Source: Halorubrum trapanicum | GTDB taxonomy: Archaea > Halobacteriota > Halobacteria > Halobacteriales > Haloferacaceae | Assembly (NCBI RefSeq): GCF_017873555.1 | Contig: NZ_JAGGKE010000007.1 | Location: 62,001-126,000, forward strand | Length of the DNA stretch: 64,000 nt | Direction of reading: 5' to 3' | In this document: in pieces, positions 1-64,000 of the stretch | How positions within the stretch are numbered: the stretch's first letter is position 1 | Layout of the letters: each line of letters starts with the position of its first letter | Notes under the pieces: model-generated | The model's input: only the letters and a program-made list of their open reading frames with translations | What the model was told of the DNA's origin: nothing | Database searches by the model: none | Position numbers and translations under genes: made by a program

Positions 1-80
1 CGGAGGCGCCCGGTCTCGGGGTCGAACTCGACACGGACGTCGTCGAGGAGCACGTCCTCGACGGAACCGACGGGTTCTGA
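1..80 (+). CDS. C-terminal fragment, possibly enolase-superfamily enzyme
   Basis: The window opens inside a reading frame that stops with TGA at 78-80. The visible tail contains the residues PGLGVELDTDVVEEH. A 'GPGLGVELDEDAV'-like ending is common in mandelate racemase/muconate-lactonizing (enolase superfamily) enzymes such as sugar-acid dehydratases. Only about 25 residues are visible, so the family call is tentative. It lies upstream of, and on the same strand as, the acyl-CoA dehydrogenase, but that gene has its own promoter. Confidence 0.4.
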   Translation, partial: EAPGLGVELDTDVVEEHVLDGTDGF

Positions 81-131
81 GACGGGTCGTCGCCGGGACG
101 CGACCCGCACACCGACGGCCGGGGACTGTAG

Positions 132-139
132 TTATTTAT
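132..139 (+). promoter_or_regulatory. TATA-like box of the acyl-CoA dehydrogenase gene
   Basis: The AT-rich octamer TTATTTAT stands about 26 bases before the ATG at 162 in otherwise GC-rich DNA. This spacing is that of a haloarchaeal promoter giving a leaderless mRNA, and no Shine-Dalgarno motif is present. Confidence 0.55.
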
Positions 140-161
140 CCTTGGGATCCCATCCGATCGT

Positions 162-1322
162 ATGCTCGATTACTTCGATATGGAGTCGACCCTGTCCGAG
201 GAGGAGCGGCTGCTCGTCGACTCGGCCCGGTCGTTCATCGACGGCGAGGTCGCGGACATCGGTCAACACTGGATCGACGGCACGTTCCCCACGGACCTCA
301 TCCCGAAGATGGGCGAGATGGGCTTTTATGCGCCGAACCTGGAGGGGTACGGTCTCCCGGGCGTCAGCGAGACGGCCTACGGCCTGCTGATGCGCGAGCT
401 GGAGGCGTGCGACTCCGGACTCCGGTCGATGGCGAGCGTCCAGGGCGCGCTGGTGATGTACCCGATCCACGCGTTCGGCAGCGACGCCCAGAAGGAGGAG
501 TGGCTCCCGAAGCTCGGCACGGGCGAGGCCGTCGGCTGCTTCGGGCTCACCGAGCCGGAGCACGGTTCGAACCCCTCCGCGATGGAGACGACGGCCGATC
601 CGGACGGCGACGAGTACGTCCTGAACGGCTCGAAGACGTGGATCACGAACTCCCCCATCGCGGACGTCGCCGTCGTCTGGGCGCGGGACCACGGCGAGGA
701 GGACACCCCCGTCCGCGGGTTCCTCGTCGAGACCGACCGCGACGGCGTCGCGACGAACAAGATCGACGAGAAGCTCAGCCTCCGCGCGTCGATCACCGGC
801 GAGATCAGCCTCCAGGACGTCCGCGTTCCGAAGGAGAACCGGCTGCCGGGCGTCGAGGGGATGAAGGGGCCGCTGTCGTGTCTGACGCAGGCCCGCTACG
901 GGATCGCGTGGGGCGCGGTCGGCGCGGCGGCGGACTGCTTCGAGGTCGCCCGCGAATACGCCACCGACCGCGAGCAGTTCGGGAAGCCGATCGGCGGCTT
1001 CCAGATGCAACAGGAGAAGCTCGCGGAGATGGCGACGCAGATCACCCTCGCCCAGCTGCTCGCGCATCGGCTCGCGGAGCTCAAGGAGGCGGGCGAGATG
1101 CGGCCGCAACACGTCTCGATGGCCAAGCGAAACAACGTCCGCACCGCCCGCGACCAGTCGCGGATCGCCCGCGAGATGCTCGGCGGCAACGGGATCACGG
1201 CCGACTACTCGCCGATGCGACACATGGCGAACATGGAGACGGTGTACACCTACGAGGGCACCCACGACATCCACACGCTGATCCTCGGCGAGGACCTCAC
1301 CGGGATCCAAGCGTACCAGTAG
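162..1322 (+). CDS. Acyl-CoA dehydrogenase, glutaryl-CoA dehydrogenase type
   Basis: This 386-residue flavoprotein oxidises an acyl-CoA at the alpha-beta carbons. The FAD/substrate signature FGLTEPEHGSNPS is at about 127-139. The C-terminal YEGTHDIH places the catalytic glutamate at about E365, the position used by the glutaryl-CoA and short-chain branches. LRSMASVQGALVMYPI near residue 88 also matches the glutaryl-CoA group, whose members decarboxylate glutaryl-CoA to crotonyl-CoA. Length fits the family. The start is the ATG just downstream of a TATA-like box. A crotonyl- or isovaleryl-type substrate cannot be excluded from sequence alone. Confidence 0.9.
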   Translation: MLDYFDMESTLSEEERLLVDSARSFIDGEVADIGQHWIDGTFPTDLIPKMGEMGFYAPNLEGYGLPGVSETAYGLLMRELEACDSGLRSMASVQGALVMYPIHAFGSDAQKEEWLPKLGTGEAVGCFGLTEPEHGSNPSAMETTADPDGDEYVLNGSKTWITNSPIADVAVVWARDHGEEDTPVRGFLVETDRDGVATNKIDEKLSLRASITGEISLQDVRVPKENRLPGVEGMKGPLSCLTQARYGIAWGAVGAAADCFEVAREYATDREQFGKPIGGFQMQQEKLAEMATQITLAQLLAHRLAELKEAGEMRPQHVSMAKRNNVRTARDQSRIAREMLGGNGITADYSPMRHMANMETVYTYEGTHDIHTLILGEDLTGIQAYQ

Positions 1323-1356
1323 CGTCGCGGACCTGCCGCGGCCGCGGACCGCCCCG

Positions 1357-2310
1357 TCAAGTCACCTGATTTCTCAGCCCCTCGTACGCGCCGGTCTCCG
1401 CGACCCGTTCGAGGTTCTCGACGAGGATGTCCGCGCGCCGCTCCCAGTACTTCGGCGTGTGCCCGGCGACGTGCGGGGTCAGGAAGACGTTCTCGAACCC
1501 CCACAGGTCGTGGTCGCTCGGGAGCGGCTCCGGGTCCGTGACGTCGAGCGCGGCCCCGTGGAGCGCGTTCGACCGAAGCGCGTCCACGAGCGCCGGCGTG
1601 TCGATCACCCCGCCCCGCGCGACGTTGACGACGATCGCGTCCGTCGGCAGCGCGTCGAGCGCGGCCGCGTCGACGAGTCCCTCGGTCGTCTCCGTCAGGG
1701 GACAGGCGAGGACGAGCGCGTCGGTCCTCGGCAACGCCTCGGGCAGGTCGCCGTAGCCGATCACCTCGTCCGTCGGGCCGCCCTTCTCCGGCGAGTAGCG
1801 CGCGCCGACCGTCTCGACGTCGAATCCTTCCAAGCGGGCGACGATCGCCTCGCCGATCGAGCCGAGTCCGACGACCGCGACGGTGCTGCCGGCGAGCTCG
1901 GTGAACGACTGGAAGCGACGCCACTCCCGACGCCGCTGGCGGCGGCGCCCCTCGTCGAGCCGGCGCGCGAACGTGAGCAGCCAGCCGAGCACGTGCTCGG
2001 CGATGTTCGGCCCGTGGACGCCCGAGGCGTTCGTCACCGCGACGCCCCGCTCGGCGAGCGCGTCCAGCGGGAGGTGGTCGACGCCGGCGGAGTTACACGC
2101 GAACAGCCGCAGGTTCTCGGCGCTCGCCGCCGCCGCGCCGTCGATCGACTTCCCGGCGACGACCGTCGCCTCCCGCAGGTAGCGGTCGGTCTCCGCGGGC
2201 GTCCGGGCGAGGCGTACCTCCCGGTCGGGGAGCCGGCGTGCGAGCAGGTCGGCGTACTCCGCCGCCGGGATTCCGTGCGCGTCGTGATCGAGCACCGCGA
2301 CGTCGGTCAT
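1357..2310 (-). CDS. D-2-hydroxyacid dehydrogenase (NAD(P)-dependent)
   Basis: The product, about 317 residues, belongs to the D-isomer-specific 2-hydroxyacid dehydrogenases, which interconvert 2-keto acids and D-2-hydroxy acids. The Rossmann glycine motif VVGLGSIGEA, the catalytic-arginine region NVARGGVID, and the PHVAGHTP segment carrying the catalytic histidine appear in order. Starts at 2343, 2316 and 2310 are all in frame. The last gives MTDVAVLDHD, which matches where the family usually begins. Related haloarchaeal enzymes prefer NADPH and branched 2-ketoacids, but specificity is not evident here. Confidence 0.85.
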   Translation of the reverse strand: MTDVAVLDHDAHGIPAAEYADLLARRLPDREVRLARTPAETDRYLREATVVAGKSIDGAAAASAENLRLFACNSAGVDHLPLDALAERGVAVTNASGVHGPNIAEHVLGWLLTFARRLDEGRRRQRRREWRRFQSFTELAGSTVAVVGLGSIGEAIVARLEGFDVETVGARYSPEKGGPTDEVIGYGDLPEALPRTDALVLACPLTETTEGLVDAAALDALPTDAIVVNVARGGVIDTPALVDALRSNALHGAALDVTDPEPLPSDHDLWGFENVFLTPHVAGHTPKYWERRADILVENLERVAETGAYEGLRNQVT

Positions 2311-2380
2311 GGTCATGGTCACCGCGTCGCGGTCGGACGACAAAGTTCTCGGGGTGGCAGCGGTCGCCGGTTCGGGCGCG

Positions 2381-3631
2381 CTACTCCCCCATCCGGATCG
2401 GCGGCGACGCGCTCATCAGGAGCAGGCAGGCGACCCCGACGCCCGCGCCGGCGACGCCGGCCCCGACGCCGACGGCGCGGACGGCCGCCTCGAAGCCGAG
2501 CGGACGGGTCGCCAGCGCGACGGCGACGCCCATGACCACCGGGGTCGCCGTCGCCGCCGCGCGCCCGCTCCCCTCGCCGAGGCTGACGAGTCCGCCGCGG
2601 AGGTCCGCCGGCGGGAGCGTCGTGATGACGCTCCGGTAAATGGAGAGCACGAGTCCGAATCCCATCCCCATGAAGACGACGCCGACGGCGGCGACCGCGA
2701 GCGACCGAGCGAGGAAGGCGAACGCGAGCCCCGCGCCCATCGACAGGTTCGTGGCCACGAGGGGATAGAGCCGGTCGTCGAAGACGTCGGCGATCCGACC
2801 GGCCTGCGTCGCCGCGAGCGCGTACGACAGGCTCGCGAGCGCAGCGAGGACTCCCGCCTCCGCCGGCGTGTAGCCGAGCACGTCGACGACGAGGATCGAG
2901 TTGTACGTGAGGAAGCCGAACCACGCGACGTTCGCGCTCCCGCGGGCGACGACCACGGTCCACGCCCGGCGGTGCGCGACGAGCCTCCGCATGTCGCCGA
3001 GATGCGTCCGGATCCCCGCCTCTGATCCCTCCGCTCCCGCCTCGTCGAGCGGCTCCTCGAAGGAGGCGTAGACGACCGCCGCGATCGGGAAGGCGACGGC
3101 GTACAGCAGGAACGGGTACTGCCACGCCATCCCCACGAGCACCCCCGCGGCAAGCGGGAATACCGTCTGCGAGAGTCCGGAACCGGTGAATCGAAACCCC
3201 TGTGCGGTCGCCTCCTTCGTGCCCTCGTACAGGTCGCCGATGCTGGTGATGATGATCGGCGTGAGCGCGGCGAACCCGATCCCCTGGAGCGCGCGCAGGG
3301 CGAGCGCCGCGGTGAAGGTGGAGACGAACGCGATGGCGGTGCCGGCGAGCCCGAACCAGCAAAGCCCGAATATCAACACCGGTCGTCGCCCGTACCGGTC
3401 GGATATCACGCCCGCGATCGGGATGACGACGATGGACGGCGCGGTGAACGCCGACATCATGAGCCCGATGTTCGCCGTGGAGGCACCGAGCGGCTCGACG
3501 AGGGATCCGAGCACGGGCGAGAGGAGCGCGGTGCCGAGCGGCGGGAGCACGTTGATGAGCAGCAGCAGCTGGAAGGGTCGCTCTCGGACGATTCCGGAGT
3601 CGGCACCCGCGATCGACGAAGGCGATACCAC
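2381..3631 (-). CDS. MFS transporter
   Basis: This is a roughly 416-residue integral membrane protein with about twelve hydrophobic segments. It carries the major facilitator loop 2-3 motif DRYGRRP after the second helix and a Q-G-x-G type region in helix 4-5. It should be a proton- or sodium-coupled exporter or importer in the cytoplasmic membrane. The substrate is not evident. The longest frame starts at GTG 3643. However, a GATTTAAT box at about 3654-3663 predicts transcription starting near 3632, which favours the in-frame GTG at 3631. Confidence 0.8.
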   Translation of the reverse strand: MVSPSSIAGADSGIVRERPFQLLLLINVLPPLGTALLSPVLGSLVEPLGASTANIGLMMSAFTAPSIVVIPIAGVISDRYGRRPVLIFGLCWFGLAGTAIAFVSTFTAALALRALQGIGFAALTPIIITSIGDLYEGTKEATAQGFRFTGSGLSQTVFPLAAGVLVGMAWQYPFLLYAVAFPIAAVVYASFEEPLDEAGAEGSEAGIRTHLGDMRRLVAHRRAWTVVVARGSANVAWFGFLTYNSILVVDVLGYTPAEAGVLAALASLSYALAATQAGRIADVFDDRLYPLVATNLSMGAGLAFAFLARSLAVAAVGVVFMGMGFGLVLSIYRSVITTLPPADLRGGLVSLGEGSGRAAATATPVVMGVAVALATRPLGFEAAVRAVGVGAGVAGAGVGVACLLLMSASPPIRMGE

Positions 3632-3709
3632 GGCTGCTCGCACGCCGTCGCCCGGATTAAATCTACGCGTTGGAGAAACGGGACACGGGCGTCGGTGGGC
3701 GCCGGCGGC

Positions 3710-4567
3710 TCAGAACAGCCCGGCGATGAACCCGAGACCCATGACGACGAGAACCGCCGCGGAGAACGCGGGGAGGTACGGCGTGTACCGCTCGACCCGT
3801 TCCTGCGAGCGGTGGTAGCCCGCGATCAACAGCATCGTCAGTCCGACGATGCCCGCGATCACCGTCAGCGCGTACGCGCCCATCAGTTCGAGACAGTAGT
3901 TCGACCCGGCACACAGCGCGATGATCTCGAACTCCTCCTCGTGGGCGAACCCGAGGACGAACGCGAACCACGCGATGCCGAGGAGTCCCCGATCAGCGCT
4001 CTCGTCGAAGCCGTCGTGCGAGTGGGACTGGCCGCCGACGAACGGGAGAAGCCCCTTCAGCCGGGCGAGGCGTCCGCCGCCGTCGTCGTGGTCGTGTGAA
4101 TGATCGTGGTCGTGCCCGTCGTGGCTGTGGTCGTGCCCGTCGTGGCTGTGGTCGTGCCCGTCGTGGTGGCCGCGATCACCTTCCGAGTCGTGATCGTGCG
4201 CCTTTCCGGGAGATCCGTGCGAGTGCCCGTGAAAGTACTCGCGGACGCCGAGACCGATCAGCAGCACGCCGGCCACGAGGCTGACGGGACCGCCGATCTG
4301 AACGCCGCCGAGCACCGTGATCGGCTCGTTGACCTGCGTGAGATCGAAGTAGTTCTTCGCGTAGAAGAAGGCGGCAACCATCGCGATGCTGCTGACGAGG
4401 TGACCGAAGCCGATGATGGCGCTCGCCGCGAACCCGTACAGCCACTTGTTGGTCTGATCGAGCGCGTAGGAGGCGGCGACGGGCCAGCCGTGCCCGGGTT
4501 CGACGCCGTGGACCGCGCCGAGCAGGATTGCGCCCGCGAGCGGTCCGAACAGTTCGCTTGAGAGCAT
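3710..4567 (-). CDS. NicO/RcnA-like nickel-cobalt exporter with His-rich loop
   Basis: This 285-residue membrane protein has the HGVEPGH motif in its first helix (about 20-26), equivalent to the metal-binding HX4DH motif of the NiCoT/NicO permeases. A second FAHEEE motif lies after the central loop. That loop (about residues 108-170) is an exceptional run of His and Asp built from a repeated seven-residue unit, encoded by a repeated 21-base unit around 4098-4165. Such loops bind Ni2+ or Co2+. The gene is divergent from a NikR-like regulator, which supports a nickel role. Direction of transport is inferred as export from the RcnA-like layout. Confidence 0.75.
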   Translation of the reverse strand: MLSSELFGPLAGAILLGAVHGVEPGHGWPVAASYALDQTNKWLYGFAASAIIGFGHLVSSIAMVAAFFYAKNYFDLTQVNEPITVLGGVQIGGPVSLVAGVLLIGLGVREYFHGHSHGSPGKAHDHDSEGDRGHHDGHDHSHDGHDHSHDGHDHDHSHDHDDGGGRLARLKGLLPFVGGQSHSHDGFDESADRGLLGIAWFAFVLGFAHEEEFEIIALCAGSNYCLELMGAYALTVIAGIVGLTMLLIAGYHRSQERVERYTPYLPAFSAAVLVVMGLGFIAGLF

Positions 4568-4570
4568 CGT

Positions 4571-4620
4571 CGTTCGAGGGTCGGGAACGATACCGTTTAG
4601 CGGTTGTTAGTACCGAACCG
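4571..4620. promoter_or_regulatory. Divergent promoter region with inverted repeats, candidate NikR-like operator
   Basis: The 104 bases between the divergent transporter and regulator genes contain two small inverted repeats: CGTTC/GAACG at 4571-4575 and 4585-4589, and CGGTT/AACCG at 4601-4605 and 4616-4620. A TTTAG box at 4595-4599 lies about 30 bases before the transporter start. Metal-dependent RHH repressors bind such repeats, but neither matches the bacterial NikR consensus. Confidence 0.3.
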
Positions 4621-4671
4621 GGGGAATCGTCATAACGAACCTCTTGTGTCCGGGGCCTCGACGACGAGGCG

Positions 4672-5067
4672 ATGCGAACGAGTTTCAACATCCCCGACGG
4701 ACTGATCGAGGAGTTCGACCGGGCGTGGCGAGACGAGGGGATCGAGAACCGATCGCGGGCGGTCCGGGAGGCGATGCTGGAGTTCGTCGAGTCGCACTCC
4801 CGGCTCGAAGAGACCACCGGGGAGGTCGTCGCGCTCGTCGGCTTCGACTACCGCCACCACGAGGTCATCCGGGAGCTTCACGGCGCCCAACACGAGTACC
4901 AGGACGTGATCCTCAACACGAGCCACACCCACCAGGGCGAGTGGTGTCTCGAATCGCTGTTCTGCCGCGGGGACGCCGAGCGCGTCCGCGAACTGACGTA
5001 CCGGCTCCGCGACTTCGACGCCGTTCGCCGGGTGAAGGTGATGCTGATCCGTGACGGCGACGAGTAG
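4672..5067 (+). CDS. NikR-like nickel-responsive CopG/RHH regulator
   Basis: This 131-residue protein has an N-terminal ribbon-helix-helix (about 1-45, TSFNIPDGLIEEFDRAW) and a C-terminal ACT-like metal-binding domain. The nickel ligands of NikR correspond to H74, H85, H87 and C92. The spacing between the last His and Cys is one residue shorter than in E. coli NikR. NikR represses nickel uptake or tunes efflux when metal binds. The divergent NicO-like transporter is the obvious target. The start is the ATG at 4672, which begins the RHH strand directly. Confidence 0.8.
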   Translation: MRTSFNIPDGLIEEFDRAWRDEGIENRSRAVREAMLEFVESHSRLEETTGEVVALVGFDYRHHEVIRELHGAQHEYQDVILNTSHTHQGEWCLESLFCRGDAERVRELTYRLRDFDAVRRVKVMLIRDGDE

Positions 5068-5094
5068 GGCGGGAGCCGCGTCGGCCCGCGAAGA

Positions 5095-5138
5095 CGCTAC
5101 CGGCTCTCTCGTTGCTCGACCTTGTTCAGGTCGATGAA
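5095..5138 (-). repeat. Displaced duplicate of the chorismate mutase 3' end
   Basis: Read on the minus strand this segment encodes I-D-LNKVEQRESR-stop (stop at 5097-5099), while the intact chorismate mutase gene ends I-E-LNKVEQRESR-stop (6331-6369). By eye 34 of 41 bases match (5095-5135 against 6329-6369), and most differences are synonymous. Upstream of this short piece the frame no longer resembles the enzyme and has no plausible start. It therefore looks like the old end of the gene, left behind when the intervening 1.2 kb was inserted. Confidence 0.65.
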
Positions 5139-5292
5139 ATCCACAATGGATTCTCTGGAATAGTGTCCAACAACACGTCCAATACGACAGAGTTCAGGAT
5201 ACAAAGAGTGTGTCTCGGTGGCGTATTTAACTGAGGTGCCCTTGCTCTACGGAGAGTCGTTCCGATCGGCTAGCGCGTGTCTAACGAGTCGA

Positions 5293-5832
5293 TCACTTCG
5301 GATCGGGTTGCTCGTTATCGCGTTGCTGTCGAAGCGTGGACTGCGCCCGCTCGACGTAGGAGTTTGACGACCAACTACGAGCGTCACTCATCTCGGCCAA
5401 AAACCCGTCGGCAGCGTCCGGCAAGATCGCGTCGTTGCGAACCAGTGCGGTGAGGAGGATGGGCGTCGTGACAAGGCGGGTCTCGGCCAGCGAGGCGTGG
5501 ACGAGCGCAAGTCGATTGAACTCGTCACAGAGCAGTTGCACGGCGTCGATATCGTTCGCCAGCGTGACCGCCGCGTTCTCGCCGTCGTCCAGCGGGAACG
5601 TCTCGTCCAGTTCGATGGAACAAGTCTCCAACGCAGAGCGACGGCCGAGAACCGCCTGTGCCGCCTCGCCGGACGCGTCGTCGTAGGACGCCGTCTCGGT
5701 GAGTTCGTCGACGACCTGCGCTGGGACGACCACGGTGTGCGAATCGAGGAGAAGGTCGAGTGGATTCGGTGAGGTGCCCGCCACCGTCCCGAGGCTTACC
5801 AGAGCCGACGTGTCGGCGACTATCAGAACCAT
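5293..5832 (-). CDS. PIN-domain protein, probable toxin (VapC-like)
   Basis: This 179-residue PIN domain shows acidic residues at the expected places: D7 in IVADTSA, D42/E43 in VVDELTE, E85 in DDGENAAVT and D103 in LLCDEFNRL. These coordinate the metal of an endoribonuclease site. The upstream partner is a small RHH protein whose TAG stop is immediately followed by this ATG, the usual toxin-antitoxin arrangement. The pair lies between two copies of the chorismate mutase 3' end. A long Gln/Asp/Ser-rich tail follows the PIN fold. Function as an RNase toxin is inferred from family and context. Confidence 0.75.
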   Translation of the reverse strand: MVLIVADTSALVSLGTVAGTSPNPLDLLLDSHTVVVPAQVVDELTETASYDDASGEAAQAVLGRRSALETCSIELDETFPLDDGENAAVTLANDIDAVQLLCDEFNRLALVHASLAETRLVTTPILLTALVRNDAILPDAADGFLAEMSDARSWSSNSYVERAQSTLRQQRDNEQPDPK

Positions 5833-6153
5833 CTACGAGTCGGCCAGCTCCTCCGTGACCTCGTCCACGAATTCGTCGGTCAGTTGCTCTTTCAGCAGCC
5901 GGAAGTTGGCGGCCTCCTCGTGCCCGACGAGGTCTTTCAGTTCCTCAAACGTGATGTCGTCGTCGTAGAAGGCCTCCGCGATCTCCTGTTTCACCTCGTC
6001 GGAGTGCGCGGCGTCCCGCAGGTAGTCCCGAAGCGCGGAGATGAGGATGTCCGTCCGATCCGTCTCGAACACCGCAGCGAGCGCGTCGGCCCGGTTTACT
6101 AGTCCCCTCGGTGCACGGAACTGGACGCGCTTCTTTTTGGACTCGGAACTCAT
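5833..6153 (-). CDS. Small RHH-type antitoxin paired with the PIN protein
   Basis: The 106-residue product starts MSSESKKKRVQFRAP. A basic N-terminal strand and two helices resemble a ribbon-helix-helix DNA-binding domain, followed by an acidic C-terminal half that could wrap the toxin. The frame is open to an ATG at 6234, but that extension is poor in charge and crosses the AT-richer upstream DNA, so 6153 is preferred. Stop and toxin start abut with no gap, implying coupled translation. Autoregulation is likely but no clear operator is seen. Confidence 0.7.
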   Translation of the reverse strand: MSSESKKKRVQFRAPRGLVNRADALAAVFETDRTDILISALRDYLRDAAHSDEVKQEIAEAFYDDDITFEELKDLVGHEEAANFRLLKEQLTDEFVDEVTEELADS

Positions 6154-6330
6154 ATGTGTACATTGTGAGTTCGGGGGCAAAACGCTTGCCCTCTTGTCAC
6201 TACCACATCCTTCGGAGCCACCGAAACCGGACATGGTGTTTTTGATCGAGCCTGAATCGAAAGAGCAGCTATCGGAAGAATCTTCGAGAACTAAACGGGC
6301 TCCATACGGCTTGTAACGTCGAACTTCGCG

Positions 6331-6624
6331 CTATCGACTCTCCCGCTGCTCCACCTTGTTCAACTCGATCAGCAGCCGGAAGATCGCCTTCACGAGGTTG
6401 GCGTCCACGTCGAAGCGCTCGGCGTTCTCGCCGGCGCGCTCCATCACGCGCTCCTCTTGGCCCTCGTCAGTTGTCGGGAGGTCTCGTTCGTCTTTCACGG
6501 CCGCGACCGTGTCGGCGACGTAGGTCCGCCGGGCGATCAGTTCGACGATCTCGCGGTCGATGTCCTCAATCTCGTGTCGCAGTTCGTCGAGGCTCCGGTC
6601 CTCGGTGTTGGGTGTGTCGCTCAT
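6331..6624 (-). CDS. Chorismate mutase (AroQ class)
   Basis: The 97-residue all-helical AroQ-type enzyme converts chorismate to prephenate for Phe and Tyr synthesis. The N-terminal helix LDELRHEIEDIDREIVELI carries the family pattern with the active-site Arg and Glu, followed by ARRTYVADTVAAVKDERDLP. The start at 6624 (MSDTPNTEDRS) is preferred over the longer frame to 6678, which would overlap the upstream kinase. It follows aroK by 37 bases on the same strand, so the two probably form an operon. Its last 12 codons are duplicated at 5097-5132. Confidence 0.9.
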   Translation of the reverse strand: MSDTPNTEDRSLDELRHEIEDIDREIVELIARRTYVADTVAAVKDERDLPTTDEGQEERVMERAGENAERFDVDANLVKAIFRLLIELNKVEQRESR

Positions 6625-6661
6625 TGGTAGTGGGGTCGGTGGGTAATGTGCTCGCGGGTGC

Positions 6662-7555
6662 TCACTCGACGGCCGCACCGTCGTTTCTGGTCGTCGTTCG
6701 TCGCAGCGTCCCGAGGCGGTCGCCCCACGCGTCGGCGACCGCGTCGAGGTCGGTCTCGGGGTCGGCAGGGTCCGCGACGGCGACGACGCTCGGGCCGGTG
6801 CCCGACAGCGACACCGCGGTCGTGTGCGGCATCGCCTCGACGGCGGGGTCGGCGTCGAACCCGAGCGCGGCCGAGAACGCCAGCCCGTTCACCGTCATCG
6901 CCTCGCCGTACCGCCCGTCGAGCGCGAGGTCGGCGACGAGGTCCGCCATCGGCGCCACGGCCTCGCAGCGCGCCACGTCGGCGTCCGCGCTGTACGCGCG
7001 CTCGGGCGGGGTCCAGATCAGGACCTCCCAGTCGACGGTCTCGCGGACGCGTAGTTCGTCGGCGTCGTTGTCTGTGACGGTGACGCCGCCGAGCATCGAC
7101 GCGGTCGCGTCGTCGAACGCGCCGGTGACGGTGACGCCGGCCTCGCGAGCCGCGCGCACGCCCAGCCGGCACGCTTCGAGGCGAGTGACGTCGACCGCGG
7201 GGTCGTCCGGATCGTCGCCGACCGCGAGTCCGAGCGCGTCGCAGGTCGCGAGGACGGTCGCGTTGGCGGCCGCGCTGGAGCTTTTCAGCCCCGCCGCCAG
7301 CGGCACGTCGCTGTCGGTGCGGACCGTGCCCCCCTCGCCGCCGCCCCACCGCTCGGTCGCGAGGGCGACGCAGCGCTCGATCAGGTCGGTGTCGGCGTCG
7401 GCGTCCTCGGCGATTTCGCCCGCGACGCCGTCGGCCGCGGGGTCGAGTTCGACGGTCGCGCGCGTCTCGACGTCGATGCCGAACGCCGCGCCCGTGCCGG
7501 TCGCGAGCGCGTTCAACACGGTTCCGGCGCCGAGCGCCGCCGCCCGTCCCTCCAT
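6662..7555 (-). CDS. aroK: Archaeal shikimate kinase (GHMP family)
   Basis: This 297-residue GHMP-superfamily kinase phosphorylates shikimate at the 3-hydroxyl. It is the archaeal enzyme unrelated to bacterial AroK. The ATP-binding motif PLAAGLKSSSAAANA is at 85-99. The N-terminus GRAAALGAGTVLNALATG is highly characteristic of archaeal shikimate kinases, and a C-terminal SGTGPSVVAV glycine loop is present. It is followed directly by chorismate mutase, consistent with a small aromatic amino-acid operon. Confidence 0.92.
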   Translation of the reverse strand: MEGRAAALGAGTVLNALATGTGAAFGIDVETRATVELDPAADGVAGEIAEDADADTDLIERCVALATERWGGGEGGTVRTDSDVPLAAGLKSSSAAANATVLATCDALGLAVGDDPDDPAVDVTRLEACRLGVRAAREAGVTVTGAFDDATASMLGGVTVTDNDADELRVRETVDWEVLIWTPPERAYSADADVARCEAVAPMADLVADLALDGRYGEAMTVNGLAFSAALGFDADPAVEAMPHTTAVSLSGTGPSVVAVADPADPETDLDAVADAWGDRLGTLRRTTTRNDGAAVE

Positions 7556-7642
7556 GGCTTCACGCTCGCGAGCGCGGACAAAGAGGTAGCGATCACGGCG
7601 AGTCTCTCTCCCGAGCGGACCGCGGTCGCGGCCCCCACCGCC

Positions 7643-8338
7643 TCAGACCGGCTCCGCGCGCCTGACCGCCGCGTCGACCGCGTATCGGTCCGGGTCGGGA
7701 CGAACGTTGCTCCGTCGACTCGGGAACGTGATCTCCAGCGTGAACTGCCGTGTCCGCGACCCGTCGAACCGGTCGTCAGACGGGAATCGTCGCGTGACCT
7801 TCCCGAACCCGACGGAATCGCGCTTTTCCGACCCCGCCGGCGTCGGATACGCGTCGACGCGGAACTCGACCGTGCCGTACTCGAACCGACCCGCGTTCTC
7901 GACGGTCAGACGAGCGTCGACCGTCGTCCGTCCCCCGCTTTCCGTTACGTCCAGCACCGTGGCGTCGGTGACCACGAGACCGGACCCGTCGGGACCGACC
8001 TCGTCAGGGGTCGGTTCCTCGGCGTCGCCGCCCGCCTCGCCGCCGGATCCCCCGCCGTCACCGCCGGACCCGTCGCCGCCCGCGTCCGAGTCGTCGCCGC
8101 CCACGCCCGAGTCGTCGCCGCCCACGCCCGAGTCGTCGCCGCCCGCGCCCGAGTCGTCGCCGCCCGTTCCGTCCTCCGTCTGTCGCGCGGCGGCCCCGTC
8201 TTCCTCCTCCGAGGTCACGAGACAGCCGGCGAGCAGTCCGGTGGCCCCGCCCGCGAGGACGCCCCGCCGCGACGCGCGTCGGACGGGTCGGTCGGGTCGG
8301 TCGTCGTCGCGGTCCGCTCCGTCCCGGTTTCGGGTCAT
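7643..8338 (-). CDS. Tat-exported lipoprotein with Gly/Asp/Ser repeat linker
   Basis: The 231-residue product has a twin-arginine signal (RRASRRGVLAGG) and lipobox LLAGC near residue 39, so it should be anchored on the outside of the membrane. An acidic linker of tandem seven-residue GGDDSGV units follows (21-base repeats at about 8088-8165). The C-terminal beta-rich domain (VVTDATVLDVTES onward) resembles FxLYD-type domains. The ATG overlaps the TGA of the preceding membrane-protein gene by four bases. Function is unknown. Confidence 0.75.
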   Translation of the reverse strand: MTRNRDGADRDDDRPDRPVRRASRRGVLAGGATGLLAGCLVTSEEEDGAAARQTEDGTGGDDSGAGGDDSGVGGDDSGVGGDDSDAGGDGSGGDGGGSGGEAGGDAEEPTPDEVGPDGSGLVVTDATVLDVTESGGRTTVDARLTVENAGRFEYGTVEFRVDAYPTPAGSEKRDSVGFGKVTRRFPSDDRFDGSRTRQFTLEITFPSRRSNVRPDPDRYAVDAAVRRAEPV

Positions 8339-8796
8339 CGCATCACTCCTCCGAGGACTCCGGCCGACGCGCCGACGGCCCCGGAGACGAACGCCGTCGC
8401 GAGCGTCGGCACGAGCGCGTCGGCCAGCCCGTGCGCCTGCGTCGCGGCGTCGCCCTGCGAGACGACGATAACCGTGACCGCGATCAGCCCGTACGCCAGC
8501 GCGCCGAGACCGGTTCCGAGTCCGCAGGTCGTCGCCGCGGAGACGACGCCGCGGGCGCGCGACCCGACGAGCACGCCGAGGACCCCGGCCAGCGGGACCG
8601 CGGCGACGAGGACGGTCGCGGTCACGGCGAGGTACGACTGCGCGACGAACACCGGTCCGAACCGCGCGGTCTCGCCGGTCGCGGCGGTCGCCAGCGCGGC
8701 CTCCGCCCAGCCCGTCGCGGCCGCGCCGACGATGCCGACGCCGGCGCCGACGAGCGCGAAGGCCGCGGCCACGAGACCGACTTCGTTCGCGTTCAC
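8335..8796 (-). CDS. Small four-helix membrane protein, coupled in lipoprotein operon
   Basis: The real gene begins at GTG 8796. That GTG overlaps the TGA stop (8793-8795) of the upstream lipoprotein gene as GTGA, and its own TGA overlaps the next ATG as ATGA at 8335-8338. The 153-residue product (NANEVGLVAAAFALVGAG at the N-terminus) has four hydrophobic segments and no recognised motif. The double overlap implies obligatory co-translation with both neighbouring lipoproteins. Confidence 0.7.
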   Translation of the reverse strand: MNANEVGLVAAAFALVGAGVGIVGAAATGWAEAALATAATGETARFGPVFVAQSYLAVTATVLVAAVPLAGVLGVLVGSRARGVVSAATTCGLGTGLGALAYGLIAVTVIVVSQGDAATQAHGLADALVPTLATAFVSGAVGASAGVLGGVMR

Positions 8797-10160
8797 GCGC
8801 CGGTCACCCACCCGTGCCGCAGTCTGCCGTGCCAGCCGGTCCGCTCCTCCCACGCGTCGCCGGAGAAGCCGGTCGCGAGGAGGAACTCCCCCGCCCGGAC
8901 GACGTAGCCGTACTGGATGCCGGCGTGCTCGTCGAAGCCGTACCGCTCGCCCTCCGCCTCGCGGTGGTAGAACCGGTACCAGGCGGTCGGGCCGTCGTCG
9001 ACGTCGGCGATCGCCTCGCTTCCGCCGTCGGCGGCGGTGCCGTTTTCGGTCGCCGAACTGTTCCCGCTGAAGTCGGAGCCGGCGAGCGTCGCCTCGGGGT
9101 CGATGGCGGCTCGTCCCTCCGTCGACCCCGCTTCGAGAGCGGTCGAGAGCCGCGCCTCGGCGGTCTCCGCGTCCGGATACCGCTGGACGTAGGCCGGAAC
9201 GCCGTCGAGTTCGCGGGCCCAGCCCTCGAACGCCTCTCGGCGTCGGTTCCCGGCGGGAGGGCGGTCCGCGAACGCGACGAACAGCTCCTCGATCCGGTCC
9301 GCCGACTGCGGGATCGGGCCGAGCCGGGCGCGCAGTTCTCGTTGTCGCTCGGGAGCGAACGCGTCGCCGTAGATCCGCGGCACGTCGTCGCGGTCGAGTC
9401 CGTCGCCGTACGGCCGGTGTGCGAACGTCGAGAAGCCGCGGCTCGCGACGGCGAGTTCGACGAGCGTCCCGGACGTGACGCGCCCGCGCTCCCCGTCGTC
9501 CGTCGGCAGCGGCGCCAGCAGCCGACGGAACAGACGGTTGTGAATCGGGTCTCGGGAGAACTCCTCCTCGACGTAGATGGCGGTTCCGATGCTCGCGAGG
9601 TCGGTACGCATGCGGTCGAGTTCCTCGAGGGCGCGGTCGACGTCGTCGCGGGGCGCGAAATCGCGCAGAACGTCGACGTGACGGTCGACGCGGGCGCGGA
9701 TCCGCGGCCCGGGCGAGAAGTGGGGTTCGAGGGCTTCCACCGCGCGCGAGGCGGCGGTCTCGCCGGCGGCCGCGACCGCCTCCACCTGTTCGGCCGTGAT
9801 CGTCGCCTCCTCGTCGACGGTTTCGCGGACCGATCGGACGGTCGAGACCGCGTCGGCGACCGCGTCGCGGTAGGTCGCGACCGCGTCCGGGTACTCGGTC
9901 GCGAACCACACCGCGTCGTCGACGACCGCGCGGGTCGCGTCCGCCAGCGCGGGATTGACTTCCGGCGGGTCGCCGTCGGCGTCCGCCGGATCGTCGGGAG
10001 GGCCGTCATCGGGCGGGTCGTCGTCGGAGTCGCCGCCGTCGCCCGGCGCGTCGGCGCCCTCGGGGGCGTCGGGGTACTCGACGCCCTCGACGCCGAGACA
10101 CCCGGCGGTCCCGACGAGGGCGGCGCCGACCCCCAGAAGCGTCCGTCGCGTCCGTTCCAT
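8793..10160 (-). CDS. Haloarchaeal lipoprotein, unknown function
   Basis: The product has about 455 residues, starting MERTRRTLLGVGAALVG with a lipobox ending GTAGC, so it is a membrane-anchored surface protein. An Asp/Pro-rich linker precedes a largely helical domain (about 75-330) and a C-terminal region containing AWYRFYHREAEGERYGFDEH. No family is recognised. An in-frame ATG three codons earlier (10169) is possible. It is the first gene of the translationally coupled three-gene unit running to 7643. Confidence 0.7.
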   Translation of the reverse strand: MERTRRTLLGVGAALVGTAGCLGVEGVEYPDAPEGADAPGDGGDSDDDPPDDGPPDDPADADGDPPEVNPALADATRAVVDDAVWFATEYPDAVATYRDAVADAVSTVRSVRETVDEEATITAEQVEAVAAAGETAASRAVEALEPHFSPGPRIRARVDRHVDVLRDFAPRDDVDRALEELDRMRTDLASIGTAIYVEEEFSRDPIHNRLFRRLLAPLPTDDGERGRVTSGTLVELAVASRGFSTFAHRPYGDGLDRDDVPRIYGDAFAPERQRELRARLGPIPQSADRIEELFVAFADRPPAGNRRREAFEGWARELDGVPAYVQRYPDAETAEARLSTALEAGSTEGRAAIDPEATLAGSDFSGNSSATENGTAADGGSEAIADVDDGPTAWYRFYHREAEGERYGFDEHAGIQYGYVVRAGEFLLATGFSGDAWEERTGWHGRLRHGWVTGA

Positions 10161-10338
10161 GACACGCACTCCCCGCGGCAGGAACTTAAATGTGGCACGC
10201 CGATTCTCGCGGCTGAGGGCGCCCCCGCCGTGCGGCGTTTCGGGCGGTCGTCCGCCGCCGCGTTCGGGAACGGTCCGTCGCAGTCCGGCGCGAGGCCCGA
10301 GCGCGTCCCTTTTGAGGCCGGCACCCGGAGCGTGGCGT

Positions 10339-10797
10339 ATGTCCGCGCCATCACGCAGCGACGTGCCGCCGACGTCGATCGGCGTCGACCTCCGCGAGGA
10401 GGGCGTCGTCGTCGAGTACCTCGACGGCCGGACGACCCTCTACCGGGGCGTCCCCGAGTCGGCCGAGGGGTCGGTGACCGCCGGTCCCGGCAAGGAGACC
10501 CACGTGCTCGTCACCGACCCGACGGAGACGGAGGGCGTGATGACGTACGTGAACGACTACAAGACCGACGACGAGATCCTCGAAGACTCCGGCGTCGGCC
10601 GCGTCATCGTCGAGGACGGCGAGCGCGACGAGGTGTTCCCCGGCGTGATCGTCGGCCGCGACGGCCAGCGCAACGAGGTCGTCGCCGACCCCGAGATCGC
10701 CGGCGGGCGCGTGTTCGTCTTCGTCGAGGACGGCTGGACCGAGGGGAGCTACGAGATCGTCGAGGGTCCCGAAGACGGGCTCGACGCCCACCGGTGA
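10339..10797 (+). CDS. DUF5796-like haloarchaeal protein
   Basis: The 152-residue acidic, beta-rich cytoplasmic protein has conserved stretches VEYLDGRTTLYRGVPES, LVTDPTETEGVMTYVND and ILEDSGVGRVIVEDGERD, which I recognise as the haloarchaeal DUF5796 family. The ATG at 10339 follows a short GC-rich leader. The next small gene follows 37 bases later on the same strand. No activity is known for the family. Confidence 0.75.
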   Translation: MSAPSRSDVPPTSIGVDLREEGVVVEYLDGRTTLYRGVPESAEGSVTAGPGKETHVLVTDPTETEGVMTYVNDYKTDDEILEDSGVGRVIVEDGERDEVFPGVIVGRDGQRNEVVADPEIAGGRVFVFVEDGWTEGSYEIVEGPEDGLDAHR

Positions 10798-10834
10798 CGC
10801 CGACGAGCGCGCGGCCGGCCGGGGAGTCGACGCG

Positions 10835-11074
10835 ATGAGCCTCGCGAAACCCTGGCGCGACCTCGACCGCTCGACGGTCGGGAGCGTCCCGAGCCGCTAC
10901 GCGCTGTACGAACTCGGGGACGCCGACGGCGAGACGGTCGGGTTCGGAACCGGGATCCTCCGCGAGGAACTGAAGGAGGCGCTCGCGTACGGCGACGCCG
11001 CGAAGGTCCGGTGGGAGTTGGCCGACTCGCTCGACCACGCCGAGCGCCTGCTCGCGGAACACGTCGAGGAGTGA
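10835..11074 (+). CDS. Small conserved haloarchaeal protein
   Basis: The 79-residue protein contains VPSRYALYELGDADGETVGFGTG, then a helical EELKEAL...RWELADSLDHAERLLAEHV tail. The ALYELGD...GFGTG pattern is faintly like the first strands of GIY-YIG domains, but the catalytic residues are not evident. Codon use matches neighbours. It probably shares a transcript with the DUF5796-like gene upstream. Confidence 0.65.
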   Translation: MSLAKPWRDLDRSTVGSVPSRYALYELGDADGETVGFGTGILREELKEALAYGDAAKVRWELADSLDHAERLLAEHVEE

Positions 11075-11158
11075 CCGCCTCGTCCGCCTCGACGTGACCG
11101 TCCCGAGCGCGCGGGAACGACCGACAGACGAAAGTCCCGCGGCCGCCGAGGGAGCGAC

Positions 11159-11539
11159 ATGAGCGACGAGGCCGAGACCGACGGCGGCGACGAGGCCGCG
11201 ACCGACGGCGGCGACGAGGTGCTCCGCGCCAGCGACCTCGGCGGCGAGGGGCCGCCGGTCGACGAGAAGCCCTACAAGATCGTCTTCGAGGCGAACAAGT
11301 GCTTCGGGGCGGGGAAGTGCGCGGAGGTCGCGGACAACTGGGTGATGGACGTGGTGAGCGGGATGGCGAAGCCGGAGACGTACTACATCGGCGAGGACGA
11401 TTTGGAGGAGAACGTCCGCGCGGCCGAGGCGTGTCCCGCCAAGAAGGAGGCGGGCGTGATCCACGTCGTCGACCGCCGGACGGACGAGGAGATAGCGCCG
11501 GATCCGCACGGCGACGGGACGCTCTCGGTCGACTGGTAG
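11159..11539 (+). CDS. Single-cluster ferredoxin
   Basis: The 126-residue acidic protein has Fe-S ligands C48 and C54 (NKCFGAGKCAEV) and C92 (EACPAKK). The C-x5-C...C-P spacing is that of 3Fe-4S or D/C-variable ferredoxins such as those feeding P450-type or other oxygenases. The N-terminus carries a duplicated Asp/Gly-rich ten-residue unit (TDGGDEAATDGGDE), typical of halophilic surface charge. A role as cytoplasmic electron carrier is inferred. No obvious partner enzyme is adjacent. Confidence 0.8.
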   Translation: MSDEAETDGGDEAATDGGDEVLRASDLGGEGPPVDEKPYKIVFEANKCFGAGKCAEVADNWVMDVVSGMAKPETYYIGEDDLEENVRAAEACPAKKEAGVIHVVDRRTDEEIAPDPHGDGTLSVDW

Positions 11540-11597
11540 CGCGTTCCGCCCGGTGTTCCGAAAGGCGTTTCACCTCGCCGCGGATACCCGAATCCGC

Positions 11598-11682
11598 GCG
11601 GGGGTGGCTGAGCCTGGCCAAAAGCGGCGGACTTAAGATCCGCTCCTGTAGAGGTTCGAGGGTTCGAATCCCTTCCCCCGCA
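11598..11682 (+). tRNA. tRNA-Leu (UAA)
   Basis: The 85-base sequence folds as a class II tRNA. Acceptor strands GCGGGGG (11598-11604) and CCCCCGC (11675-11681) pair, with discriminator A. The anticodon arm GCGGA-CTTAAGA-TCCGC gives UAA, followed by a long variable arm. The T loop is GGTTCGAATCC. No intron is present. CCA is not encoded. Confidence 0.95.
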
Positions 11683-11686
11683 TATC

Positions 11687-11713
11687 GCGGCGCTCACACA
11701 TCGTGAGCGCCGC
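11687..11713 (+). terminator. Strong hairpin directly after tRNA-Leu
   Basis: An 11-base perfect stem (GCGGCGCTCAC, 11687-11697, with GTGAGCGCCGC, 11703-11713) encloses a five-base loop just four bases after the tRNA 3' end. It is not followed by a U tract, so a role in termination or trailer processing is only suggested. Confidence 0.4.
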
Positions 11714-11777
11714 GTCTGGATTAGAAGGAATTCGAAGCAGGGAGGTCGCGCGCAGCGAAGCGAGCACGTCCGACTGT

Positions 11778-11799
11778 GGTTCGAATCCCTTCCCCCGCA
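11778..11799 (+). repeat. Perfect 22-base duplicate of the tRNA-Leu 3' end
   Basis: The last 22 bases of tRNA-Leu (11661-11682, T arm plus acceptor) recur exactly here, in the same orientation, 117 bases downstream. This is the geometry of attL/attR after integration at a tRNA gene, but only a short spacer lies between the copies. The spacer shares a core (11745-11770) with the spacer after tRNA-Gly. Confidence 0.85.
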
Positions 11800-11836
11800 C
11801 TCCTGCGGCGAGCAACCCGCGAGTGACGACGACGAT

Positions 11837-11846
11837 TTTATAAATA
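11837..11846 (+). promoter_or_regulatory. TATA-like box before repeat copy 1
   Basis: TTTATAAATA lies in GC-rich DNA 10 bases before the conserved GCGGTGGCG start of the repeat element. Similar TTAYAAAY boxes precede the other copies at 4-10 bases, so this is either a promoter or a conserved boundary sequence. Confidence 0.5.
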
Positions 11847-11855
11847 GACCGCGGT

Positions 11856-12160
11856 GCGGTGGCGCGTGCCTCCGAGCGCCCAGCGGGCGCGAGGAGCACG
11901 CGCGAGGGAGTCGCGAACGCCCGCAGGGCGTGAGCGACGAGGCTGGGGAGGCGTGAGGCTGCGGTCGCTGTGCGGTGCGGGGTGGGACTCAAAGGGGCAG
12001 TCGCGAGGCGGGCGCAGGCGAAGCAAGCACCGAAGCGAGTGAGCGGAGCGAACGAGCGAGGCGCACAGCGAGCGTGCGCCCGCCTCGCGACTGGGGCTTT
12101 AGAGGTGTTCGAGGTCGGACGATCTCCGACCGAGTAGCGCCTCGCGACTGGGGCTTTGGA
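11856..12160 (+). ncRNA. Structured repeat element, copy 1 (candidate ncRNA family)
   Basis: The element holds three helices. P1 is GCGCGTGC (11862-11869) with GCACGCGC (11896-11903), enclosing an inner GCGCCC/GGGCGC stem. P2 is formed around ACGCCC/GGGCGT. P3 is a long 19-base stem (11998-12016 with 12075-12093). Between P2 and P3 lies the conserved core GAGGCTGGGGAGGCGTGAGG and GGGACTCAAAGGGG. A symmetric GGG/GGG internal loop sits below P3. The tail GCCTCGCGACTGGGGCTTT (12082-12100) is repeated at 12139-12157. Frames within it look spurious. Four other copies occur in this window. Confidence 0.7.
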
Positions 12161-12253
12161 AGTTTCCCGCCTATTCACAGTCAATCATTTATAAACAGGC
12201 GCCGGAGGTTTTGAGAATATCACCGTAACTCTGGTGACATCGGTCTGTCCAGA

Positions 12254-12724
12254 TTAACAGCAGAACATGAACGGGTAGACGAGCGCGACGCGGTCGCCAT
12301 CCTCCAGTTCCGTGTCGAAGCCCTGCTCGTTCTCGTTGAAGTGACCGTTCACGAGGATCCGGGCGTACGCGATGGTCTGCTCGCCGACTGGGTTCTTCGA
12401 CCACGTCCCCGGAAGCTCCTCCGGCGTCGGCGCCCAGCCGCTGTGGGTCGCGTCCGACTCGGACTCCGCGATCAGCATGTCCTGGAGCTGGGGGTAGTCC
12501 TCGAACAGCTCGTCGAGGAACGCGCGGAGGGTGTCGCCCCCGAAGGTGTACTCGAACTCGTACACGCCGAGCTCCGTGCGCACGTGGCCGGTACACCGGA
12601 CGGTGACGGTCGTCTCCGCCTCGGTCGCGGTCGCCTCCGTCTCGTCCCCGCCGGGTTCCGTTTCGGCCGCGCTCCGCTCCGACTCGGCCGCGGGCGGGTC
12701 TGCCATCTCGCTGGTCCGGGCCAT
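12254..12724 (-). CDS. MoaD/ThiS-like beta-grasp protein ending in CC
   Basis: The 156-residue product (start MARTSEMADPP, ATG at 12722-12724) has an acidic N-terminal extension and then a beta-grasp-like domain. It ends with the signature order ...LEDGDRVALVYPFMFCC. MoaD, ThiS and archaeal SAMP proteins share the 'GDxVxxxPPxxGG' end, but here the terminal diglycine is replaced by two cysteines. It is divergent from a nitric oxide reductase gene, and both genes have a similar palindrome upstream, so it probably serves that enzyme or the same regulon. Its biochemical role is unknown. Confidence 0.65.
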   Translation of the reverse strand: MARTSEMADPPAAESERSAAETEPGGDETEATATEAETTVTVRCTGHVRTELGVYEFEYTFGGDTLRAFLDELFEDYPQLQDMLIAESESDATHSGWAPTPEELPGTWSKNPVGEQTIAYARILVNGHFNENEQGFDTELEDGDRVALVYPFMFCC

Positions 12725-12762
12725 ATTCGGAGGTACGCGACTGTTCCGGGTAAGACGGGTGA

Positions 12763-12774
12763 CGAACATGTTCG
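12763..12774. promoter_or_regulatory. Perfect palindrome CGAACATGTTCG upstream of the beta-grasp gene
   Basis: This 12-base perfect palindrome lies 39 bases before the start at 12724 and just upstream of a TATA-like CTTACCC. It resembles, from memory, the inverted repeat described in promoters of haloarchaeal denitrification genes controlled by NarO-type regulators. Confidence 0.55.
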
Positions 12775-12913
12775 CAGGGATTTCGACCGCGGCGGAGCGG
12801 AGTCGGGCGGGCGGGACCGATACCGCGCGAAGCGCGTCCGGGGGCCGCCAGTTCGCCGCCGATATCGGTCGAGACCGCCCGACTGAAGCGCTTTCGGCGG
12901 TCGGGAAACCGAC

Positions 12914-12925
12914 CGAACATGTTGC
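12914..12925. promoter_or_regulatory. Near-palindrome CGAACATGTTGC upstream of nitric oxide reductase
   Basis: Ten of twelve positions match the palindrome at 12763-12774. It lies 40 bases before the reductase ATG, just upstream of the weak TATA-like ACTCATA at 12932-12938. The matched placement in front of both divergent genes suggests one shared regulator. Confidence 0.5.
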
Positions 12926-12964
12926 CGGCAAACTCATAGGGCGTCTCGCCGGTACGCACACCCG

Positions 12965-15253
12965 ATGGAACTCACGCGCAAGACGATAGCGAAGGTGATC
13001 GTCGCGGCGTTCCTGCTCAACCTGGTCGTGATGGGCGCCGGGGCGTGGTTCGCGTATCAGGAGGCGCCGCCGATCCCCGACGAGGTCGTCGGTCCCGACG
13101 GCGAGACGGTCGTCACCGGGACCGAGGTCCAAGACGGGAAGGAGGCGTTCCAACAGTACGGGCTGATGAACCACGGGTCGATACTCGGCAACGGGGCGTA
13201 CTACGGCGAGGACTACACCGCCGAGACGCTGGAGTTGAAGACCCAACACATGCGCGAGTACTACGCCGACGCCGAGTACGGCGCGGCGTACGGCGACCTC
13301 GACTCCGGCGAGCAGTCGCGGATCGACGCGCTCGTCCGCGACGAACTCGACCAGTCGCACGACGGGAGCGACACCGTGGAGTACTCCGCCGCGGAGCTGT
13401 ACGCCCACGAGCAGGTGCGCGAGACGTACGTCGAGCGCTACCACGAGGGCGACCACGACCGCGGCGTCCCGGTCGAGATGATCGACTCTGAGGAAGGGGC
13501 CCGGTCGTTCGCGGACTTCGCGCTGTGGACCGCGTGGTTCTCGCACACCGACCGCCCGAACGCCGACCACTCGTACACCAACGAGTGGCCCTACTCGCCC
13601 GGCGCCGGCAACGACGCCACCGGCTCGGCGATGATCTGGAGCGTTATCGCGATGGTGCTGCTCGTCGGCGCCGCGGGCGCCGCGATATTGCTGTACAAGT
13701 CGGTGAAGCTCCCGGAACCGTCGGCGGAGGGACTCTCGGTGCCGAAGCCGGGGGACGTGAGCGTCTTCCCGAGCCAGCGCGCCGCGCTTCGGTTCATCCC
13801 CATCGCGGCGGGGCTGTTCCTGGCGCAAGTGCTGTTAGGGGGGCTGCTCGCGCACTTCTACATCGAACGGGCGGGGTTCTTCGGGGTAGAGCAGGTGTTC
13901 GGGATCCACATCCTCCAGCTCCTCCCCTTCTCCATCGCGAAGACGTGGCACATCGATCTGGGAATCTTATGGATCGCGTCGACGTGGCTCGGCGCCGGCC
14001 TGTTCCTCCCGCCGCTGCTCACCGGTCACGAGCCGAAGCGGCAGGGAGCGTACGTGAACGTCCTGCTCGGCGCGCTCGTCGTCGTCGTGGTCGGCGGGAT
14101 GAGCGGCATCTGGCTCGGCGCGAACGGCTACCTCCCCGGCGAGCTCTGGTGGCTGCTCGGCAACGAGGGGCTGGAGTACCTCGAAGTCGGGAAGGTGTGG
14201 CAGGGCGGCCTGCTCGTCGGGTTCGTCCTCTGGGCGGTCCTCGCGATCCGCGGCCTGAAGCCGCTGCTCGACCGCGAGCCGGTGTACGGGCTGGCGCACA
14301 TGATCCTCTACGCGGGCGGCTCGATCACCCTGCTGTTCGTCGCCGGCTTCATGTTCACGCCGTCGACGAACATCGCCGTCACGGAGTTCTGGCGCTGGTG
14401 GGTCGTCCACATGTGGGTCGAGGGCGCCTTCGAGTTCTTCATCGTCGCCATCATCGGGCTGACCTTGGTGTCGATGAACCTGCTCTCGCGGCGCAGCGCG
14501 GAGAAGGCGGTGATGCTCCAGGCGCTGCTCGTGATGGGAACCGGCGTCATCGGCGTCTCCCACCACTACTGGTGGATCGGGATGCCCGACTACTGGGTGC
14601 CGATCGGCAGCGTCTTCTCGACGCTGGAGCTGCTCCCGCTGATCTTCATCCTCTACGAGGCGATCGGCCAGTACCGCGCGATGAGCGAGACCGGGTTCCC
14701 GTACAAGCTCCCCTTCATGTTCATCGTCGCCAGCGGGGTGTGGAACTTCGTCGGGGCCGGCGTGCTCGGCTTCTTCATCAACCTCCCGCTGATCAACTAC
14801 TACGAGCACGGGACGTACCTCACCGTCGGCCACGCCCACGCCGCGATGTTCGGCGCGTTCGGCTTCCTCGCGCTCGGCATGGTCGCGTACATGCTCCAGC
14901 TGTCGATCGACCCCGACCGCTGGGACGGTTCGTGGCTGCGCGCGTCGTTCTGGCTCTGGAACGTCGGGCTGGCGCTGATGGTGTTCGTCTCCGTGCTGCC
15001 CGTCGGCTTCCTCCAGCTCGACGTCGCGTTCACGGAAGGCTACGCCGCGGCCCGCAGCCTCGGCTTCTACGAGGGCGACCTCGTCCAGACGCTGTTCTGG
15101 GCGCGGCTCCCCGGTGACACGCTGCTCATCCTCGGGACCGCGGTCTACTTCGCGGACCTGATCCGCAAGCGGTTCGTCCTCCGTCGCTCCGAGGACGACC
15201 CCACGATCGACGACATGGCGGTCGCAGAGGGGATCGTCGGGGACGACGACTAA
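12965..15253 (+). CDS. norB: Quinol-dependent nitric oxide reductase (qNOR, NorZ type)
   Basis: The 762-residue haem-copper oxidase superfamily protein reduces 2 NO to N2O at the membrane. Its length fits the single-subunit qNOR, which carries an extra N-terminal helix and a large extracellular domain (about 30-215, no CxxCH haem-c motif). Haem and FeB ligands sit in the regions LPFSIAKTWHIDLG, WWVVHMWVEGAFEF, VSHHYWWIG and VGHAHAAMFG. About fourteen hydrophobic segments are seen. It acts in denitrification or NO detoxification. The divergent beta-grasp gene shares a regulatory palindrome. Confidence 0.88.
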   Translation: MELTRKTIAKVIVAAFLLNLVVMGAGAWFAYQEAPPIPDEVVGPDGETVVTGTEVQDGKEAFQQYGLMNHGSILGNGAYYGEDYTAETLELKTQHMREYYADAEYGAAYGDLDSGEQSRIDALVRDELDQSHDGSDTVEYSAAELYAHEQVRETYVERYHEGDHDRGVPVEMIDSEEGARSFADFALWTAWFSHTDRPNADHSYTNEWPYSPGAGNDATGSAMIWSVIAMVLLVGAAGAAILLYKSVKLPEPSAEGLSVPKPGDVSVFPSQRAALRFIPIAAGLFLAQVLLGGLLAHFYIERAGFFGVEQVFGIHILQLLPFSIAKTWHIDLGILWIASTWLGAGLFLPPLLTGHEPKRQGAYVNVLLGALVVVVVGGMSGIWLGANGYLPGELWWLLGNEGLEYLEVGKVWQGGLLVGFVLWAVLAIRGLKPLLDREPVYGLAHMILYAGGSITLLFVAGFMFTPSTNIAVTEFWRWWVVHMWVEGAFEFFIVAIIGLTLVSMNLLSRRSAEKAVMLQALLVMGTGVIGVSHHYWWIGMPDYWVPIGSVFSTLELLPLIFILYEAIGQYRAMSETGFPYKLPFMFIVASGVWNFVGAGVLGFFINLPLINYYEHGTYLTVGHAHAAMFGAFGFLALGMVAYMLQLSIDPDRWDGSWLRASFWLWNVGLALMVFVSVLPVGFLQLDVAFTEGYAAARSLGFYEGDLVQTLFWARLPGDTLLILGTAVYFADLIRKRFVLRRSEDDPTIDDMAVAEGIVGDDD

Positions 15254-15390
15254 CAGTCCCCCTCCCGTTTTCGCGAACTAACGAGAATCAGTAGCGCGGC
15301 GGTCCCACCCGGTGCCCGTTCGTCGACCGAGAGCGCGGCCTGACGCGCGTGGATGGCACCGATCGCGTCAGGCTCCTTTCGGTCGAATTA

Positions 15391-15476
15391 CTTCCCCTTC
15401 TTCTTGCTTACTTCCCCTTCTTCTTGCTTACTTCCCCTTCTTCTTGCTTACTTCCCCTTCTTCTTGCTTACTTCCC
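15391..15476. repeat. 20-base tandem repeat spanning the protease stop codon
   Basis: Four perfect head-to-tail copies of a 20-base unit (15391-15410, 15411-15430, 15431-15450, 15451-15470) are followed by a six-base partial copy. On the minus strand each unit spells the end of the protease, SKKKGK-stop, because the unit includes the TAA. As 20 is not a multiple of three, only the first unit is translated; the rest are 3' UTR copies. Confidence 0.9.
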
Positions 15477-16899
15477 GGACGAGGGCCTCGAGATCGAGGT
15501 GGCCCGCGCCGTGGTAGGTCTCGCCCTCGTCGGGCATGCTGGCGGTCTCCTGAATGAGGGACTCGATCTCGTCGACGGAGGCGTCGGGGCGGAGCGACCG
15601 GACGAGCGCGACCGCGCCGGCGACCTGCGGCGCCGCCATAGAGGTCCCGGCCTTCCAGCCGTAGGACGCCGTCTGTTCCCCGTCGGGACCGGCGACGTTG
15701 ACCGTGGAGTAAACGAGGTCGTTGTAGGCGTCCGGGTTGGTCGCGAGCGCCTCCTGGTCGACGTTCCCGCCGGCGGCACTCACGTCGACGGCGGAGCCGT
15801 AGTTCGTGTAGAACGCCGGCTCGGTCGTCGGCTCCTCCAGCCGGTTGCCGGTGAGCCACTTGGCCTCGTTGTCGCTGTGCTTGCCCCCCCAGCCGTAGCC
15901 GATGGGACCGGTCGCGCTCACGCCGAAGACGCCGTCGGCCTCCGTCGGGAGGCTGAGGATGTTCTCTGCGTCCATGTCCAGCGACGAGTTGCCCGCGGAG
16001 TTGACGATGACAGTCCCCTGCGAGCGGACGTACTCCGCGACCTGACTGATCATCTGTTCTAAGGCGATCAGGCTCGGGTACTCGACGGTGTCGGCGACCG
16101 TGTAGCCGACGCTGTAGTTGATCGCGTCACAGCCGATCTCCGCGGCGTACTCCCAGCCGGCGAGACCGTCGCCCGCGAACCCCTCCTCGCCGGAGAACAT
16201 CCGGACCGCGACGATCTCGGTGTCCGGCGCCGTGCCGAGCACGCCGCCGGCGGGACCGTCGTTGTCGTTCGTCGCGGCGATCGTTCCCGCGACGTGGGTG
16301 CCGTGGTTGCCCGCGCCGTTGGGACGGAAGTCGAAGCCGTCGCCGGTGATGTTCACCGAGAGTTCCGCGTTGACGACGCCCTCCAGGTCCGGGTGGTCGT
16401 CGTACACGCCGGAGTCGACGACGGCGACGCGGGTCCCCTCGCCCGTCGTCGCGTCGTGGACGAACTTCCCGCCGCCGGGCTTGTCGGTGAGTTCGCCGCT
16501 GACTCCCTGCTCGCGCTTGTCCCACTGGAACTCGGTGTTGCTCGGCGCGCCGTCGTGGTTGTGGCTCGCGGAGTCGCCCGCGGCCAACGGACCCTCGGCC
16601 TCGACGACGGCTCCAGCCTCGTCGTCGCTGCGGTCGATCTTCACGTCCGGCGCCGTCGCCGTCGCGCTGCCGACGCGGGTCTGATCGCCGCGAGCGACCA
16701 GCACGTCGGCCGCCGAGAGGTCGTGGACGACCTCCACGTCGTCCGGCACGTCGCTCCGGTCGACCTTCCTGAGGTTGATCAGGAACCGTTCGTCGTCTGT
16801 CGACGCCGACACGTTCCCCGTGCCGAGCGCGAGGCCGCCGAGTGTTACGCCCGCTCCTTCGAGAAACCGCCGCCTGCTATGCTGTCGCATGGCTTTCAC
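15448..16899 (-). CDS. Halolysin-like secreted subtilase (S8)
   Basis: The 483-residue serine protease has a Tat signal (SRRRFLEGAGVTLGG) and a prodomain of about 110 residues. The subtilisin triad is D162 (VAVVDSGV), H202 (GNHGTHVAG) and S420 (GTSMAAPQVAG), with the oxyanion Asn in VNSAGN near 304. It is exported folded and should degrade extracellular protein. It lacks the long C-terminal extension of some halolysins and ends in a lysine-rich tail whose codons are tandemly duplicated past the stop. An ATG three codons in is an alternative start. Confidence 0.9.
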   Translation of the reverse strand: MKAMRQHSRRRFLEGAGVTLGGLALGTGNVSASTDDERFLINLRKVDRSDVPDDVEVVHDLSAADVLVARGDQTRVGSATATAPDVKIDRSDDEAGAVVEAEGPLAAGDSASHNHDGAPSNTEFQWDKREQGVSGELTDKPGGGKFVHDATTGEGTRVAVVDSGVYDDHPDLEGVVNAELSVNITGDGFDFRPNGAGNHGTHVAGTIAATNDNDGPAGGVLGTAPDTEIVAVRMFSGEEGFAGDGLAGWEYAAEIGCDAINYSVGYTVADTVEYPSLIALEQMISQVAEYVRSQGTVIVNSAGNSSLDMDAENILSLPTEADGVFGVSATGPIGYGWGGKHSDNEAKWLTGNRLEEPTTEPAFYTNYGSAVDVSAAGGNVDQEALATNPDAYNDLVYSTVNVAGPDGEQTASYGWKAGTSMAAPQVAGAVALVRSLRPDASVDEIESLIQETASMPDEGETYHGAGHLDLEALVREVSKKKGK

Positions 16900-16942
16900 A
16901 CAGGAGACAGACGATTTACATAATAGTTTTCATACCAGAAAC

Positions 16943-17854
16943 TTAGTAGTGCCAGGGGTACTCGCGGAACTCCGGTTCGCGGCCCTGCAAGAACGCGTCG
17001 CGGCCCTCCTGTGCCTCCTCGGTCATGTACGCGAGGCGGGTCGCCTCGCCCGCGAACACCTGCTGGCCGACCATCCCGTCGTCGGCCATGTTGAACGCGT
17101 ACTTCAGCATGCGCATCGCGGTCGGCGACTTCCGAGTCATCTCGTCGGCCCACTCCAGCGCCACGTCCTCCAACTCCTCGTGTGCGACGACCTCGTTGAC
17201 CATCCCCATGTCCGCGGCCTCCTCGGCAGAGTAGGTCTTCCCGCGGAAGAACACCTCGCGGGCCTTCTTCTGGCCGATCTGCTTCGCGAGGTACGCGGAG
17301 CCGAACCCGCCGTCGAAGGATCCCACGTCGGGGTCGGTCTGGAGGAACTTCCCGTGTTCCTCGCTGGCGAGGGTCATGTCGCAGACGACGTGGAGCGAGT
17401 GGCCGCCGCCGACCGCCCAGCCCGGGACGACCGCGACCACCGGCTTCGGCATGAACCGGATCAGCCGCTGGACCTCGAGGATGTGGAGCCGCCCCGCCCG
17501 CGCCGAGCGGACGAGGTCGTCGTCGTCGTCGCCCGCCTCGTCGTCGTCGCGGTACTCGTAGCCGGAGCCGCCCCGAACCGACTGGTCGCCGCCGGAACAG
17601 AACGCCCAGCCGCCGTCCTTCTCCGAGGGACCGTTCCCGGTGAGGAGGACGCAACCGATATCGGCCTGCTTGCGCGCGTGGTCGAGCGCGGCGTACAGCT
17701 CGTCGACCGTGCCGGGACGGAACGCGTTGCGGACCGCGGGGCGGTCGAAGGCGATCCGGACCGCGGGGACGTCGACGGCGCGGTGGTAGGTGATGTCGTC
17801 GAACTCGTCGGTGACGGGCTCCCACGCGTCAGGGTCGAATATCTCCGAGACCAT
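16943..17854 (-). CDS. menB: 1,4-dihydroxy-2-naphthoyl-CoA synthase
   Basis: This crotonase-fold enzyme of menaquinone synthesis cyclises O-succinylbenzoyl-CoA. Diagnostic stretches are AFCSGGDQSVRG, PGWAVGGGHSLHVVCDMTLA, QTDPDVGSFDGG and the C-terminal FREYPWHY. An Asp-rich insertion (about 97-110 after the SGGDQ motif) is unusual but fits a surface loop in a halophile. The start at 17854 (MVSEIFDPDAWEP) is preferred to the longer frame to 17899. Length is about 303 residues. Confidence 0.93.
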   Translation of the reverse strand: MVSEIFDPDAWEPVTDEFDDITYHRAVDVPAVRIAFDRPAVRNAFRPGTVDELYAALDHARKQADIGCVLLTGNGPSEKDGGWAFCSGGDQSVRGGSGYEYRDDDEAGDDDDDLVRSARAGRLHILEVQRLIRFMPKPVVAVVPGWAVGGGHSLHVVCDMTLASEEHGKFLQTDPDVGSFDGGFGSAYLAKQIGQKKAREVFFRGKTYSAEEAADMGMVNEVVAHEELEDVALEWADEMTRKSPTAMRMLKYAFNMADDGMVGQQVFAGEATRLAYMTEEAQEGRDAFLQGREPEFREYPWHY

Positions 17855-18035
17855 ACGGGTTCGTACGCCCGGGCCGCCCATAAACGGCGCCGGATCCACG
17901 TCCGGACCGGCGAGAGGAAGAGGAGAGCGACCGGCTCAGGAGATCGGCTCTTCGCTGCGTCCCGCGACGAGGACGGGAAGCCGGCCCCAGCGCCGGGGGC
18001 GGACGCCGAGATCCCGGCCAGTCCGCCGGAGTTCG

Positions 18036-18275
18036 TCAGTCGTCCTGCGCGTACGCACCCTTCGGGTGGCCCTTGTGCTGGAGGTTCCGGTTGTCGCGTT
18101 TCCGCGTCGCGGTCGCGGGGATGACTTCGCGGGCCGGATCGATCTCCGACCGCGGCATCCCGGTGTAGCCGTGGTCCGGGTGTTCGGAGCAGTGCGCCAT
18201 CGCGTCGTGCGAGCCCTCCCACGGGCCCTCGTTACAGCCGTCCGCCGTACAGACGAACACTATCTCCTCTGACAT
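18036..18275 (-). CDS. Small Cys/His protein, haloarchaeal
   Basis: The 79-residue product begins MSEEIVFVCTADGCNEGPW. Two cysteines five residues apart, then HDAMAHCSEHPDHGY, could form a zinc site. The C-terminal half is basic (ATRKRDNRNLQHKGHPKG), unusual for this proteome. A GTATAAAAAT box at about 18299-18308 is 25-33 bases upstream of the ATG at 18275, so that start is chosen over 18320. Function unknown. Confidence 0.65.
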   Translation of the reverse strand: MSEEIVFVCTADGCNEGPWEGSHDAMAHCSEHPDHGYTGMPRSEIDPAREVIPATATRKRDNRNLQHKGHPKGAYAQDD

Positions 18276-18383
18276 GCTAACCGGAGGTTCCCGACCGGGG
18301 TATAAAAATCTCGCACACAAATTATCAGAGATGATTTCAGGCGGGGAGGCGGCCGTAAAACGACCGACTACGGGACCGCGCGG

Positions 18384-19166
18384 TCAGTCGCCGACGAGGG
18401 GCGCACCGAACAGCTCGACGCTCGTCCCGTCGTGTCGGCAGTCCTCGAGGGCGTGTTTGGCCGCGAAGCCGGCCTCGTGGGCGGAGGCGCCCTGACCGAC
18501 GCCGACCTGAAGCTCGATGTCGACGTCCTCCTCGACTTGCTCGACCGCCGACGAGAACGCGGTCTCGGGGAGGTCGGGGCAGACCGCCACGACGTTGTCG
18601 CCGCCGACGAAGAAGGAGAGGGCGCCGTGCGCCTCGCGGAGGTGGCGCATCAGCGAGCCGTACGCCTGTTCGATGTTGATGAACGTGTCGAACTCGTTGA
18701 GCCGGTCGGTGTACTTGCCGGTCGCGTTGACCACGTCGAAGTGCGCGACTTGGAGGTCCGACCGGTCCGTCTCCGAGAGGTACTCGCCGGCGAGCACCTC
18801 GGTCCGGCTCTCGTCTTGGGCGCTGCCCGCGGTCTGGAGCCGCCGGTTCGCCGCTTCGAGCGCGTCGACGGGGCGCTCGGCGACGGCGGTGCCGAGGCTG
18901 ACGCTGACCGGGTAGCGGTTGCCGATCGACTCCTGGAGGGTCGCGTGGGCCGCGCCGTCGACGCCGTTCGTCACCGCGATCATGTTGTCGAACCTGGTGA
19001 AGAAGACGTAGGCGTCGCGGTGGCCCAGGAACTGGGCGACGTCGGCGAAGAGCCGCGACTGGAGCGTCTGGAGGTCCATCTCGCGGCGCGGCTCCGGCGT
19101 CGTCGTCCACGGCCCGTAGTTGTCGATCTGGACGAGGGTCACCTGGGTCGTCGTCACAGTGGACAC
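18384..19166 (-). CDS. GTP cyclohydrolase III
   Basis: The roughly 260-residue product matches the archaeal enzyme that opens GTP to 2-amino-5-formylamino-6-ribosylamino-pyrimidinone phosphate for riboflavin and F420. The opening VTLVQIDNYGPWTTTPEPRR is diagnostic, with tandem GGDEF-like halves (ARFDNM-type motif FFTRFDNMIAV near 53-63 and FFVGGDNVVAV later). The longest frame reaches 19277, but GTG 19166 (or 19157) starts just before the conserved segment. No in-frame ATG is available there. Confidence 0.9.
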   Translation of the reverse strand: MSTVTTTQVTLVQIDNYGPWTTTPEPRREMDLQTLQSRLFADVAQFLGHRDAYVFFTRFDNMIAVTNGVDGAAHATLQESIGNRYPVSVSLGTAVAERPVDALEAANRRLQTAGSAQDESRTEVLAGEYLSETDRSDLQVAHFDVVNATGKYTDRLNEFDTFINIEQAYGSLMRHLREAHGALSFFVGGDNVVAVCPDLPETAFSSAVEQVEEDVDIELQVGVGQGASAHEAGFAAKHALEDCRHDGTSVELFGAPLVGD

Positions 19167-19308
19167 CGGTACGGAACGCGGCCGCTTTACCCTTCCGTTA
19201 TCCCGAAGGTGGGACCTGTATCGTGTTCGTGATCGTCGGTCCCGGACGGGACCGGTCCGCCGCGGACCCGGGCGCAACCCCTACGGCCGTGGCGTCCCCA
19301 CTCCGGGT

Positions 19309-20088
19309 ATGGAATTCAGCGGCGCCGTCCTCGACGTCGACGGCACGGTGGTGCGCGGCGACGATCCGATCCCGGGCGCCCCGGCGGGATACCGGCGGCT
19401 CCGGGAGACCGGTATCGAGACCCTGTTCGTCTCGAACAACCCGACGAAGGCGCCGCCCGCGTACGTCGACCGCCTCGGCGCCGCGGGGTACGACGTCGAC
19501 GCCGAGCGCGTGTTCACCGCGGGCAGCGTGACGACGCGGTACCTCCGAGAACACCACGCGAACGACGACCTGCTCTGTATCGCCGACCCCGGACTGCTCG
19601 CCCAGTTCGCGGACGCCGGTCTCTCGACGACCGACGACGTCGACGCCGCCGACGCCCTGGTCGCCTCCATCGACCGCGAGTTCGACTACGAGGACCTCTG
19701 TACGGCGCTGTGGGCCTTGGAGCGCGAGATCCCGTTCATCGGCACCGACCCCGACGTGGTGATTCCGGCCCCCGAGCGCGACGTGCCCGGGTCGGGCGCC
19801 GTGATCAACGCGATCGCGGGCGTCGCCGAGCGCGACCCCGACGCCGTCCTCGGCAAACCGTCGGACACCGCGATCGAAATGGTCCGCGAGCGGCTCCCCT
19901 ACCCGCCCGAGGAGTGTCTCGTCGTCGGCGACCGGCTCGACACGGACATCGCCTTGGGCGAGCGCGCCGGGATGACCACCGTCCTCGTCCGCTCGGGCGT
20001 CACCGACGACGACGACCTCGCGGCGTCCGAACTCTCACCCGACCACGTCCTCGATCACCTCGGGGACATCGACCGCGTCGTCGGCTGA
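19309..20088 (+). CDS. HAD-IIA family phosphatase (NagD-like)
   Basis: The 259-residue cytoplasmic phosphatase has HAD motif I as DVDGTVVRG (nucleophile D9, acid D11), motif II as FVSNNPTK near 42-49, a lysine in VLGKPSD and motif III as VVGDRLDTDI. The large C2a cap between motifs II and III is that of NagD and p-nitrophenylphosphatase-type enzymes. Physiological substrate is unknown. ATG at 19309. Confidence 0.85.
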   Translation: MEFSGAVLDVDGTVVRGDDPIPGAPAGYRRLRETGIETLFVSNNPTKAPPAYVDRLGAAGYDVDAERVFTAGSVTTRYLREHHANDDLLCIADPGLLAQFADAGLSTTDDVDAADALVASIDREFDYEDLCTALWALEREIPFIGTDPDVVIPAPERDVPGSGAVINAIAGVAERDPDAVLGKPSDTAIEMVRERLPYPPEECLVVGDRLDTDIALGERAGMTTVLVRSGVTDDDDLAASELSPDHVLDHLGDIDRVVG

Positions 20089-20162
20089 GGATCGTCTCTG
20101 AGCGGTCTATCACCTTCGCCACGTTGCCAACAGTTATATGCGAGCGAGTGTACCGCTCGCAC

Positions 20163-20276
20163 ATGGGAGTGGTTGACTCACACGAAGATCGGACCGGAGA
20201 CGACGAGGAGGATCCGGAGGAGTCCGTCCGCGTGCTGGAGGGACACGCGGTCCAGTTCAACGAGTACCGATACTGA
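20163..20276 (+). CDS. Small acidic protein of 37 residues
   Basis: ATG at 20163 opens a 37-residue frame (MGVVDSHEDRTGDDEEDPEE...) ending VQFNEYRY. A GTTATATG box at 20133-20140 lies about 26 bases upstream. A 7-base inverted repeat (GCGAGCG 20140-20146 with CGCTCGC 20154-20160) lies between box and start. Composition and codon use are typical of real haloarchaeal small proteins. No function recognised. Confidence 0.55.
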   Translation: MGVVDSHEDRTGDDEEDPEESVRVLEGHAVQFNEYRY

Positions 20277-20362
20277 CGGCGTCGTCGCGTCGGCTGCGGT
20301 CCGCGACCGACCGCCCGACGGCTGTCGGGACCGTTAAGTGGTCGTCGCGGGTAGCCGAGGGT

Positions 20363-21697
20363 GTGATACGGAGGCTCCGACGAGCGAGTGTTTTCGCCGC
20401 GGTGGCCGCCTTCGCGGCCCTCGCGCCGGCGCTCGGCGCCGCCGCCGCCGTTCCCTTCTTCGCCGTCGCCGGCGTCGCGTTCTTCGGAGTCCGCGACGGC
20501 GAGTGGTTCGAGACGCTCGCGCTGCCGGGCGACCGCGAGGAGGAGCGCCTCTACGGGTTCGTCTCCTTCGCGCTCGCCGGCGCCGGTCTCGCCCTGTTCG
20601 CGTCGCTGCCGCGCGCCCCGCTCCCCTACGAGGCGTTCGCGGCCGCGACGCTCGCGGTCGGCGCCGGCCGCCTCGGTCGGACGCTCGTCTCCCGGCGGAC
20701 GACCGACGAGTTCCCGCTCGTCGCCGGCTACGTCGCCGCCGGGACTGCGGCCGCGCTCGTCGGACAGGTCGCCGTGCGGCTCCAGACCGGCGCCCCCGTC
20801 GACGGCGCGGCGCTTCCCCTGCTCACGTTCCTCGCCGCCGCGGCCGCGCTGACGGCCGCGCTCGTCCGCTCGCTGGTGTTCTCGCGGGACGCGCACATCA
20901 CGACGATCCTCGTCGCGTTCGTGACGTGGGGGTTCCTCGCCCTGGAGCCGACAGTCGGCGCCCCCCTCATCGTCGCCGGTCTCGCGGTGACGGGCGCGCT
21001 CGGCTACGTCTCCTTCGCCATCAGCACCGCCTCGGTGGCCGGGATGCTCACCGGCGTCGTCTCGGCGCTGCTCGCGGTCGTCCTCGGCGGGGTCGGCTGG
21101 TTCCTCACGCTGATGTCCTTCTACGCGGTCGGGGGGCTGGCCTCGAAGTACCGGTTCGACGAGAAGGCCGCCCGGGGGGTCGCACAGGAGAACGAGGGGG
21201 CCCGCGGCACCGGCAACGTGCTGGCGAACTCCGCCGTCGCGCTCGCGGCGGTGGTCGGCTACGCCGCCGCGCCGCACCTCGCCGTCCCGGCCGCCCCGCT
21301 CGGCTTCGCGTTCGCGGGCGCGACGGCGACCGCGATGGCCGACACGCTCTCCTCCGAGATTGGTGGTCTCTACGACGGGCCGCGGCTGGTGACGACGCTC
21401 CGGCGCGTCGAACCCGGGACCGACGGCGCGATCACCTGGCAGGGCGAGCTGGCGGGTCTCTCCGGGGCGCTGATCGTCGGCGCGCTCGCAGCCGGCGGGG
21501 CGCCCTACCTCGACCCGGTCGCCCCCGGCGGCGTCGCCGCGGGTGGCGCGGTCGTCGCCGCCGGCGTCGCCGGGATGACCGTCGACAGCCTCCTCGGCGC
21601 CCTGATCGAGGGAGACCGGGTCGGCAACCAGACCGTGAACTTCCTCGCGACGCTCGCCGGTGCCGCCGTCGCCGTCTCGCTCTGGGCGGTGGTGTGA
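20363..21697 (+). CDS. DUF92 (TMEM19/VTE6-like) membrane protein
   Basis: The 444-residue polytopic membrane protein starts with GTG. The C-terminal half carries the DUF92 hallmarks: GTGNVLANSAVAL, ATATAMADTLSSEIG and GMTVDSLLGALIEGD. Plant members (VTE6) phosphorylate phytyl phosphate, so a prenyl-phosphate kinase role is conceivable but unproven. The next gene begins two bases after its stop, so they are co-transcribed. Confidence 0.8.
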   Translation: MIRRLRRASVFAAVAAFAALAPALGAAAAVPFFAVAGVAFFGVRDGEWFETLALPGDREEERLYGFVSFALAGAGLALFASLPRAPLPYEAFAAATLAVGAGRLGRTLVSRRTTDEFPLVAGYVAAGTAAALVGQVAVRLQTGAPVDGAALPLLTFLAAAAALTAALVRSLVFSRDAHITTILVAFVTWGFLALEPTVGAPLIVAGLAVTGALGYVSFAISTASVAGMLTGVVSALLAVVLGGVGWFLTLMSFYAVGGLASKYRFDEKAARGVAQENEGARGTGNVLANSAVALAAVVGYAAAPHLAVPAAPLGFAFAGATATAMADTLSSEIGGLYDGPRLVTTLRRVEPGTDGAITWQGELAGLSGALIVGALAAGGAPYLDPVAPGGVAAGGAVVAAGVAGMTVDSLLGALIEGDRVGNQTVNFLATLAGAAVAVSLWAVV

Positions 21698-21698
21698 G

Positions 21699-22127
21699 AT
21701 GGCGGGCGACGATATCGACCCCCGGGTCCGTCCGGGGCGGCCCGCCGACGCCGACCGGATCCGCGAGCTCCAGTCGCACCTCCGCCAGCCCAGCCCGGAC
21801 CTCTTGGAGTACGGTCTCGCGGTGGGCGCCGCGCGCGTGAGCGTCGCAGACGGCCGCGTCGTCGGCTACCTGCTCTCGGTGGACGCGCCGAACCGACCGG
21901 GCGTCCACGTGGCGGAGCTCGTCGTCGCCCCCGGATTCCGGCGCGAGGGCCGCGCTCGCGCGCTGCTCGCCGCGACGGTCGCGGACGCCGACGGGCCGGT
22001 GACGCTCCAGGCGCACCCCGACAACGACGCCGCGCTCGCGCTGTACGAGTCGCTCGGCTTCGAGGTCGCTGAGCGGCGGCCGGACGCGTACGCCGACGGC
22101 GACGCGCTCGTGATGCGGCGGGAGTAG
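21699..22127 (+). CDS. GNAT N-acetyltransferase (RimI-like)
   Basis: The 142-residue GNAT fold has the acetyl-CoA pyrophosphate loop region VAELVVAPGFRREGRARALL and the terminal beta-strand signature LYESLGFEVAERR. It should acetylate an N-terminus or small amine. The ATG lies one base after the TGA of the DUF92 gene, so translation is probably coupled. Confidence 0.85.
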   Translation: MAGDDIDPRVRPGRPADADRIRELQSHLRQPSPDLLEYGLAVGAARVSVADGRVVGYLLSVDAPNRPGVHVAELVVAPGFRREGRARALLAATVADADGPVTLQAHPDNDAALALYESLGFEVAERRPDAYADGDALVMRRE

Positions 22128-22238
22128 CGCGTCCGAGCCGTCCCGGGGCGGAGAGCGCCTCCGAGACGCCTCGCGGGACGCTCCCGCGCGGTGACCGCAG
22201 GCACAAGGACTATTCGAGCGCCACGCCTCCGGACAGCC

Positions 22239-22622
22239 ATGAGTGACGCCGACGCGGAGACCGGGTCGATCGAGGTCGACTTCGGCGACGACGGGTTGGT
22301 CCCGGCGGTCGCCCAGGACGCCGACTCCGGCGAGGTGCTGATGCTCGCGCACGTCTCGCCGGAGGCGCTCTCTCGCACCCGCGAGACCGGCGAGGCCCAC
22401 TACTACTCCCGGTCCCGCGAGGAGCTGTGGCACAAGGGCGGCACCTCGGGTCACACCCAGTCGGTCCGGGAGGTCCGGGTGGACTGCGACGCCGACACCC
22501 TGCTGTACCTCGTCGAGCAGGCGGGCGGCGCCTGCCACACCGGCCACCGCTCGTGTTTCCACCGGACGATAGACGGCGAGCACGTCGGGGAGCGCGTCTT
22601 CGACCCTGACGAGGTGTACTGA
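22239..22622 (+). CDS. hisI: Phosphoribosyl-AMP cyclohydrolase
   Basis: The 127-residue enzyme opens the purine ring of PR-AMP in histidine synthesis. Conserved residues include LMLAHVS, the motif [18 protein letters not shown] and zinc/magnesium ligands in [14 protein letters not shown] and [12 protein letters not shown]. Length matches monofunctional HisI; no HisE domain is fused. The following coiled-coil gene starts three bases after its stop. Confidence 0.93.
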
Positions 22623-22625
22623 CCG

Positions 22626-23819
22626 ATGGCCGACGGGGACCGAAGGACCGACGGCGGCCGGACCGCCCGCGGCGACGCCGAGAGCGACGCGGACGACCCC
22701 GTCGCCGAGGCGGGCGAGGCGGCCGCGCGGCTCCGCGAGCGCTACGACGAGCTCCGCCGGACGACGTCGCGGATCGACGGCTACGGCCGCGGCCGCGTCG
22801 AGGCCGCCGCCGACGCGTACCGCCGCGCGCACCGGATCCTCGACCGGTACGAGGAGGACGCGGTCGGCTCCGGCGACTTCGAGTCGTACGTCCGCTTCCG
22901 CGGCGAGTTCGGCGACGCGGTCGACGTCGACGACGACACCCCCGCGGGCGACGCCTTCGAGGCGGCCGACGAGGCGGTCGACAAGCGCCGACTCTCGGAG
23001 TCGGACTTCGCTGCCGCCCGCGACGCGCTGGAGCCGGCCGGGGAGTTCGTCGACCTGCTGGAGGCGTACGACGACGCGGTCGACGACTACCGGGCGGCGC
23101 GGAAGGCGGCCCGCGAGGCCCGCAAGCGCCTCGAATCGCGGCTCGACGAGCTCCGCGAGGTCGCCGACATGGCCGACGCCGACCTCGACGCGGACCTCTC
23201 CCGCCTCCGCAATCCGATCGAGGCGTACGACGAGGGGATCCGCGAGGCCTTTCGGGAGTTCTTCAAGTCGGCGTCCGCCCGCGAGGTGTTCGACTTCCTC
23301 GACCGCGCGGACGGGACGCCGTTCGTCGACGTCGACGTGCCGCCGACCGACCTCGCCGAGTACGTCGAGTCGCACGCGGCCGGCGAGGAGCCGCCGGCGA
23401 CCTTACTGGAGTACGCCGACTACACGAACTCCAAGCTGGAGCACTACGTCGACGACCCGGGCGCGCTCCGCACCGCGGTCGCGGTCCACCGGACGTACCT
23501 CGAACGGCTCGACGGCGAGCCGCTGACGCTCGACTGGCCGCCGAAGCCGGGCGACGAGCTCGCCTACGAGATAGACGAGCTGGTCCCGCTGGTGGGGCGG
23601 ATCGCCGACGACGAGGTCGTCGCGACCCTGCGCTCGGTACGGGAGCTCGCGCGGACCGACGAGTACGAGCGGCTCCGCCGCGCGGCCGAGGTGCGCGACG
23701 CCCTCGACGAACCCGAACTGGCCCTGATCGAGCGCGGCGAGGCCGACGCGCGGGTCGCCGAGGCCGAGCGGACGCTCTCGGTCGTCGACGACGTGTTGAG
23801 CGAGACGGAGCGGGAGTGA
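22626..23819 (+). CDS. Long acidic coiled-coil protein, haloarchaeal
   Basis: The 397-residue protein is highly charged, with heptad-like helices at about 25-70 and 140-185 (YRAARKAAREARKRLESRLD). No membrane segment or catalytic motif is visible. It directly follows hisI with a three-base gap, so it is probably in the same transcript, although its function need not relate to histidine. I recognise it only as a haloarchaeal conserved type of protein. Confidence 0.7.
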   Translation: MADGDRRTDGGRTARGDAESDADDPVAEAGEAAARLRERYDELRRTTSRIDGYGRGRVEAAADAYRRAHRILDRYEEDAVGSGDFESYVRFRGEFGDAVDVDDDTPAGDAFEAADEAVDKRRLSESDFAAARDALEPAGEFVDLLEAYDDAVDDYRAARKAAREARKRLESRLDELREVADMADADLDADLSRLRNPIEAYDEGIREAFREFFKSASAREVFDFLDRADGTPFVDVDVPPTDLAEYVESHAAGEEPPATLLEYADYTNSKLEHYVDDPGALRTAVAVHRTYLERLDGEPLTLDWPPKPGDELAYEIDELVPLVGRIADDEVVATLRSVRELARTDEYERLRRAAEVRDALDEPELALIERGEADARVAEAERTLSVVDDVLSETERE

Positions 23820-23916
23820 AGGCGTCGGGGTCGGGACCGGGAGCCGGCGCGGTCGGAGCGAGGCCCCCACCGCCGCGGAGTGCGGATTTTAAGCCCCGCC
23901 GCGGCCGAGCGGTAGT

Positions 23917-24315
23917 ATGACTCGATTCGACGCCGCGACCGAGGACGAGCGGCTGAAGCTGTTCGCCGACGCCGCGGCCGCGCACCGCGCGCGCTCCGGC
24001 GACGTGATGACCGTCGACGTCGACCCCGACAGCGACGACACCGAGGGCGGCGAGGTGCCGCCGTGGATCCAGTTGGCGGGCACCGAACTCATCATGGACT
24101 GTACCGACGAGGAGCTGGAGCGACTGAAGTCGCTGCTCTCGGAGTTCCCCGAGTTCCGGATCGACGAGCTGGTCAGCCCGGAGGAGGCGGAGGGGACGAA
24201 CGCCGTCGTCACCGCGCGGTCGGACGCGAACCGGGTGGCGGGGTTCGTGGAGCGCGCGTTCCGCGAGGTGTACGAGCTCGGCGACGAGTACCGGGCGTGG
24301 GTGACGGCGATCTAA
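23917..24315 (+). CDS. Conserved haloarchaeal protein, unknown
   Basis: The 132-residue acidic cytoplasmic protein shows conserved-looking stretches PPWIQLAGTELIMDCTDEELERLK and ARSDANRVAGFVERAFREVY. An AT-rich TTTTAA at about 23887-23892 is 25-30 bases before the ATG, as expected for a leaderless transcript. No domain recognised. Confidence 0.7.
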   Translation: MTRFDAATEDERLKLFADAAAAHRARSGDVMTVDVDPDSDDTEGGEVPPWIQLAGTELIMDCTDEELERLKSLLSEFPEFRIDELVSPEEAEGTNAVVTARSDANRVAGFVERAFREVYELGDEYRAWVTAI

Positions 24316-24374
24316 GTCACACAAATATTTGAATAACGCGAAGATACTTTGATATTCAGGTCGTACGCGTCGCC

Positions 24375-24902
24375 ATGACTAACTTCGATCCGGCTCCGGT
24401 GTCCGAGACCGGCGAGTCCCGGTGGCAGGCGGGGACCGACACGTTCGGTCGCGTCTACGACGCGGTCCTCGGCCTGACGTCACCGACGACGTACGCGGAC
24501 GTGGCCGACCTCGCGGACTGCTCACCGAACGCGGCGAAGAAACACCTCGACCGGCTGGCGGAGATGGGTATCGCCCGCGCAAACCGAGAGAGTCGCCCGG
24601 CGACGTACGAGCGGAACGAGGGATACCTCGAATGGCAGGACGCGAGCCGGATCGCGGCCGAACTCTCGGTCGAGGAGATCATCGACCGGGTCGCCGACCT
24701 CGAAGCGCGGCGGTCCGAGTACGAGGCGCGGTTCGACGCGACCGACCCAAGCGCAGTCTCCGTGTTCGACGCCGCCGACCACGAGACCGTCCACGATCGG
24801 ATGGAGGCGGTGAGCGACTGGCGTCGAACGGTTCGGGACCGTCGGCTCTACGAGCTCGCGCGCCGGCTTGCGGAGAACGACGGACGCCTGATCCCCGCCT
24901 GA
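24375..24902 (+). CDS. Winged-helix regulator (DUF7342-like)
   Basis: The 175-residue product has an N-terminal winged helix-turn-helix (about 25-75), with TYADVADLADCSPNAAKKHL forming the recognition region. The helical region EEIIDRVADLEARRSEYEARF and a C-terminal domain ending ELARRLAENDGRLIPA follow. I recognise this as a frequent haloarchaeal HTH family often found as the first gene of a two-gene unit. The downstream gene starts two bases after its stop. DNA-binding autoregulation is inferred. Confidence 0.75.
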   Translation: MTNFDPAPVSETGESRWQAGTDTFGRVYDAVLGLTSPTTYADVADLADCSPNAAKKHLDRLAEMGIARANRESRPATYERNEGYLEWQDASRIAAELSVEEIIDRVADLEARRSEYEARFDATDPSAVSVFDAADHETVHDRMEAVSDWRRTVRDRRLYELARRLAENDGRLIPA

Positions 24903-24904
24903 AG

Positions 24905-25342
24905 ATGGATCCGTCGGAAGGCGGCTCGGCGGGCGGGTCCACCGGCCCGCCGGACCGACAGACGCTGCGGCTGCTCGAACGGCAGGTGGCGTCGGATCCC
25001 CTCGTCGCAGCGACCGAGTTCGAACCGGACCCGTACGAACCGCGGTCGCTGCGGGCGGAACTGGACCGCGAGCGATATCCCGATCCGGTGACCGCGGCCA
25101 GGGTCGACGTGCGGTGGTTCACGACGGGGGATTTCTCGGTCCACTACGTCGAAGACCGAGGCGACGACCGCTGGGAGTGCCGGTGGGACCGACATCCGAA
25201 CGCGCACGATTCCCGACTTCACTTCCACGAACCGCCGACCGGCGACGAGATATCCGCCCTCGATCCGCCGTCGCTCCACCCGCTCGAAGTGTACTCGACG
25301 GTGTTCGAAGCGATCGAACGGCGCGTCGAATCGCTGTGGTGA
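24905..25342 (+). CDS. Partner protein of the HTH gene, unknown (toxin-like context)
   Basis: The 145-residue product (MDPSEGGSAGGSTG...) contains VDVRWFTTGDFSVHYVED and a Trp/Arg/His-rich segment (RWECRWDRHPNAHDSRLHFHE), then a helical tail. The tight coupling to the HTH gene and its small size recall toxin-antitoxin or regulator-effector pairs. No nuclease motif is clear and function is unknown. Confidence 0.6.
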   Translation: MDPSEGGSAGGSTGPPDRQTLRLLERQVASDPLVAATEFEPDPYEPRSLRAELDRERYPDPVTAARVDVRWFTTGDFSVHYVEDRGDDRWECRWDRHPNAHDSRLHFHEPPTGDEISALDPPSLHPLEVYSTVFEAIERRVESLW

Positions 25343-25381
25343 GGCGGGGAATCGCCCGTTTTTCCGATAGCTCCGCTGCTC

Positions 25382-25933
25382 TCAGTGGAAGCCGCGGTCG
25401 ACGTCGTCGTCTTCGATCAGGTCGTCCAGCTCCGAGGTGAGCAGTTCCTCGGCCTCCTCGAAGGTGTCGGAGAGCTCGTCCAGCTCGTCGGGGCGGCCGT
25501 CGAACTCGTACTCCATCGGACCGAACGCGGGCGACTCGACCGCCTCCATCACGTCCTCGAAGAGGTGGTCGGGGTCGGTCGGCGCCTCGGCGTGGACCCG
25601 CAGCGTCTCGGTGAGTCGGGTCGCCATCTCCTCGGCGTGGTCCTCGTCCTCCGGCGCCGACCGGACCGCGAACCGCCCGTCGCTTTCGGCGTCCGGGAGG
25701 AGCGGGTCGAGTTCGTCGTCGACCTTCCGGGCGACCTGCGCGCCGACGCCGCGGAGGTCGTGTGGGTTCTTCGCGTACGTCTTCAGGTGGTAGAGACCGA
25801 CGCTCGGGTGGCCGAAGTAGAGGTCCTCGCCGAGACCGCCGCGGCGGGAGCCGGCGACCGCCCGCCACCCGTCGGGGTCGGTCGAGTCGCTCGCGACGTC
25901 CGCGAGGATGTCGTCCCAGTCTCGCACGCGCAT
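25382..25933 (-). CDS. Conserved haloarchaeal acidic protein, unknown
   Basis: The 183-residue product starts MRVRDWDDILADVAS and contains GRRGGLGEDLYFGHPSVGLYHLK-like features (RRGGLGEDLYFGHPSVG) and a very acidic C-terminus rich in Asp and Glu. No domain is recognised. It is convergent with the HTH/partner pair. Confidence 0.65.
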   Translation of the reverse strand: MRVRDWDDILADVASDSTDPDGWRAVAGSRRGGLGEDLYFGHPSVGLYHLKTYAKNPHDLRGVGAQVARKVDDELDPLLPDAESDGRFAVRSAPEDEDHAEEMATRLTETLRVHAEAPTDPDHLFEDVMEAVESPAFGPMEYEFDGRPDELDELSDTFEEAEELLTSELDDLIEDDDVDRGFH

Positions 25934-26253
25934 ACCAGCGATTGCCGCCTCGTCGCCATGAGAATGTCGGTCGCGGCGGGTTCGATCGGCGTTCCACCCG
26001 ATACGGAGGTTCAGATGTGCCCATCGGTACCGAGGATCGGTGTTCGGACGCTCCTGTCAACGGTTTTCTGTTTCACTTCGCCGCCGACCCGAACCCGTTC
26101 ACTTCTTCTTTGAGATATGAAACTACTATCAAAAATCGATAGACTGCGACGACTCTATTGTTTATAAACTATGAAACTATTGACCACTTTCAGGACGGTG
26201 GCTACATTTATCACTCGTTTCGTGGAATCAGTATTCCCACTGGGGAACATGTA
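25934..26253. other. AT-richer intergenic stretch
   Basis: About 320 bases without a credible gene. From 26090 the DNA becomes distinctly AT-rich and contains two near copies of ATGAAACTA (26116-26124 and 26170-26178) flanking a TTTATAAAC box at 26160-26168. A TATA-like ATTTATCA at about 26205-26212 may serve the following gene. No tRNA, transposase remnant or terminator is obvious. Confidence 0.4.
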
Positions 26254-26628
26254 ATGAGATGTGCGTCGTGTGAGGATCGCCAGGTCCGCAAGCGGGCGAT
26301 CATCGACGTTCACGGCGGGTCGGTGCTGAGCGGCTACTGTCGGTCGTGCGAGCGGAGCCACTTCGGCGAAGCGCTCGAAAACGGCGACTGGGACGGCGAT
26401 TCCCGCTGTCTCCTCTGTGGCGACGGCGGTCGGTTCGCCCTGGCGCTCCGCGAGATCGAGTACGTCGAGACCCCGGACGGAGAGATCCGTCACGAGACGT
26501 TTCCGATCGGGTCGGAGACGCCCCGACTGTGTGGGACTCACCTCCGAGACGTCGTCGGCCTGCCCGCGGAAACGGAGACCGAACAGCTCCGGTTACCCGA
26601 GGTCGATCCGGTCGGTCGCTCACCGTGA
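26254..26628 (+). CDS. Small multi-cysteine zinc-ribbon-like protein
   Basis: The 124-residue product starts MRCASCEDRQVRKRAI. CxxC pairs occur at CASC, CRSC and CLLC, with a further Cys in RLCGTHLRD. The arrangement suggests two zinc ribbons. The frame is open further upstream through AT-rich DNA, but the ATG at 26254 begins the first zinc knuckle. It ends 76 bases before the Dna2-like gene. Function unknown. Confidence 0.65.
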   Translation: MRCASCEDRQVRKRAIIDVHGGSVLSGYCRSCERSHFGEALENGDWDGDSRCLLCGDGGRFALALREIEYVETPDGEIRHETFPIGSETPRLCGTHLRDVVGLPAETETEQLRLPEVDPVGRSP

Positions 26629-26704
26629 CCGCCCCCGGTGCCTATCGACGGGCGGGAGTCCCCCGACGAGCGACGGAGAGCGCCCGCCGAGCGGCGATCC
26701 GCCG

Positions 26705-29518
26705 ATGGAGGGTGAGCAGACCGAGGTCGCCGAGGGACCGCACCGACAGCGTTTTTCGCCGCCGCCGCCGAGCGGGAGCGTGAACGTTCGGGGGCCGATC
26801 GTCTCCGTCGGGGAGGCGCGGACGGTGTCGACGTCCTACGGGGAGCGCGACCTCCGCGAGGTGCGGGTCCGGCCCGACCGCGGCACGGGCGACCCGGTCG
26901 ACGTGACGCTGTGGGGGAAGTGGACGGAGACGGCCGAACACGCGGCGCCGGGGATGGAGCTGCTCGTCACCGACCCCGAGGAGGACGAGTACCGCGGGGA
27001 GACGGGGTACGCGACGACCGACGAGTCGTGGGTCGTCCTCGAACCCGACTTCCTCGTCGACGTGACCGGGATCCGGTCGTGGGTCCAGTGTCCCCGCATG
27101 TACTACCTGAACAAGCTCTCGGGGATCCCGCTCAACTACCCGGTGGTCAAGGGGACGGTCGTCCACGAGGTGTTCGGCGACCTGCTCCGCGGGATGGACC
27201 TGGAGGCGTCGGTGGCGGACCGCGTCGCGGAGGCCGGTCTCGAACTCGGCCTGCTCGGCTACGAGACGGAGGAGGTCGAAGACGAGGTGCGCCGCAACGC
27301 CGCGGCCGTCGAGGGATGGCTCGCGCAGGGAACCCTGAGCGACGAGGACACGTGGCGCTCGGAGTTCACCCTCATCTCGCCCACGTTCGGGCTGAAGGGG
27401 CGGGCCGACGCGCTCCGTCGCGGCACGCCGGTCGAGCTGAAGACGGGGAAGAACACCAAGCGGGAGCCGCGCTTCCACGACAAGGTCCAGGCCGCCTGCT
27501 ACGCGCTCATGCTCGACGAGCGCGGCGTCGACCCCGACATCGGGACGCTGCTGTACACGAAAAACACCGCCCTCGACCGCAACGAGGAGTCGGGCGATCT
27601 GGCGCCCGCCAAGGAGTTCACGGTCGGGCGCGGCTTCTTAGAGTTCGTCGTGCGCGAGCGCAACGCCCTCGCGGCGATGGAGTGGCGCGCGCTCAACGAC
27701 CCCGGCGAGCGCCCCACGGTGCCGACGGGGTACGAGGCGGACGCGACGTGTAGCTACTGCTTCGAGCAGGACGCCTGTATGGTCGTCTCCGGCCGGCTCG
27801 ACCAGGAATCGAAGGCGGGACAGGTCGGGACGCCGGTCCCCGACGAGGAGCGCGACTACTTCGACCGCTTCTACACCGCGCTCGAGGAGGAGCGCCGCGA
27901 GACCCACGCCGAGTACCGGAAGCTGTGGGAGCAGACGCCCGAGGAGCGGGCGGCCGACGACCGCGCGCTGATCGACCTCGAACCGGTCGCACAGACCGAG
28001 ATCGACGACGCCCGCTGGGAGCTGCGCGCCCGGAAGCCGGGCGACGCCGTCTCGAAGCTCCGCGAGGGCGACGTGGCGCTCGCGAGCGACGGCGACCCCG
28101 TCGCCGGCCACGCGGAACTCGGTCGGATCACCGAACTCGGGAGCGACGAGGTCGTCGTCGAGACGGACGAACCGGTCGAGCTGCGCCGGCTCGACGTGTA
28201 CCCCTCGGAGATCTCCGTCGACCGCTCGCTCACCGCGCTCCACGACGCCGTGCTGAAGGGCGACCCCGACCGCAAGGACGTGCTGTTCGGCCGCCGGGAG
28301 CCGGAATTTCGGGATCCGGCCGAGCGACCGCCGGGCAGCCCCGGAACGGACGCCCCGGACGACCCGGACGCCCAGAATGCCCCAGACGCGTACATCGACA
28401 ACAACGACGCCCAGAACGAGGCGGTCGAGCTGGCGGTCGACGCCGAGGACTGCGCGCTGATCCACGGGCCGCCGGGCACCGGGAAGACGTACACCATCGC
28501 GCGGACGATCCGCGCGCTGGTCGCGGAGGGAAACCGGGTGCTGCTGTCGGCGTTCACCAACCGCGCGGTCGACAACGCGCTGGAGGCGCTCCGCGATCAG
28601 GGGTTCGAGGACGTGTTGCGCGTGGGAACGGAGACCGGCGTCCGCGACGACATGGGGGACGTGCGGCTGGTCCAGCGCGGCGAGCCGAACGCGAAGGCGG
28701 CGGAGCTTCGGAACGCGCCGGTCGTCGCGGCGACGACCGCGACCTGCGGCTCCCGGGTCATGCGCGAGTGCGAGTTCGACGTGGCCCTCGTCGACGAGGC
28801 CTCCCAGCTCACGGAGCCGGGCACCCACGCCGCGATCAACCGCGCCGACCGGTTCGTCCTCGTCGGCGACCACGAGCAGCTCCCGCCGGTCGTCCGCGCC
28901 GAAAACGACCTCCAGACGTCGCTCTTCCAGCGCCTCATCGAGACGTACCCGGACGCGAGCGTCATGCTCGACCGCCAGTACCGGATGAGCCAGCGCATTC
29001 AGGCGTTCGCCTCCGCGGAGTTCTACGACGGCGCGCTCCGCCCCGCGACCCCAGAGGTGGCCGGGCAAACGCTCGCGGACCTCGGCGTCGACCCCGACGC
29101 GCTCGCCCCCGAACTGACCGGCGGCGTGGGGTTCGTCGACCCCGACGGCGAGCGCGACGGCAACCGGAACGTCCGCGAGGCCGAGCGCGTCGCCGCGGTC
29201 GTCGACGCCTACGTCGCCGCCGGCGTCGACCCGGACGACATCGGCGTCATCGCGCCCTTCCGCGCGCAGGTCGCGGAGATCGGCCGCCGGACCGATGTCA
29301 CCGTCGACACCGTCGACCGGTTCCAAGGCTCCTCGAAGGAGGTGATCCTCGTCTCGTTCGTCGCGACCGGCGACCTCGACGGCCCCATCTTCGAGGACCA
29401 CCGCCGCGTGAACGTCGCGCTCACCCGAGCGAAAAAGCAGCTGACGATAGTCGGCGACGCCGACGCGCTCGGTTCGGACCCCTTCTACGCGCGGATGCTC
29501 GACTGGGCGCGGCGGTGA
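26705..29518 (+). CDS. Dna2-like nuclease-helicase
   Basis: The 937-residue protein combines a RecB/Cas4-type nuclease with an SF1B helicase. The nuclease carries H154 (VVHEVFG), D235 (GRADAL) and E244-x-K246 (PVELKTGK). Its four iron-sulfur cysteines are C129 (WVQCPRM) and C349/C352/C358 (CSYCFEQDAC). The helicase has Walker A GPPGTGKT at 589-596, a DEAS box (VDEASQLTEPG) and late motifs VDTVDRFQGSSKEV and VALTRAK. Dna2 trims 5' flaps and resects ends. The same layout fits the archaeal repair or Okazaki-fragment enzyme. Start chosen at ATG 26705; the frame upstream is shadow. Confidence 0.88.
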   Translation: MEGEQTEVAEGPHRQRFSPPPPSGSVNVRGPIVSVGEARTVSTSYGERDLREVRVRPDRGTGDPVDVTLWGKWTETAEHAAPGMELLVTDPEEDEYRGETGYATTDESWVVLEPDFLVDVTGIRSWVQCPRMYYLNKLSGIPLNYPVVKGTVVHEVFGDLLRGMDLEASVADRVAEAGLELGLLGYETEEVEDEVRRNAAAVEGWLAQGTLSDEDTWRSEFTLISPTFGLKGRADALRRGTPVELKTGKNTKREPRFHDKVQAACYALMLDERGVDPDIGTLLYTKNTALDRNEESGDLAPAKEFTVGRGFLEFVVRERNALAAMEWRALNDPGERPTVPTGYEADATCSYCFEQDACMVVSGRLDQESKAGQVGTPVPDEERDYFDRFYTALEEERRETHAEYRKLWEQTPEERAADDRALIDLEPVAQTEIDDARWELRARKPGDAVSKLREGDVALASDGDPVAGHAELGRITELGSDEVVVETDEPVELRRLDVYPSEISVDRSLTALHDAVLKGDPDRKDVLFGRREPEFRDPAERPPGSPGTDAPDDPDAQNAPDAYIDNNDAQNEAVELAVDAEDCALIHGPPGTGKTYTIARTIRALVAEGNRVLLSAFTNRAVDNALEALRDQGFEDVLRVGTETGVRDDMGDVRLVQRGEPNAKAAELRNAPVVAATTATCGSRVMRECEFDVALVDEASQLTEPGTHAAINRADRFVLVGDHEQLPPVVRAENDLQTSLFQRLIETYPDASVMLDRQYRMSQRIQAFASAEFYDGALRPATPEVAGQTLADLGVDPDALAPELTGGVGFVDPDGERDGNRNVREAERVAAVVDAYVAAGVDPDDIGVIAPFRAQVAEIGRRTDVTVDTVDRFQGSSKEVILVSFVATGDLDGPIFEDHRRVNVALTRAKKQLTIVGDADALGSDPFYARMLDWARR

Positions 29519-29581
29519 AACGGTCGTCGGCCCGGTTCGTTCACGCCGGCGAGCGATAGCCCAGATCGCTGACAAACCGGT

Positions 29582-29868
29582 GCGGTGGCGCGTGCCTGCG
29601 AGCGGCCGCCCCCGGCGGCCGCGAGAAGCACGCGCGAGGGAGTCGGCCGGTCGGAGCGAAGCGGAGACCGGTCGACGAGGCTGGGGAGGTGAGAGGTGCG
29701 GTGCTGTGCGGTGCTGTGCGGTGCGGGGCGGGACTCAAAGGGGCAGCCGGGAGGCGGGCGCAGGCGACGCAAGGACCGCAGGGCGGGAGCGAGCGAAGCG
29801 AGCGACCGACCGAGGAGCGCAGCGAGCGTGCGCCCGCCTCCCGGCTGGGGCTTTGGCGGTGTTCGCCA
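29582..29868 (+). ncRNA. Structured repeat element, copy 2
   Basis: It has the same layout as copy 1, between the convergent helicase and purC genes. P1 GCGCGTGC/GCACGCGC is kept, but its inner stem is now CGGCCGCC/GGCGGCCG. P2 is built around CCGGTC/GACCGG. P3 strands are CAGCCGGGAGGCGGGCGCA and TGCGCCCGCCTCCCGGCTG, with paired changes relative to copy 1. The GTGCTGTGCGGTGC segment is tandemly duplicated. A TGACAAAC box precedes it and TTTTATAAC follows at 29889-29897. Confidence 0.7.
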
Positions 29869-29890
29869 CCCTATCCGCGGTCACCCTATT

Positions 29891-30931
29891 TTATAACTCG
29901 TCGACCGCGTCGAGCGCCGCCTCGACGTCCGGGACGTCGAACCACTCGCGGTCGGTGTAGGCGTTCGTCCCGGCCGCGTACAGGTCCGAGACCGCGTCGA
30001 CGACCGCCGGCGGCAGCGGGTCGGGCGACTCGTCGCAGAGCTCGCGCCAGTCGTCGATGTCGCGACCCGCGACCGACTCCTTCGCCGCCTTGACGGCCGC
30101 GACCCAGTCGGGGTCGTTCGCCTTGTACCACTGGCGGACGACCTCCTTCGAGATCCCGCGCCCGCCGTAGGAGAACCGGTTCTCGTCGAAGGTGCCGACC
30201 ACGTCGGCGACGCGGAGCTCGCCGTCGACGTAGAGGCACTCGATCTTGCCGTCCTCGTGGACGAACCCGGTCGCCTCGGCGCGCTCGGTGACGACGCGGT
30301 TCACCTCGCGCGCGAGCGATTCGAGGGCCTCAATGTGGGCGACGCCCGCGACCTCGTCGGCCTCCGCGCGGGCCAGGTAGCGGTCCTGCTGCTCGTACTT
30401 CGTCGAGAACTCCACGACGGGTTCGGGGAGGTCGACCGGCTCGTCGGGCCACTCGCCGTCGGCGCCGCCGAGGTCGTCGAGTCCGAAGTCGGCGGGGTCG
30501 GCGCGCCTCCGCAGGCTGGACCCGACCGGGACGCGGTTACGGAAGACGACCTCCAGCGGGACGAGGAAGTTCTCCCCGCCCGCGGCGTGGTAGGCGTCGT
30601 AGTCGTAGCCGGCGTGCGGGCCCTCGTACGGGAGGTCGGGCACCTGCGTCAGGTCGATGGCCATCTCCGTCGGCGGGGCCGCCGCCTCGTCGAGCGGGAC
30701 GATTTCGTTCGAATCCGCGACCCCCCGATAGTGCGTCGGAACCCCCTCGCGCTCCAGCAGTTCGAAGTTGAACGCGCCCATCGCACAGAGGCTCGCGCCC
30801 TTGTTCGGGATCGCGTCGGGCATCTGTCCCCAGTCGAACACGGAGTAGGCGTCCGTGAAGACGAACCGCCCCCGACCCAGTCCGTCGGCGGTCGCCGGCT
30901 CGTCGACGCGGAACTCCTTGACGCTCGTCAT
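29891..30931 (-). CDS. purC: SAICAR synthetase
   Basis: The 346-residue phosphoribosylaminoimidazole-succinocarboxamide synthase joins CAIR and aspartate using ATP in purine synthesis. Diagnostic stretches are GKGRxxF-like [53 protein letters not shown] and [21 protein letters not shown]. It carries the longer archaeal/eukaryote-like insertions. It ends within the 3' flank of repeat copy 2. Confidence 0.93.
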
Positions 30932-31098
30932 GGCTCACACCGCGACCGCCTCCCACATGAAACTTTCAGTTACGTGGTCACCTCGCGTCTGATTCACCCA
31001 ATTCGATCCACGATTTCGGATCGTCTCCGGGCCGAGGCAACGGTCGACGCCGCGACCGCATCGAAAGCGACACCCTGCTCGCTCTCGCAGTCCGTGGC

Positions 31099-31734
31099 AT
31101 GAACGATGCGCGCGAGGTCGTCGTCCTCCGGTACGGCCACCGGCCGGGGCGCGACGACCGCATGACGACGCACGTCGGACTCACAGCGCGGGCGCTCGGC
31201 GCGGACCGGGTGATCTTCCCGGACAACGCCGGGCAGTCGGCGGAGACGGTCCGCGATATCACCGACCGGTTCGGCGGGCCGTTCGCGGTCGAACTCCGCG
31301 ACGACCAGAAGGCGATCGTCAGGGACTTCGACGGGGTCGTCGTCCACCTCACGATGTACGGCGAGCGCGTTCACGACGTCGAGGAAGACGTTCGCGAGGC
31401 GGTCGGACTCGACGGGCCGGACGTGATCGAGGAGGCGTCTCCCCCGCGCGACCTCCTCGTCGTGGTCGGCGGCGAGAAGGTCCCGTGGGCGCTGTACGAG
31501 CGCGCCGACTTCAACGTGGGCGTGACGAACCAGCCGCACTCCGAGGTCGCCGGGCTGGCGGTGTTCCTCGACCGGCTGTTCGAGGGCGCGGAGCTGGACC
31601 GCGAGTGGGAGAACGCCGACCGCCGGGTGGTGCCGGAGGCAACCGGGAAGACGGTGGTCGACACCGAGGAGGAGTCCGGGAACGACGCGGCCGCGGACTC
31701 CGGCGAGGGATCCGAAACCGGCGACCGCGACTGA
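31099..31734 (+). CDS. trm56: tRNA (cytidine(56)-2'-O)-methyltransferase
   Basis: The 211-residue SPOUT methyltransferase methylates C56 in the T loop of archaeal tRNAs. The N-terminus VVVLRYGHRPGRDDRMTTHVGLTARALGA, the central VVHLTMYGERV, and the knotted SAM site VVVGGEKVPWALYERADFNVGVTNQPHSEVAGLAVFLDR (in short pieces) are characteristic. The last 35 residues are an acidic tail outside the fold. The ATG at 31099 directly precedes the first strand. Confidence 0.92.
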   Translation: MNDAREVVVLRYGHRPGRDDRMTTHVGLTARALGADRVIFPDNAGQSAETVRDITDRFGGPFAVELRDDQKAIVRDFDGVVVHLTMYGERVHDVEEDVREAVGLDGPDVIEEASPPRDLLVVVGGEKVPWALYERADFNVGVTNQPHSEVAGLAVFLDRLFEGAELDREWENADRRVVPEATGKTVVDTEEESGNDAAADSGEGSETGDRD

Positions 31735-31750
31735 ATCGGTCTCGACTCGA

Positions 31751-33241
31751 CTACTCGTCGCGGTCGCCGCGCTCCGCGCCGCGCGTCCGGTCCTGATCGA
31801 CGATCTCCGGCGTGCCGCTGAGGATGCCGCGAAGCCCGGACATCGGCTCGCCGACGGTGATCCCGTGTTCCGTAATCTTGAACTCGCGGATCGTGCGCTC
31901 GAAGTCGCTCGTCCGCTTTTTCAGGACGCCGATCGCCTTGCGCAGCTCGCCGCCCACTTCGATGTGTCGGAGGAAGACAATGTTGTCCGCGAGGTAGCTG
32001 ACGTTCTCCATCGTCGCCCGGAACTCCCCCGTGACGTTCCGCGTCTCGTCGACGAATATCGCCGTCACGCCCGCGTTCTTGAGGTAGCGGCCGAGCGCGT
32101 GCATCTGCTGGAGCATCGTCTCGTCCTCGCCGCGCAGCGTCAGCCGGTACCCGGAGATGCCGTCGACCATGACGATGTCGGCGCTCTCGCCTTCGACCTC
32201 CTCGCGGACCATCCGCGCGAACTCCTGTGGCGACCGCTCTAACGCCTCGACCTCGGTCACCTGAAGCGTCCCCTTCTCCAGCATCTCGTCGACCGGGATG
32301 TTGACCGCTCGGGACCGCGCGAGGAAGGTCTCCCGGCTCTCCTCGAACAGGAAGATTACGGAGCGTTCCCCCCGGCCCGCGGCCTCCTTCATGAACTGCG
32401 TGCTGAGGGTCGTCTTCCCCACGCCGGTCGGTCCGCTGACGATGGTGACGGTCCCCCGTTCGATCCCCCCGTGGAGCAGCTCGTCGATTTCCGGGATCCC
32501 GGCGGACACCTGCTCGAAGGCGGCGTCCTCCCCGCGGGTCCCCGGGCGGAGCGCGGGGTACACCTCGATCCCCGAGTCGGTGACCCGGTAGGCGTGGTCG
32601 CCGCCCTGTGTCGCCGACCCGCGGAACTTCGGCACGTCGACCGTCTTGCCGTACGACGCCGCGTCGAGCCGGACCGTCCCGTCCGTGATGAACTCGAGGT
32701 CGTCCGTCGGCAGCGACTCGGTGTTCTGGACGGTGAAAAGCACCGTCGCCCCCCGGTCTTTCAGGAATCGCATGAACCCGACCACCTGCTTCCGGAACTG
32801 GTAGTCGTCGGAGAGCAGAAAGCGGAGCTGCGTCAGCGGGTCGACGACGACGCGGTCCGGCTCGGCCGCGGTGACGCCCTCGACGATCCGGTCGGTCAGC
32901 GGCTCCCGCTCGACCTCGGCCGGCTCGAACACCTCGTACGACTCGTCCTCGACGAACGCGTCCGCGCTGGGACTCAGGTCGAGGAACTCGATCGCGTCGG
33001 TGTCGAAGCCGAGCGCGGCCGCGTTCGCCTTCAGGTCGCGGAGGTCCTCTTCGAGGTTGATGAAGAGCGCCGTCTCCCCCTCGTCGACCCCCTGCTGGAG
33101 GAAGTGGAAGCTCAGGATCGTCTTGCCGCTCCCCGCCTGTCCGCGGACCATGTAGCTCTGGTCTGGAACGAGACCCCCGGACAGCACCTCGTCGAGCCCG
33201 ACGATGCCGGTCGACGCTCGCTCGGACAGCGGTGATGTCAT
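31751..33241 (-). CDS. KaiC-like tandem RecA ATPase
   Basis: The 496-residue protein has two RecA/KaiC domains. Walker A motifs are GQAGSGKT (34-41) and GPTGVGKT (270-277); catalytic acidic pairs follow in NLEED and FEESR. C-terminal FERTIREFKITEHGI resembles the autophosphorylation-domain tail region of KaiC. Archaeal KaiC-like proteins act in signalling and rhythmic or motility control, but no KaiA/B is here. It is divergent from a LOV histidine kinase; a CATATAAAT box at 33268-33276 lies about 30 bases before its start. Confidence 0.88.
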   Translation of the reverse strand: MTSPLSERASTGIVGLDEVLSGGLVPDQSYMVRGQAGSGKTILSFHFLQQGVDEGETALFINLEEDLRDLKANAAALGFDTDAIEFLDLSPSADAFVEDESYEVFEPAEVEREPLTDRIVEGVTAAEPDRVVVDPLTQLRFLLSDDYQFRKQVVGFMRFLKDRGATVLFTVQNTESLPTDDLEFITDGTVRLDAASYGKTVDVPKFRGSATQGGDHAYRVTDSGIEVYPALRPGTRGEDAAFEQVSAGIPEIDELLHGGIERGTVTIVSGPTGVGKTTLSTQFMKEAAGRGERSVIFLFEESRETFLARSRAVNIPVDEMLEKGTLQVTEVEALERSPQEFARMVREEVEGESADIVMVDGISGYRLTLRGEDETMLQQMHALGRYLKNAGVTAIFVDETRNVTGEFRATMENVSYLADNIVFLRHIEVGGELRKAIGVLKKRTSDFERTIREFKITEHGITVGEPMSGLRGILSGTPEIVDQDRTRGAERGDRDE

Positions 33242-33315
33242 GCCTTACCAATCGAGCGGGGCGGTCATATAAATGGGGTAGTTCTTAGTGCGTTCCCCGC
33301 CTCGTCGGAAGAGAA

Positions 33316-34833
33316 ATGGACTCGGAGTCGGATCCCGAAGCCGGTGCCGACGGCGACGAGTCTGCGGAACGGAACGGCGACGACGTTCCAGCCGGTGACG
33401 ACGCTCGTGGTGACGACCTCGCCCCGCGCCCGGACGGCGACGAGACCGTCCTCCTCCTGATGGACGGGGACCGCGACCGCGAACTGCTCGCCGAGGCGCT
33501 GGGCGAGCGGTACGAGATCCGAACCGCCGCCGCGCCGTCCGCGCTCGGCGGCGAGTTCGACTGCTGTCTCCTCGATACCGACGCCTTCGACGCCGCCGGC
33601 GAGGCGGTCGACTCGCGGCGCGAGCGCGCGGATCCCGCATTCCTGCCGTTCGTGTTGCTGGCGAGGGACGGGTCGCGGAGCGGGCTGGACGACCGCGCGT
33701 GGCAGCGCGTCGACGACGTCGTCGAACTGCCGGTGGGGCGGCGGGCGCTCCTCACGCGGGTCTCGAACCTGATCGAGCGGCGGACGACCTCGCTCCGGCT
33801 CAGGCGAACCGTCGCGGACCTGCGGCTCAAAGAGCGAGCGATGGACGAGGCGCCCGTCGGGATCACCCTCGCGCGGGCGACGGGGGGCGACGACAACCCG
33901 CTCGTGTACCACAACCAGGAGTTCGAAGAGCTGACCGGCTACGGCGAGGAGACGCTCGGCGAGGACTGCCGGTTCCTTCAGGGACCGGACACGTCGGACG
34001 AGACGCCGGCGGAGATCCGGGCGGCGCTCGACGAGGAGCGACCCGTGAGCGTCGACATTCTCAACTACCGCGCGAACGACCAGAAGTTCTGGAACCGGGT
34101 CACCATCGCGCCGCTCCGCGACGAGGAGGGGAGTACCACGCACTTCGTGGGGTTCCAGACGGATATCACCGAACGGAAGATCCGAGAGCGGCGGCTGGAG
34201 GTGATGACCCGGGTGCTCAACCACAACCTCCGGAACAAGATGAACCTCATCTCGGGGTACGCGGATCTGCTCCGGGGCGACCCCGACGGGGAGATGCGCC
34301 GCCGGTCGCTGGACGTGATCGGGAAAACGGCGGACGACCTCACGGGGATCGCGGAGGCGGTCCGGACGGTCGACGAGACCCTCTCGGCGCCGGCGTCGGA
34401 GGCGGCGGTCGACCTCCGGGTGGAACTGATCGAACTCCGGAACCGGATCCGGAGCCGCTACCCGCACGCGGACCTGACGCTGTCGCTGCCCGACGACGAC
34501 CCGATCGAGGTTGCGGTCGTCGGCCTGACCGTCGCCGTCGAGGAGGCGGTCGAGAACGCGGTGAAACACAACGACGCGGCGACGCCGTCGGTCGAGGTGC
34601 GCGTCGAGCGAGACCCCCCCGGGTGGATCGCGATCGCGATCGAGGACGACGGCCCGGGGATCCCCGACCACGAGACGCAGGTGCTGGAGTCGGGCGAGAC
34701 GTCGCTGACCCACGCCGACCGCCTCGGCATCTGGCTCATGTACTGGGTCGTGGGGAAGGCGGGCGGCGATTTCACCGTCGACACCGGCGAGGACGGGACG
34801 ACAATCCGGCTGGAGGTCCCGACCCACCCCTGA
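33316..34833 (+). CDS. LOV-domain sensor histidine kinase
   Basis: The 505-residue soluble kinase starts with an acidic tail and then a degenerate receiver-like domain (about 43-155). A LOV photosensor follows (about 175-288) with GEDCRFLQG, whose C218 would form the flavin adduct. The FMN contacts N250, N260 and Q281 are conserved (ILNYR, FWNR, GFQTD). The kinase core has H303 in LNHNLRNKMN, an N box with ENAVKHND and G1 DDGPGIP. It should signal blue light. No response regulator lies beside it; the divergent neighbour is KaiC-like. Confidence 0.88.
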   Translation: MDSESDPEAGADGDESAERNGDDVPAGDDARGDDLAPRPDGDETVLLLMDGDRDRELLAEALGERYEIRTAAAPSALGGEFDCCLLDTDAFDAAGEAVDSRRERADPAFLPFVLLARDGSRSGLDDRAWQRVDDVVELPVGRRALLTRVSNLIERRTTSLRLRRTVADLRLKERAMDEAPVGITLARATGGDDNPLVYHNQEFEELTGYGEETLGEDCRFLQGPDTSDETPAEIRAALDEERPVSVDILNYRANDQKFWNRVTIAPLRDEEGSTTHFVGFQTDITERKIRERRLEVMTRVLNHNLRNKMNLISGYADLLRGDPDGEMRRRSLDVIGKTADDLTGIAEAVRTVDETLSAPASEAAVDLRVELIELRNRIRSRYPHADLTLSLPDDDPIEVAVVGLTVAVEEAVENAVKHNDAATPSVEVRVERDPPGWIAIAIEDDGPGIPDHETQVLESGETSLTHADRLGIWLMYWVVGKAGGDFTVDTGEDGTTIRLEVPTHP

Positions 34834-34873
34834 GTCGGTCGAAGCCACGCGGCCGGCCGTCTCTATAGCGCAC

Positions 34874-34936
34874 TACCCGCCTCTACGACGCCCATACCCG
34901 CCTCTACGACGCCCCTACCTGCCCCTACAGCGCCCG
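34874..34936. repeat. 21-base tandem repeat at the 3' end of the M48-like gene
   Basis: Three head-to-tail 21-base units lie at 34874-34894, 34895-34915 and 34916-34936. The first two differ at one base; the third differs at several and contains the TAG stop (complement of CTA, 34925-34927) of the neighbouring gene. As with the 15.4 kb array, the unit includes the stop codon. Confidence 0.8.
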
Positions 34937-35890
34937 TTTCGAGCGGAGCCGCGCGAGTCGGGTCCGCGCCTCCTGGCGACTCGTCCCGCGCACGCGACCC
35001 GTCTCGGCGTCGGCCATGGAGACCAGGGAGAGGCGATCGAGGAGGGGCGGCCAGTCGCCGGCGCCCGCGGCGTCGCTGGCGAACGCGACCGCGTTGCCGA
35101 GCCCGCCACGTTCATCGCTTCCGGCCCGCGCGACCAGCGCGTCCGCGGCGCGACGCCCGCCGGCGACGGAGAGCCGGTCGCCGACCGTCGCGGGGATCCA
35201 CGCCGGAAGCAGCACCAGCCAGCACAGGACCCCGGCGGCCACGTAGGCCCACGACGGGACGCGCTCGCGGTCCGGCTCGTACCCGTGGATCCGGTTGACG
35301 CGCCGGTCCGCGGCGGTGCGGTCCCCGCGGCGGCCCACGAGCAGCGTCGCGAGCAGCGCCGCGGTCTCGACGGCCGCCAGCGCCGGGAGCGTCGCGGTCG
35401 TGAGCAGCGCCTGCCGCGTCCGGAGCCTGACGAGGGCGTGGCGCAGCGCGGCGTCGCGGTCGGCCTTCGGCAGCGCGAGCAGGCGCGTCGAGACCACCAG
35501 CCGGGAGCCGCGGTAGCCGTCCGTGACGGCGACGTTCGCCGCGTCGGCCCGGACCGCGGTGATCTCGGGGGCGTCGACGCCCACCTCGGCCGCGAGCGCC
35601 TCGACGCGGTCGGCGACGAAGTCGGCCCGGCGGTCGTCGAGGTCGGCGTCCGGGAGCCGCGAGATCCGCCTATCGACGAGAACCGGACCGAGGAGCGCGG
35701 AGCCGGCGGGACCGACGACGATGGCCGCGAGCAGTCCGCCGGGCGCGCCGAGCGGGAGCACGCCCAGTCCGCCGGGACCGAGCAGCGCGGCGGCCGGGAC
35801 CAGCGGGACCGCCGCCAGCACCGCCGGGACCGCGAGGAGCGCGAAGGCGCCGAGCGCGCGTCGCCCCCGTCCGTCGACCGAGTCTGTCAT
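34925..35890 (-). CDS. M48-like membrane protein lacking the HExxH zinc motif
   Basis: The 321-residue product (start MTDSVDGRGRRALG) has N-terminal and central membrane segments around a domain resembling HtpX/M48 peptidases. Its strand RLVVSTRLLALPKADRDAALRHALVRLRTR aligns with the family's 'VVVSTGLL...HELAHVRNRD' region (pieces shown). In place of HExxH there is HALVR, so the catalytic Glu and second His are missing. It is probably an inactive paralogue. The C-terminal soluble part is unremarkable. Longer upstream frame to 36277 overlaps tfe and is shadow. Confidence 0.65.
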   Translation of the reverse strand: MTDSVDGRGRRALGAFALLAVPAVLAAVPLVPAAALLGPGGLGVLPLGAPGGLLAAIVVGPAGSALLGPVLVDRRISRLPDADLDDRRADFVADRVEALAAEVGVDAPEITAVRADAANVAVTDGYRGSRLVVSTRLLALPKADRDAALRHALVRLRTRQALLTTATLPALAAVETAALLATLLVGRRGDRTAADRRVNRIHGYEPDRERVPSWAYVAAGVLCWLVLLPAWIPATVGDRLSVAGGRRAADALVARAGSDERGGLGNAVAFASDAAGAGDWPPLLDRLSLVSMADAETGRVRGTSRQEARTRLARLRSKRAL

Positions 35891-36041
35891 ACGGCCGAGT
35901 GTGAGCCACGGCGCGTAAAGCTCTGACGGACCCGCGGGTGGGTCGGCGGCGCGGTCCCGGAGGCGGTTCCGACGCGCGTCGGGACGAGCACGACCGCGCC
36001 TTTCGGAGGTTTTAACCGGATTCCACCACCAGTTTCGCGTA

Positions 36042-36566
36042 ATGGCTTTTGAGGATCTACTGAACGACCCCGTCATCCAGAAGTACCTCCACGAGCTGGT
36101 GGGACCGACGGGGATGCCGGTCGCGGCCGCGCCGCCCGACGGCGAGGTCACCGACGAGGAGCTGGCCGAGGAGCTGGGACTGGAGCTCAACGACGTGCGG
36201 CGCGCGCTGTTCATCCTGTACGAGAACGACCTGGCGACGTACCGCCGCGTCCGCGACGAGGACTCCGGGTGGCTCACGTACCTGTGGACATTCCACTACG
36301 ACAACATCCCGGAGAACCTCCAAGAGGAGATGTACCGGCTGCTCGACGCCCTCGAAGAGCGCGAGGAGTACGAGCGCACCCACGAGTTCTACCTCTGTGA
36401 GGTGTGTTCGATCCGCTTCGAGTTCGGCGAGGCGATGGACTTCGGCTTCGAGTGCCCCGAGTGCGGCTCGCCGCTGGATGCGATGGACAACGACCGGCTC
36501 CGCGACGCGATGGACCAGCGCATCGAGCGGCTCCGCGACGAGCTCAACGTGGACGTGACCGGCTGA
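36042..36566 (+). CDS. tfe: Transcription initiation factor E, alpha subunit
   Basis: The 174-residue basal factor stabilises the open complex of archaeal RNA polymerase. It has an N-terminal winged helix (about 1-85), a linker helix, and a zinc ribbon with C119, C122, C138 and C141. A GGTTTTAACC box at 36008-36017 is 25 bases before the ATG, giving a leaderless transcript. The TGA overlaps the ATG of the DUF2110 gene by one base. Confidence 0.94.
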   Translation: MAFEDLLNDPVIQKYLHELVGPTGMPVAAAPPDGEVTDEELAEELGLELNDVRRALFILYENDLATYRRVRDEDSGWLTYLWTFHYDNIPENLQEEMYRLLDALEEREEYERTHEFYLCEVCSIRFEFGEAMDFGFECPECGSPLDAMDNDRLRDAMDQRIERLRDELNVDVTG

Positions 36567-37264
36567 TGGTCGTCCTCGCAACCAAGTGCTACGTCGAGGG
36601 GGACGCCCGCGACCGCGCGCTCGACGGCATGAACTCGCTCGTCGCCAACGACGTCGGCGAGCTCGACGTGGACTGGCAGGTCGGCGTCCGCGACGACGGG
36701 TTCGTCCAGATCGACGTGACGGGCGAGGACGCCCCGGTCGCGCGCAACGTCCTCGCGGAGACGTGGGGCGAGATCGTCGCCCACGACGGCGGACTGGAGT
36801 CCGGAGAGGAGTACGTCGGCACCCTCGAGTCGTGGGACGACGTGGGGTTCACCCTCGACGCCGGCGTCGACGTGTTCGTCCCGGCCGACGAGCTCGGGCT
36901 CGGCGTCGGCTCGCCGCAGCAGGTCGTCGAGCGGTTCGGACTCGTTCAGCACCTCCCGATGCGGTTCGTCTACGGGGGCGACCCGGACGGCGACGACGAG
37001 CCGGAACCGTCCCGGCTCGCCGACGCCGAGCGCGACCGTCTGTACGACTGGCAGCGCGGCGACGGGCGCGTGAACGTCAACTCCGCGACCCGCGGCGAGA
37101 CGCGCGCGACGGTGAACCGCGCGGGCCACGCGCAGGACATCGTCACCGTCGAGCGGCTGGGACTCCTCGAACAGAGCATCGTCTGCGCGGAGGGGACCGA
37201 CCCGCCGGGGCTGCTCGCGGCCATCGGCTCGTACCTCCCGGCCGAGATGCGCTGTGTCGTCTGA
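36566..37264 (+). CDS. DUF2110 family protein
   Basis: The 232-residue protein starts MVVLATKCYVEGDARDRAL and contains YVGTLESWDDVGFTLDAGVD and the C-terminal GLLAAIGSYLPAEMRCV, recognised as archaeal DUF2110. The 1-base overlap with tfe (TGATG) implies coupled expression with the transcription factor, a linkage common in haloarchaea. No enzymatic motif is evident. Confidence 0.8.
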   Translation: MVVLATKCYVEGDARDRALDGMNSLVANDVGELDVDWQVGVRDDGFVQIDVTGEDAPVARNVLAETWGEIVAHDGGLESGEEYVGTLESWDDVGFTLDAGVDVFVPADELGLGVGSPQQVVERFGLVQHLPMRFVYGGDPDGDDEPEPSRLADAERDRLYDWQRGDGRVNVNSATRGETRATVNRAGHAQDIVTVERLGLLEQSIVCAEGTDPPGLLAAIGSYLPAEMRCVV

Positions 37265-37278
37265 GGTGAGTTGAACAG

Positions 37279-38058
37279 GTGAACCGACGCTTCGCGCTCG
37301 CGGTGGCAGCGATCGCCCTCCTCGCGGTCAGCGCCGGCTGTCTCGGCTACGCGACCGGCGGCGGCGAGGTGACGAACGAGACGCTCGACGCCGAGCCGCC
37401 CCGCGAGTACGACTTCGACACGGACCGGGACGCCGCGTTCGACCTCTCGACCGACGCGACGTACACCGTCGTGTACGCGGTCGGCGACCGGGAGGAGCTG
37501 CGGCTGTACGAGCAGACGCCGTACGCGGGCGACGAGCCGATGGAGTTCGAGGCGCTCCGGTACCGGTACCCCGACGGCGAGGTGATCACCGGGAGCGAGT
37601 TCCGCGCTCGCGGCGGCGAGATAGAGCGGACGACCGACGAGACGTGGATCCGCTTCGCGGACGACATGGCCGGCGGCAGGCTCGCGTTCTCCGGCGACGG
37701 GTCGCCGCGCCGGTTCACCATGCGCGCCTACGTCGAGGGGTCGTACGCCGTGACGCTCCCGCCGGAGTTCAGCACGGAGTTCCCGATCGTCGGCCACGTG
37801 TCGCCGCGCGACCACTCGGTCGAGACGGTCGGCGACCGCGACCGGATCGTCTGGGACGAGGTGACGACCGAATCGATCGTCGTCCAGTCGTACCGCGAGG
37901 GGGACCTGCTGGTGTTCGGCGTCATCCTCGTCATCGGGGCGATCGCCGCGGTCGCCGGGACGGTCTACTTCCGGCGACAGCTGGAGGCGCTCCGCCAGCG
38001 CAGACGCGACCTCGGGTTGGGCGTCTACGACGACGAGGACGACGACGGCTGGCTCTGA
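37279..38058 (+). CDS. DUF5803-like lipoprotein with C-terminal membrane anchor
   Basis: The 259-residue product begins at GTG 37279. A signal peptide ends in the lipobox VSAGCLG (Cys near 22), followed by an extracellular beta-rich domain and a C-terminal transmembrane helix (FGVILVIGAIAAVAGTVYF). A cytoplasmic Arg/Asp tail follows. It lies 15 bases after the DUF2110 gene and probably shares its transcript. Function unknown. Confidence 0.72.
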   Translation: MNRRFALAVAAIALLAVSAGCLGYATGGGEVTNETLDAEPPREYDFDTDRDAAFDLSTDATYTVVYAVGDREELRLYEQTPYAGDEPMEFEALRYRYPDGEVITGSEFRARGGEIERTTDETWIRFADDMAGGRLAFSGDGSPRRFTMRAYVEGSYAVTLPPEFSTEFPIVGHVSPRDHSVETVGDRDRIVWDEVTTESIVVQSYREGDLLVFGVILVIGAIAAVAGTVYFRRQLEALRQRRRDLGLGVYDDEDDDGWL

Positions 38059-38133
38059 CGGACGCGGTCGCACCGAGTTCCTCGCGTCGCCCGCGCCGCG
38101 GTCCTTTTCTACCGCGCGCCGCTTGCGTTCGAT

Positions 38134-38856
38134 ATGAACGCCGCCGTCGTCACCGTCGGGGACGAGCTCCTCGTCGGGGACACCGAGAACACGAACGCCA
38201 CCTGGCTCTGCGACCGCCTCGACGCCCGGGGCGTCGAGGTCCGGCGGGTGACCGTCGTGCCGGACGAGGTCGCCGAGATCGCGCGGGTCGTCAACGAGTA
38301 CCGCGCCGAGTACGACGCGGTGATCGTCACCGGCGGTCTCGGGCCGACGCACGACGACGTGACGATGGAGGGCGTCGCGGCCGCGTTCGGACGCGACCTC
38401 GTCGAGAACGCCGAGGCGGCCGCGTGGCTCGCCGAGCGGGGGTACAGCGGGAGCGACCTCGCGGCGGAGACCACGCACCTCCCCGCCGACTGCCGGCCGC
38501 TGCCGAACGAGGCGGGGGTCGCGCCCGGCGCCGTCGTCGACTCCGTCTACGTCCTGCCCGGGGTTCCGGGCGAGATGAAAGCGATGTTCGAGGCGGTCGA
38601 AGGCGAGTTCGCGGGGACGCGGACCCACGTGCGCACCGTCGACGTCGACGAGCCGGAGAGCGAACTGCTCGACCGTGTCGCGTCGCTGCGGGAGCGGTTC
38701 GACGTGCGGGTCGGATCGTATCCGGGGAGGGTGGTGACGGTGAAGATCACCGCCGAGAGCGAGGCGGAGACCGAGCGCGCGGCGGCGTGGGTCCGCGAGC
38801 ACGCGGACGCGGTCGAAGAAACGGACGGAGACTCGGTCGGGGACGAGGCGGCCTGA
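38134..38856 (+). CDS. CinA/MoaB-like molybdopterin-binding domain protein
   Basis: The 240-residue product shows the MoCF-biosynthesis domain: TVGDELLVGDTENTNATWL, VIVTGGLGPTHDDVT and LPGVPGEMKAMFE. CinA N-terminal domains (COG1058) hydrolyse nucleotide pyrophosphates and some bind molybdopterin. The C-terminal nicotinamide-deamidase domain is absent, as in most archaeal forms. Exact substrate unclear. Confidence 0.85.
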   Translation: MNAAVVTVGDELLVGDTENTNATWLCDRLDARGVEVRRVTVVPDEVAEIARVVNEYRAEYDAVIVTGGLGPTHDDVTMEGVAAAFGRDLVENAEAAAWLAERGYSGSDLAAETTHLPADCRPLPNEAGVAPGAVVDSVYVLPGVPGEMKAMFEAVEGEFAGTRTHVRTVDVDEPESELLDRVASLRERFDVRVGSYPGRVVTVKITAESEAETERAAAWVREHADAVEETDGDSVGDEAA

Positions 38857-38878
38857 GCGTCGCGTCGCGACGGCTCGG

Positions 38879-38992
38879 TCAGCGGTACAGGTACGCGACC
38901 CACACGACGACGAGGGCGAGGCTCGCGAGCAGGACCGCGCCCGCGGTCGCGCTGATCGGCAGCGGCTCCGTCACGGCGGCTTCGAGGATCAT
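38879..38992 (-). CDS. 37-residue single-helix membrane protein
   Basis: ATG at 38990-38992 (minus strand) opens a short frame MILEAAVTEPLPISATAG followed by one hydrophobic helix (AVLLASLALVVVWVAYLY) and Arg-stop. A TCTTAAGC box at 39016-39023 lies about 25 bases upstream, consistent with a leaderless mRNA. It is convergent with the CinA-like gene. Function unknown; too short for most annotation pipelines. Confidence 0.55.
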   Translation of the reverse strand: MILEAAVTEPLPISATAGAVLLASLALVVVWVAYLYR

Positions 38993-39093
38993 ATCTCGGG
39001 GTTGTTCTGGGGGCGTCTTAAGCGTTGATTCTCGAACGGCGCGCCTCGACCGGACGCGGCTCCCTTAAGGGGCCGGCGCGGTGAACGTCCGGC

Positions 39094-40245
39094 ATGCACG
39101 TGGGGATCGCGGTGAACCCGGTCGCCGGCATGGGCGGCCGCGTCGGCCTGAAGGGGACCGACGGGAAGGTGGCCGAGGCGATAGAGCGCGGCGCGGAGCC
39201 GCGAGCCCCGGAGCGAGCGAAACGAACCCTCGACCGACTGGCCGCGGTCGCCCCCGACACGAGCGTCTCCGTCGCAGCCGACCCGATGGGGGAGTCGATC
39301 GTCCGCGAGGCGGGCTTCGACCCGGTCCGCGTCGTCGACCCGTTCGGGGGGGAGGCGCCGGAGCAGACGGCGACCCCGGAGCCGACGGAGACGACCGCGG
39401 CGCACACCGCCGCGGTCGTGCGGGCGTTCGCGGGGATCGACGACGGCGACGGCAGCGAGGCCTCGGGCGAGACCGCCGCCGACCCCGTCGACCTCGTCTT
39501 GTTCGTCGGCGGCGACGGCACCGCCGCGGACGTCGCGGAGGCCTTGGAGGGGACCGACGTGCCGATGCTCGGCGTCCCCGCCGGCGTGAAGGTGTACTCG
39601 TCGGTGTTCGCGGTGTCGCCGGAGGACGCCGCCGAGGTCGCGGCGTCGTTCTCGCGGACCGAGCGCCGCGAGGTGATGGACATCGACGAGGACGCCTACC
39701 GCGAGGGCGAGGTCAACCCGGAGCTTCGGGGGGTCGCGCACGTTCCCGTCGCCGACGACCTCCAGTCGTCGAAACAGACCGCGAGCGGGACCGTCGAGTC
39801 GCTGGCCGAGGGCGTCGCGGCCGACATCCGCGAGCGCGACGGCGAGGGAGTCACCTTCGTCCTCGGCCCGGGGTCGACCGTGGGCGCGATCAAGGACGAA
39901 CTCGGCTTCGAGCCGTCGGCGATCGGGGTCGATGTCTGGCGGGACGGCGAGGTGCTCGTCCGCGACGCGACGGAGGCGCAGATCCTCGACGCGCTCGGCG
40001 AGGAGAACGTGATCGTCGTCTCGCCCATCGGCGGGCAGGGGTTCGTCTTCGGCCGCGGCAACCCACAGATCTCGCCGGCCGTGATCCGGCGCTGTGACCT
40101 CCGAATCGTTGCCTCGCGCGCCAAGCTCGACGACGTGCGCGCGCTCCGCGTCGACACCGACGACCCCGACCTCGACGACGAACTCGCGGGCTGGGTCCGC
40201 GTTCGGGTCGGGAAGTTCGAGACGCGGATGATGAAGATCGTCTGA
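39094..40245 (+). CDS. ATP-NAD kinase family protein (COG3199-like)
   Basis: The 383-residue protein opens HVGIAVNPVAGMGGRVGLKGTDG and carries the kinase glycine motif FVGGDGTAADV near 142-152. GVPAGVKVYSSVFAVSP follows, which places it in the AcoX/COG3199 branch of the NAD-kinase superfamily rather than canonical NadK. It should bind ATP and a dinucleotide or lipid-like substrate; true NAD kinase activity is not assured. A Lys/Arg-rich C-terminal KFETRMMKIV closes the domain. Confidence 0.8.
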   Translation: MHVGIAVNPVAGMGGRVGLKGTDGKVAEAIERGAEPRAPERAKRTLDRLAAVAPDTSVSVAADPMGESIVREAGFDPVRVVDPFGGEAPEQTATPEPTETTAAHTAAVVRAFAGIDDGDGSEASGETAADPVDLVLFVGGDGTAADVAEALEGTDVPMLGVPAGVKVYSSVFAVSPEDAAEVAASFSRTERREVMDIDEDAYREGEVNPELRGVAHVPVADDLQSSKQTASGTVESLAEGVAADIRERDGEGVTFVLGPGSTVGAIKDELGFEPSAIGVDVWRDGEVLVRDATEAQILDALGEENVIVVSPIGGQGFVFGRGNPQISPAVIRRCDLRIVASRAKLDDVRALRVDTDDPDLDDELAGWVRVRVGKFETRMMKIV

Positions 40246-40319
40246 GGCGGGGCGTATCGTCTCCCGTCGCGACTGCGTCGGGTGATACGGTATTTAAATG
40301 GACACGAGCGGGTTCAACA

Positions 40320-40328
40320 CTTATAAAC
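40320..40328 (+). promoter_or_regulatory. TATA-like box before repeat copy 3
   Basis: CTTATAAAC is six bases before the conserved GCGGTGGCG. A 21-base flank at the far side (40549-40569) ending ATTTATAAACAG matches the far flank of copy 1 (12178-12198) at 19 of 21 positions. Confidence 0.45.
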
Positions 40329-40334
40329 TGAACT

Positions 40335-40540
40335 GCGGTGGCGTCGCCGGCGGCAGAGCCGCCGGCTGCAAGAGGCGCGTCGCGCCTCCCTGCGCGCCTC
40401 CGAGTGGCCGCCGAAGGCGGCCGCGAGGAGCACGCGCGAGGGAGTCAGTCGCCGGAGCGAAGCGAAGGCGACTACGAGGCTGGGGAGGCGTGAGGTGCGG
40501 TTGCTGTGCGGGGCGGCTGGGGCTTTGGAGGCGTTCGCCG
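40335..40540 (+). ncRNA. Structured repeat element, copy 3 (P3 deleted)
   Basis: The 5' part is expanded by an extra GCCGGCGGC/GCCGCCGGC hairpin. P1 retains its inner GGCCGCC/GGCGGCC stem, and P2 is AGTCGCC/GGCGACT. The core GAGGCTGGGGAGGCGTGAGG is intact. Then GCGGGGCGG joins directly to CTGGGGCTTTGG, so the GGGACTCAAAG strand and the whole P3 hairpin are missing. It lies between the NAD-kinase-like and acetyltransferase genes. Confidence 0.65.
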
Positions 40541-40625
40541 CCGAGACGCAGTCAACGATTTATAAACAGTTCCCCTCGACAGCGCCGACAGACAGGCCTT
40601 TGTCGCTCGCAGCGCCGGGAGTCGT

Positions 40626-41192
40626 ATGGGACGCGAGAAGGAGCGGATGCTCGCCGGCGAGGCGTACGACCCGAGCGATCCGGAACTCAGACGCGAGCGA
40701 GAGCGCGCTCGGGACCGCTGCCGGCGGTACAACGAAACCGCCCAGACGGAGACCGACCGCCGCGACCGACTCCTCCGCGAGCTGTTCGGCGAGGTCCGCG
40801 GCGACGCGACGGTGCTGCCGCCGTTCCACTGTGACTACGGGTACAACATCGGCGTCGGCGACGGCTTCTTCGCGAACTTCGGCTGCGTCTTCCTCGACGC
40901 CGGGCCGATCGCGTTCGGCGAGAACTGTATGCTCGGGCCGGGCGTCCACGTCTACACCCCGACGCACCCGCTCGACCCCGAGGAGCGCGCGACCGGCCGC
41001 GAGTTCGGCGACCCCGTCACGGTCGGCGACGACGTCTGGATCGGCGGGCAGGCGGTGCTCACGCCCGGAACCTCGGTCGGCGACGGCGCGGTCGTCGCGG
41101 CCGGCGCCGTCGTGGTCGACGACGTGCCGGCGCGGACGGTGGTCGGCGGCAACCCGGCCGAGGTGATCCGAGAGATCGAGGACGGCGAGTGA
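40626..41192 (+). CDS. Maltose/galactoside O-acetyltransferase-like enzyme
   Basis: The 188-residue left-handed beta-helix acetyltransferase has an N-terminal Maac domain (REKERMLAGEAYDPSDPEL), the motif LPPFHCDYGYNIGVGDGFFANFGC (in part), catalytic His in YTPTHPLD, and hexapeptide repeats ending VGGNPAEVIRE. It transfers acetyl from acetyl-CoA to a sugar hydroxyl. Residue pattern matches the maltose acetyltransferase group, but substrate is uncertain. Confidence 0.88.
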   Translation: MGREKERMLAGEAYDPSDPELRRERERARDRCRRYNETAQTETDRRDRLLRELFGEVRGDATVLPPFHCDYGYNIGVGDGFFANFGCVFLDAGPIAFGENCMLGPGVHVYTPTHPLDPEERATGREFGDPVTVGDDVWIGGQAVLTPGTSVGDGAVVAAGAVVVDDVPARTVVGGNPAEVIREIEDGE

Positions 41193-41195
41193 CCT

Positions 41196-42056
41196 TTACA
41201 ACGAGTCGAGCGCGTCGGCCACGGCGGGCGCAACGCTGACGACGCTACACCCGCGCTCGACGGTGTCGCTGCCGACGATCCGGTCGACGCCCGCGGCGCG
41301 GAGCTTCGTCACCGCGTTGGCCGCGAGGACGGGGTGGACGCAGGCCGTCAGCACCCGCGCGGCGCCGCGGTCGGTGAGGACGGCGACCGACTCGCTCATC
41401 GTCGACCCGGTCGCGATGATGTCGTCGACGACGACCACGTCCCGGTCGGCCACGGGGGCGTCGGAGGGCGACACCGCGACGGCGCCCGTCTCGCGGTCGC
41501 GGTGCTTCTCGAAGTAGTCCGTCTCGCCGGCGCCGTAGGCGTCGCGGACGGTGGCGGCCACGTCGATGGCGCCCTCGTCGGGCGCGAGGAAGAGCGGGTC
41601 GTCGAGGTCCGCAGGGAGGGGGTCCGCGAGCGCGCCCGCGGCGTCGACCGCCTCGGCGGGGACGTCGAAGAAGTCGGCGACGGTCGCCTCGTGGGGGTTG
41701 ACGAGGAGGACGCGGTCGGTCCCGGTCGAGATCGCCCGCGCCATCGCGCGGGCGGAGACCGGCTCGCCGTCGCCGAACGAGTCGTCTTGGCGCGCGTAGC
41801 CCATGTACGGGATCACGGTCGTCACGGCCGTCGCGCCGGCCTCGCGGACGGCGTCTTGGAGCTGGAGCAGTTCCACCCACGCCTCGTCGGAGTCGGTCGC
41901 GGCGACGATCACGGCCTCGTCGGCGTCGAAGTCGGGCACCGCGGCGAGCCCCTCCCCGTCCGGGAACCGGTCGTATGTCGGGGTCGCGAGCGCCCGGTCC
42001 GTCGCCTCGGCGAGCGCGGCCGCGAGCTGCTGCGAGCTGGACCCGGGTACGATCAT
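41196..42056 (-). CDS. prs: Ribose-phosphate diphosphokinase
   Basis: The 286-residue enzyme makes PRPP from ribose-5-phosphate and ATP. It has the flexible-loop/ATP segment IPYMGYARQDDSF, the NPHEATVADFF region, and the PRPP-binding loop VVVVDDIIATGST. The short archaeal length and lack of the ADP-regulatory residues fit class III archaeal PRS. The start is ATG 42056 (MIVPGSSSQQLAA); the longer frame is shadow. The gene is convergent with the acetyltransferase, only three bases apart. Confidence 0.93.
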   Translation of the reverse strand: MIVPGSSSQQLAAALAEATDRALATPTYDRFPDGEGLAAVPDFDADEAVIVAATDSDEAWVELLQLQDAVREAGATAVTTVIPYMGYARQDDSFGDGEPVSARAMARAISTGTDRVLLVNPHEATVADFFDVPAEAVDAAGALADPLPADLDDPLFLAPDEGAIDVAATVRDAYGAGETDYFEKHRDRETGAVAVSPSDAPVADRDVVVVDDIIATGSTMSESVAVLTDRGAARVLTACVHPVLAANAVTKLRAAGVDRIVGSDTVERGCSVVSVAPAVADALDSL

Positions 42057-42246
42057 GGGCGACCGTTCCGCGGACACCGGTAAACCAGTTTCCTTACCGC
42101 GCGGCCCACTCCCGCGCTCGCGACGGCTCACCCCCGCGCTCGGGACGGCCCACCGGCGTCGCCGCGCCGCCGCGCGCCACGCGAGCGCGACCCACACCGA
42201 TCCCACAGGGGCGGATATTTACGGGCGCGGCGGGTACGAACGGCCA

Positions 42247-42903
42247 ATGACCGACACCGAAGCCGGCGCACGCGTCGGACTCCCCTGTCCGTCGTGCTCG
42301 CCGTCCGAGCCGACCGTCCACGAGGTCCTCAGCCCGGGCGGGCAGGCCACCGTGCGCTGTACCGAGTGCGACCACACCCACAAGACCGAGATCCCCGAGG
42401 AGGAGACCGTCGCCGTGACGATCGTCGTCTCGCAGGACGGCGACTCGTTCACGACGACGATGGACGTGCCGGCCGACGGCGACGTCGCGGCGGGCGAGGA
42501 GTTCGTCGTCGACACCGACGAGGCGCTGATGCAGGTGCGGATCACCGACATCGAACTCGGGCCGGAGAACCGCGTCGAGGAGGCCGACATCACCGACGCG
42601 GAGACGCTGTGGACCCGCGCGGTCGACAACGTCGCGGTCCCCGTCACGCTCCACCCGAAGGACGGCGAGGCGGACCAGACGCGCTCGCTGCGGGTGAACG
42701 TTCCCGGTGACTACGAGTTCACCGTCGACGAGACGGTCGAGTTCGGCGAGGAGGAGTTCACCGTCGAGGGGCTTCAGATCCGCGAGGACGCGCCCGAGTA
42801 CCGCCACGAGAAGCTCGATCACCCCGGCGACCTCGCCTACGCGAAGGACCTCAAGCGGGTGTACGCCCGCGACGAGACGCTGACCGCGTGGTCGGCCTGG
42901 TAG
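42247..42903 (+). CDS. HVO_0476-type zinc finger protein
   Basis: The 218-residue product begins with a zinc finger (PCPSCSPSEPTVHEVL and RCTECDHTH) and continues into a beta-rich domain with VAVPVTLHPKDGEADQTRSL and a terminal segment ending DLAYAKDLKRVYAR. I recognise it as the haloarchaeal HVO_0476 family. A GATATTTAC box about 25 bases upstream supports ATG 42247. Role unknown; nucleic-acid binding is plausible. Confidence 0.8.
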   Translation: MTDTEAGARVGLPCPSCSPSEPTVHEVLSPGGQATVRCTECDHTHKTEIPEEETVAVTIVVSQDGDSFTTTMDVPADGDVAAGEEFVVDTDEALMQVRITDIELGPENRVEEADITDAETLWTRAVDNVAVPVTLHPKDGEADQTRSLRVNVPGDYEFTVDETVEFGEEEFTVEGLQIREDAPEYRHEKLDHPGDLAYAKDLKRVYARDETLTAWSAW

Positions 42904-42960
42904 GCGCGGCGCGCTCGCCTCACCCCGGCCGGCGAAAGCTCGTACCAACATAAACAATTA

Positions 42961-43263
42961 TGAAGGATACGCTCATTGGTCGAGTCGTGCCGCCCGTAGT
43001 ACACGACTGACGCACGCTCGACGGCGGGGACGACGGCCGGTCCCGGCGGTCCGAGCACGCGCGAGGCGACCGAGACCGAACCGACGACCGACCGACCGAC
43101 GTCGTCCCCGGAGTCCGACGAGGACGACGACGACGCGACCGACGACCTGCCGACCGCCGCCGAGGCGGTCGCGCAGGCGGCGGCGACGTTCGACCCGTCG
43201 GACACCCGGCAGATTGCGAACGGCACCGACCGCTGGAACGCGTACGCCGGCTCGTCGCACTGA
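42961..43263 (+). pseudogene. Probable frameshifted or decayed gene
   Basis: ATG 42961 opens MKDTLIGRVVPPVVHD and stops at once (TGA 43009-43011). An overlapping +1-shifted frame without a start codon runs to TGA at 43261-43263, with coding-like acidic composition ending FDPSDTRQIANGTDRWNAY. AT-rich ACATAAACAATT lies upstream of the ATG. Together they look like one gene of about 95 codons with a frameshift near 43000. The family is not recognised. Confidence 0.4.
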
Positions 43264-43314
43264 CGACGCGGCCGGATCCTTTTATTCGACGGCGCGACTA
43301 CCGACGAGCGGCCG

Positions 43315-43386
43315 ATGACGAACCACCGCTCCGAGCCGGACTCGGCACCCGGCGACGACGAGCCCTATGAGTACCGAGGCCGGTAA
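43315..43386 (+). CDS. Possible 23-residue peptide gene
   Basis: ATG 43315 opens a 23-residue acidic frame (MTNHRSEPDSAPGDDEPYEY then RGR-stop). A CTTTTATTC box at 43279-43287 sits 28 bases upstream, ideal for a leaderless promoter with no other gene to serve at that spacing. Too short to judge by composition; expression is not shown. Confidence 0.35.
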   Translation: MTNHRSEPDSAPGDDEPYEYRGR

Positions 43387-43453
43387 CGCACCGGTGGCGG
43401 CCCGACCGCCGACGGGACCAACCGTTTTCACGCCGCCGCGCGAGCGGAGGCTC

Positions 43454-43657
43454 ATGAACCACCGCTGTCCCGACTGCGGCGTCACGATGGAGGAAGTCGA
43501 GTTCGGCATGGACGACGCCTGGAACGCGCACGTCAGGACCGGCGAGAAGCGGACGGGACTGCTCGGGAAGCTCGGGATGAACGAGCGGAAGTCGCTGACG
43601 ACGGTGATGTGCCCCGAGTGCGGGCTGGTCCGCCACTACGCCGAGTTCGAGGAGTGA
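43454..43657 (+). CDS. Small zinc-ribbon protein
   Basis: The 67-residue product starts MNHRCPDCGVTMEEVEFGMD and ends with a second CPECGLVRHYAEFEE, giving two CPxCG knuckles. Such CPxCG small zinc-finger proteins are numerous in haloarchaea and several affect biofilm or swarming in Haloferax. The start at 43454 puts the first knuckle at the N-terminus; an open upstream extension to 43367 is not needed. Confidence 0.75.
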   Translation: MNHRCPDCGVTMEEVEFGMDDAWNAHVRTGEKRTGLLGKLGMNERKSLTTVMCPECGLVRHYAEFEE

Positions 43658-43750
43658 CGGCGGCGATCGCCGCACTCGTCGACCGCACGGAGCCGACACC
43701 GGACACATCCGGTCGGGGCTTTATTCTCCCGCGCGCCGGACGAGTGTCGT

Positions 43751-45409
43751 ATGGAGCCAGACTTAGACCGATTCACGTCGCGCCGGTCGACCGTGTACGG
43801 GCAGCGCGGCGTGGTGGCGACCAGCCAACCGCTCGCCAGCGAGGCGGGGATCGAAGTCCTCCGAGAGGGAGGGAACGCGTTCGACGCCGCGGTCGCGACC
43901 GCGGCCGCGCTCAACGTCGTCGAGCCGACCTCGACCGGACTCGGCGGCGACGTGTTCGCGCTGTACCGGACCGCGGACGGCGAGGTCGGCGCGATGCGCT
44001 CCTGTGGCGGCGCGCCGGCGGACGCGACGATAGAGAACGTCCGGGACGCGTTGGCTGAGGACGACGACGCGGACGCCTACTACCCCGACGACGGCGGCTA
44101 CGCGGTCGACGACGCCGGCGAGGCCGGGATGCCGTTCTACGGGCCGCACGCGGTCACGGTCCCGGGGACGGCCCGCGGCTGGGAGGCGACCGTCGAGGAG
44201 CTGGGCCGGCTGAGCCTCGCGGACGCGCTCGCGCCCGCCATCCGCTACGCGACCGAGGGGTACCCGGTGTCCGAGGTGATCGCCTCCTACTGGGCGAGCG
44301 CAGACGCGCTGTTCACCGACGACCACGCCCGGGAGGCGTACCTGTTCGACGACGAGCCGCCGAGCGTCGGGCAGACGGTGACGATGCCGCGCCTGGGCGA
44401 GTCGATGCGGAGGATCGCGGAGGAGGGCGCGGACGTCGTCTACGAGGGCGAGATCGCCGAGGCGATCGCCGACGAGGTCCAGTCGCAGGGCGGGTTCATG
44501 ACCGTCGACGACCTCGCCGACTTCGAGGTCGAGTGGCCCGACCCGGTGTCGACTACCTACAACGGCGCCGAGGTGTACGAGCTGCCGCCGAACAACCAGG
44601 GACTGATCGCGCTGGAGGCGCTCAACGTCGCCGCCGAGCTGGGCGCGGGCGAACACGAGTACGACTCGCCGGAACGCGTCCACTACTTCGCCGAGGCCAT
44701 GAAGCGGGCGTTCCACGACGGCCACCGCTACATAACCGACCCCGAGTACGAGGAGGTCCCGCCGCTCGCGTCTGCGGAGTGGGCGGCCGAGCGCGCCGCC
44801 GGCGTCGGCGAGGCCGCCTCGCACGACGTCTCCTTCGGCGTGCCGAACGCGAACGCGGAGGACGCGGACACCGTCCTCCTCACCGTCGCCGACGACGCGG
44901 GCAACGTTGTCTCGTACATCAACTCGCGGTTCGCCGGCTTCGGCTCCGGGCTGGTCGCCGGCGACACCGGTATCGCGCTCCAGAACCGCGGCGCGTCGTT
45001 CTCGCTCGACCCGGACCACCCGAACGCGCTCGAACCCGGCAAGCGCCCCTTCCACACGCTCATCCCGGGCGTCGTCCGGTTCGACGAGGACGACTGGGCG
45101 GCGTTCGGCGTGATGGGCGGGTACATGCAGCCGCAGGGCCACGTCCAGGTGATCTCGAACCTCGTCGACTACGACATGCCCCTCCAGCGCGCGCTCGATG
45201 AGCCGCGCTGGCGCTACCGCGAGAGCGGCGAGCTGGCGCTCGAACCGCACTTCGACGACGACGCCGCGGCGAAGCTGGTCCGGAAGGACCACGACGTGCG
45301 GACGCTCTCGCCGGTCATGTTCGGCGGGGCACAGATCGCGCGGAACCGAGACGGGGTCCTCTCGGCCGCCACGGAACCCCGGAAAGACGGGAACGCACAG
45401 GGGTACTGA
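43751..45409 (+). CDS. ggt: Gamma-glutamyltransferase
   Basis: The 552-residue Ntn-hydrolase is normally made as a proenzyme that cleaves itself before the catalytic Thr, here most likely T374 (DADTVLLTVADDAGN). Other conserved regions are GGNAFDAAVATAAALNVVEP, STGLGGDVFALY, YELPPNNQG and MGGYMQPQGHVQVISNL. No signal peptide is visible, so it is probably cytoplasmic. Substrates such as gamma-glutamylcysteine, the haloarchaeal thiol, are plausible. A GCTTTATTC box is about 30 bases before the ATG. Confidence 0.9.
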   Translation: MEPDLDRFTSRRSTVYGQRGVVATSQPLASEAGIEVLREGGNAFDAAVATAAALNVVEPTSTGLGGDVFALYRTADGEVGAMRSCGGAPADATIENVRDALAEDDDADAYYPDDGGYAVDDAGEAGMPFYGPHAVTVPGTARGWEATVEELGRLSLADALAPAIRYATEGYPVSEVIASYWASADALFTDDHAREAYLFDDEPPSVGQTVTMPRLGESMRRIAEEGADVVYEGEIAEAIADEVQSQGGFMTVDDLADFEVEWPDPVSTTYNGAEVYELPPNNQGLIALEALNVAAELGAGEHEYDSPERVHYFAEAMKRAFHDGHRYITDPEYEEVPPLASAEWAAERAAGVGEAASHDVSFGVPNANAEDADTVLLTVADDAGNVVSYINSRFAGFGSGLVAGDTGIALQNRGASFSLDPDHPNALEPGKRPFHTLIPGVVRFDEDDWAAFGVMGGYMQPQGHVQVISNLVDYDMPLQRALDEPRWRYRESGELALEPHFDDDAAAKLVRKDHDVRTLSPVMFGGAQIARNRDGVLSAATEPRKDGNAQGY

Positions 45410-45616
45410 GACGGAACGCTCGCGTCCGCGGAGCCGACGTTATTTCTATCAGGTAGTATATATGAAACGGAGTTCGAGCTCGGTCGTCGATCAGCGAACG
45501 GTCGGTAGAGCGCACAAGTCTCCGACAGAACCCGTCTGATCGGCCCGAATTCGAACGCCGTCGTATTTGTGGCCGTGGATACACTTATAACGGCTCGTAT
45601 GGTATACGCTCACAGG

Positions 45617-46999
45617 ATGACGCGAAGAATCCAGCGACGCGACGTACTCAGAGGCGCCGGTGCGGTCGGGATCGCAGCCGTCGCCGGCTGTTCGACGGAG
45701 AGCGGCGACGGCGGCGACGGGTCGGACGGGAGCGACGGTTCCGACGGGGGAGACGGCGGCGACGGTTCCGACGGGGGAGACGGGTCGGACGGGAGCAACG
45801 TTCCCGACGCCGTGATGGTCGTCGGCTTCCCGCAGTCCGGCATTCAGCTGTTCCGCGACTTCTACTCGGAGTTCGCCGACAGCGCGCCCGACCTGGACAT
45901 CATCGTCCCCGACGGGCTGATCGACGCCGACCTCCCCGGCGAGGTCGACAACGACATGAACAACGTCATCGGCACCGCGCCCTCCGCGGGCGGTCCCGGT
46001 GCGGAGTTCTTCACCGAGTCGTATCAGGAGGCGTACGGCGAGGAGCCGGGCGTGTTCACCGCGCAGGCGTACGACGCGATGGCGGTCGAGATCCTCGCGG
46101 CCACGGCCGCGGGCGAGAACGACGGCGAGGCGATCCGCGACCGGATCCGGACCGTCGCGAACCCCGGCGGCGAGGAGTTCGGCCCGGCCGACCTCCCGGA
46201 GGCGGTCGAGACCGTCGCCGGCGGCGACCCCGTTCACTACGTGGGCGCGTCGTCGAGCGTCAACTTCGACGTCAACGGCGACGTCGCCACCGCCGCCTAC
46301 GACATCACGGACTTCCAAGACGGCGAGCTCGTCACCCTCGACACCGTCGAGTTCGGGAACGAACTCTCCGAGGAGGACCTGAACGCGACCGCCGCGGATC
46401 CGGTCGGCGTCGACTCCTTTACGGCCCGGATCGGCGTGTTGATGCCGGAGACCGGCGACCTCGGTCCGCTCGGGGTACCGATCCGCGACGGCGCGCTGCT
46501 CGCGGCCACGCAGGTCAACGACGCCGGCATCAACGTCGACGTCGAGACCAGAGTCGAGGACACCCAGACCGATCCGCAGGCCGGTATCTCTGGCGCGAAC
46601 GCCATCGTCAACGCGGGATTCGGCGCGGTCGTCGGCCCGGCGTCGTCGAACGTCAACCTTCAGGTCGCCGACCAAGTGTTCATCCCGAACGGCGTCGTCG
46701 GCATCTCGCCGTCGTCGACCGATCCGAACGTGACGGACTTAGAGGACAACGGCTATATCTTCCGGACTGCGCCCTCCGACCTGCTTCAGGGACCGGCGAT
46801 GGCCGACCTCGCCGTCAGCGACACGGTCGGCGCCGAGTCCTCCGGCACGCTGTACCTCAACGACGCCTACGGCCAGTCGCTGGAGGAGGCGTACGTGAAC
46901 GCCTTCGAGGAGCGCGACGGCACCGTCGACCAGCGGGTCTCCTTCGAGCCGAACCAGGCGACGTACACCAGCCAGTGGTCGAGCGTGCTGAACGAGTAG
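45617..46999 (+). CDS. Circularly permuted ABC solute-binding lipoprotein (branched-chain amino-acid type)
   Basis: The 460-residue product has a Tat-like signal (RRIQRRDVLRG) and lipobox Cys25, then a Gly/Asp/Ser linker (26-61). Residues 63-246 (PDAVMVVGFPQSGIQLFRDF through LDTVEF) match what is normally the C-terminal half of a LivJ-type binding protein. Residues 268-460 (FTARIGVLMPETGDLGPLG through YTSQWSSVLNE) match the normal N-terminal half and end the gene. The halves are joined by an acidic linker (247-267). An ACTTATAAC box is 20-28 bases before ATG 45617. The Liv-type ABC operon it probably serves is convergent downstream. Confidence 0.85.
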   Translation: MTRRIQRRDVLRGAGAVGIAAVAGCSTESGDGGDGSDGSDGSDGGDGGDGSDGGDGSDGSNVPDAVMVVGFPQSGIQLFRDFYSEFADSAPDLDIIVPDGLIDADLPGEVDNDMNNVIGTAPSAGGPGAEFFTESYQEAYGEEPGVFTAQAYDAMAVEILAATAAGENDGEAIRDRIRTVANPGGEEFGPADLPEAVETVAGGDPVHYVGASSSVNFDVNGDVATAAYDITDFQDGELVTLDTVEFGNELSEEDLNATAADPVGVDSFTARIGVLMPETGDLGPLGVPIRDGALLAATQVNDAGINVDVETRVEDTQTDPQAGISGANAIVNAGFGAVVGPASSNVNLQVADQVFIPNGVVGISPSSTDPNVTDLEDNGYIFRTAPSDLLQGPAMADLAVSDTVGAESSGTLYLNDAYGQSLEEAYVNAFEERDGTVDQRVSFEPNQATYTSQWSSVLNE

Positions 47000-47092
47000 G
47001 GATCGACCGAGCCTTTCCCGATTTTTCACACCGTCTGAGCCGCGGCGCTCGGTGCGATTGGGAGAGAATTGCTATTCTAGTTACAAACGGGA

Positions 47093-47400
47093 GCGGTGGC
47101 GCGTGCCGACGAGCGGCCGAAGGCCGCGAGTCGCACGCGCGAGGTCGTCGGGCGAAGCCCGACTGCCAGAGGGACCTTCGGCCCTCGCTGGACGCGGCGA
47201 ACGCGAGCGGCGCAGCCGCGAAGCGTGAGCCGCGAGGCTGGGGAGGCGTGAGGCGCGGTCGCTGTGGTGGGCGGGGGGACTCAAAGGGGCAGTCGCGAGG
47301 ACAGCACAGGCGACGTAAGCACCGCAGGAACGAGCGAAGCGAGTGACGAGGAGCGCAACGAGCGTGTGCTGTCCTCGCGACTGGGGCTTTGGAGGGACTC
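47093..47400 (+). ncRNA. Structured repeat element, copy 4
   Basis: It lies between the convergent binding-protein gene and ABC operon. P1 GCGCGTGC/GCACGCGC encloses GCGGCC/GGCCGC. P2 is enlarged with extra hairpins. The core GAGGCTGGGGAGGCGTGAGG and GGGACTCAAAGGGG is intact. P3 strands CAGTCGCGAGGACAGCACA and TGTGCTGTCCTCGCGACTG are perfectly paired although half of each differs from copy 1. A TTACAAAC box is four bases upstream. Confidence 0.7.
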
Positions 47401-47489
47401 GCTACCGATCCACGGGAAACATCGTACTGACGGCGGTCGGTACCGCCCGGAACTGAACAATAACAGACCGCTCCCTCGCAGCAAAGCGA

Positions 47490-48293
47490 TTATCCGCCGA
47501 GGAAGTCGCGCCGCACGTCCTCGTCAGCGAGTAGCATCTCGCCGCGGTCAGTGTAGCGGTTCTCGCCGTTCACCAGCACGTAGCCGCGGTCGCAGCGGCG
47601 CAGCGCCTCCTTCGCATTCTGCTCGACCATCAGCACCGCCGTCCCGCTCTCGTTGATCCGGTCGATCCGGTCGAACATGTCGGAGACGAGGTCGGGAGCG
47701 AGACCGGCCGAGGGCTCGTCGAGCAACAGGAGGTCGGGGTCGAGCATGAGCGCTCGCCCCATCGCGACCATCTGCCGCTGACCGCCCGAGAGCGTCCCCG
47801 CCTTCTGGTCGCTGCGTTCCCGGAGGATCGGGAAGCGGTCGTAGATCGTCTCGATCTGGGCTTCGGGCACCTCGTCGAGGATGTACGCGCCCATCTCGAG
47901 GTTTTCGCGGACGCTGAGGCCCGGGAACACGTTGTCGTTCTGCGGGACGAACCCGACCCCCTCGCGGATGATCTGCTCGGGCGCGAGCCCGTGGATCGGC
48001 TCGCCCTCGAACTCGACGGTGCCGTCCATGTGGGTCGTGAGTCCGAAGACGGTCTTCATCACCGTCGACTTGCCGGCCCCGTTCGGACCGACGATGGTCA
48101 CGTACTCCCCGTCGGCGACGTCGAGGACCACGTCCGAGAGGATCTGGAGGTCGCCGTAGCCCGCGTCGAGGTCGCGGATGCGTAAGATCGCGTCGCCGTC
48201 GATCGCGTGATCGGTTCCGGCGGTAGCATCGGGCGGGGTCTCCGAGGCATCGTCCGGCGTCGGTTCGGGATCGGTCTCGGCGTCGGCCGTCAT
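47490..48293 (-). CDS. livF: Branched-chain amino-acid type ABC ATPase
   Basis: The 267-residue ATP-binding subunit has an acidic N-terminal tail, then Walker A GPNGAGKST, signature LSGGQRQMV and Walker B LLLLDEPSAGL. HMDGTVEFEGEPI and VNGENRYTDRGEMLLAD mark the LivF subgroup. It energises import with LivG, LivH and LivM. Its ATG overlaps the livG TGA by four bases. Confidence 0.9.
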   Translation of the reverse strand: MTADAETDPEPTPDDASETPPDATAGTDHAIDGDAILRIRDLDAGYGDLQILSDVVLDVADGEYVTIVGPNGAGKSTVMKTVFGLTTHMDGTVEFEGEPIHGLAPEQIIREGVGFVPQNDNVFPGLSVRENLEMGAYILDEVPEAQIETIYDRFPILRERSDQKAGTLSGGQRQMVAMGRALMLDPDLLLLDEPSAGLAPDLVSDMFDRIDRINESGTAVLMVEQNAKEALRRCDRGYVLVNGENRYTDRGEMLLADEDVRRDFLGG

Positions 48294-49222
48294 AGGTCCT
48301 CCCCCAGGTACGCCTCGATGACCCGCTCGTCGTTCCGTATCTCGTCGCCGGTCCCCTCGGCGAGCACGCTGCCCTGATGCATGACGATGACGCGTTCGCA
48401 GTTGTTCATGATGACGTCCATGTCGTGTTCGACGAGCAGGAAGGTGTAGCCGTCAGCGCGCAGGTCGTGGATCCGGTCGAGGAGCTTCTCCTCGAGCGTC
48501 GGGTTGACCCCGGCGAGCGGCTCGTCGAGCAGCACCATCTCGGGGTCGGTCATCAGCGCGCGGGCCATCTCCAGCAGCTTCCGCTGGCCGCCGGAGAGGT
48601 TCCCCGCGTGCTCGTGCGCGAGGTGGTCGATCTCGAAGAACTCCAGCGTCTCCCAGGCGCGCTCGCGGAGCGCGGTCTCCTCCTCGACGACCGCGCCGCG
48701 AAGCCCGGGCGTGACCGCCCGAATCGCGGACTCACCGAGCTGTCCCTGCGGCGCGAGCATGAGGTTCTCCAAGACGGTCATCTCGGAGAGTTCCCGGGCG
48801 ATCTGGAACGTCCGAACCAGTCCCTTCCGCGCGATCTGATGCGGTCTGAGACCGGTGATGTCCTCGCCCTCGAAGTACACCGTCCCGGCGGTCGGCTCGT
48901 GGACGCCGGTGATACAGTTGAAGGTGGTCGACTTCCCGGCGCCGTTCGGGCCGATGAGTCCCGTCAGCGACCCGGACTCGACCTCGAAGGAAGCGCCGTC
49001 GACCGCGGTGACGCCGCCGAACCGCTTCACCAGCCCCTCCACGCGGAGCGGGACCGTCGAGGGGGTGCGCTTCGCGGCCTCCTCGACCGCGCTGTCGTTC
49101 GCCTCCGGTTCGTCGTCCGGTCCGTCCGCGGCCGCGACGGTGTCGGCCGCGCCGGCGTCTCTCGGGTCTGCGGCGCCGTTCGCGTCGGCGTCGTCGATCG
49201 GATCGGGAGCGTCGCTACTCAT
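48290..49222 (-). CDS. livG: Branched-chain amino-acid type ABC ATPase
   Basis: The product has about 310 residues with a long Ala/Asp-rich N-terminal tail before the ATPase domain: GPNGAGKSTTFNCITGVHEP, signature LSGGQRKLLEMARAL, Walker B MVLLDEPLAGVNP and the EHDMDVIM switch His. LivG-type ATPases pair with LivF. ATG 49222 or an in-frame GTG at 49231 could be the start; both overlap the end of livM (49215). Confidence 0.9.
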   Translation of the reverse strand: MSSDAPDPIDDADANGAADPRDAGAADTVAAADGPDDEPEANDSAVEEAAKRTPSTVPLRVEGLVKRFGGVTAVDGASFEVESGSLTGLIGPNGAGKSTTFNCITGVHEPTAGTVYFEGEDITGLRPHQIARKGLVRTFQIARELSEMTVLENLMLAPQGQLGESAIRAVTPGLRGAVVEEETALRERAWETLEFFEIDHLAHEHAGNLSGGQRKLLEMARALMTDPEMVLLDEPLAGVNPTLEEKLLDRIHDLRADGYTFLLVEHDMDVIMNNCERVIVMHQGSVLAEGTGDEIRNDERVIEAYLGEDL

Positions 49223-50570
49223 CGGACTCACCTCCGGCGGGCCGCTCCGAGAGGTCGACGGCCGCGGCCGTCTCGATCCGGTCGCCGAGGATCCCCTCCG
49301 GGCGCCGGTGGATGATGAACACGAGCACGAGTCCGAGGAAGACGAACTGGAGCGGCGCGACGTTGTCGGTCGCGTACGCGAGGAACGTCACCGGGTCCAG
49401 CGAGGCGACCGCGTCGGCGAACGACGCCGGCGTCTCCGCGTCGATGAGACCGCGGACGGCCCCGCCGACGCGCCGCGGCCCCTCGAACAGCACCGCTGCG
49501 AAGACGATACCGCCGAGGACGGAGCCGGTGTTCGACCCGGATCCGCCGATGATCACCGCGATGAAGACGTAGAATGTCAGGAGCGGCCGGAACTGCGGCG
49601 TCGGCGAGACGTTGCCCTGGCTGCCGAACCAGAGGATGCCGGCGAGTCCCATCAGCGCGCAGCCGATGACGAACACCTTGATCTTCACGAGGTTCACGTC
49701 CTTGCCGAGCGAGTTGGCGACGAGTTCGTCCTCCCGAATGGCTTTCATCGTCCGCCCGAACGGCGACCGTCCGAGGCGTTCGAGCAGGAGGTAAAAGCCG
49801 ATCAGGAAACCGGCGAGAACGGCGATGTACCCCCAGCCGATGAGTATCGGGTGGGCGATTCCGAGACCGTCGGTGCCGAAGACTCCGAAGACGAGGTCGC
49901 CGAGTGCGGTCGGGTTCCCCGCCTGTCCGTCGACGAGGAACAGGCCACGGACGGGGTTGTCCGGCATTCCCATTCCGCGGCCGCCGCCCGTTCCGGCACC
50001 GATCGTCTCGCGCAGGAACGTGTCGAAGGCGCTCGACTGGAGCGACAGGCGGATTATCTCGGAGAGTCCGAGCGTCACGATCGCGAGGTAGTCGGCCTTG
50101 AGCCGCAGCGCCGGGAGAGCGGCGAGCGCACCGAGCAGCGCCGCCATCCCCATCCCGGCGAGGACGCCGACCGGGAGCGGTAGCCCGAGTCCGGGCGGAC
50201 CGAAGGCGGGATCGGGCGACCGAACGACCATCCCCATCGTGTACACGCCGACGGCCATGAAGCCGGCGACGCCGATGTTAAAGAGACCGGTGTACCCCCA
50301 CTGGAGGTTCAAGGCGAGCGCGGTGAGCGCGTAGACGAGACCGAGGAAGGTCAGCGTCTCAAGCAGCCCGACCACGCTGTTGAGTCCGTCTGTGAACGTG
50401 AGCAGCGTCGCGGCCGCGTAGACCGCGAGCAGCGTCCCGACCACGAGTCCGAGGTCGCTCTCTCTTGCGGCCTCGACCAGCGCCGCGGTGACGCTCTCGG
50501 GCGGGTCGGACGCGGGCGCGGGGTCGCCTGACGTGGAAGCGGAGTCGTCGGACGCGTCGGGGTCGCTCAT
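49215..50570 (-). CDS. livM: Branched-chain amino-acid type ABC permease
   Basis: The 451-residue membrane subunit has about ten hydrophobic segments and the LivM motifs LALNLQWGYTGLFNIGVAGF, LRLKADYLAIVTLGLSEIIR and GRTMKAIREDELVANSLG (the ATPase-coupling loop). A non-conserved acidic N-terminus and a large central loop are present. ATG 50570 overlaps the livH TGA by four bases (50567-50570). Confidence 0.9.
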   Translation of the reverse strand: MSDPDASDDSASTSGDPAPASDPPESVTAALVEAARESDLGLVVGTLLAVYAAATLLTFTDGLNSVVGLLETLTFLGLVYALTALALNLQWGYTGLFNIGVAGFMAVGVYTMGMVVRSPDPAFGPPGLGLPLPVGVLAGMGMAALLGALAALPALRLKADYLAIVTLGLSEIIRLSLQSSAFDTFLRETIGAGTGGGRGMGMPDNPVRGLFLVDGQAGNPTALGDLVFGVFGTDGLGIAHPILIGWGYIAVLAGFLIGFYLLLERLGRSPFGRTMKAIREDELVANSLGKDVNLVKIKVFVIGCALMGLAGILWFGSQGNVSPTPQFRPLLTFYVFIAVIIGGSGSNTGSVLGGIVFAAVLFEGPRRVGGAVRGLIDAETPASFADAVASLDPVTFLAYATDNVAPLQFVFLGLVLVFIIHRRPEGILGDRIETAAAVDLSERPAGGESDE

Positions 50571-51655
50571 GTCGTCGAAACACCTCCGAACAGCCCCTCG
50601 GGGCGCAACAGCAGCATCAGGATCATCACGGCGAACGCCGCCGCCTGGTTGAAGTCGGACGGGATCCAGATCGTCGAGGTCGTGAACACGACGCCGATGA
50701 CGAGTCCGCCGACGATGGCCCCGTAGACGGAGCCGATCCCGCCTAAGATTACGGCCGCGAAGATGAGAAGCAGGAGGAGCCAGCCGAAGTCGAACTGGAT
50801 CGTCCCCCGGAGCAGGACGTAGAGATAGCCGGAGGCGCCCGCGAGTCCGCCGCCGATGATCCACGTGGCGGTGACGACGCGCTCGGCCGGAATCCCCGTG
50901 ATGAGCGCGAGGTCCTTGTTGTCGGCCATCGCCCGCATCGCGGTGCCGAGCTTCGTGTGCTGGAGCATGCCGTGCATCGCGAGCATCAGGCCGAGCGCCG
51001 CGACGAGGATGGTGAGTTCGTGCGCGTTCACGGAGAGTCCGAGCGGGCCGAACGCGAGGTTCGACGCGTCGACGCTGGCGGTCACGCCGCGCCGGTCGGA
51101 GCCGTAGCCGAACTGGAGCAGGTAGCGGACGACCAGCGCGGCGCCGATGGAGGCGATCAGCAGCGCGATCCCGTCGCGGTCCCGCATCGGCTTGTAGAAC
51201 GCCCGGTCGAGCGCCACCGCGAGCAGCGCGGTGACGACGAACGCCGCGAGGAGCCCGACCAGGATTGCGGCCGGCGTCGTGAGGATGTGCGCGCCGATGT
51301 CGCCCGGCGAGGCGCTCCCGGCGTCCCGAACGGTCAGCAGCGCGCGGACCGGCACGTCGCCGAATCCGGCGATCAGGAAGGCGACGCCCCAGCCGGAGAA
51401 CGCGCCCACGCTGACGAGGTCGCCGTGCGAGAAGTTCGCGAACGAGAGAATGCTGTACGTCATCGAGAGCCCGATGCCCGCGAGTCCGATTACGAGGCCG
51501 ATGACGATGCCGTTCCAGAGGTTCGATCCGAGCCGGTCGACCGAGAGCGACCCCCCGATCGGGCCGAGGCCGACCCCCGCGAGTTTCGCCGTGAGGTCGA
51601 CCAAGAGCAGGCCGCCGAGGAGGACGACGAAGAGAACCCCCGGACGTGCCCGCAC
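50567..51655 (-). CDS. livH: Branched-chain amino-acid type ABC permease
   Basis: The 362-residue permease opens the four-gene operon at a GTG (51653-51655). LivH features include LSMTYSILSFANFSHGDLVS, KLGTAMRAMADNKDLALITG (coupling loop) and LGGIGSVYGAIVGGLVIG. A GTTATTTACC box on the minus strand at 51727-51736 is about 70 bases upstream. A perfect palindrome GTCTCA-C-TGAGAC (51695-51707) lies between and may be an operator. No binding-protein gene is in this operon; the permuted one at 45617 is the nearest candidate. Confidence 0.9.
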   Translation of the reverse strand: MRARPGVLFVVLLGGLLLVDLTAKLAGVGLGPIGGSLSVDRLGSNLWNGIVIGLVIGLAGIGLSMTYSILSFANFSHGDLVSVGAFSGWGVAFLIAGFGDVPVRALLTVRDAGSASPGDIGAHILTTPAAILVGLLAAFVVTALLAVALDRAFYKPMRDRDGIALLIASIGAALVVRYLLQFGYGSDRRGVTASVDASNLAFGPLGLSVNAHELTILVAALGLMLAMHGMLQHTKLGTAMRAMADNKDLALITGIPAERVVTATWIIGGGLAGASGYLYVLLRGTIQFDFGWLLLLLIFAAVILGGIGSVYGAIVGGLVIGVVFTTSTIWIPSDFNQAAAFAVMILMLLLRPEGLFGGVSTT

Positions 51656-51694
51656 TGAGTCGACGATCGACGAGTCAGTTGTTCCTATGTGTAC

Positions 51695-51707
51695 GTCTCA
51701 CTGAGAC
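51695..51707. promoter_or_regulatory. Palindrome GTCTCA-C-TGAGAC in the liv promoter
   Basis: The 6-base arms are perfect with a single central base. The site is downstream of the TATA-like box (51727-51736) and upstream of livH, where a repressor could block transcription. No known regulator is assigned. Confidence 0.35.
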
Positions 51708-51803
51708 AGGGTGGGTCACCGAGAGGTAAATAACTCGCTGTTCGGACAAGACCTCGAAAGCGCCTGACAGCTGTCGAAGGTGGCGAGTTCCGGGACCCGC
51801 GTC

Positions 51804-52787
51804 TCAGTCACTTCCCGCGGCCCGCGCGTGGCGTCGCGCGTCCTCGGGCGACCGTCCCTCGCGCAGCAGGGCCTCGACGAACAGCTCGCCGGCCTTGTAC
51901 GACGACCGGACCATGGCGCCCGACGCGCAGTAGAGGAAGTCGAACTCCGTCTCGGCCACCCGTCGCCACGTCTCGAAGACGTCCGGGTGGACGTACTCGA
52001 ACACGTCCAGATGCGAGCGCGAGGGCTGGAGGTACTGCCCGAACGTGACCACGTCGACGCCGACCTCGCGGAGGTCCCCGAGCGTCCGGTACACCTCGTG
52101 GTCGTACTCCCCGACGCCGAGCATCAGGCTCGTCTTGGTGTGGATGTCGGACTCGCGGTCGACCTGATCGAGGACCGCGAGGGACTGCTCGTAGTTCGCG
52201 CGGCGGTCCCGGACCGGCCACTGGAGCCGCTCGACCGTCTCGACGTTGTGCGCGATCACGTCCGGTCCCGCGTCGATGATCCGGTCTATCGCCTCGGGGT
52301 CCCCGCCGAAGTCCGGAATGAGCGTCTCGACGAGGATCTCCGAGTCCCGACGCTTGATCTCGCGGATCGTCTCGGCGAAGTGCGCCGACCCGCCGTCCGC
52401 AAGGTCGTCGCGGTCGACGGACGTGAGGACGACGTAGTCGAGACCGATCTCCGCGACCGCGTCCGCGACGTTCGCCGGTTCGGCGGGGTCGAGCGCCTCC
52501 ATCCCGCCCGTCTCCACGTCACAGAAGTTACAGCCACGCGAGCAGCGGTCGCCCATGAGCATGAACGTCGCCGTGCCGCCGGGACCCCCCTCGGCGGCGT
52601 CCGCCGCCTCGCCGTTCGGGGGCGCGTTCGCGCCCCCTGACCAACACTCGCCCATGTTCGGGCAGTTCGCCTCCTCGCAGACCGTGTGGAGGTCGTGATC
52701 GCGGAGGATGGACTTGATCTCGGTGAACCGACTCCCGGACGGCGGGCGCGACTTCAGCCAGTCCGGCTTCCGGCGGCCGCGTTGCAT
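51804..52787 (-). CDS. lipA: Lipoyl synthase
   Basis: The 327-residue radical-SAM enzyme inserts sulfur into octanoyl groups. The auxiliary cluster ligands are C37, C42 and C48 (CEEANCPNMGEC). The SAM cluster ligands are C82, C86 and C89 (CSRGCNFC). The C-terminal RSSY motif, needed for the auxiliary cluster, is present. A halophile-type insertion of about 20 Gly/Ala/Glu-rich residues separates the two Cys groups. No lipoate ligase or lipB is adjacent. Confidence 0.93.
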   Translation of the reverse strand: MQRGRRKPDWLKSRPPSGSRFTEIKSILRDHDLHTVCEEANCPNMGECWSGGANAPPNGEAADAAEGGPGGTATFMLMGDRCSRGCNFCDVETGGMEALDPAEPANVADAVAEIGLDYVVLTSVDRDDLADGGSAHFAETIREIKRRDSEILVETLIPDFGGDPEAIDRIIDAGPDVIAHNVETVERLQWPVRDRRANYEQSLAVLDQVDRESDIHTKTSLMLGVGEYDHEVYRTLGDLREVGVDVVTFGQYLQPSRSHLDVFEYVHPDVFETWRRVAETEFDFLYCASGAMVRSSYKAGELFVEALLREGRSPEDARRHARAAGSD

Positions 52788-52845
52788 GGTCGACCCTTGG
52801 CGTCCGAGCGCAAAAGCGTGCGGGTCGCCGGGTCCGAATCTCGGT

Positions 52846-53847
52846 TCAGGCCTCAGGGACGAAGACGTTCATCGACGGCGTCTGGATCCCCTGGAACTTG
52901 TTCTTCCAGTTGTAGGCGATGTTGAGCACGCGCCGCCGGTTCTCGGGCGGTCCCGTCACCACGCTCACGGAGGTGCCGTCCTCCGGGATCTCGACGCGCG
53001 TGTCCTCCCACTCGAAGCCGGCGAGCAGCTCTGCGGGGTTCTCGACGGTCACCGTCGCGCTGTTTTTGTTCACCTCGTACAGCCGGTAGGAGTCGGTTTC
53101 GAGCAGCCGCTTGATATCGTCGAGGTCCTCGTCGAAGTGCGCTTCGAGCGCGTCGGCGGTGTGGTAGCCGCAGACGATCAGGTGCGCGAACGTCTCGACG
53201 TTGCGCGGGTTCTGCTCGGCGGCTCGGAGGTGATCGAAGTACGCCAGCTTCTCCTCCCTGTCGAGTTCGAGGATCTCGTTGACGATCCGCGCCGCCTCCC
53301 GCTCCGTCTCCGTCGCGTCCGGGTCGGCGAGGACCTCGTCCGCCCGCGACCCCGTGTTCTGCCCCCGCGACACGTCGAGGACGTTCTTGAGGTGTTTCGC
53401 GCGGTCGTACACCGCCGACTTGTACGACCAGTCGCGAACGTCGTCCGGGTAGTCGTCGAACTGCCGGAGCAGTGCCTCGCGGTCCTCGGGGAATCCGATC
53501 TCCTCGCGGAAGTCGCTCCACGCCGCCGCGTCCTCGAAGAGCTCGAAGTCCGTCAGCGTGTCCTGCCCGAGGTTCGCCCGCGTGCCGCCGCTGGCGACGA
53601 ACTTCGCTTCGAGGAATGTCTCTCCGTCGGCGGCCTCGACGATGAGGTCGCCGAGCGAGTCGTAGGAGTTGCCGGCGTGGCGCACCGCGGTCCGGTCCGG
53701 GAAGTCGGCCTCGATCCGTTCGGCCAGGGCCTCCGCGAGGTCGGGTCGACCCTGCTCTTCGAGGTCCGCGTCGGGTTCCGCGCCGTTCGCGAACTGCGCC
53801 GTCAGCTTCTCCGTGGCCTCGACCCAGCCGCGCTCGTGTTTGCCCAT
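52846..53847 (-). CDS. PD-(D/E)XK nuclease-like protein, possible restriction enzyme
   Basis: The 333-residue cytoplasmic protein starts MGKHERGWVEATEKL. The block YDSLGDLIVEAADGETFLEAKF (about 72-93, in part) has the order D...ExK expected of a PD-(D/E)XK active site, followed by GGTRANLGQDTLTDFELF. The rest is mainly helical and ends in a strand-rich domain. TTTTTTATTCC on the minus strand (53868-53878) is a good TATA box about 25 bases upstream. No methylase or helicase is adjacent. Nuclease function is inferred. Confidence 0.5.
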   Translation of the reverse strand: MGKHERGWVEATEKLTAQFANGAEPDADLEEQGRPDLAEALAERIEADFPDRTAVRHAGNSYDSLGDLIVEAADGETFLEAKFVASGGTRANLGQDTLTDFELFEDAAAWSDFREEIGFPEDREALLRQFDDYPDDVRDWSYKSAVYDRAKHLKNVLDVSRGQNTGSRADEVLADPDATETEREAARIVNEILELDREEKLAYFDHLRAAEQNPRNVETFAHLIVCGYHTADALEAHFDEDLDDIKRLLETDSYRLYEVNKNSATVTVENPAELLAGFEWEDTRVEIPEDGTSVSVVTGPPENRRRVLNIAYNWKNKFQGIQTPSMNVFVPEA

Positions 53848-53982
53848 GTGACGTATCGGTCGGGGAGTGGGGAATAAAAAAGCGCCTACCGCGGGGAGAC
53901 TCCATCCGTCGCGGAGAGACGCGACGACCGGAGGCATTTACCTCAGTCGCGACAGTACGACTCCTCAACGGCGTGTTTCGAA

Positions 53983-54399
53983 ATGACTGAGATCGTCGAC
54001 GGGCTTTTTATTGGGACCGTATCGGACGCCGAAGACGAGTCGCTCCTTCGGGAGGGCGGTGTCGACGTCGTCGTCTCGCTCACGCACGGCGATCCGGACA
54101 CCGGGACCGTCAACCGCGTCGATATTCCGATGCTGGACGGGCCGCAAAACGAGTACTCGGCGTTCGCCGACGCCGTGGAGACGGTCGTGGAGCGGCGCGA
54201 GGCCGGTCAGCGCGTCCTGATCCACTGTTCGGCCGGCGCCTCGCGCAGTCCGGCGGTCGCCGCCGCGGCGATGACGCGCCTGACGGAGCGGGGGCTCGAC
54301 GAGGCGTTCGAGCAGGTGCTCGCGCGGCGGCCGGCGGCCGACCCGCACGACGCGCTGGTCCGGCGGGCAGCGACGTTCGCGGCCCGCGGTCGCGAGTAA
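53983..54399 (+). CDS. Dual-specificity protein phosphatase
   Basis: The 138-residue DSP domain has the P loop HCSAGASRSP with nucleophile C82 and R88. The general acid is most likely D52 in IPMLDGPQNE. Length fits a bare catalytic domain with no substrate-targeting extension. It should dephosphorylate Ser/Thr/Tyr or a small phosphate ester. A GCTTTTTATTG stretch lies within the first codons. Confidence 0.88.
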   Translation: MTEIVDGLFIGTVSDAEDESLLREGGVDVVVSLTHGDPDTGTVNRVDIPMLDGPQNEYSAFADAVETVVERREAGQRVLIHCSAGASRSPAVAAAAMTRLTERGLDEAFEQVLARRPAADPHDALVRRAATFAARGRE

Positions 54400-54418
54400 G
54401 GCACCACGTCGTAGGAAG

Positions 54419-54489
54419 AGCCTAGGCCGAGATTTGAACTCGGGGTCTCGTCCTTACCAAGGACTTGCTTTACCGAGGAGGCCTTCGGC
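54419..54489 (-). pseudogene. tRNA-Thr(GGU)-like remnant
   Basis: On the minus strand, bases from the D loop to the 3' end (GGTAAAGC, anticodon loop TTGGTAA, T stem CCGAG/CTCGG, acceptor CCTAGGC, discriminator T) are those of a tRNA-Thr. The 5' third is replaced by unrelated sequence: acceptor pairing with GCCGAAG has two mismatches, the D stem is broken, and one anticodon-stem pair is lost. It lies in direct orientation to the intact tRNA-Thr at 55815-55886, as expected for the distal att copy of an integrated element. Confidence 0.65.
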
Positions 54490-54797
54490 CCTAAAAGCGG
54501 CTACCTTTGCCGCAAACGCCCACTTTGCGTGCTTCTTATCTCTCTATTAGCAACGCTATTTATAAAAGAATTGGGTATTCAGCCCCGTATGTCGTCTGTG
54601 GACACCGGAAAACGACAACCGTGTTCGGGTGAACGTTGCCATACTTATCACATCAGAATTGTGTTGGGTTAGAGTGATTCAGCTGGATGTTTCCTTCATC
54701 GAGCCGGAGATTTCTTGAAATCCTATTAGTTCGATACTTTTTCTACTTAATCAGTTGATAGATAGTGTCAAAGCAGGTTAATTTTAACTGAAATACG
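54490..54797. other. AT-rich island DNA without a gene
   Basis: GC content drops sharply compared with all flanking sequence, with many A/T runs. No frame of convincing length, tRNA or inverted repeat is seen. It is part of the segment bounded by the two tRNA-Thr sequences. Confidence 0.5.
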
Positions 54798-55097
54798 TCA
54801 CCTTCCGAGTTTCCGCTGTTCGAGCCTGATATCGTGTTCACGCCACTGATAACGTGCATAGAGTACACCTATAATTCCAATAAGAAACATTATAGCCCCC
54901 ACAATAATGTCATTATTCAAAAATACGGCAATTAGACCAGCCCCCGCGAGAATGAGTCCGATAAATCCTATGCCATAGGTCTTTACCCTAAAAACCACAT
55001 AGTTTTTGAAGCTCATATTTTGCCAATTATGCCATATACCATTAAGCCTATGGGATGATTTCCTCTTGTGTAGCAGGTGCTTATATTCTGCCGGCAT
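54798..55097 (-). CDS. Small two-helix membrane protein in the tRNA-Thr island
   Basis: The 99-residue product has a basic, His-rich N-terminus (YKHLLHKRKSSHRLNGIWHN), two hydrophobic helices (about 42-60 and 64-84) and a charged tail (RYQWREHDIRLEQRKLGR). Codon use is AT-rich and the protein is basic, unlike the acidic host proteome, so it appears acquired. It follows the DnaJ-type zinc protein by 16 bases on the same strand, suggesting a two-gene unit. Function unknown. Confidence 0.65.
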   Translation of the reverse strand: MPAEYKHLLHKRKSSHRLNGIWHNWQNMSFKNYVVFRVKTYGIGFIGLILAGAGLIAVFLNNDIIVGAIMFLIGIIGVLYARYQWREHDIRLEQRKLGR

Positions 55098-55113
55098 TAC
55101 TTAATATGATATT

Positions 55114-55338
55114 TTATATTACATCCCAGCCGGAGCCTTGACACTTCGAACAGAGGTTGACACCGTGAGCGCCGCTACCATTACAAGGGCGGCATCTCTC
55201 CAGTCTCTCTCCGCCTCGAAGTCGGTACTTGTGCCGTCCACTGCCGCCGCATGCTGGACACTCACCAACTCCCTCGACTCCTGTGCCGCCGCAGTAGGCA
55301 CAATCTACGATTTCCACATTCGGTTGCCTCCGTGGCAT
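55114..55338 (-). CDS. DnaJ-type CxxCxGxG zinc-finger protein in the tRNA-Thr island
   Basis: The 74-residue product consists almost entirely of four CxxCxGxG knuckles (CAYCGGTG, CPACGGSG, CRPCNGSG, CSKCQGSG), the zinc-binding pattern of DnaJ's cysteine-rich region, without J domain. It may bind unfolded or partner protein. It is AT-richer than host genes and probably co-transcribed with the membrane protein downstream. Confidence 0.75.
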   Translation of the reverse strand: MPRRQPNVEIVDCAYCGGTGVEGVGECPACGGSGRHKYRLRGGERLERCRPCNGSGAHGVNLCSKCQGSGWDVI

Positions 55339-55814
55339 ACTTTGCCAATCACAAGCGAAGGTACAAAAAGTTACGACTGTGTAATTACACTTATCGACAG
55401 GAATTAGCGTGTGGATTTGTTCCGCTGTACTTACCGAAGCGACTCACCACATCGAGGTGTAGAAGGAACACTCCTCGATGATGTGGCTCACGACTGACGG
55501 CGACCGGGGCCAAATTCTCTACCCGTATCTCGCCGCATCGAGGGGCGTTTTATCATATTCCTGACTATGATTCATTCATCCCTCTGTGAGCGCGGATTAG
55601 CAAAATCAGGAGAGTCCCTTGAGGGGACGCGCCCCCGGTCAATTTCGAGTCTATCCCGCCGGAGTCTGTGAGTTGGTTTGTGTGTCCTGACACTTCATCG
55701 AATCGCATTACGGCGAGGGATGCCCTGTTTAGCGAGAGAATGGAATCTTGAACGGGTTTCGTTCAGACGAGTGTAGCCCGAAAAGTGTGCGCACAAGGAG
55801 TGTACGGAGGAAAG
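55339..55814. other. AT-rich island DNA without a gene
   Basis: Nearly 480 bases of lower GC hold no convincing frame. A short imperfect inverted repeat (ATCGAGGTG...CTCGATG around 55451-55484) is visible. No integrase, recombinase or origin-like repeat is recognised, so any original element is degraded or depends on functions elsewhere. Confidence 0.45.
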
Positions 55815-55886
55815 AGCCTGAGGGGGGATTTGAACCCCCGGTCTCGTCCTTACCAAGGACGCGCTTTACCGCTAAGCTACCCAGGC
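55815..55886 (-). tRNA. tRNA-Thr (GGU)
   Basis: The 72-base minus-strand tRNA has acceptor GCCTGGG/CTCAGGC with one G-U pair, D arm GCTT/AAGC, anticodon stem CGTCC/GGACG with loop TTGGTAA (anticodon GGU), T stem GGGGG/CCCCC and discriminator U, normal for archaeal tRNA-Thr. No intron and no encoded CCA. A partial second copy lies 1.4 kb downstream. Confidence 0.95.
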
Positions 55887-55983
55887 ACGCAAACTGTCGT
55901 TGACCGGATTCGACTTTATGGGTTTCGATTCGCGGGCGCGGCGTCGGGGAATCATCGGGTCTCCCCGGAAGCGTCCCCCGCGA

Positions 55984-56646
55984 TTAACTGTCGGTCGCGC
56001 CGACAGCGCGGTCGGAGATGTCCGCGATGCGGTCGGCGGTCGCCTCCGGCAGCGCCCGGCCCGCGGGCGGGAACTCGCCGTCGCAGTCGGCGGCGAGATC
56101 GCGGGCGTACGCGAGCAGCTCCCCGGGCGGGTCGCCGCCGACGGCGGTGGTGCCGGCGACGACGGCGAGTTCGAGCGCGTCCACCTCCAGGTTGCGGTCG
56201 AGTCCGGCCGCCGTCTCGGCGTCCGCGTCCTCCCGGTCGCGCAGGGTCTGGTCGCGTCCGAACGCGCGCACCACGTCGACGGCGGGGCGGGCGGCGTCGG
56301 TACAGGCCAAAAGCGAGAACCCCCGCGAGACGAGCACGTCGGCGGCGAGGACGTCCATGTCCGCGTCGATGTCGGCGGCGGTCGGCGCCGTCACCCACGG
56401 CTCCTCGCGGGCCACCGTGCGAGTGAGCCGCAACCCCTCGTAGATGAGCTGTACGCCCGCGGCGCGGCCGGCCACGCCGGCGAGGTCGACCTCCGGTTTC
56501 AACGCGCGAGCGGTGACCAGCGCCAGCACGCCGGGGGTCACCGCGGCGTCGACGAGTCGGGAGTCGAGGGCCTCGCGGAGCTGTTCGGGTTCCACGTCCG
56601 CGAGCGCCTCTCGCGCGGCGTCACGCGCTCGCGCGGCATCGTCCAT
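55984..56646 (-). CDS. Haloarchaeal all-helical protein (DUF7114-like?)
   Basis: The 220-residue product starts MDDAARARDAAREALADVE and is predicted almost entirely helical. Segments such as AAGVQLIYEGLRLTRTVA and DVLAADVLVSRGFSLLA recall the helix packing of polyprenyl-synthase-like proteins, but the DDxxD motifs are absent (DIDADMDVLAAD is the nearest). It is divergent from the enoyl-CoA hydratase gene. Function unknown; family name uncertain. Confidence 0.6.
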   Translation of the reverse strand: MDDAARARDAAREALADVEPEQLREALDSRLVDAAVTPGVLALVTARALKPEVDLAGVAGRAAGVQLIYEGLRLTRTVAREEPWVTAPTAADIDADMDVLAADVLVSRGFSLLACTDAARPAVDVVRAFGRDQTLRDREDADAETAAGLDRNLEVDALELAVVAGTTAVGGDPPGELLAYARDLAADCDGEFPPAGRALPEATADRIADISDRAVGATDS

Positions 56647-56705
56647 TGTCGTTCGATAGACGAGCGAAGGGCAAAGACCTTTGGAAACGAACGGGATGCC
56701 GTCTC

Positions 56706-57413
56706 GTGATCCGAACCCGAACCGACGGCGACGTGCGCGTCGTCACGCTCGACCGCCCCGAAGCGCGCAACGCGCTCCGACCGCCGGACCTGACCGCTCT
56801 CCGAGAGGCGTTCGAAGAGCCGGAGAGCGACGAACGCCGGCCGGTGACGTACCTCCGGGGCGCCGGCGACGCCTTCTGTGCCGGCGCCGACCTCGACGCG
56901 GTCGCGGCACTCGACGACCCGGAGGCGTTCGCGCGGCAGGGTCAGCGCGCGGCCGCCGGGATCGAGGAGTCGGAGTCGGTCGTCGTCTGCGGCGTCGACG
57001 GCCCGGCCCGCGGCGGCGGCGTCGAACTGGCGCTGGCAGCGGACGTCCGCGTCGCGACTCCGCGGGCGACGTTCGGCGAACCCGGCGTCTCGCTCGGCCT
57101 GTTCGGCGCGTGGGGCGGGACGGTCAGGCTCCCCCGCGTCATGCGCGAGGGCGACGCGCTCGACTTCGCGCTCTCGGGGCGCGTCCTCGACGCCGAGGCC
57201 GCGCTGCGGACCGGACTCGTCTCCCGCGTCGTCGACGACCCCCGCGCGGTGGCCGACGAGATCGCGGCGGGCGAGTCGAACGCGCTCGCGGCGATCAAAC
57301 GGCGGATTCGGGACCGTCGAGACGACGAGACGCAGGAGCGCGCCGAGGCGGCGGCGTTCGCCGACCTCCACGACGCCCACGCGGACGAGATCGCACGCGG
57401 GAGAGGAGAGTGA
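56706..57413 (+). CDS. Enoyl-CoA hydratase/isomerase family protein
   Basis: The 235-residue crotonase-fold protein starts at GTG 56706 (IRTRTDGDVRVVTLDRPEARNAL). The oxyanion-hole segments are RGAGDAFCAGADLDAV and DGPARGGGVELALAADVRVA. In the second, the usual catalytic Glu positions are partly replaced (GEPGVSLGLFGAWGGTVRL keeps E in FGEPG). It may act in fatty-acid or amino-acid CoA metabolism. Upstream extension to 56646 begins with TTG and would overlap the divergent promoter. Confidence 0.85.
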   Translation: MIRTRTDGDVRVVTLDRPEARNALRPPDLTALREAFEEPESDERRPVTYLRGAGDAFCAGADLDAVAALDDPEAFARQGQRAAAGIEESESVVVCGVDGPARGGGVELALAADVRVATPRATFGEPGVSLGLFGAWGGTVRLPRVMREGDALDFALSGRVLDAEAALRTGLVSRVVDDPRAVADEIAAGESNALAAIKRRIRDRRDDETQERAEAAAFADLHDAHADEIARGRGE

Positions 57414-57502
57414 TGCGGGGCGGCGACGGCGACCGGACCGCGTTTCCGTCCCGATGTGACAGACTTAAGTGAGTCTCCGACCAATCCCGAGATGCGAAGC
57501 AC

Positions 57503-57573
57503 GCACCGGTAGTGTAGTGGTATCACGCAACCTTGCCATGGTTGCAACCCGAGTTCAAATCTCGGCCGGTGCA
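57503..57573 (+). tRNA. tRNA-Gly (GCC)
   Basis: The 71-base cloverleaf has acceptor GCACCGG/CCGGTGC, anticodon stem CAACC/GGTTG with loop TTGCCAT (anticodon GCC), T arm CCGAG-TTCAAAT-CTCGG and discriminator A. No intron. Its last 23 bases are duplicated at 57680-57702. Confidence 0.95.
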
Positions 57574-57623
57574 TTTCTCCAACGTAGTGAGAGAAGTCTC
57601 CGAGAGAGGTTTGAACGCTATCA

Positions 57624-57672
57624 GTCGCGCGCAGCGAAGGGGCGGGCGAAGCGATCCCTGAGCGAGCACGTC
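57624..57672 (+). repeat. Spacer core shared with the tRNA-Leu locus
   Basis: GTCGCGCGCAGCGAA (57624-57638) and GCGAGCACGTC (57662-57672) are identical to adjacent blocks at 11745-11759 and 11760-11770 behind tRNA-Leu. Here a 23-base insertion separates the blocks. In both loci the core is followed within 7-10 bases by the duplicated tRNA 3' end. Confidence 0.75.
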
Positions 57673-57679
57673 TGGTTCT

Positions 57680-57702
57680 GAGTTCAGATCTCGGCCGGTG
57701 TA
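57680..57702 (+). repeat. Duplicate of the tRNA-Gly 3' end
   Basis: The final 23 bases of tRNA-Gly (57551-57573) recur here with two mismatches, in the same orientation, 129 bases downstream. This parallels the duplications behind tRNA-Leu and tRNA-Thr. Confidence 0.8.
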
Positions 57703-57731
57703 CCCCTTTCAGTCGTTTTCGACGCCGTCGA

Positions 57732-57979
57732 GAGCACCTCCAAAGCCCCAGCCGCGAGGGCTCGCGCACCTCGCTGCGCCCTTCAGTCGCTCACTCCGTT
57801 CGCTCCTTCCAGGGCTTGCGTCGGTGTGCTTCGCCCTCGCGGCTGCCCCTTTGAGTCCCGCCCCGCACAGCAACCACAGCCTCACGCCTCCCCAGCCTCG
57901 TCAGTCGCCGTCGCTTCGCTCCGGCGACCTCGCGCGTGCGACTCGCGCCCTCCGGGCGCTCGTCGGCACGCGCCACGGC
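57732..57979 (-). ncRNA. Structured repeat element, copy 5
   Basis: This is the only copy on the minus strand. It reads GCGCGTGCC... with P1 inner stem GCGCCC/GGGCGC, P2 GTCGCC/GGCGAC, intact core GAGGCTGGGGAGGCGTGAGG and GGGACTCAAAGGGG, and P3 starting CAGCCGCGAGGGC paired to GCCCTCGCGGCTG. The GGG/GGG internal loop and GGGCTTTGG tail are present. A TATTTATAAAT box on the minus strand (57987-57997) precedes it. Confidence 0.7.
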
Positions 57980-58143
57980 CTCGTTGATTTATAAATAGCA
58001 CACACTGGCCCTCGTCGCTGTTTAAGTACCGTATCGCGTCCACGTTCGTCTCGTGACGTGACCGAGGACGAGCGTCGCACGGGCGGAGCCGACGGCGACG
58101 GACCCCGTCCGTTTAACAGCGCGTGCGTCCTCTGTTCGCGTAT

Positions 58144-59310
58144 ATGGTAGAGATTCTTCTTCTCGTCGGGGTCGCGGTGGCGGCGTTCGTCGGATACAAC
58201 ATCGGCGGGGCGACGACGGGACCGGCGTTCGGACCGGCCGTCGGCGCGGACGTGTTGTCGAAGGCGGGCGCGGCGGCGCTGATGTCGGTGTTCTTCTTTA
58301 TCGGCGCTGGGACGCTGGGCCAGCGCGTGGTCACGACGCTGGGCGAGGACCTCGTCACCGGCGCGAGCGTGTTCACGCTGGAGACGAGCATCATCGTCCT
58401 CTTTTTCATCGGCGGCGCGCTGTTCGTCGGCAACTTCGCCGGCGTCCCGGCGTCGACGTCGATGACGGCGGTCGGCTCCATCGCCGGGCTGGGGATCGCG
58501 ACGAACACCCTCGACTGGGCGGTGATGGGCGAAATCGCGATCTGGTGGCTCGTCGCGCCGATCATCGGGTTCTGGGTGTCGGGCGTCGTCGGGCGCTACT
58601 TCTACTCCGCGATCGACCGCTGGGTGGCGATCGAGAGCACCGAGGGCGCGCTGTTCGAGTTCGACCGCTCGGGGCTGATCCCGAAGCCGGTCCTCGGACC
58701 GAACACGACGCGGCGAGAGCTGACGGGCGGGATCGTCGTCATCGCCATCGGCTGCCTGATGGCGTTCTCCTCGGGCACGTCGAACATCGCGAACGCCATC
58801 GCGCCGCTCGTCGCGCTCGACTCCGTGGAGATGACGCCGATGATCCTCCTCGGCAGCGCCGCGGTCGCGGTGGGCGCGTTCACCATCGCGCGCCGGACGC
58901 TCGACACGCTCGGCAACGACATCACCGACCTCCCGCTGACGGCCGCCATCGTCGTCGCGGTCGTCTCCTCCGGGATCGTCATCAGCCTCTCGGCGGTCGG
59001 GATCCCCGCCTCGTTCGTGATCATCGCGACGATGTCGATCGTCGGTCTCGGCTGGGGGCGCGCGACCCGCACGGTGACGGTGCGGGAGGGGATCAAAGGC
59101 GAGAAGGAGCCGACGGTCTCCGTCGGCGCGCTGACGGCCGACGAGATGCCGCCGATCGGGGAGGGCGACGCGAGCGACATCCCCTCGGCGTCGGACCTGT
59201 TCAATCCCGGGACGAGCGCGCGCGTCGTGCTGATGCAAAACGTCGTGCCGATCCTCTCGACGGTGGGGGCGCTGGTGACGTTCACCGTGCTCTTCACGTT
59301 CGTCTGGTAG
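58144..59310 (+). CDS. PiT-family inorganic phosphate transporter
   Basis: The 388-residue membrane protein shows the internal duplication of PF01384: the first repeat GYNIGGATTGPAFGPAVGA near the N-terminus and the second SSGTSNIANAIAPLVAL in the middle. About ten hydrophobic segments surround a cytoplasmic loop. It should import phosphate with H+ or Na+. A GTTTAAC box about 30 bases upstream supports ATG 58144. No phoU is adjacent. Confidence 0.9.
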   Translation: MVEILLLVGVAVAAFVGYNIGGATTGPAFGPAVGADVLSKAGAAALMSVFFFIGAGTLGQRVVTTLGEDLVTGASVFTLETSIIVLFFIGGALFVGNFAGVPASTSMTAVGSIAGLGIATNTLDWAVMGEIAIWWLVAPIIGFWVSGVVGRYFYSAIDRWVAIESTEGALFEFDRSGLIPKPVLGPNTTRRELTGGIVVIAIGCLMAFSSGTSNIANAIAPLVALDSVEMTPMILLGSAAVAVGAFTIARRTLDTLGNDITDLPLTAAIVVAVVSSGIVISLSAVGIPASFVIIATMSIVGLGWGRATRTVTVREGIKGEKEPTVSVGALTADEMPPIGEGDASDIPSASDLFNPGTSARVVLMQNVVPILSTVGALVTFTVLFTFVW

Positions 59311-59340
59311 ACCGGTCTCGGAGGTCCCGACCGGAACCGA

Positions 59341-59964
59341 TCACCGACCGAACCGCCGCTGGCGGTCCTGGAAGTCCAAGACCGCGCGAAGGTACTCCCG
59401 TCTGCGGAAGTCGCGCCAGTTCACGTCGGTGAAGTACAGCTCCGCGTACACCGACTGCCAGATGGCGAAGTCGGAGAGCCGCTCGGCGCCGGTCTTGATC
59501 ACGAGGTCGGGTTCCTCGGGGAACAGCAGGCGGTCCGCGACGTCGGCCTCGTCGATGGCGTCGGGCGGTATCTCGCCGTCCGCGACATCGCTCGCCAGTT
59601 CGCGAACCGCGCCGGCGAACTCCGCTTTCCCGCCGAGACCGACCAGGATCCGGACCGGCGCGTCGTCCGTACTCGTGTCCGGGGACCCGTCGGCGTCCGG
59701 GCCGCGGACCACGGTCTCCGCGGGGGCGTCGAGCCGACGTAGCTCTCGGATCAGCGTCGGGGCGACCGCCCGGTCGAGAACGGAGACGGAGACGGTGACG
59801 CGCTCGGCGCCGTACTCGAACGCCCAGCCGATCGCCGACGACAGCGTGTCGAACGCCCCGTCGGCGAGGAGATCGCGTTCGGTGAGAACGAGCGCGACGT
59901 GCGCCGGCGGCTCGGCGTCGTGGAGGCGGTGGCGCGTCGCGAGGTACGCGTCGTAGAGACCCAC
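59341..59964 (-). CDS. UppS-like cis-prenyltransferase paralogue lacking the catalytic motif
   Basis: The 207-residue protein has the C-terminal signature of undecaprenyl diphosphate synthases, RLSDFAIWQSVYAELYFTD followed by VNWRDF. At the N-terminus, where active enzymes have HIAIIMDGNxRWA, it reads HVALVLTERDLLADG, so the Mg-binding Asp and the Asn/Arg are missing. It may be an accessory subunit like eukaryotic NgBR or an inactive paralogue. It is also shorter than typical archaeal UppS. Confidence 0.75.
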   Translation of the reverse strand: MGLYDAYLATRHRLHDAEPPAHVALVLTERDLLADGAFDTLSSAIGWAFEYGAERVTVSVSVLDRAVAPTLIRELRRLDAPAETVVRGPDADGSPDTSTDDAPVRILVGLGGKAEFAGAVRELASDVADGEIPPDAIDEADVADRLLFPEEPDLVIKTGAERLSDFAIWQSVYAELYFTDVNWRDFRRREYLRAVLDFQDRQRRFGR

Positions 59965-60043
59965 GTCACAGGGATCCGGTCGCGCGTATAAATGGCTTCC
60001 CGCCGACGAGGGGTTTAATTCGCCGACGCACCTATCGGAGTCG

Positions 60044-60625
60044 ATGGCAGACAGCTACCGCGGGGTGTTCGGCGCGATCCCCTACGCGTTCCGCGCGACC
60101 GAGTCGTGGACGATGCGCGCGTACGCCGCGCTCGGGGCGTTGACCGCCGGGTTCGTCGCGCTCGTCGTCACCCTCGGACTCGTCGTCTGGATGGGCGAGA
60201 CGGTCTCGGCGCAGGGAGGGACGTTCCTCTTCTCGCGGTCGCTGTTCGTGGTCGCCGGTCTCGGCGCCGTCGGCCCGCTGCTCGCCCCGATCCTGTTCGT
60301 CGCCCGTCGCCACCGCCGCGGCGACCCGGTCGCGGCCACGTACGACCGGTGGATGGGGGTCGCCGGCTTCCTGTTCCTCGCCTCGCTGTACCTCGGAATG
60401 GTCATCTCGGCGCCCGAAGGACTCCGCGATCCGAGCGGCTCCGCGGCCGTGAACGCGCTGTACGCGCTGCCGCAGCCCGCGGGGATCGTCCCGCCCGTCG
60501 CGGCCGCGCTCGCCGTCTTCGCGACGCACTTCCGGCTCCGCGGCGGGGCAGACGATGACGCGACGGCCGACGACGACGCGACGGCCGGCGGAGACGCGAC
60601 GGCCGACTCCCGCGAGTCGACGTGA
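60044..60625 (+). CDS. Four-helix membrane protein, haloarchaeal
   Basis: The 193-residue product has four hydrophobic segments (about 23-50, 62-85, 101-122 and 140-160). It ends with a low-complexity tail of DDDATA/GGDATA units. A TTTAATTC box at about 60013-60020 is 24-31 bases before the ATG. No family recognised. The DUF5812-like gene follows 61 bases later. Confidence 0.7.
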   Translation: MADSYRGVFGAIPYAFRATESWTMRAYAALGALTAGFVALVVTLGLVVWMGETVSAQGGTFLFSRSLFVVAGLGAVGPLLAPILFVARRHRRGDPVAATYDRWMGVAGFLFLASLYLGMVISAPEGLRDPSGSAAVNALYALPQPAGIVPPVAAALAVFATHFRLRGGADDDATADDDATAGGDATADSREST

Positions 60626-60686
60626 GCGGAACGCCGCCGTCCGCGGCTCGAAAGCCGGAAGTCGCCCGAGCGACTACCCGGACGCA

Positions 60687-61157
60687 ATGACCGACGAGAA
60701 GGAGGGCACGTTCCTCGTCACGCACGTCGAGAGCGACTCGGCCGTGCTGAAAGACGTTCACGACGGACAGGTCCACACGCTCAGCTCGAACCCCGGACTC
60801 GACGTCGACGACGCCGTCGAGGCGACCGTCGCCCCCGACCCGCCGATGGAGGTCACCTATCAGGTGATCGAGGTCGAAGAGCGTCGCTCGCTGTCGATCG
60901 AAGAGAGTCCGGAGCCGCCGACGGTCCACGAACGCGAACTCGCCGCGGAGACGCCGACCGGAGAGCTGGCCCGGGAGGAACGCGCGGGCGTCGGCGAGAT
61001 TCACGTGTTGACGCCGCCGGAGGCCGAGACGGACGACGCGGTGGCCGACGTGATCGACGACCGCGAGGGGACCCTTTCGCGAGCGGCCCGCCTCGGCGTG
61101 AACCGCGTCGAGGTCCGGTCGGAGCCGGGAGTCGTCGCGGTTCGATACCTCCCGTAG
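60687..61157 (+). CDS. DUF5812-like haloarchaeal protein
   Basis: The 156-residue acidic protein starts MTDEKEGTFLVTHVESDSAV. It has a beta-barrel-like N-terminal half (VLKDVHDGQVHTLSSNPGL) and a C-terminal region ending RVEVRSEPGVVAVRYLP. I recognise it as haloarchaeal DUF5812, usually found next to secFD. Function unknown. Confidence 0.72.
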   Translation: MTDEKEGTFLVTHVESDSAVLKDVHDGQVHTLSSNPGLDVDDAVEATVAPDPPMEVTYQVIEVEERRSLSIEESPEPPTVHERELAAETPTGELAREERAGVGEIHVLTPPEAETDDAVADVIDDREGTLSRAARLGVNRVEVRSEPGVVAVRYLP

Positions 61158-61238
61158 CGCGGGCGTTCGGAGCGCCGTCCGCGCCGACGGCTCACCAGAT
61201 AAGAAGGCTTATTCGCGCCCGCGGAGGAAGCGGTATTT

Positions 61239-62120
61239 ATGGTATCGATCGAGGTGCCGGAAGTCAACTACACCGACTACTCGAACCGGCAGCTTGCGGC
61301 GGTGCCGCTCGCGTTTCTGGTCCTCGCGCTGGCGATCCTCGGCGGGTGGTTCGTCGCCACCGGTGCGCCGGCGAATCTCGGACTGGAGTTCACCGGCGGC
61401 GTCGAGCTGCGAATCGCGGACGACGGGGGCGACGTCGAACAGCAGGTTCAGACGGCCTTCGACCGCGAGCCCGATACGGTCCAGACGATCCCCAACGACG
61501 ACGTCGTCGTCGTCACGTTCCAGGCGCCCGACGACGGGCGCGAGGGGTTCGCTGACGACCTCCAAAATCAGGCGGACGCGGCGGGATTGACAACGACCGC
61601 GGTCGATCAGGTGTCGGCGAGCTTCGCGAGCGACACCGCGCGGACCGCCCTCTTCGGCGTGGCGCTCGCGTTCCTCGGGATGAGCGTGCTCGTGTTCGCG
61701 CTGTTCCGGACGTTCGTTCCCTCGCTGGCGGTCGTCGCGTCCGCGTTCTCCGACCTGGTGATACCGATCGCGGCGATGAATCTCCTCGGCATCCAGATGA
61801 CGCTGGGGACGATCGCGGCGCTACTGATGATCATCGGGTACAGCGTCGACTCGGACATCCTGTTGAACGACTCGGTGCTGCGCCGCACCGGCGAGTTCTA
61901 CGAGTCGGTCAGCCGCGCGATGCGGACCGGGGTGACGATGACGCTCACCTCCATCGCGGCGATGGTCGTGATGGCGGTCGTCGCCTCGCTGTTCGGGATC
62001 GGGCTGCTCCGTGACATCGGGATCATCCTCTCGGTGGGGCTGTGTGCCGACCTGATGAACACGTATCTGCTGAACGTCTCGCTGCTTCGCTGGTACAAGT
62101 TCGAGGGGGTGAACCGCTAA
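61239..62120 (+). CDS. secF: Protein-export membrane protein SecF
   Basis: The 293-residue RND-fold Sec accessory subunit has six membrane segments, a first periplasmic-type domain with LGLEFTGGVEL and helix 4-5 motif IGYSVDSDILLNDSVLRR. With SecD it uses the ion gradient to drive protein release after translocation. The TAA overlaps the secD ATG by one base. TATTTATGG just before the ATG includes a possible TATA, but it is only about 8 bases away, so the true promoter may lie further up. Confidence 0.94.
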   Translation: MVSIEVPEVNYTDYSNRQLAAVPLAFLVLALAILGGWFVATGAPANLGLEFTGGVELRIADDGGDVEQQVQTAFDREPDTVQTIPNDDVVVVTFQAPDDGREGFADDLQNQADAAGLTTTAVDQVSASFASDTARTALFGVALAFLGMSVLVFALFRTFVPSLAVVASAFSDLVIPIAAMNLLGIQMTLGTIAALLMIIGYSVDSDILLNDSVLRRTGEFYESVSRAMRTGVTMTLTSIAAMVVMAVVASLFGIGLLRDIGIILSVGLCADLMNTYLLNVSLLRWYKFEGVNR

Positions 62121-63730
62121 TGCTCGAACCGATCAAGGAGAACTGGCGGATCCTGCTGCTCGTCGCCGTCGTTCTCGGGGCGTCGGTGGCGCTTTTCAGC
62201 GGCGCGTTCGCCCCGGAGCAGGCGTCCAGCGAGAACGCGACCGAGGCCCAGGGGATCACGAACCTTCAGTACGGTCTCGACCTGGCCGGCGGGACTCGCG
62301 TCCGCGCGCCGCTTTCGGGATACACCGCCACCGACGTCGCGTTCGACGGAGACACGGCGGGCACGGTCGCGGAGGCGGTCGCCGCCGAGCTGGACAACGC
62401 CTCGACGCGGAACGTCGGCGCCGTTCCCGACGAGAGCGCGGTGGAGGTCACGGAGCCGTCGGTGACCGAATCACAGTTCCGCGCGGCGATGGACGCCGCC
62501 GGCTACGAGTACGCGGATATCCGCTCGGGCGTCACCCAGCAGACGCGCGACGAGACGATGAACGTCATCCAAGGGAAGATCAACGAGGCGGGTCTCTCGG
62601 GCGGGAGCGTCCAGCAGATCCAGTCGGCCACCGGCGAGTACTTCATCCTCGTCGAGGTGCCCGGTGAGGACCGACAGGACGTGGTCAGCCTCCTCGAAGA
62701 GCGCGGAACCGTCCAGATCGACATCGCGTATCCCGACGGGAACGACACCGGCGTCGACGAGGGCGTGTTGATCCAAGACGACTTCGAGGAGATCGGAACC
62801 GCGACACAGAACGACCAGGGCACGGGGGCATACGTTCCGGTCACCGTTCGGAACACCGCGCCGGAGGGCGAGCAGTCGCCGGCATACGCGTTCCAAGACC
62901 GCGTGGCTCAGCGCGGCTTCCCCGACGAGTACCAGACCCAGGGAGACAGATGTCTGTACAACGCGGAGACGGGAGAGCTGAACTCGGACGAGGAAGGAGA
63001 GGCGCCGAACCCGTGCCTGTTGCTCGTCGTCGACGGTGAGGTCGTCAACTCCTTCGGGATGGATTCCGGACTCGCGGGCGACATGGGATCCGGATCGTGG
63101 GCGGAGACCGGTCGGTTCCGACTCACGACCGGGGAGTTCTCCGAAGCGCAGCGGATCTCGCTGAACCTCCGCGCCGGCGCGCTCCCGGCTGACCTCGACA
63201 TCGACGGCGGGGGGACCTCCTCGTACATCTCGGCCTCGCAGGGGGAGAACTTCCGGACGTACTCGCTGATTATCGGCGTGCTCTCGGTGCTCGCCGTCGC
63301 CGGGATGGTGTTCTTGCGCTACCGCGATCCGCGGGTCGCCCTGCCGATGATCGTCACCGCGCTGGCGGAGGTGTACGCCCTGCTCGGCTTCGCGGCGCTG
63401 CTCGGCTACCCGCTGGAACTCGCGGTGATCGCGGGCTTCATCGCGGTGGTCGGGACCGGCGTCGACGACCTCGTCATCATCGCCGACGAGGTGATGAGCG
63501 AGGGCGAGGTGAACTCACGGAAGGTGTTCAGGTCGCGGTTCCGACGGGCCTTCTGGGTCATCGGCGCGGCCGCGGCCACGACGGTCATCGCGATGTCGCC
63601 GCTGATGGTGCTCTCGCTCGGCGACCTCTCCGGGTTCGCCATCTTCACCATCCTCGGCGTGCTGGTCGGCGTGTTGATCACCCGACCCGCGTACGGCGAC
63701 ATCCTGCGTCGCCTGCTGACGGTCAGGTGA
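62120..63730 (+). CDS. secD: Protein-export membrane protein SecD
   Basis: The 536-residue partner of SecF starts MLEPIKENWRILLLV. It carries the D1 motif LQYGLDLAGGTRVR, a large extracytoplasmic domain with LVEVPGEDRQDVVSLLEERGTVQ (in part), and C-terminal helices with VVGTGVDDLVIIADEVM. The order secF-secD is reversed relative to bacteria but usual in archaea. ATG 62120 overlaps the secF stop. Confidence 0.95.
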   Translation: MLEPIKENWRILLLVAVVLGASVALFSGAFAPEQASSENATEAQGITNLQYGLDLAGGTRVRAPLSGYTATDVAFDGDTAGTVAEAVAAELDNASTRNVGAVPDESAVEVTEPSVTESQFRAAMDAAGYEYADIRSGVTQQTRDETMNVIQGKINEAGLSGGSVQQIQSATGEYFILVEVPGEDRQDVVSLLEERGTVQIDIAYPDGNDTGVDEGVLIQDDFEEIGTATQNDQGTGAYVPVTVRNTAPEGEQSPAYAFQDRVAQRGFPDEYQTQGDRCLYNAETGELNSDEEGEAPNPCLLLVVDGEVVNSFGMDSGLAGDMGSGSWAETGRFRLTTGEFSEAQRISLNLRAGALPADLDIDGGGTSSYISASQGENFRTYSLIIGVLSVLAVAGMVFLRYRDPRVALPMIVTALAEVYALLGFAALLGYPLELAVIAGFIAVVGTGVDDLVIIADEVMSEGEVNSRKVFRSRFRRAFWVIGAAAATTVIAMSPLMVLSLGDLSGFAIFTILGVLVGVLITRPAYGDILRRLLTVR

Positions 63731-63889
63731 GTCGCGTTCGGGTCGCCCGGCTCCGACCGTCGTTTTAAACCCATCTGACGGGAGATCAGTTTCTCCGCGC
63801 AACCGGCGCCGTTTTTTGCGTTCGTCGTCCCGATCGGACCGGATTTAGATTTTACCCAGGAATCGATTAGGATCCGACAAACTATTAAA

Positions 63890-63903
63890 TTAGACCGATC
63901 TAA
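63890..63903. promoter_or_regulatory. Inverted repeat TTAGA-CCGA-TCTAA at the DtxR-type gene
   Basis: Perfect 5-base arms lie 8-21 bases before the ATG and partly overlap the TATA-like ATTAAATTA (63884-63892). DtxR-type regulators bind TTAGG/CCTAA-like palindromes, so this is a good candidate autoregulatory operator. Confidence 0.55.
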
Positions 63904-63910
63904 AACAGGT

Positions 63911-64000
63911 ATGCCGACCGACGCCGTCGAGGACTACCTCAAAGCGATCCATCGGGTCGAGTCGCGGTCCGGACCCCCCGTCTCGACCTCACAGATCGCC
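63911..64000 (+). CDS. DtxR-family metal-dependent regulator, N-terminal part
   Basis: The frame is open to the window edge: MPTDAVEDYLKAIHRVES...GPPVSTSQIA matches the N-terminal winged helix of DtxR/SirR/MntR regulators, which repress metal uptake when bound to Fe2+ or Mn2+. Only 30 residues are visible, so the metal-binding residues cannot be examined. The palindrome over its promoter suggests self-control. Confidence 0.75.
   Translation, partial: MPTDAVEDYLKAIHRVESRSGPPVSTSQIA

Follow-up and report, generated by a model that had tools for sequence, protein, structure and literature searches.

A high-copy repeat family of haloarchaea with covarying hairpins that probably represents mobile DNA rather than a conventional structured RNA

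In integron attC sites, structure is conserved rather than stem sequence, one strand folds, and the unpaired bases are conserved. The double-hairpin elements of fungal mitochondria are mobile and rich in GC, and their stems keep pairing although they differ, and HEARO and other RNAs of the omega-RNA type are structured, covarying and present in many dispersed copies. The PATEs (palindrome-associated transposable elements) of Haloquadratum are transposase-free, high-copy elements with palindromes and heterogeneous copies; no long terminal inverted repeats are seen in them, and they share near-terminal palindromes with IS605 elements (PMC3119063). REP, BIME and REPIN sequences, known together with RAYT transposases, are intergenic palindromes of 20-40 bp, present at about 100 copies and in both orientations (PMC2817692, PMC3116915, PMC3733652).

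The window, that is the whole stretch of 64,000 nucleotides of Halorubrum trapanicum DNA analyzed here, carries five copies of an element of ~300 bp that was compared with each of these systems. The family shares with PATEs every trait listed above except the last, as no IS605-type partner was found among the four IS200 loci compared; it further differs in being class-wide, in having a fixed bracket motif and in carrying internal rather than just terminal hairpins. The copy number, intergenic location, palindromes and double orientation recall REP elements, but the family is far longer, its stems are variable, its copy number is not correlated with Y1/RAYT genes and no GTAG tag was found in the alignment or the loci. 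As in attC sites, structure prevails over stem sequence, one strand folds and unpaired bases are conserved; in contrast, the P3 consensus contains no R boxes (GTTRRRY/RYYYAAC, by inspection) and there is no tie to gene cassettes. The fungal mitochondrial elements likewise have stems that vary but pair; organism, size and motifs differ and, to our knowledge, the two are not homologous. The family differs from HEARO and omega-RNA type RNAs by the lack of a nuclease ORF and of an Rfam match and by stems poor in G-U pairs. HF2-type 58-bp viral promoter repeats were also considered; their length is near that of the tail unit described below and their sequence is different.

All five copies proposed in a first-pass annotation of the window were recovered at the same places and on the same strands. 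Allowing up to 3 mismatches, the conserved block GAGGCTGGGGAGGCGTGAGG was matched 5 times, compared to an expectation of 0.01; for GGGACTCAAAGGGG, with at most 2 mismatches allowed, there were 4 matches and an expectation of 0.3. As had been claimed, GGGACTCAAAGGGG is missing from copy 3, where the whole P3 hairpin is lost, and the P3 arms quoted for the other copies were exact. The elements are however longer than first delimited and extend from a TATA-like box 5' of the P1 hairpin through at least one tail unit of ~57 bp. The features are as follows.

11836..12197, + strand: copy 1, whole, with TATA-like box, P1, P2, core, P3, two tail-type CTGGGGCTTT segments and 3' TATA-like box (ends set by comparison with other copies)
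11836-11845 (5') and ~12188-12197 (3'), + strand: TATA-like boxes of copy 1 (comparison with other copies)
11939..11958, + strand: conserved block GAGGCTGGGGAGGCGTGAGG of copy 1 (motif search)
11984..12100, + strand: P3 of copy 1 with its bracket GGGACTCAAAGGGG ... CTGGGGCTTT (motif match, covariation)
29584..29896, + strand: copy 2 with tail and 3' TATA-like box, without 5' TATA-like box; between convergent genes
29730..29856, + strand: P3 of copy 2 with its bracket
40320..40567, + strand: copy 3, with TATA-like box, mini-hairpin insert, P1, P2, conserved block and tail with TATA-like box; P3 and GGGACTC bracket lost
47095..47400, + strand: copy 4, between convergent genes; presence/absence polymorphic within the genus
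47276..47392, + strand: P3 of copy 4 with its bracket
57732..57989, - strand: copy 5, with its 5' TATA-like box at 57981-57989; of six species compared, five have an element at this site
57742..57859, - strand: P3 of copy 5 with its bracket

The anatomy of the element was derived from 91 copies of this genome and more than 120 others. A TTTATAAA box is followed after 4-14 nt by GGTGGCGCG... and the P1 hairpin, then by the P2 hairpin, GAGGCTGGGGAGGCGTGAGG, a short TGCGGT-rich link, GGGACTCAAAGGGG, P3 and CTGGGGCTTTGG. P3 is a long hairpin set inside the conserved bracket GGGACT(C/G)AAAGGGG...GGGGCTTT(G/C), and 3' of it lie one to five tail units, each with another TTTATAA box. In a test for MITE-type terminal inverted repeats, only the self-palindromic TTTATAA was common to both ends (by inspection). 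Of 112 copies, 68 had a TATA-like box no more than 32 nt from the 5' end, as did 33 of 52 copies located in convergent gaps, compared to 75 of 2383 background windows; such boxes occur at both element ends and were absent from the empty sites that were read. The box therefore belongs to the element, since it is present in convergent gaps, has a background of 3% and is missing from empty sites. A role of the tandem boxes as promoters of genes was rejected on account of the same background and of their presence in convergent gaps. Two further arrangements were observed. Arrays of mini-hairpins (GTCGGGCGAAGCCCGAC, GAGGGACCTTCGGTCCCTC, GAGAATCTTCGATTCTC and others) are inserted in element loops or free-standing (window 40350-40400; L040 and L046 intergenic regions). 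The L045 intergenic region carries five near-identical tail units in tandem, each with its TTTATAA box, which suggests recent tandem growth.

This Halorubrum genome, of 3.08 Mb, contains about 100 copies of the family. The exact core GGGACTCAAAGGGGCAG was counted 91 times, 46 and 45 times on the two strands, with none for the reversed control, and the GAGGCTGGGGAGG block has 119 exact copies. The exact core was present in 43 of 46 sampled Halorubrum genomes (0-143 copies each) and in none of 345 other genomes of the class; among the matches listed, the named ones were from Halorubrum, except for one uncultured archaeon MAG. Relaxing one base (GGGACTNAAAGGGGC) extended the range to 46 of 74 genera, with matches in 151 of the 242 genomes of the class examined; Halobaculum, Halorussus and Haloarcula plasmids are among the sources, and the matches bracket perfect stems and end in GGGGCTTTC. 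Only 2 of 204 genomes of the same phylum outside the class had the relaxed core, with a single match each, and the family is therefore class-restricted. Several contigs of the present assembly (G000) start (C3, C5, C9, C10, C20) or end (C6, C10) in or beside an element; the repeats thus break assemblies and copy counts are lower bounds. Carriage by viruses was rejected, as the element was not found in the viral contigs and phages searched. On Haloarcula plasmids (L188:1260-1620, L286:2190-2340), the same bracket occurs in a non-coding region that is conserved and is preceded by a module GGATGGGTGAAAGCCCGG..., also found in the small plasmid pNB101 at ~79%; this region may represent a structured RNA or replication element of its own, so far undescribed.

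Besides the genome search, which revealed this large family, the first-pass annotation had proposed a search of Rfam. The Rfam 15 covariance models gave no match on the window elements or on seven related loci, and no counterpart was found in the literature searched; within that scope, the structured covarying family that the annotation had been unable to assign apparently is previously unreported. Elsewhere in the window, positions 43310-43381 correspond to the sR-tMet box C/D guide RNA (Rfam RF02163).

The copies are dispersed between genes. As described for the window, where all were said to be intergenic, none of 154 copies lay inside a gene; convergent gaps held 62 copies, codirectional gaps 49 and divergent gaps 20, compared to a baseline of 111, 316 and 168, with genes called by our own script trained on acidic long ORFs rather than by curated annotation. 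In codirectional gaps, 24 copies were on the same strand as the genes and 25 on the opposite strand. A role as riboswitch, terminator or 5' UTR was rejected, the strand being random relative to neighbours and convergent gaps being preferred. In the window itself some copies do lie in convergent gaps, as proposed, but their number is three of five rather than two if the tRNA preceding copy 1 is counted. In some complete genomes the copies seemed to follow one another all on the plus strand, but this was a listing artefact.

The sites are also polymorphic. Among 30 loci orthologous to the copy-4 site, the element was present in ~11 and clearly absent in at least 6 (56-102 bp between the genes); it was inverted in one (L048) and replaced by mini-hairpin arrays in two. 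The copy-3 site was empty in one genome (G006), and at the copy-3 and copy-5 sites most species carry an element whose core is kept and whose hairpins differ, indicating hairpin swapping at orthologous sites. Flanks of filled and empty sites were too diverged to define junctions or a target-site duplication. Presence or absence at orthologous sites, dispersal and both orientations are features of a mobile interspersed repeat. The best full-length pair of copies in this genome is 92% alike, with no recent identical copies, and movement is therefore not very recent in this genome; otherwise diverged copies share identical segments of 50-62 bp. Several partial copies of a tRNA 3' end (CACCGGCCGAGATTTGAACT) lie beside the tRNA gene downstream of copy 5 (window ~57570-57700) and at L271, L273 and L269 of related species; they are possibly scars of integration.

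We then considered the fold. Covariation, claimed from the five copies, holds in a larger set: in 46 distinct P3 copies, 16 of 19 pairs of the main stem changed on both sides and the score was 0.303, compared to 0.094 +/- 0.009 after shuffling (0 of 500 as high) and 0.03-0.08 with slid partners. The outer stem CAAAG/CTTTG covaries as well (Fisher P = 9e-12), being CGAAG/CTTCG in 7 copies and GAAAG/CTTTC in 66 of 66 copies of other genera. In the P3 interior, dinucleotides set between tandem G-A mismatches were complementary in 98 of 123 copies, compared to a mean of 27 and a maximum of 45 after shuffling. The fold has a polarity: on the + strand every conserved mismatch opposes two purines, and of 150 copies P3 was more stable on that strand in 143 when computed with RNA parameters and in 140 with DNA parameters. 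The + strand is therefore the folded strand.

Of the alternatives to a DNA repeat, the one that survives best is a multi-copy structured non-coding RNA family, in which a TATA box of each copy would drive its transcription and selection on the RNA would keep the fold. The box present even in convergent gaps, the stable fold of the + strand, the covarying dinucleotide ladder with its G-A mismatches and the class-wide bracket all speak for it, as does stem position 4 of P3, where T-G is tolerated (30, compared to 3 C-A). However, pairing in the stems is almost wholly Watson-Crick, with hardly any G-U pairs. Their share was 3/1237 (0.24%) in P2, scored by a pairing routine that counts G-U as a mismatch and is thus slightly biased against it, and 29/~3460 (0.8%) in P3 outside position 4, compared to 25/384 (6.5%) in a small control of 17 tRNAs from the same DNA (P = 5e-12 and 2e-13); as ARAGORN by design pairs G-U and not A-C, only the G-U share is comparable. 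Outside position 4, G-U exceeded A-C just slightly, and in copies of other genera the two were on a par, at 13 G-U and 10 A-C. Position 4 alone thus behaves like RNA, and the stems do not show the G-U intermediates of RNA-like helix evolution. The tips tell the same way against an RNA: the P2 tip on the + strand is GCGAAGC in 68 copies and its complement in none, and CCGAAG was found 31 times and CTTCGG once, so that the stable RNA loop UUCG is avoided. GCGAAGC forms a DNA mini-hairpin with a Tm of ~78 C (PMC4686876). In addition, TATA begins at -26 in Halorubrum virus promoters (PMC8707807), and under that TATA-to-start rule transcription would begin within the P1 arm. Of 216 copies, 10 (5%) have an inverted P3 interior, and about 100 copies per genome with presence/absence variation fit such a family poorly. 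We consider this reading unlikely.

The stems also bear marks of DNA-level events. In three copies (L017, L019, L345), the GGGG/GGGG loop was corrected to GGGG/CCCC, by a change of the 3' GGGG to CCCC in two and of the 5' GGGG in one, and each change lengthens the palindrome. Template switching and hairpin exchange in DNA would fit both this correction and the inverted P3 interiors. Combined, the scarcity of G-U, the GCGAAGC tips, the palindrome correction and the inverted interiors point to maintenance at the DNA level, as do the hairpin swapping at orthologous sites and the identical 50-62-bp segments in otherwise diverged copies, and the earlier reading of covariation as the signature of selection on RNA structure is accordingly weakened.

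The hairpins might instead belong to a structural or regulatory DNA element that recombination has spread and that persists for its usefulness where it stands; a site between convergent genes that binds protein, forms a G-quadruplex or acts as an insulator would be an example. The preference for convergent gaps, the core kept at orthologous sites and the G runs conserved on one strand would fit; indeed cores are conserved at these sites while flanks diverge, which could reflect a function in place. Half of the copies lie in other gap types, the strand is random and species with 0-5 copies exist, and we regard this explanation as rather improbable. Derivation from IS200/IS605, with the family as a kind of PATE or REP element that a Y1 (HUH) transposase moves, is very improbable: single-strand hairpin logic and the abundance of PATEs in another haloarchaeon (PMC3119063) favour it, but Y1 (IS200/IS605) counts were not correlated with copy number (rho 0.11, P = 0.47), genomes without Y1 genes hold up to 75 copies, the four IS200 loci of this genome lack element motifs and the REP GTAG tag was not seen at the hairpin feet (by inspection), so that Y1 was rejected as mobiliser.

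The family is thus more likely to be mobile DNA than a structured RNA of the conventional kind, and we favour, with some confidence, a non-autonomous high-copy interspersed DNA repeat of haloarchaea whose hairpins act and are maintained as DNA. In a single-stranded state, during replication or transposition, the G-rich strand would fold. An enzyme supplied in trans may then recognize the bracketed hairpin by its shape and conserved unpaired purines, not by stem sequence, and would insert copies into intergenic DNA. Between moves, the palindromes would be kept perfect by template switching and by copies trading hairpin modules with one another, with the outcome that stems change yet stay paired. 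The genes flanking the copies in the window are ordinary, and no mobiliser was found among them. A coding partner element was also sought and rejected: the 20 loci with the GAGGCTGGGGAGG block and no exact P3 core listed beside it were mostly P3 variants or P3-less copies, and no second half was seen across a gene. More tentatively, a putative enzyme might mobilize the whole class-wide family by reading the shape of the single-stranded hairpin (purine internal loops, GGG/GGG bracket, GCGAAGC tips) instead of its sequence, leaving stems free as long as they pair; this would be an attC-like logic in dispersed chromosomal repeats.

The family offers a clear case in which strong covariation alone does not show RNA function, and the G-U test, which separates the RNA and DNA readings, can be reused elsewhere. 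As most haloarchaeal genera carry the family and a single genome can have up to ~140 copies, it matters for how genomes of this model archaeal class evolve, are assembled and regulate their genes.
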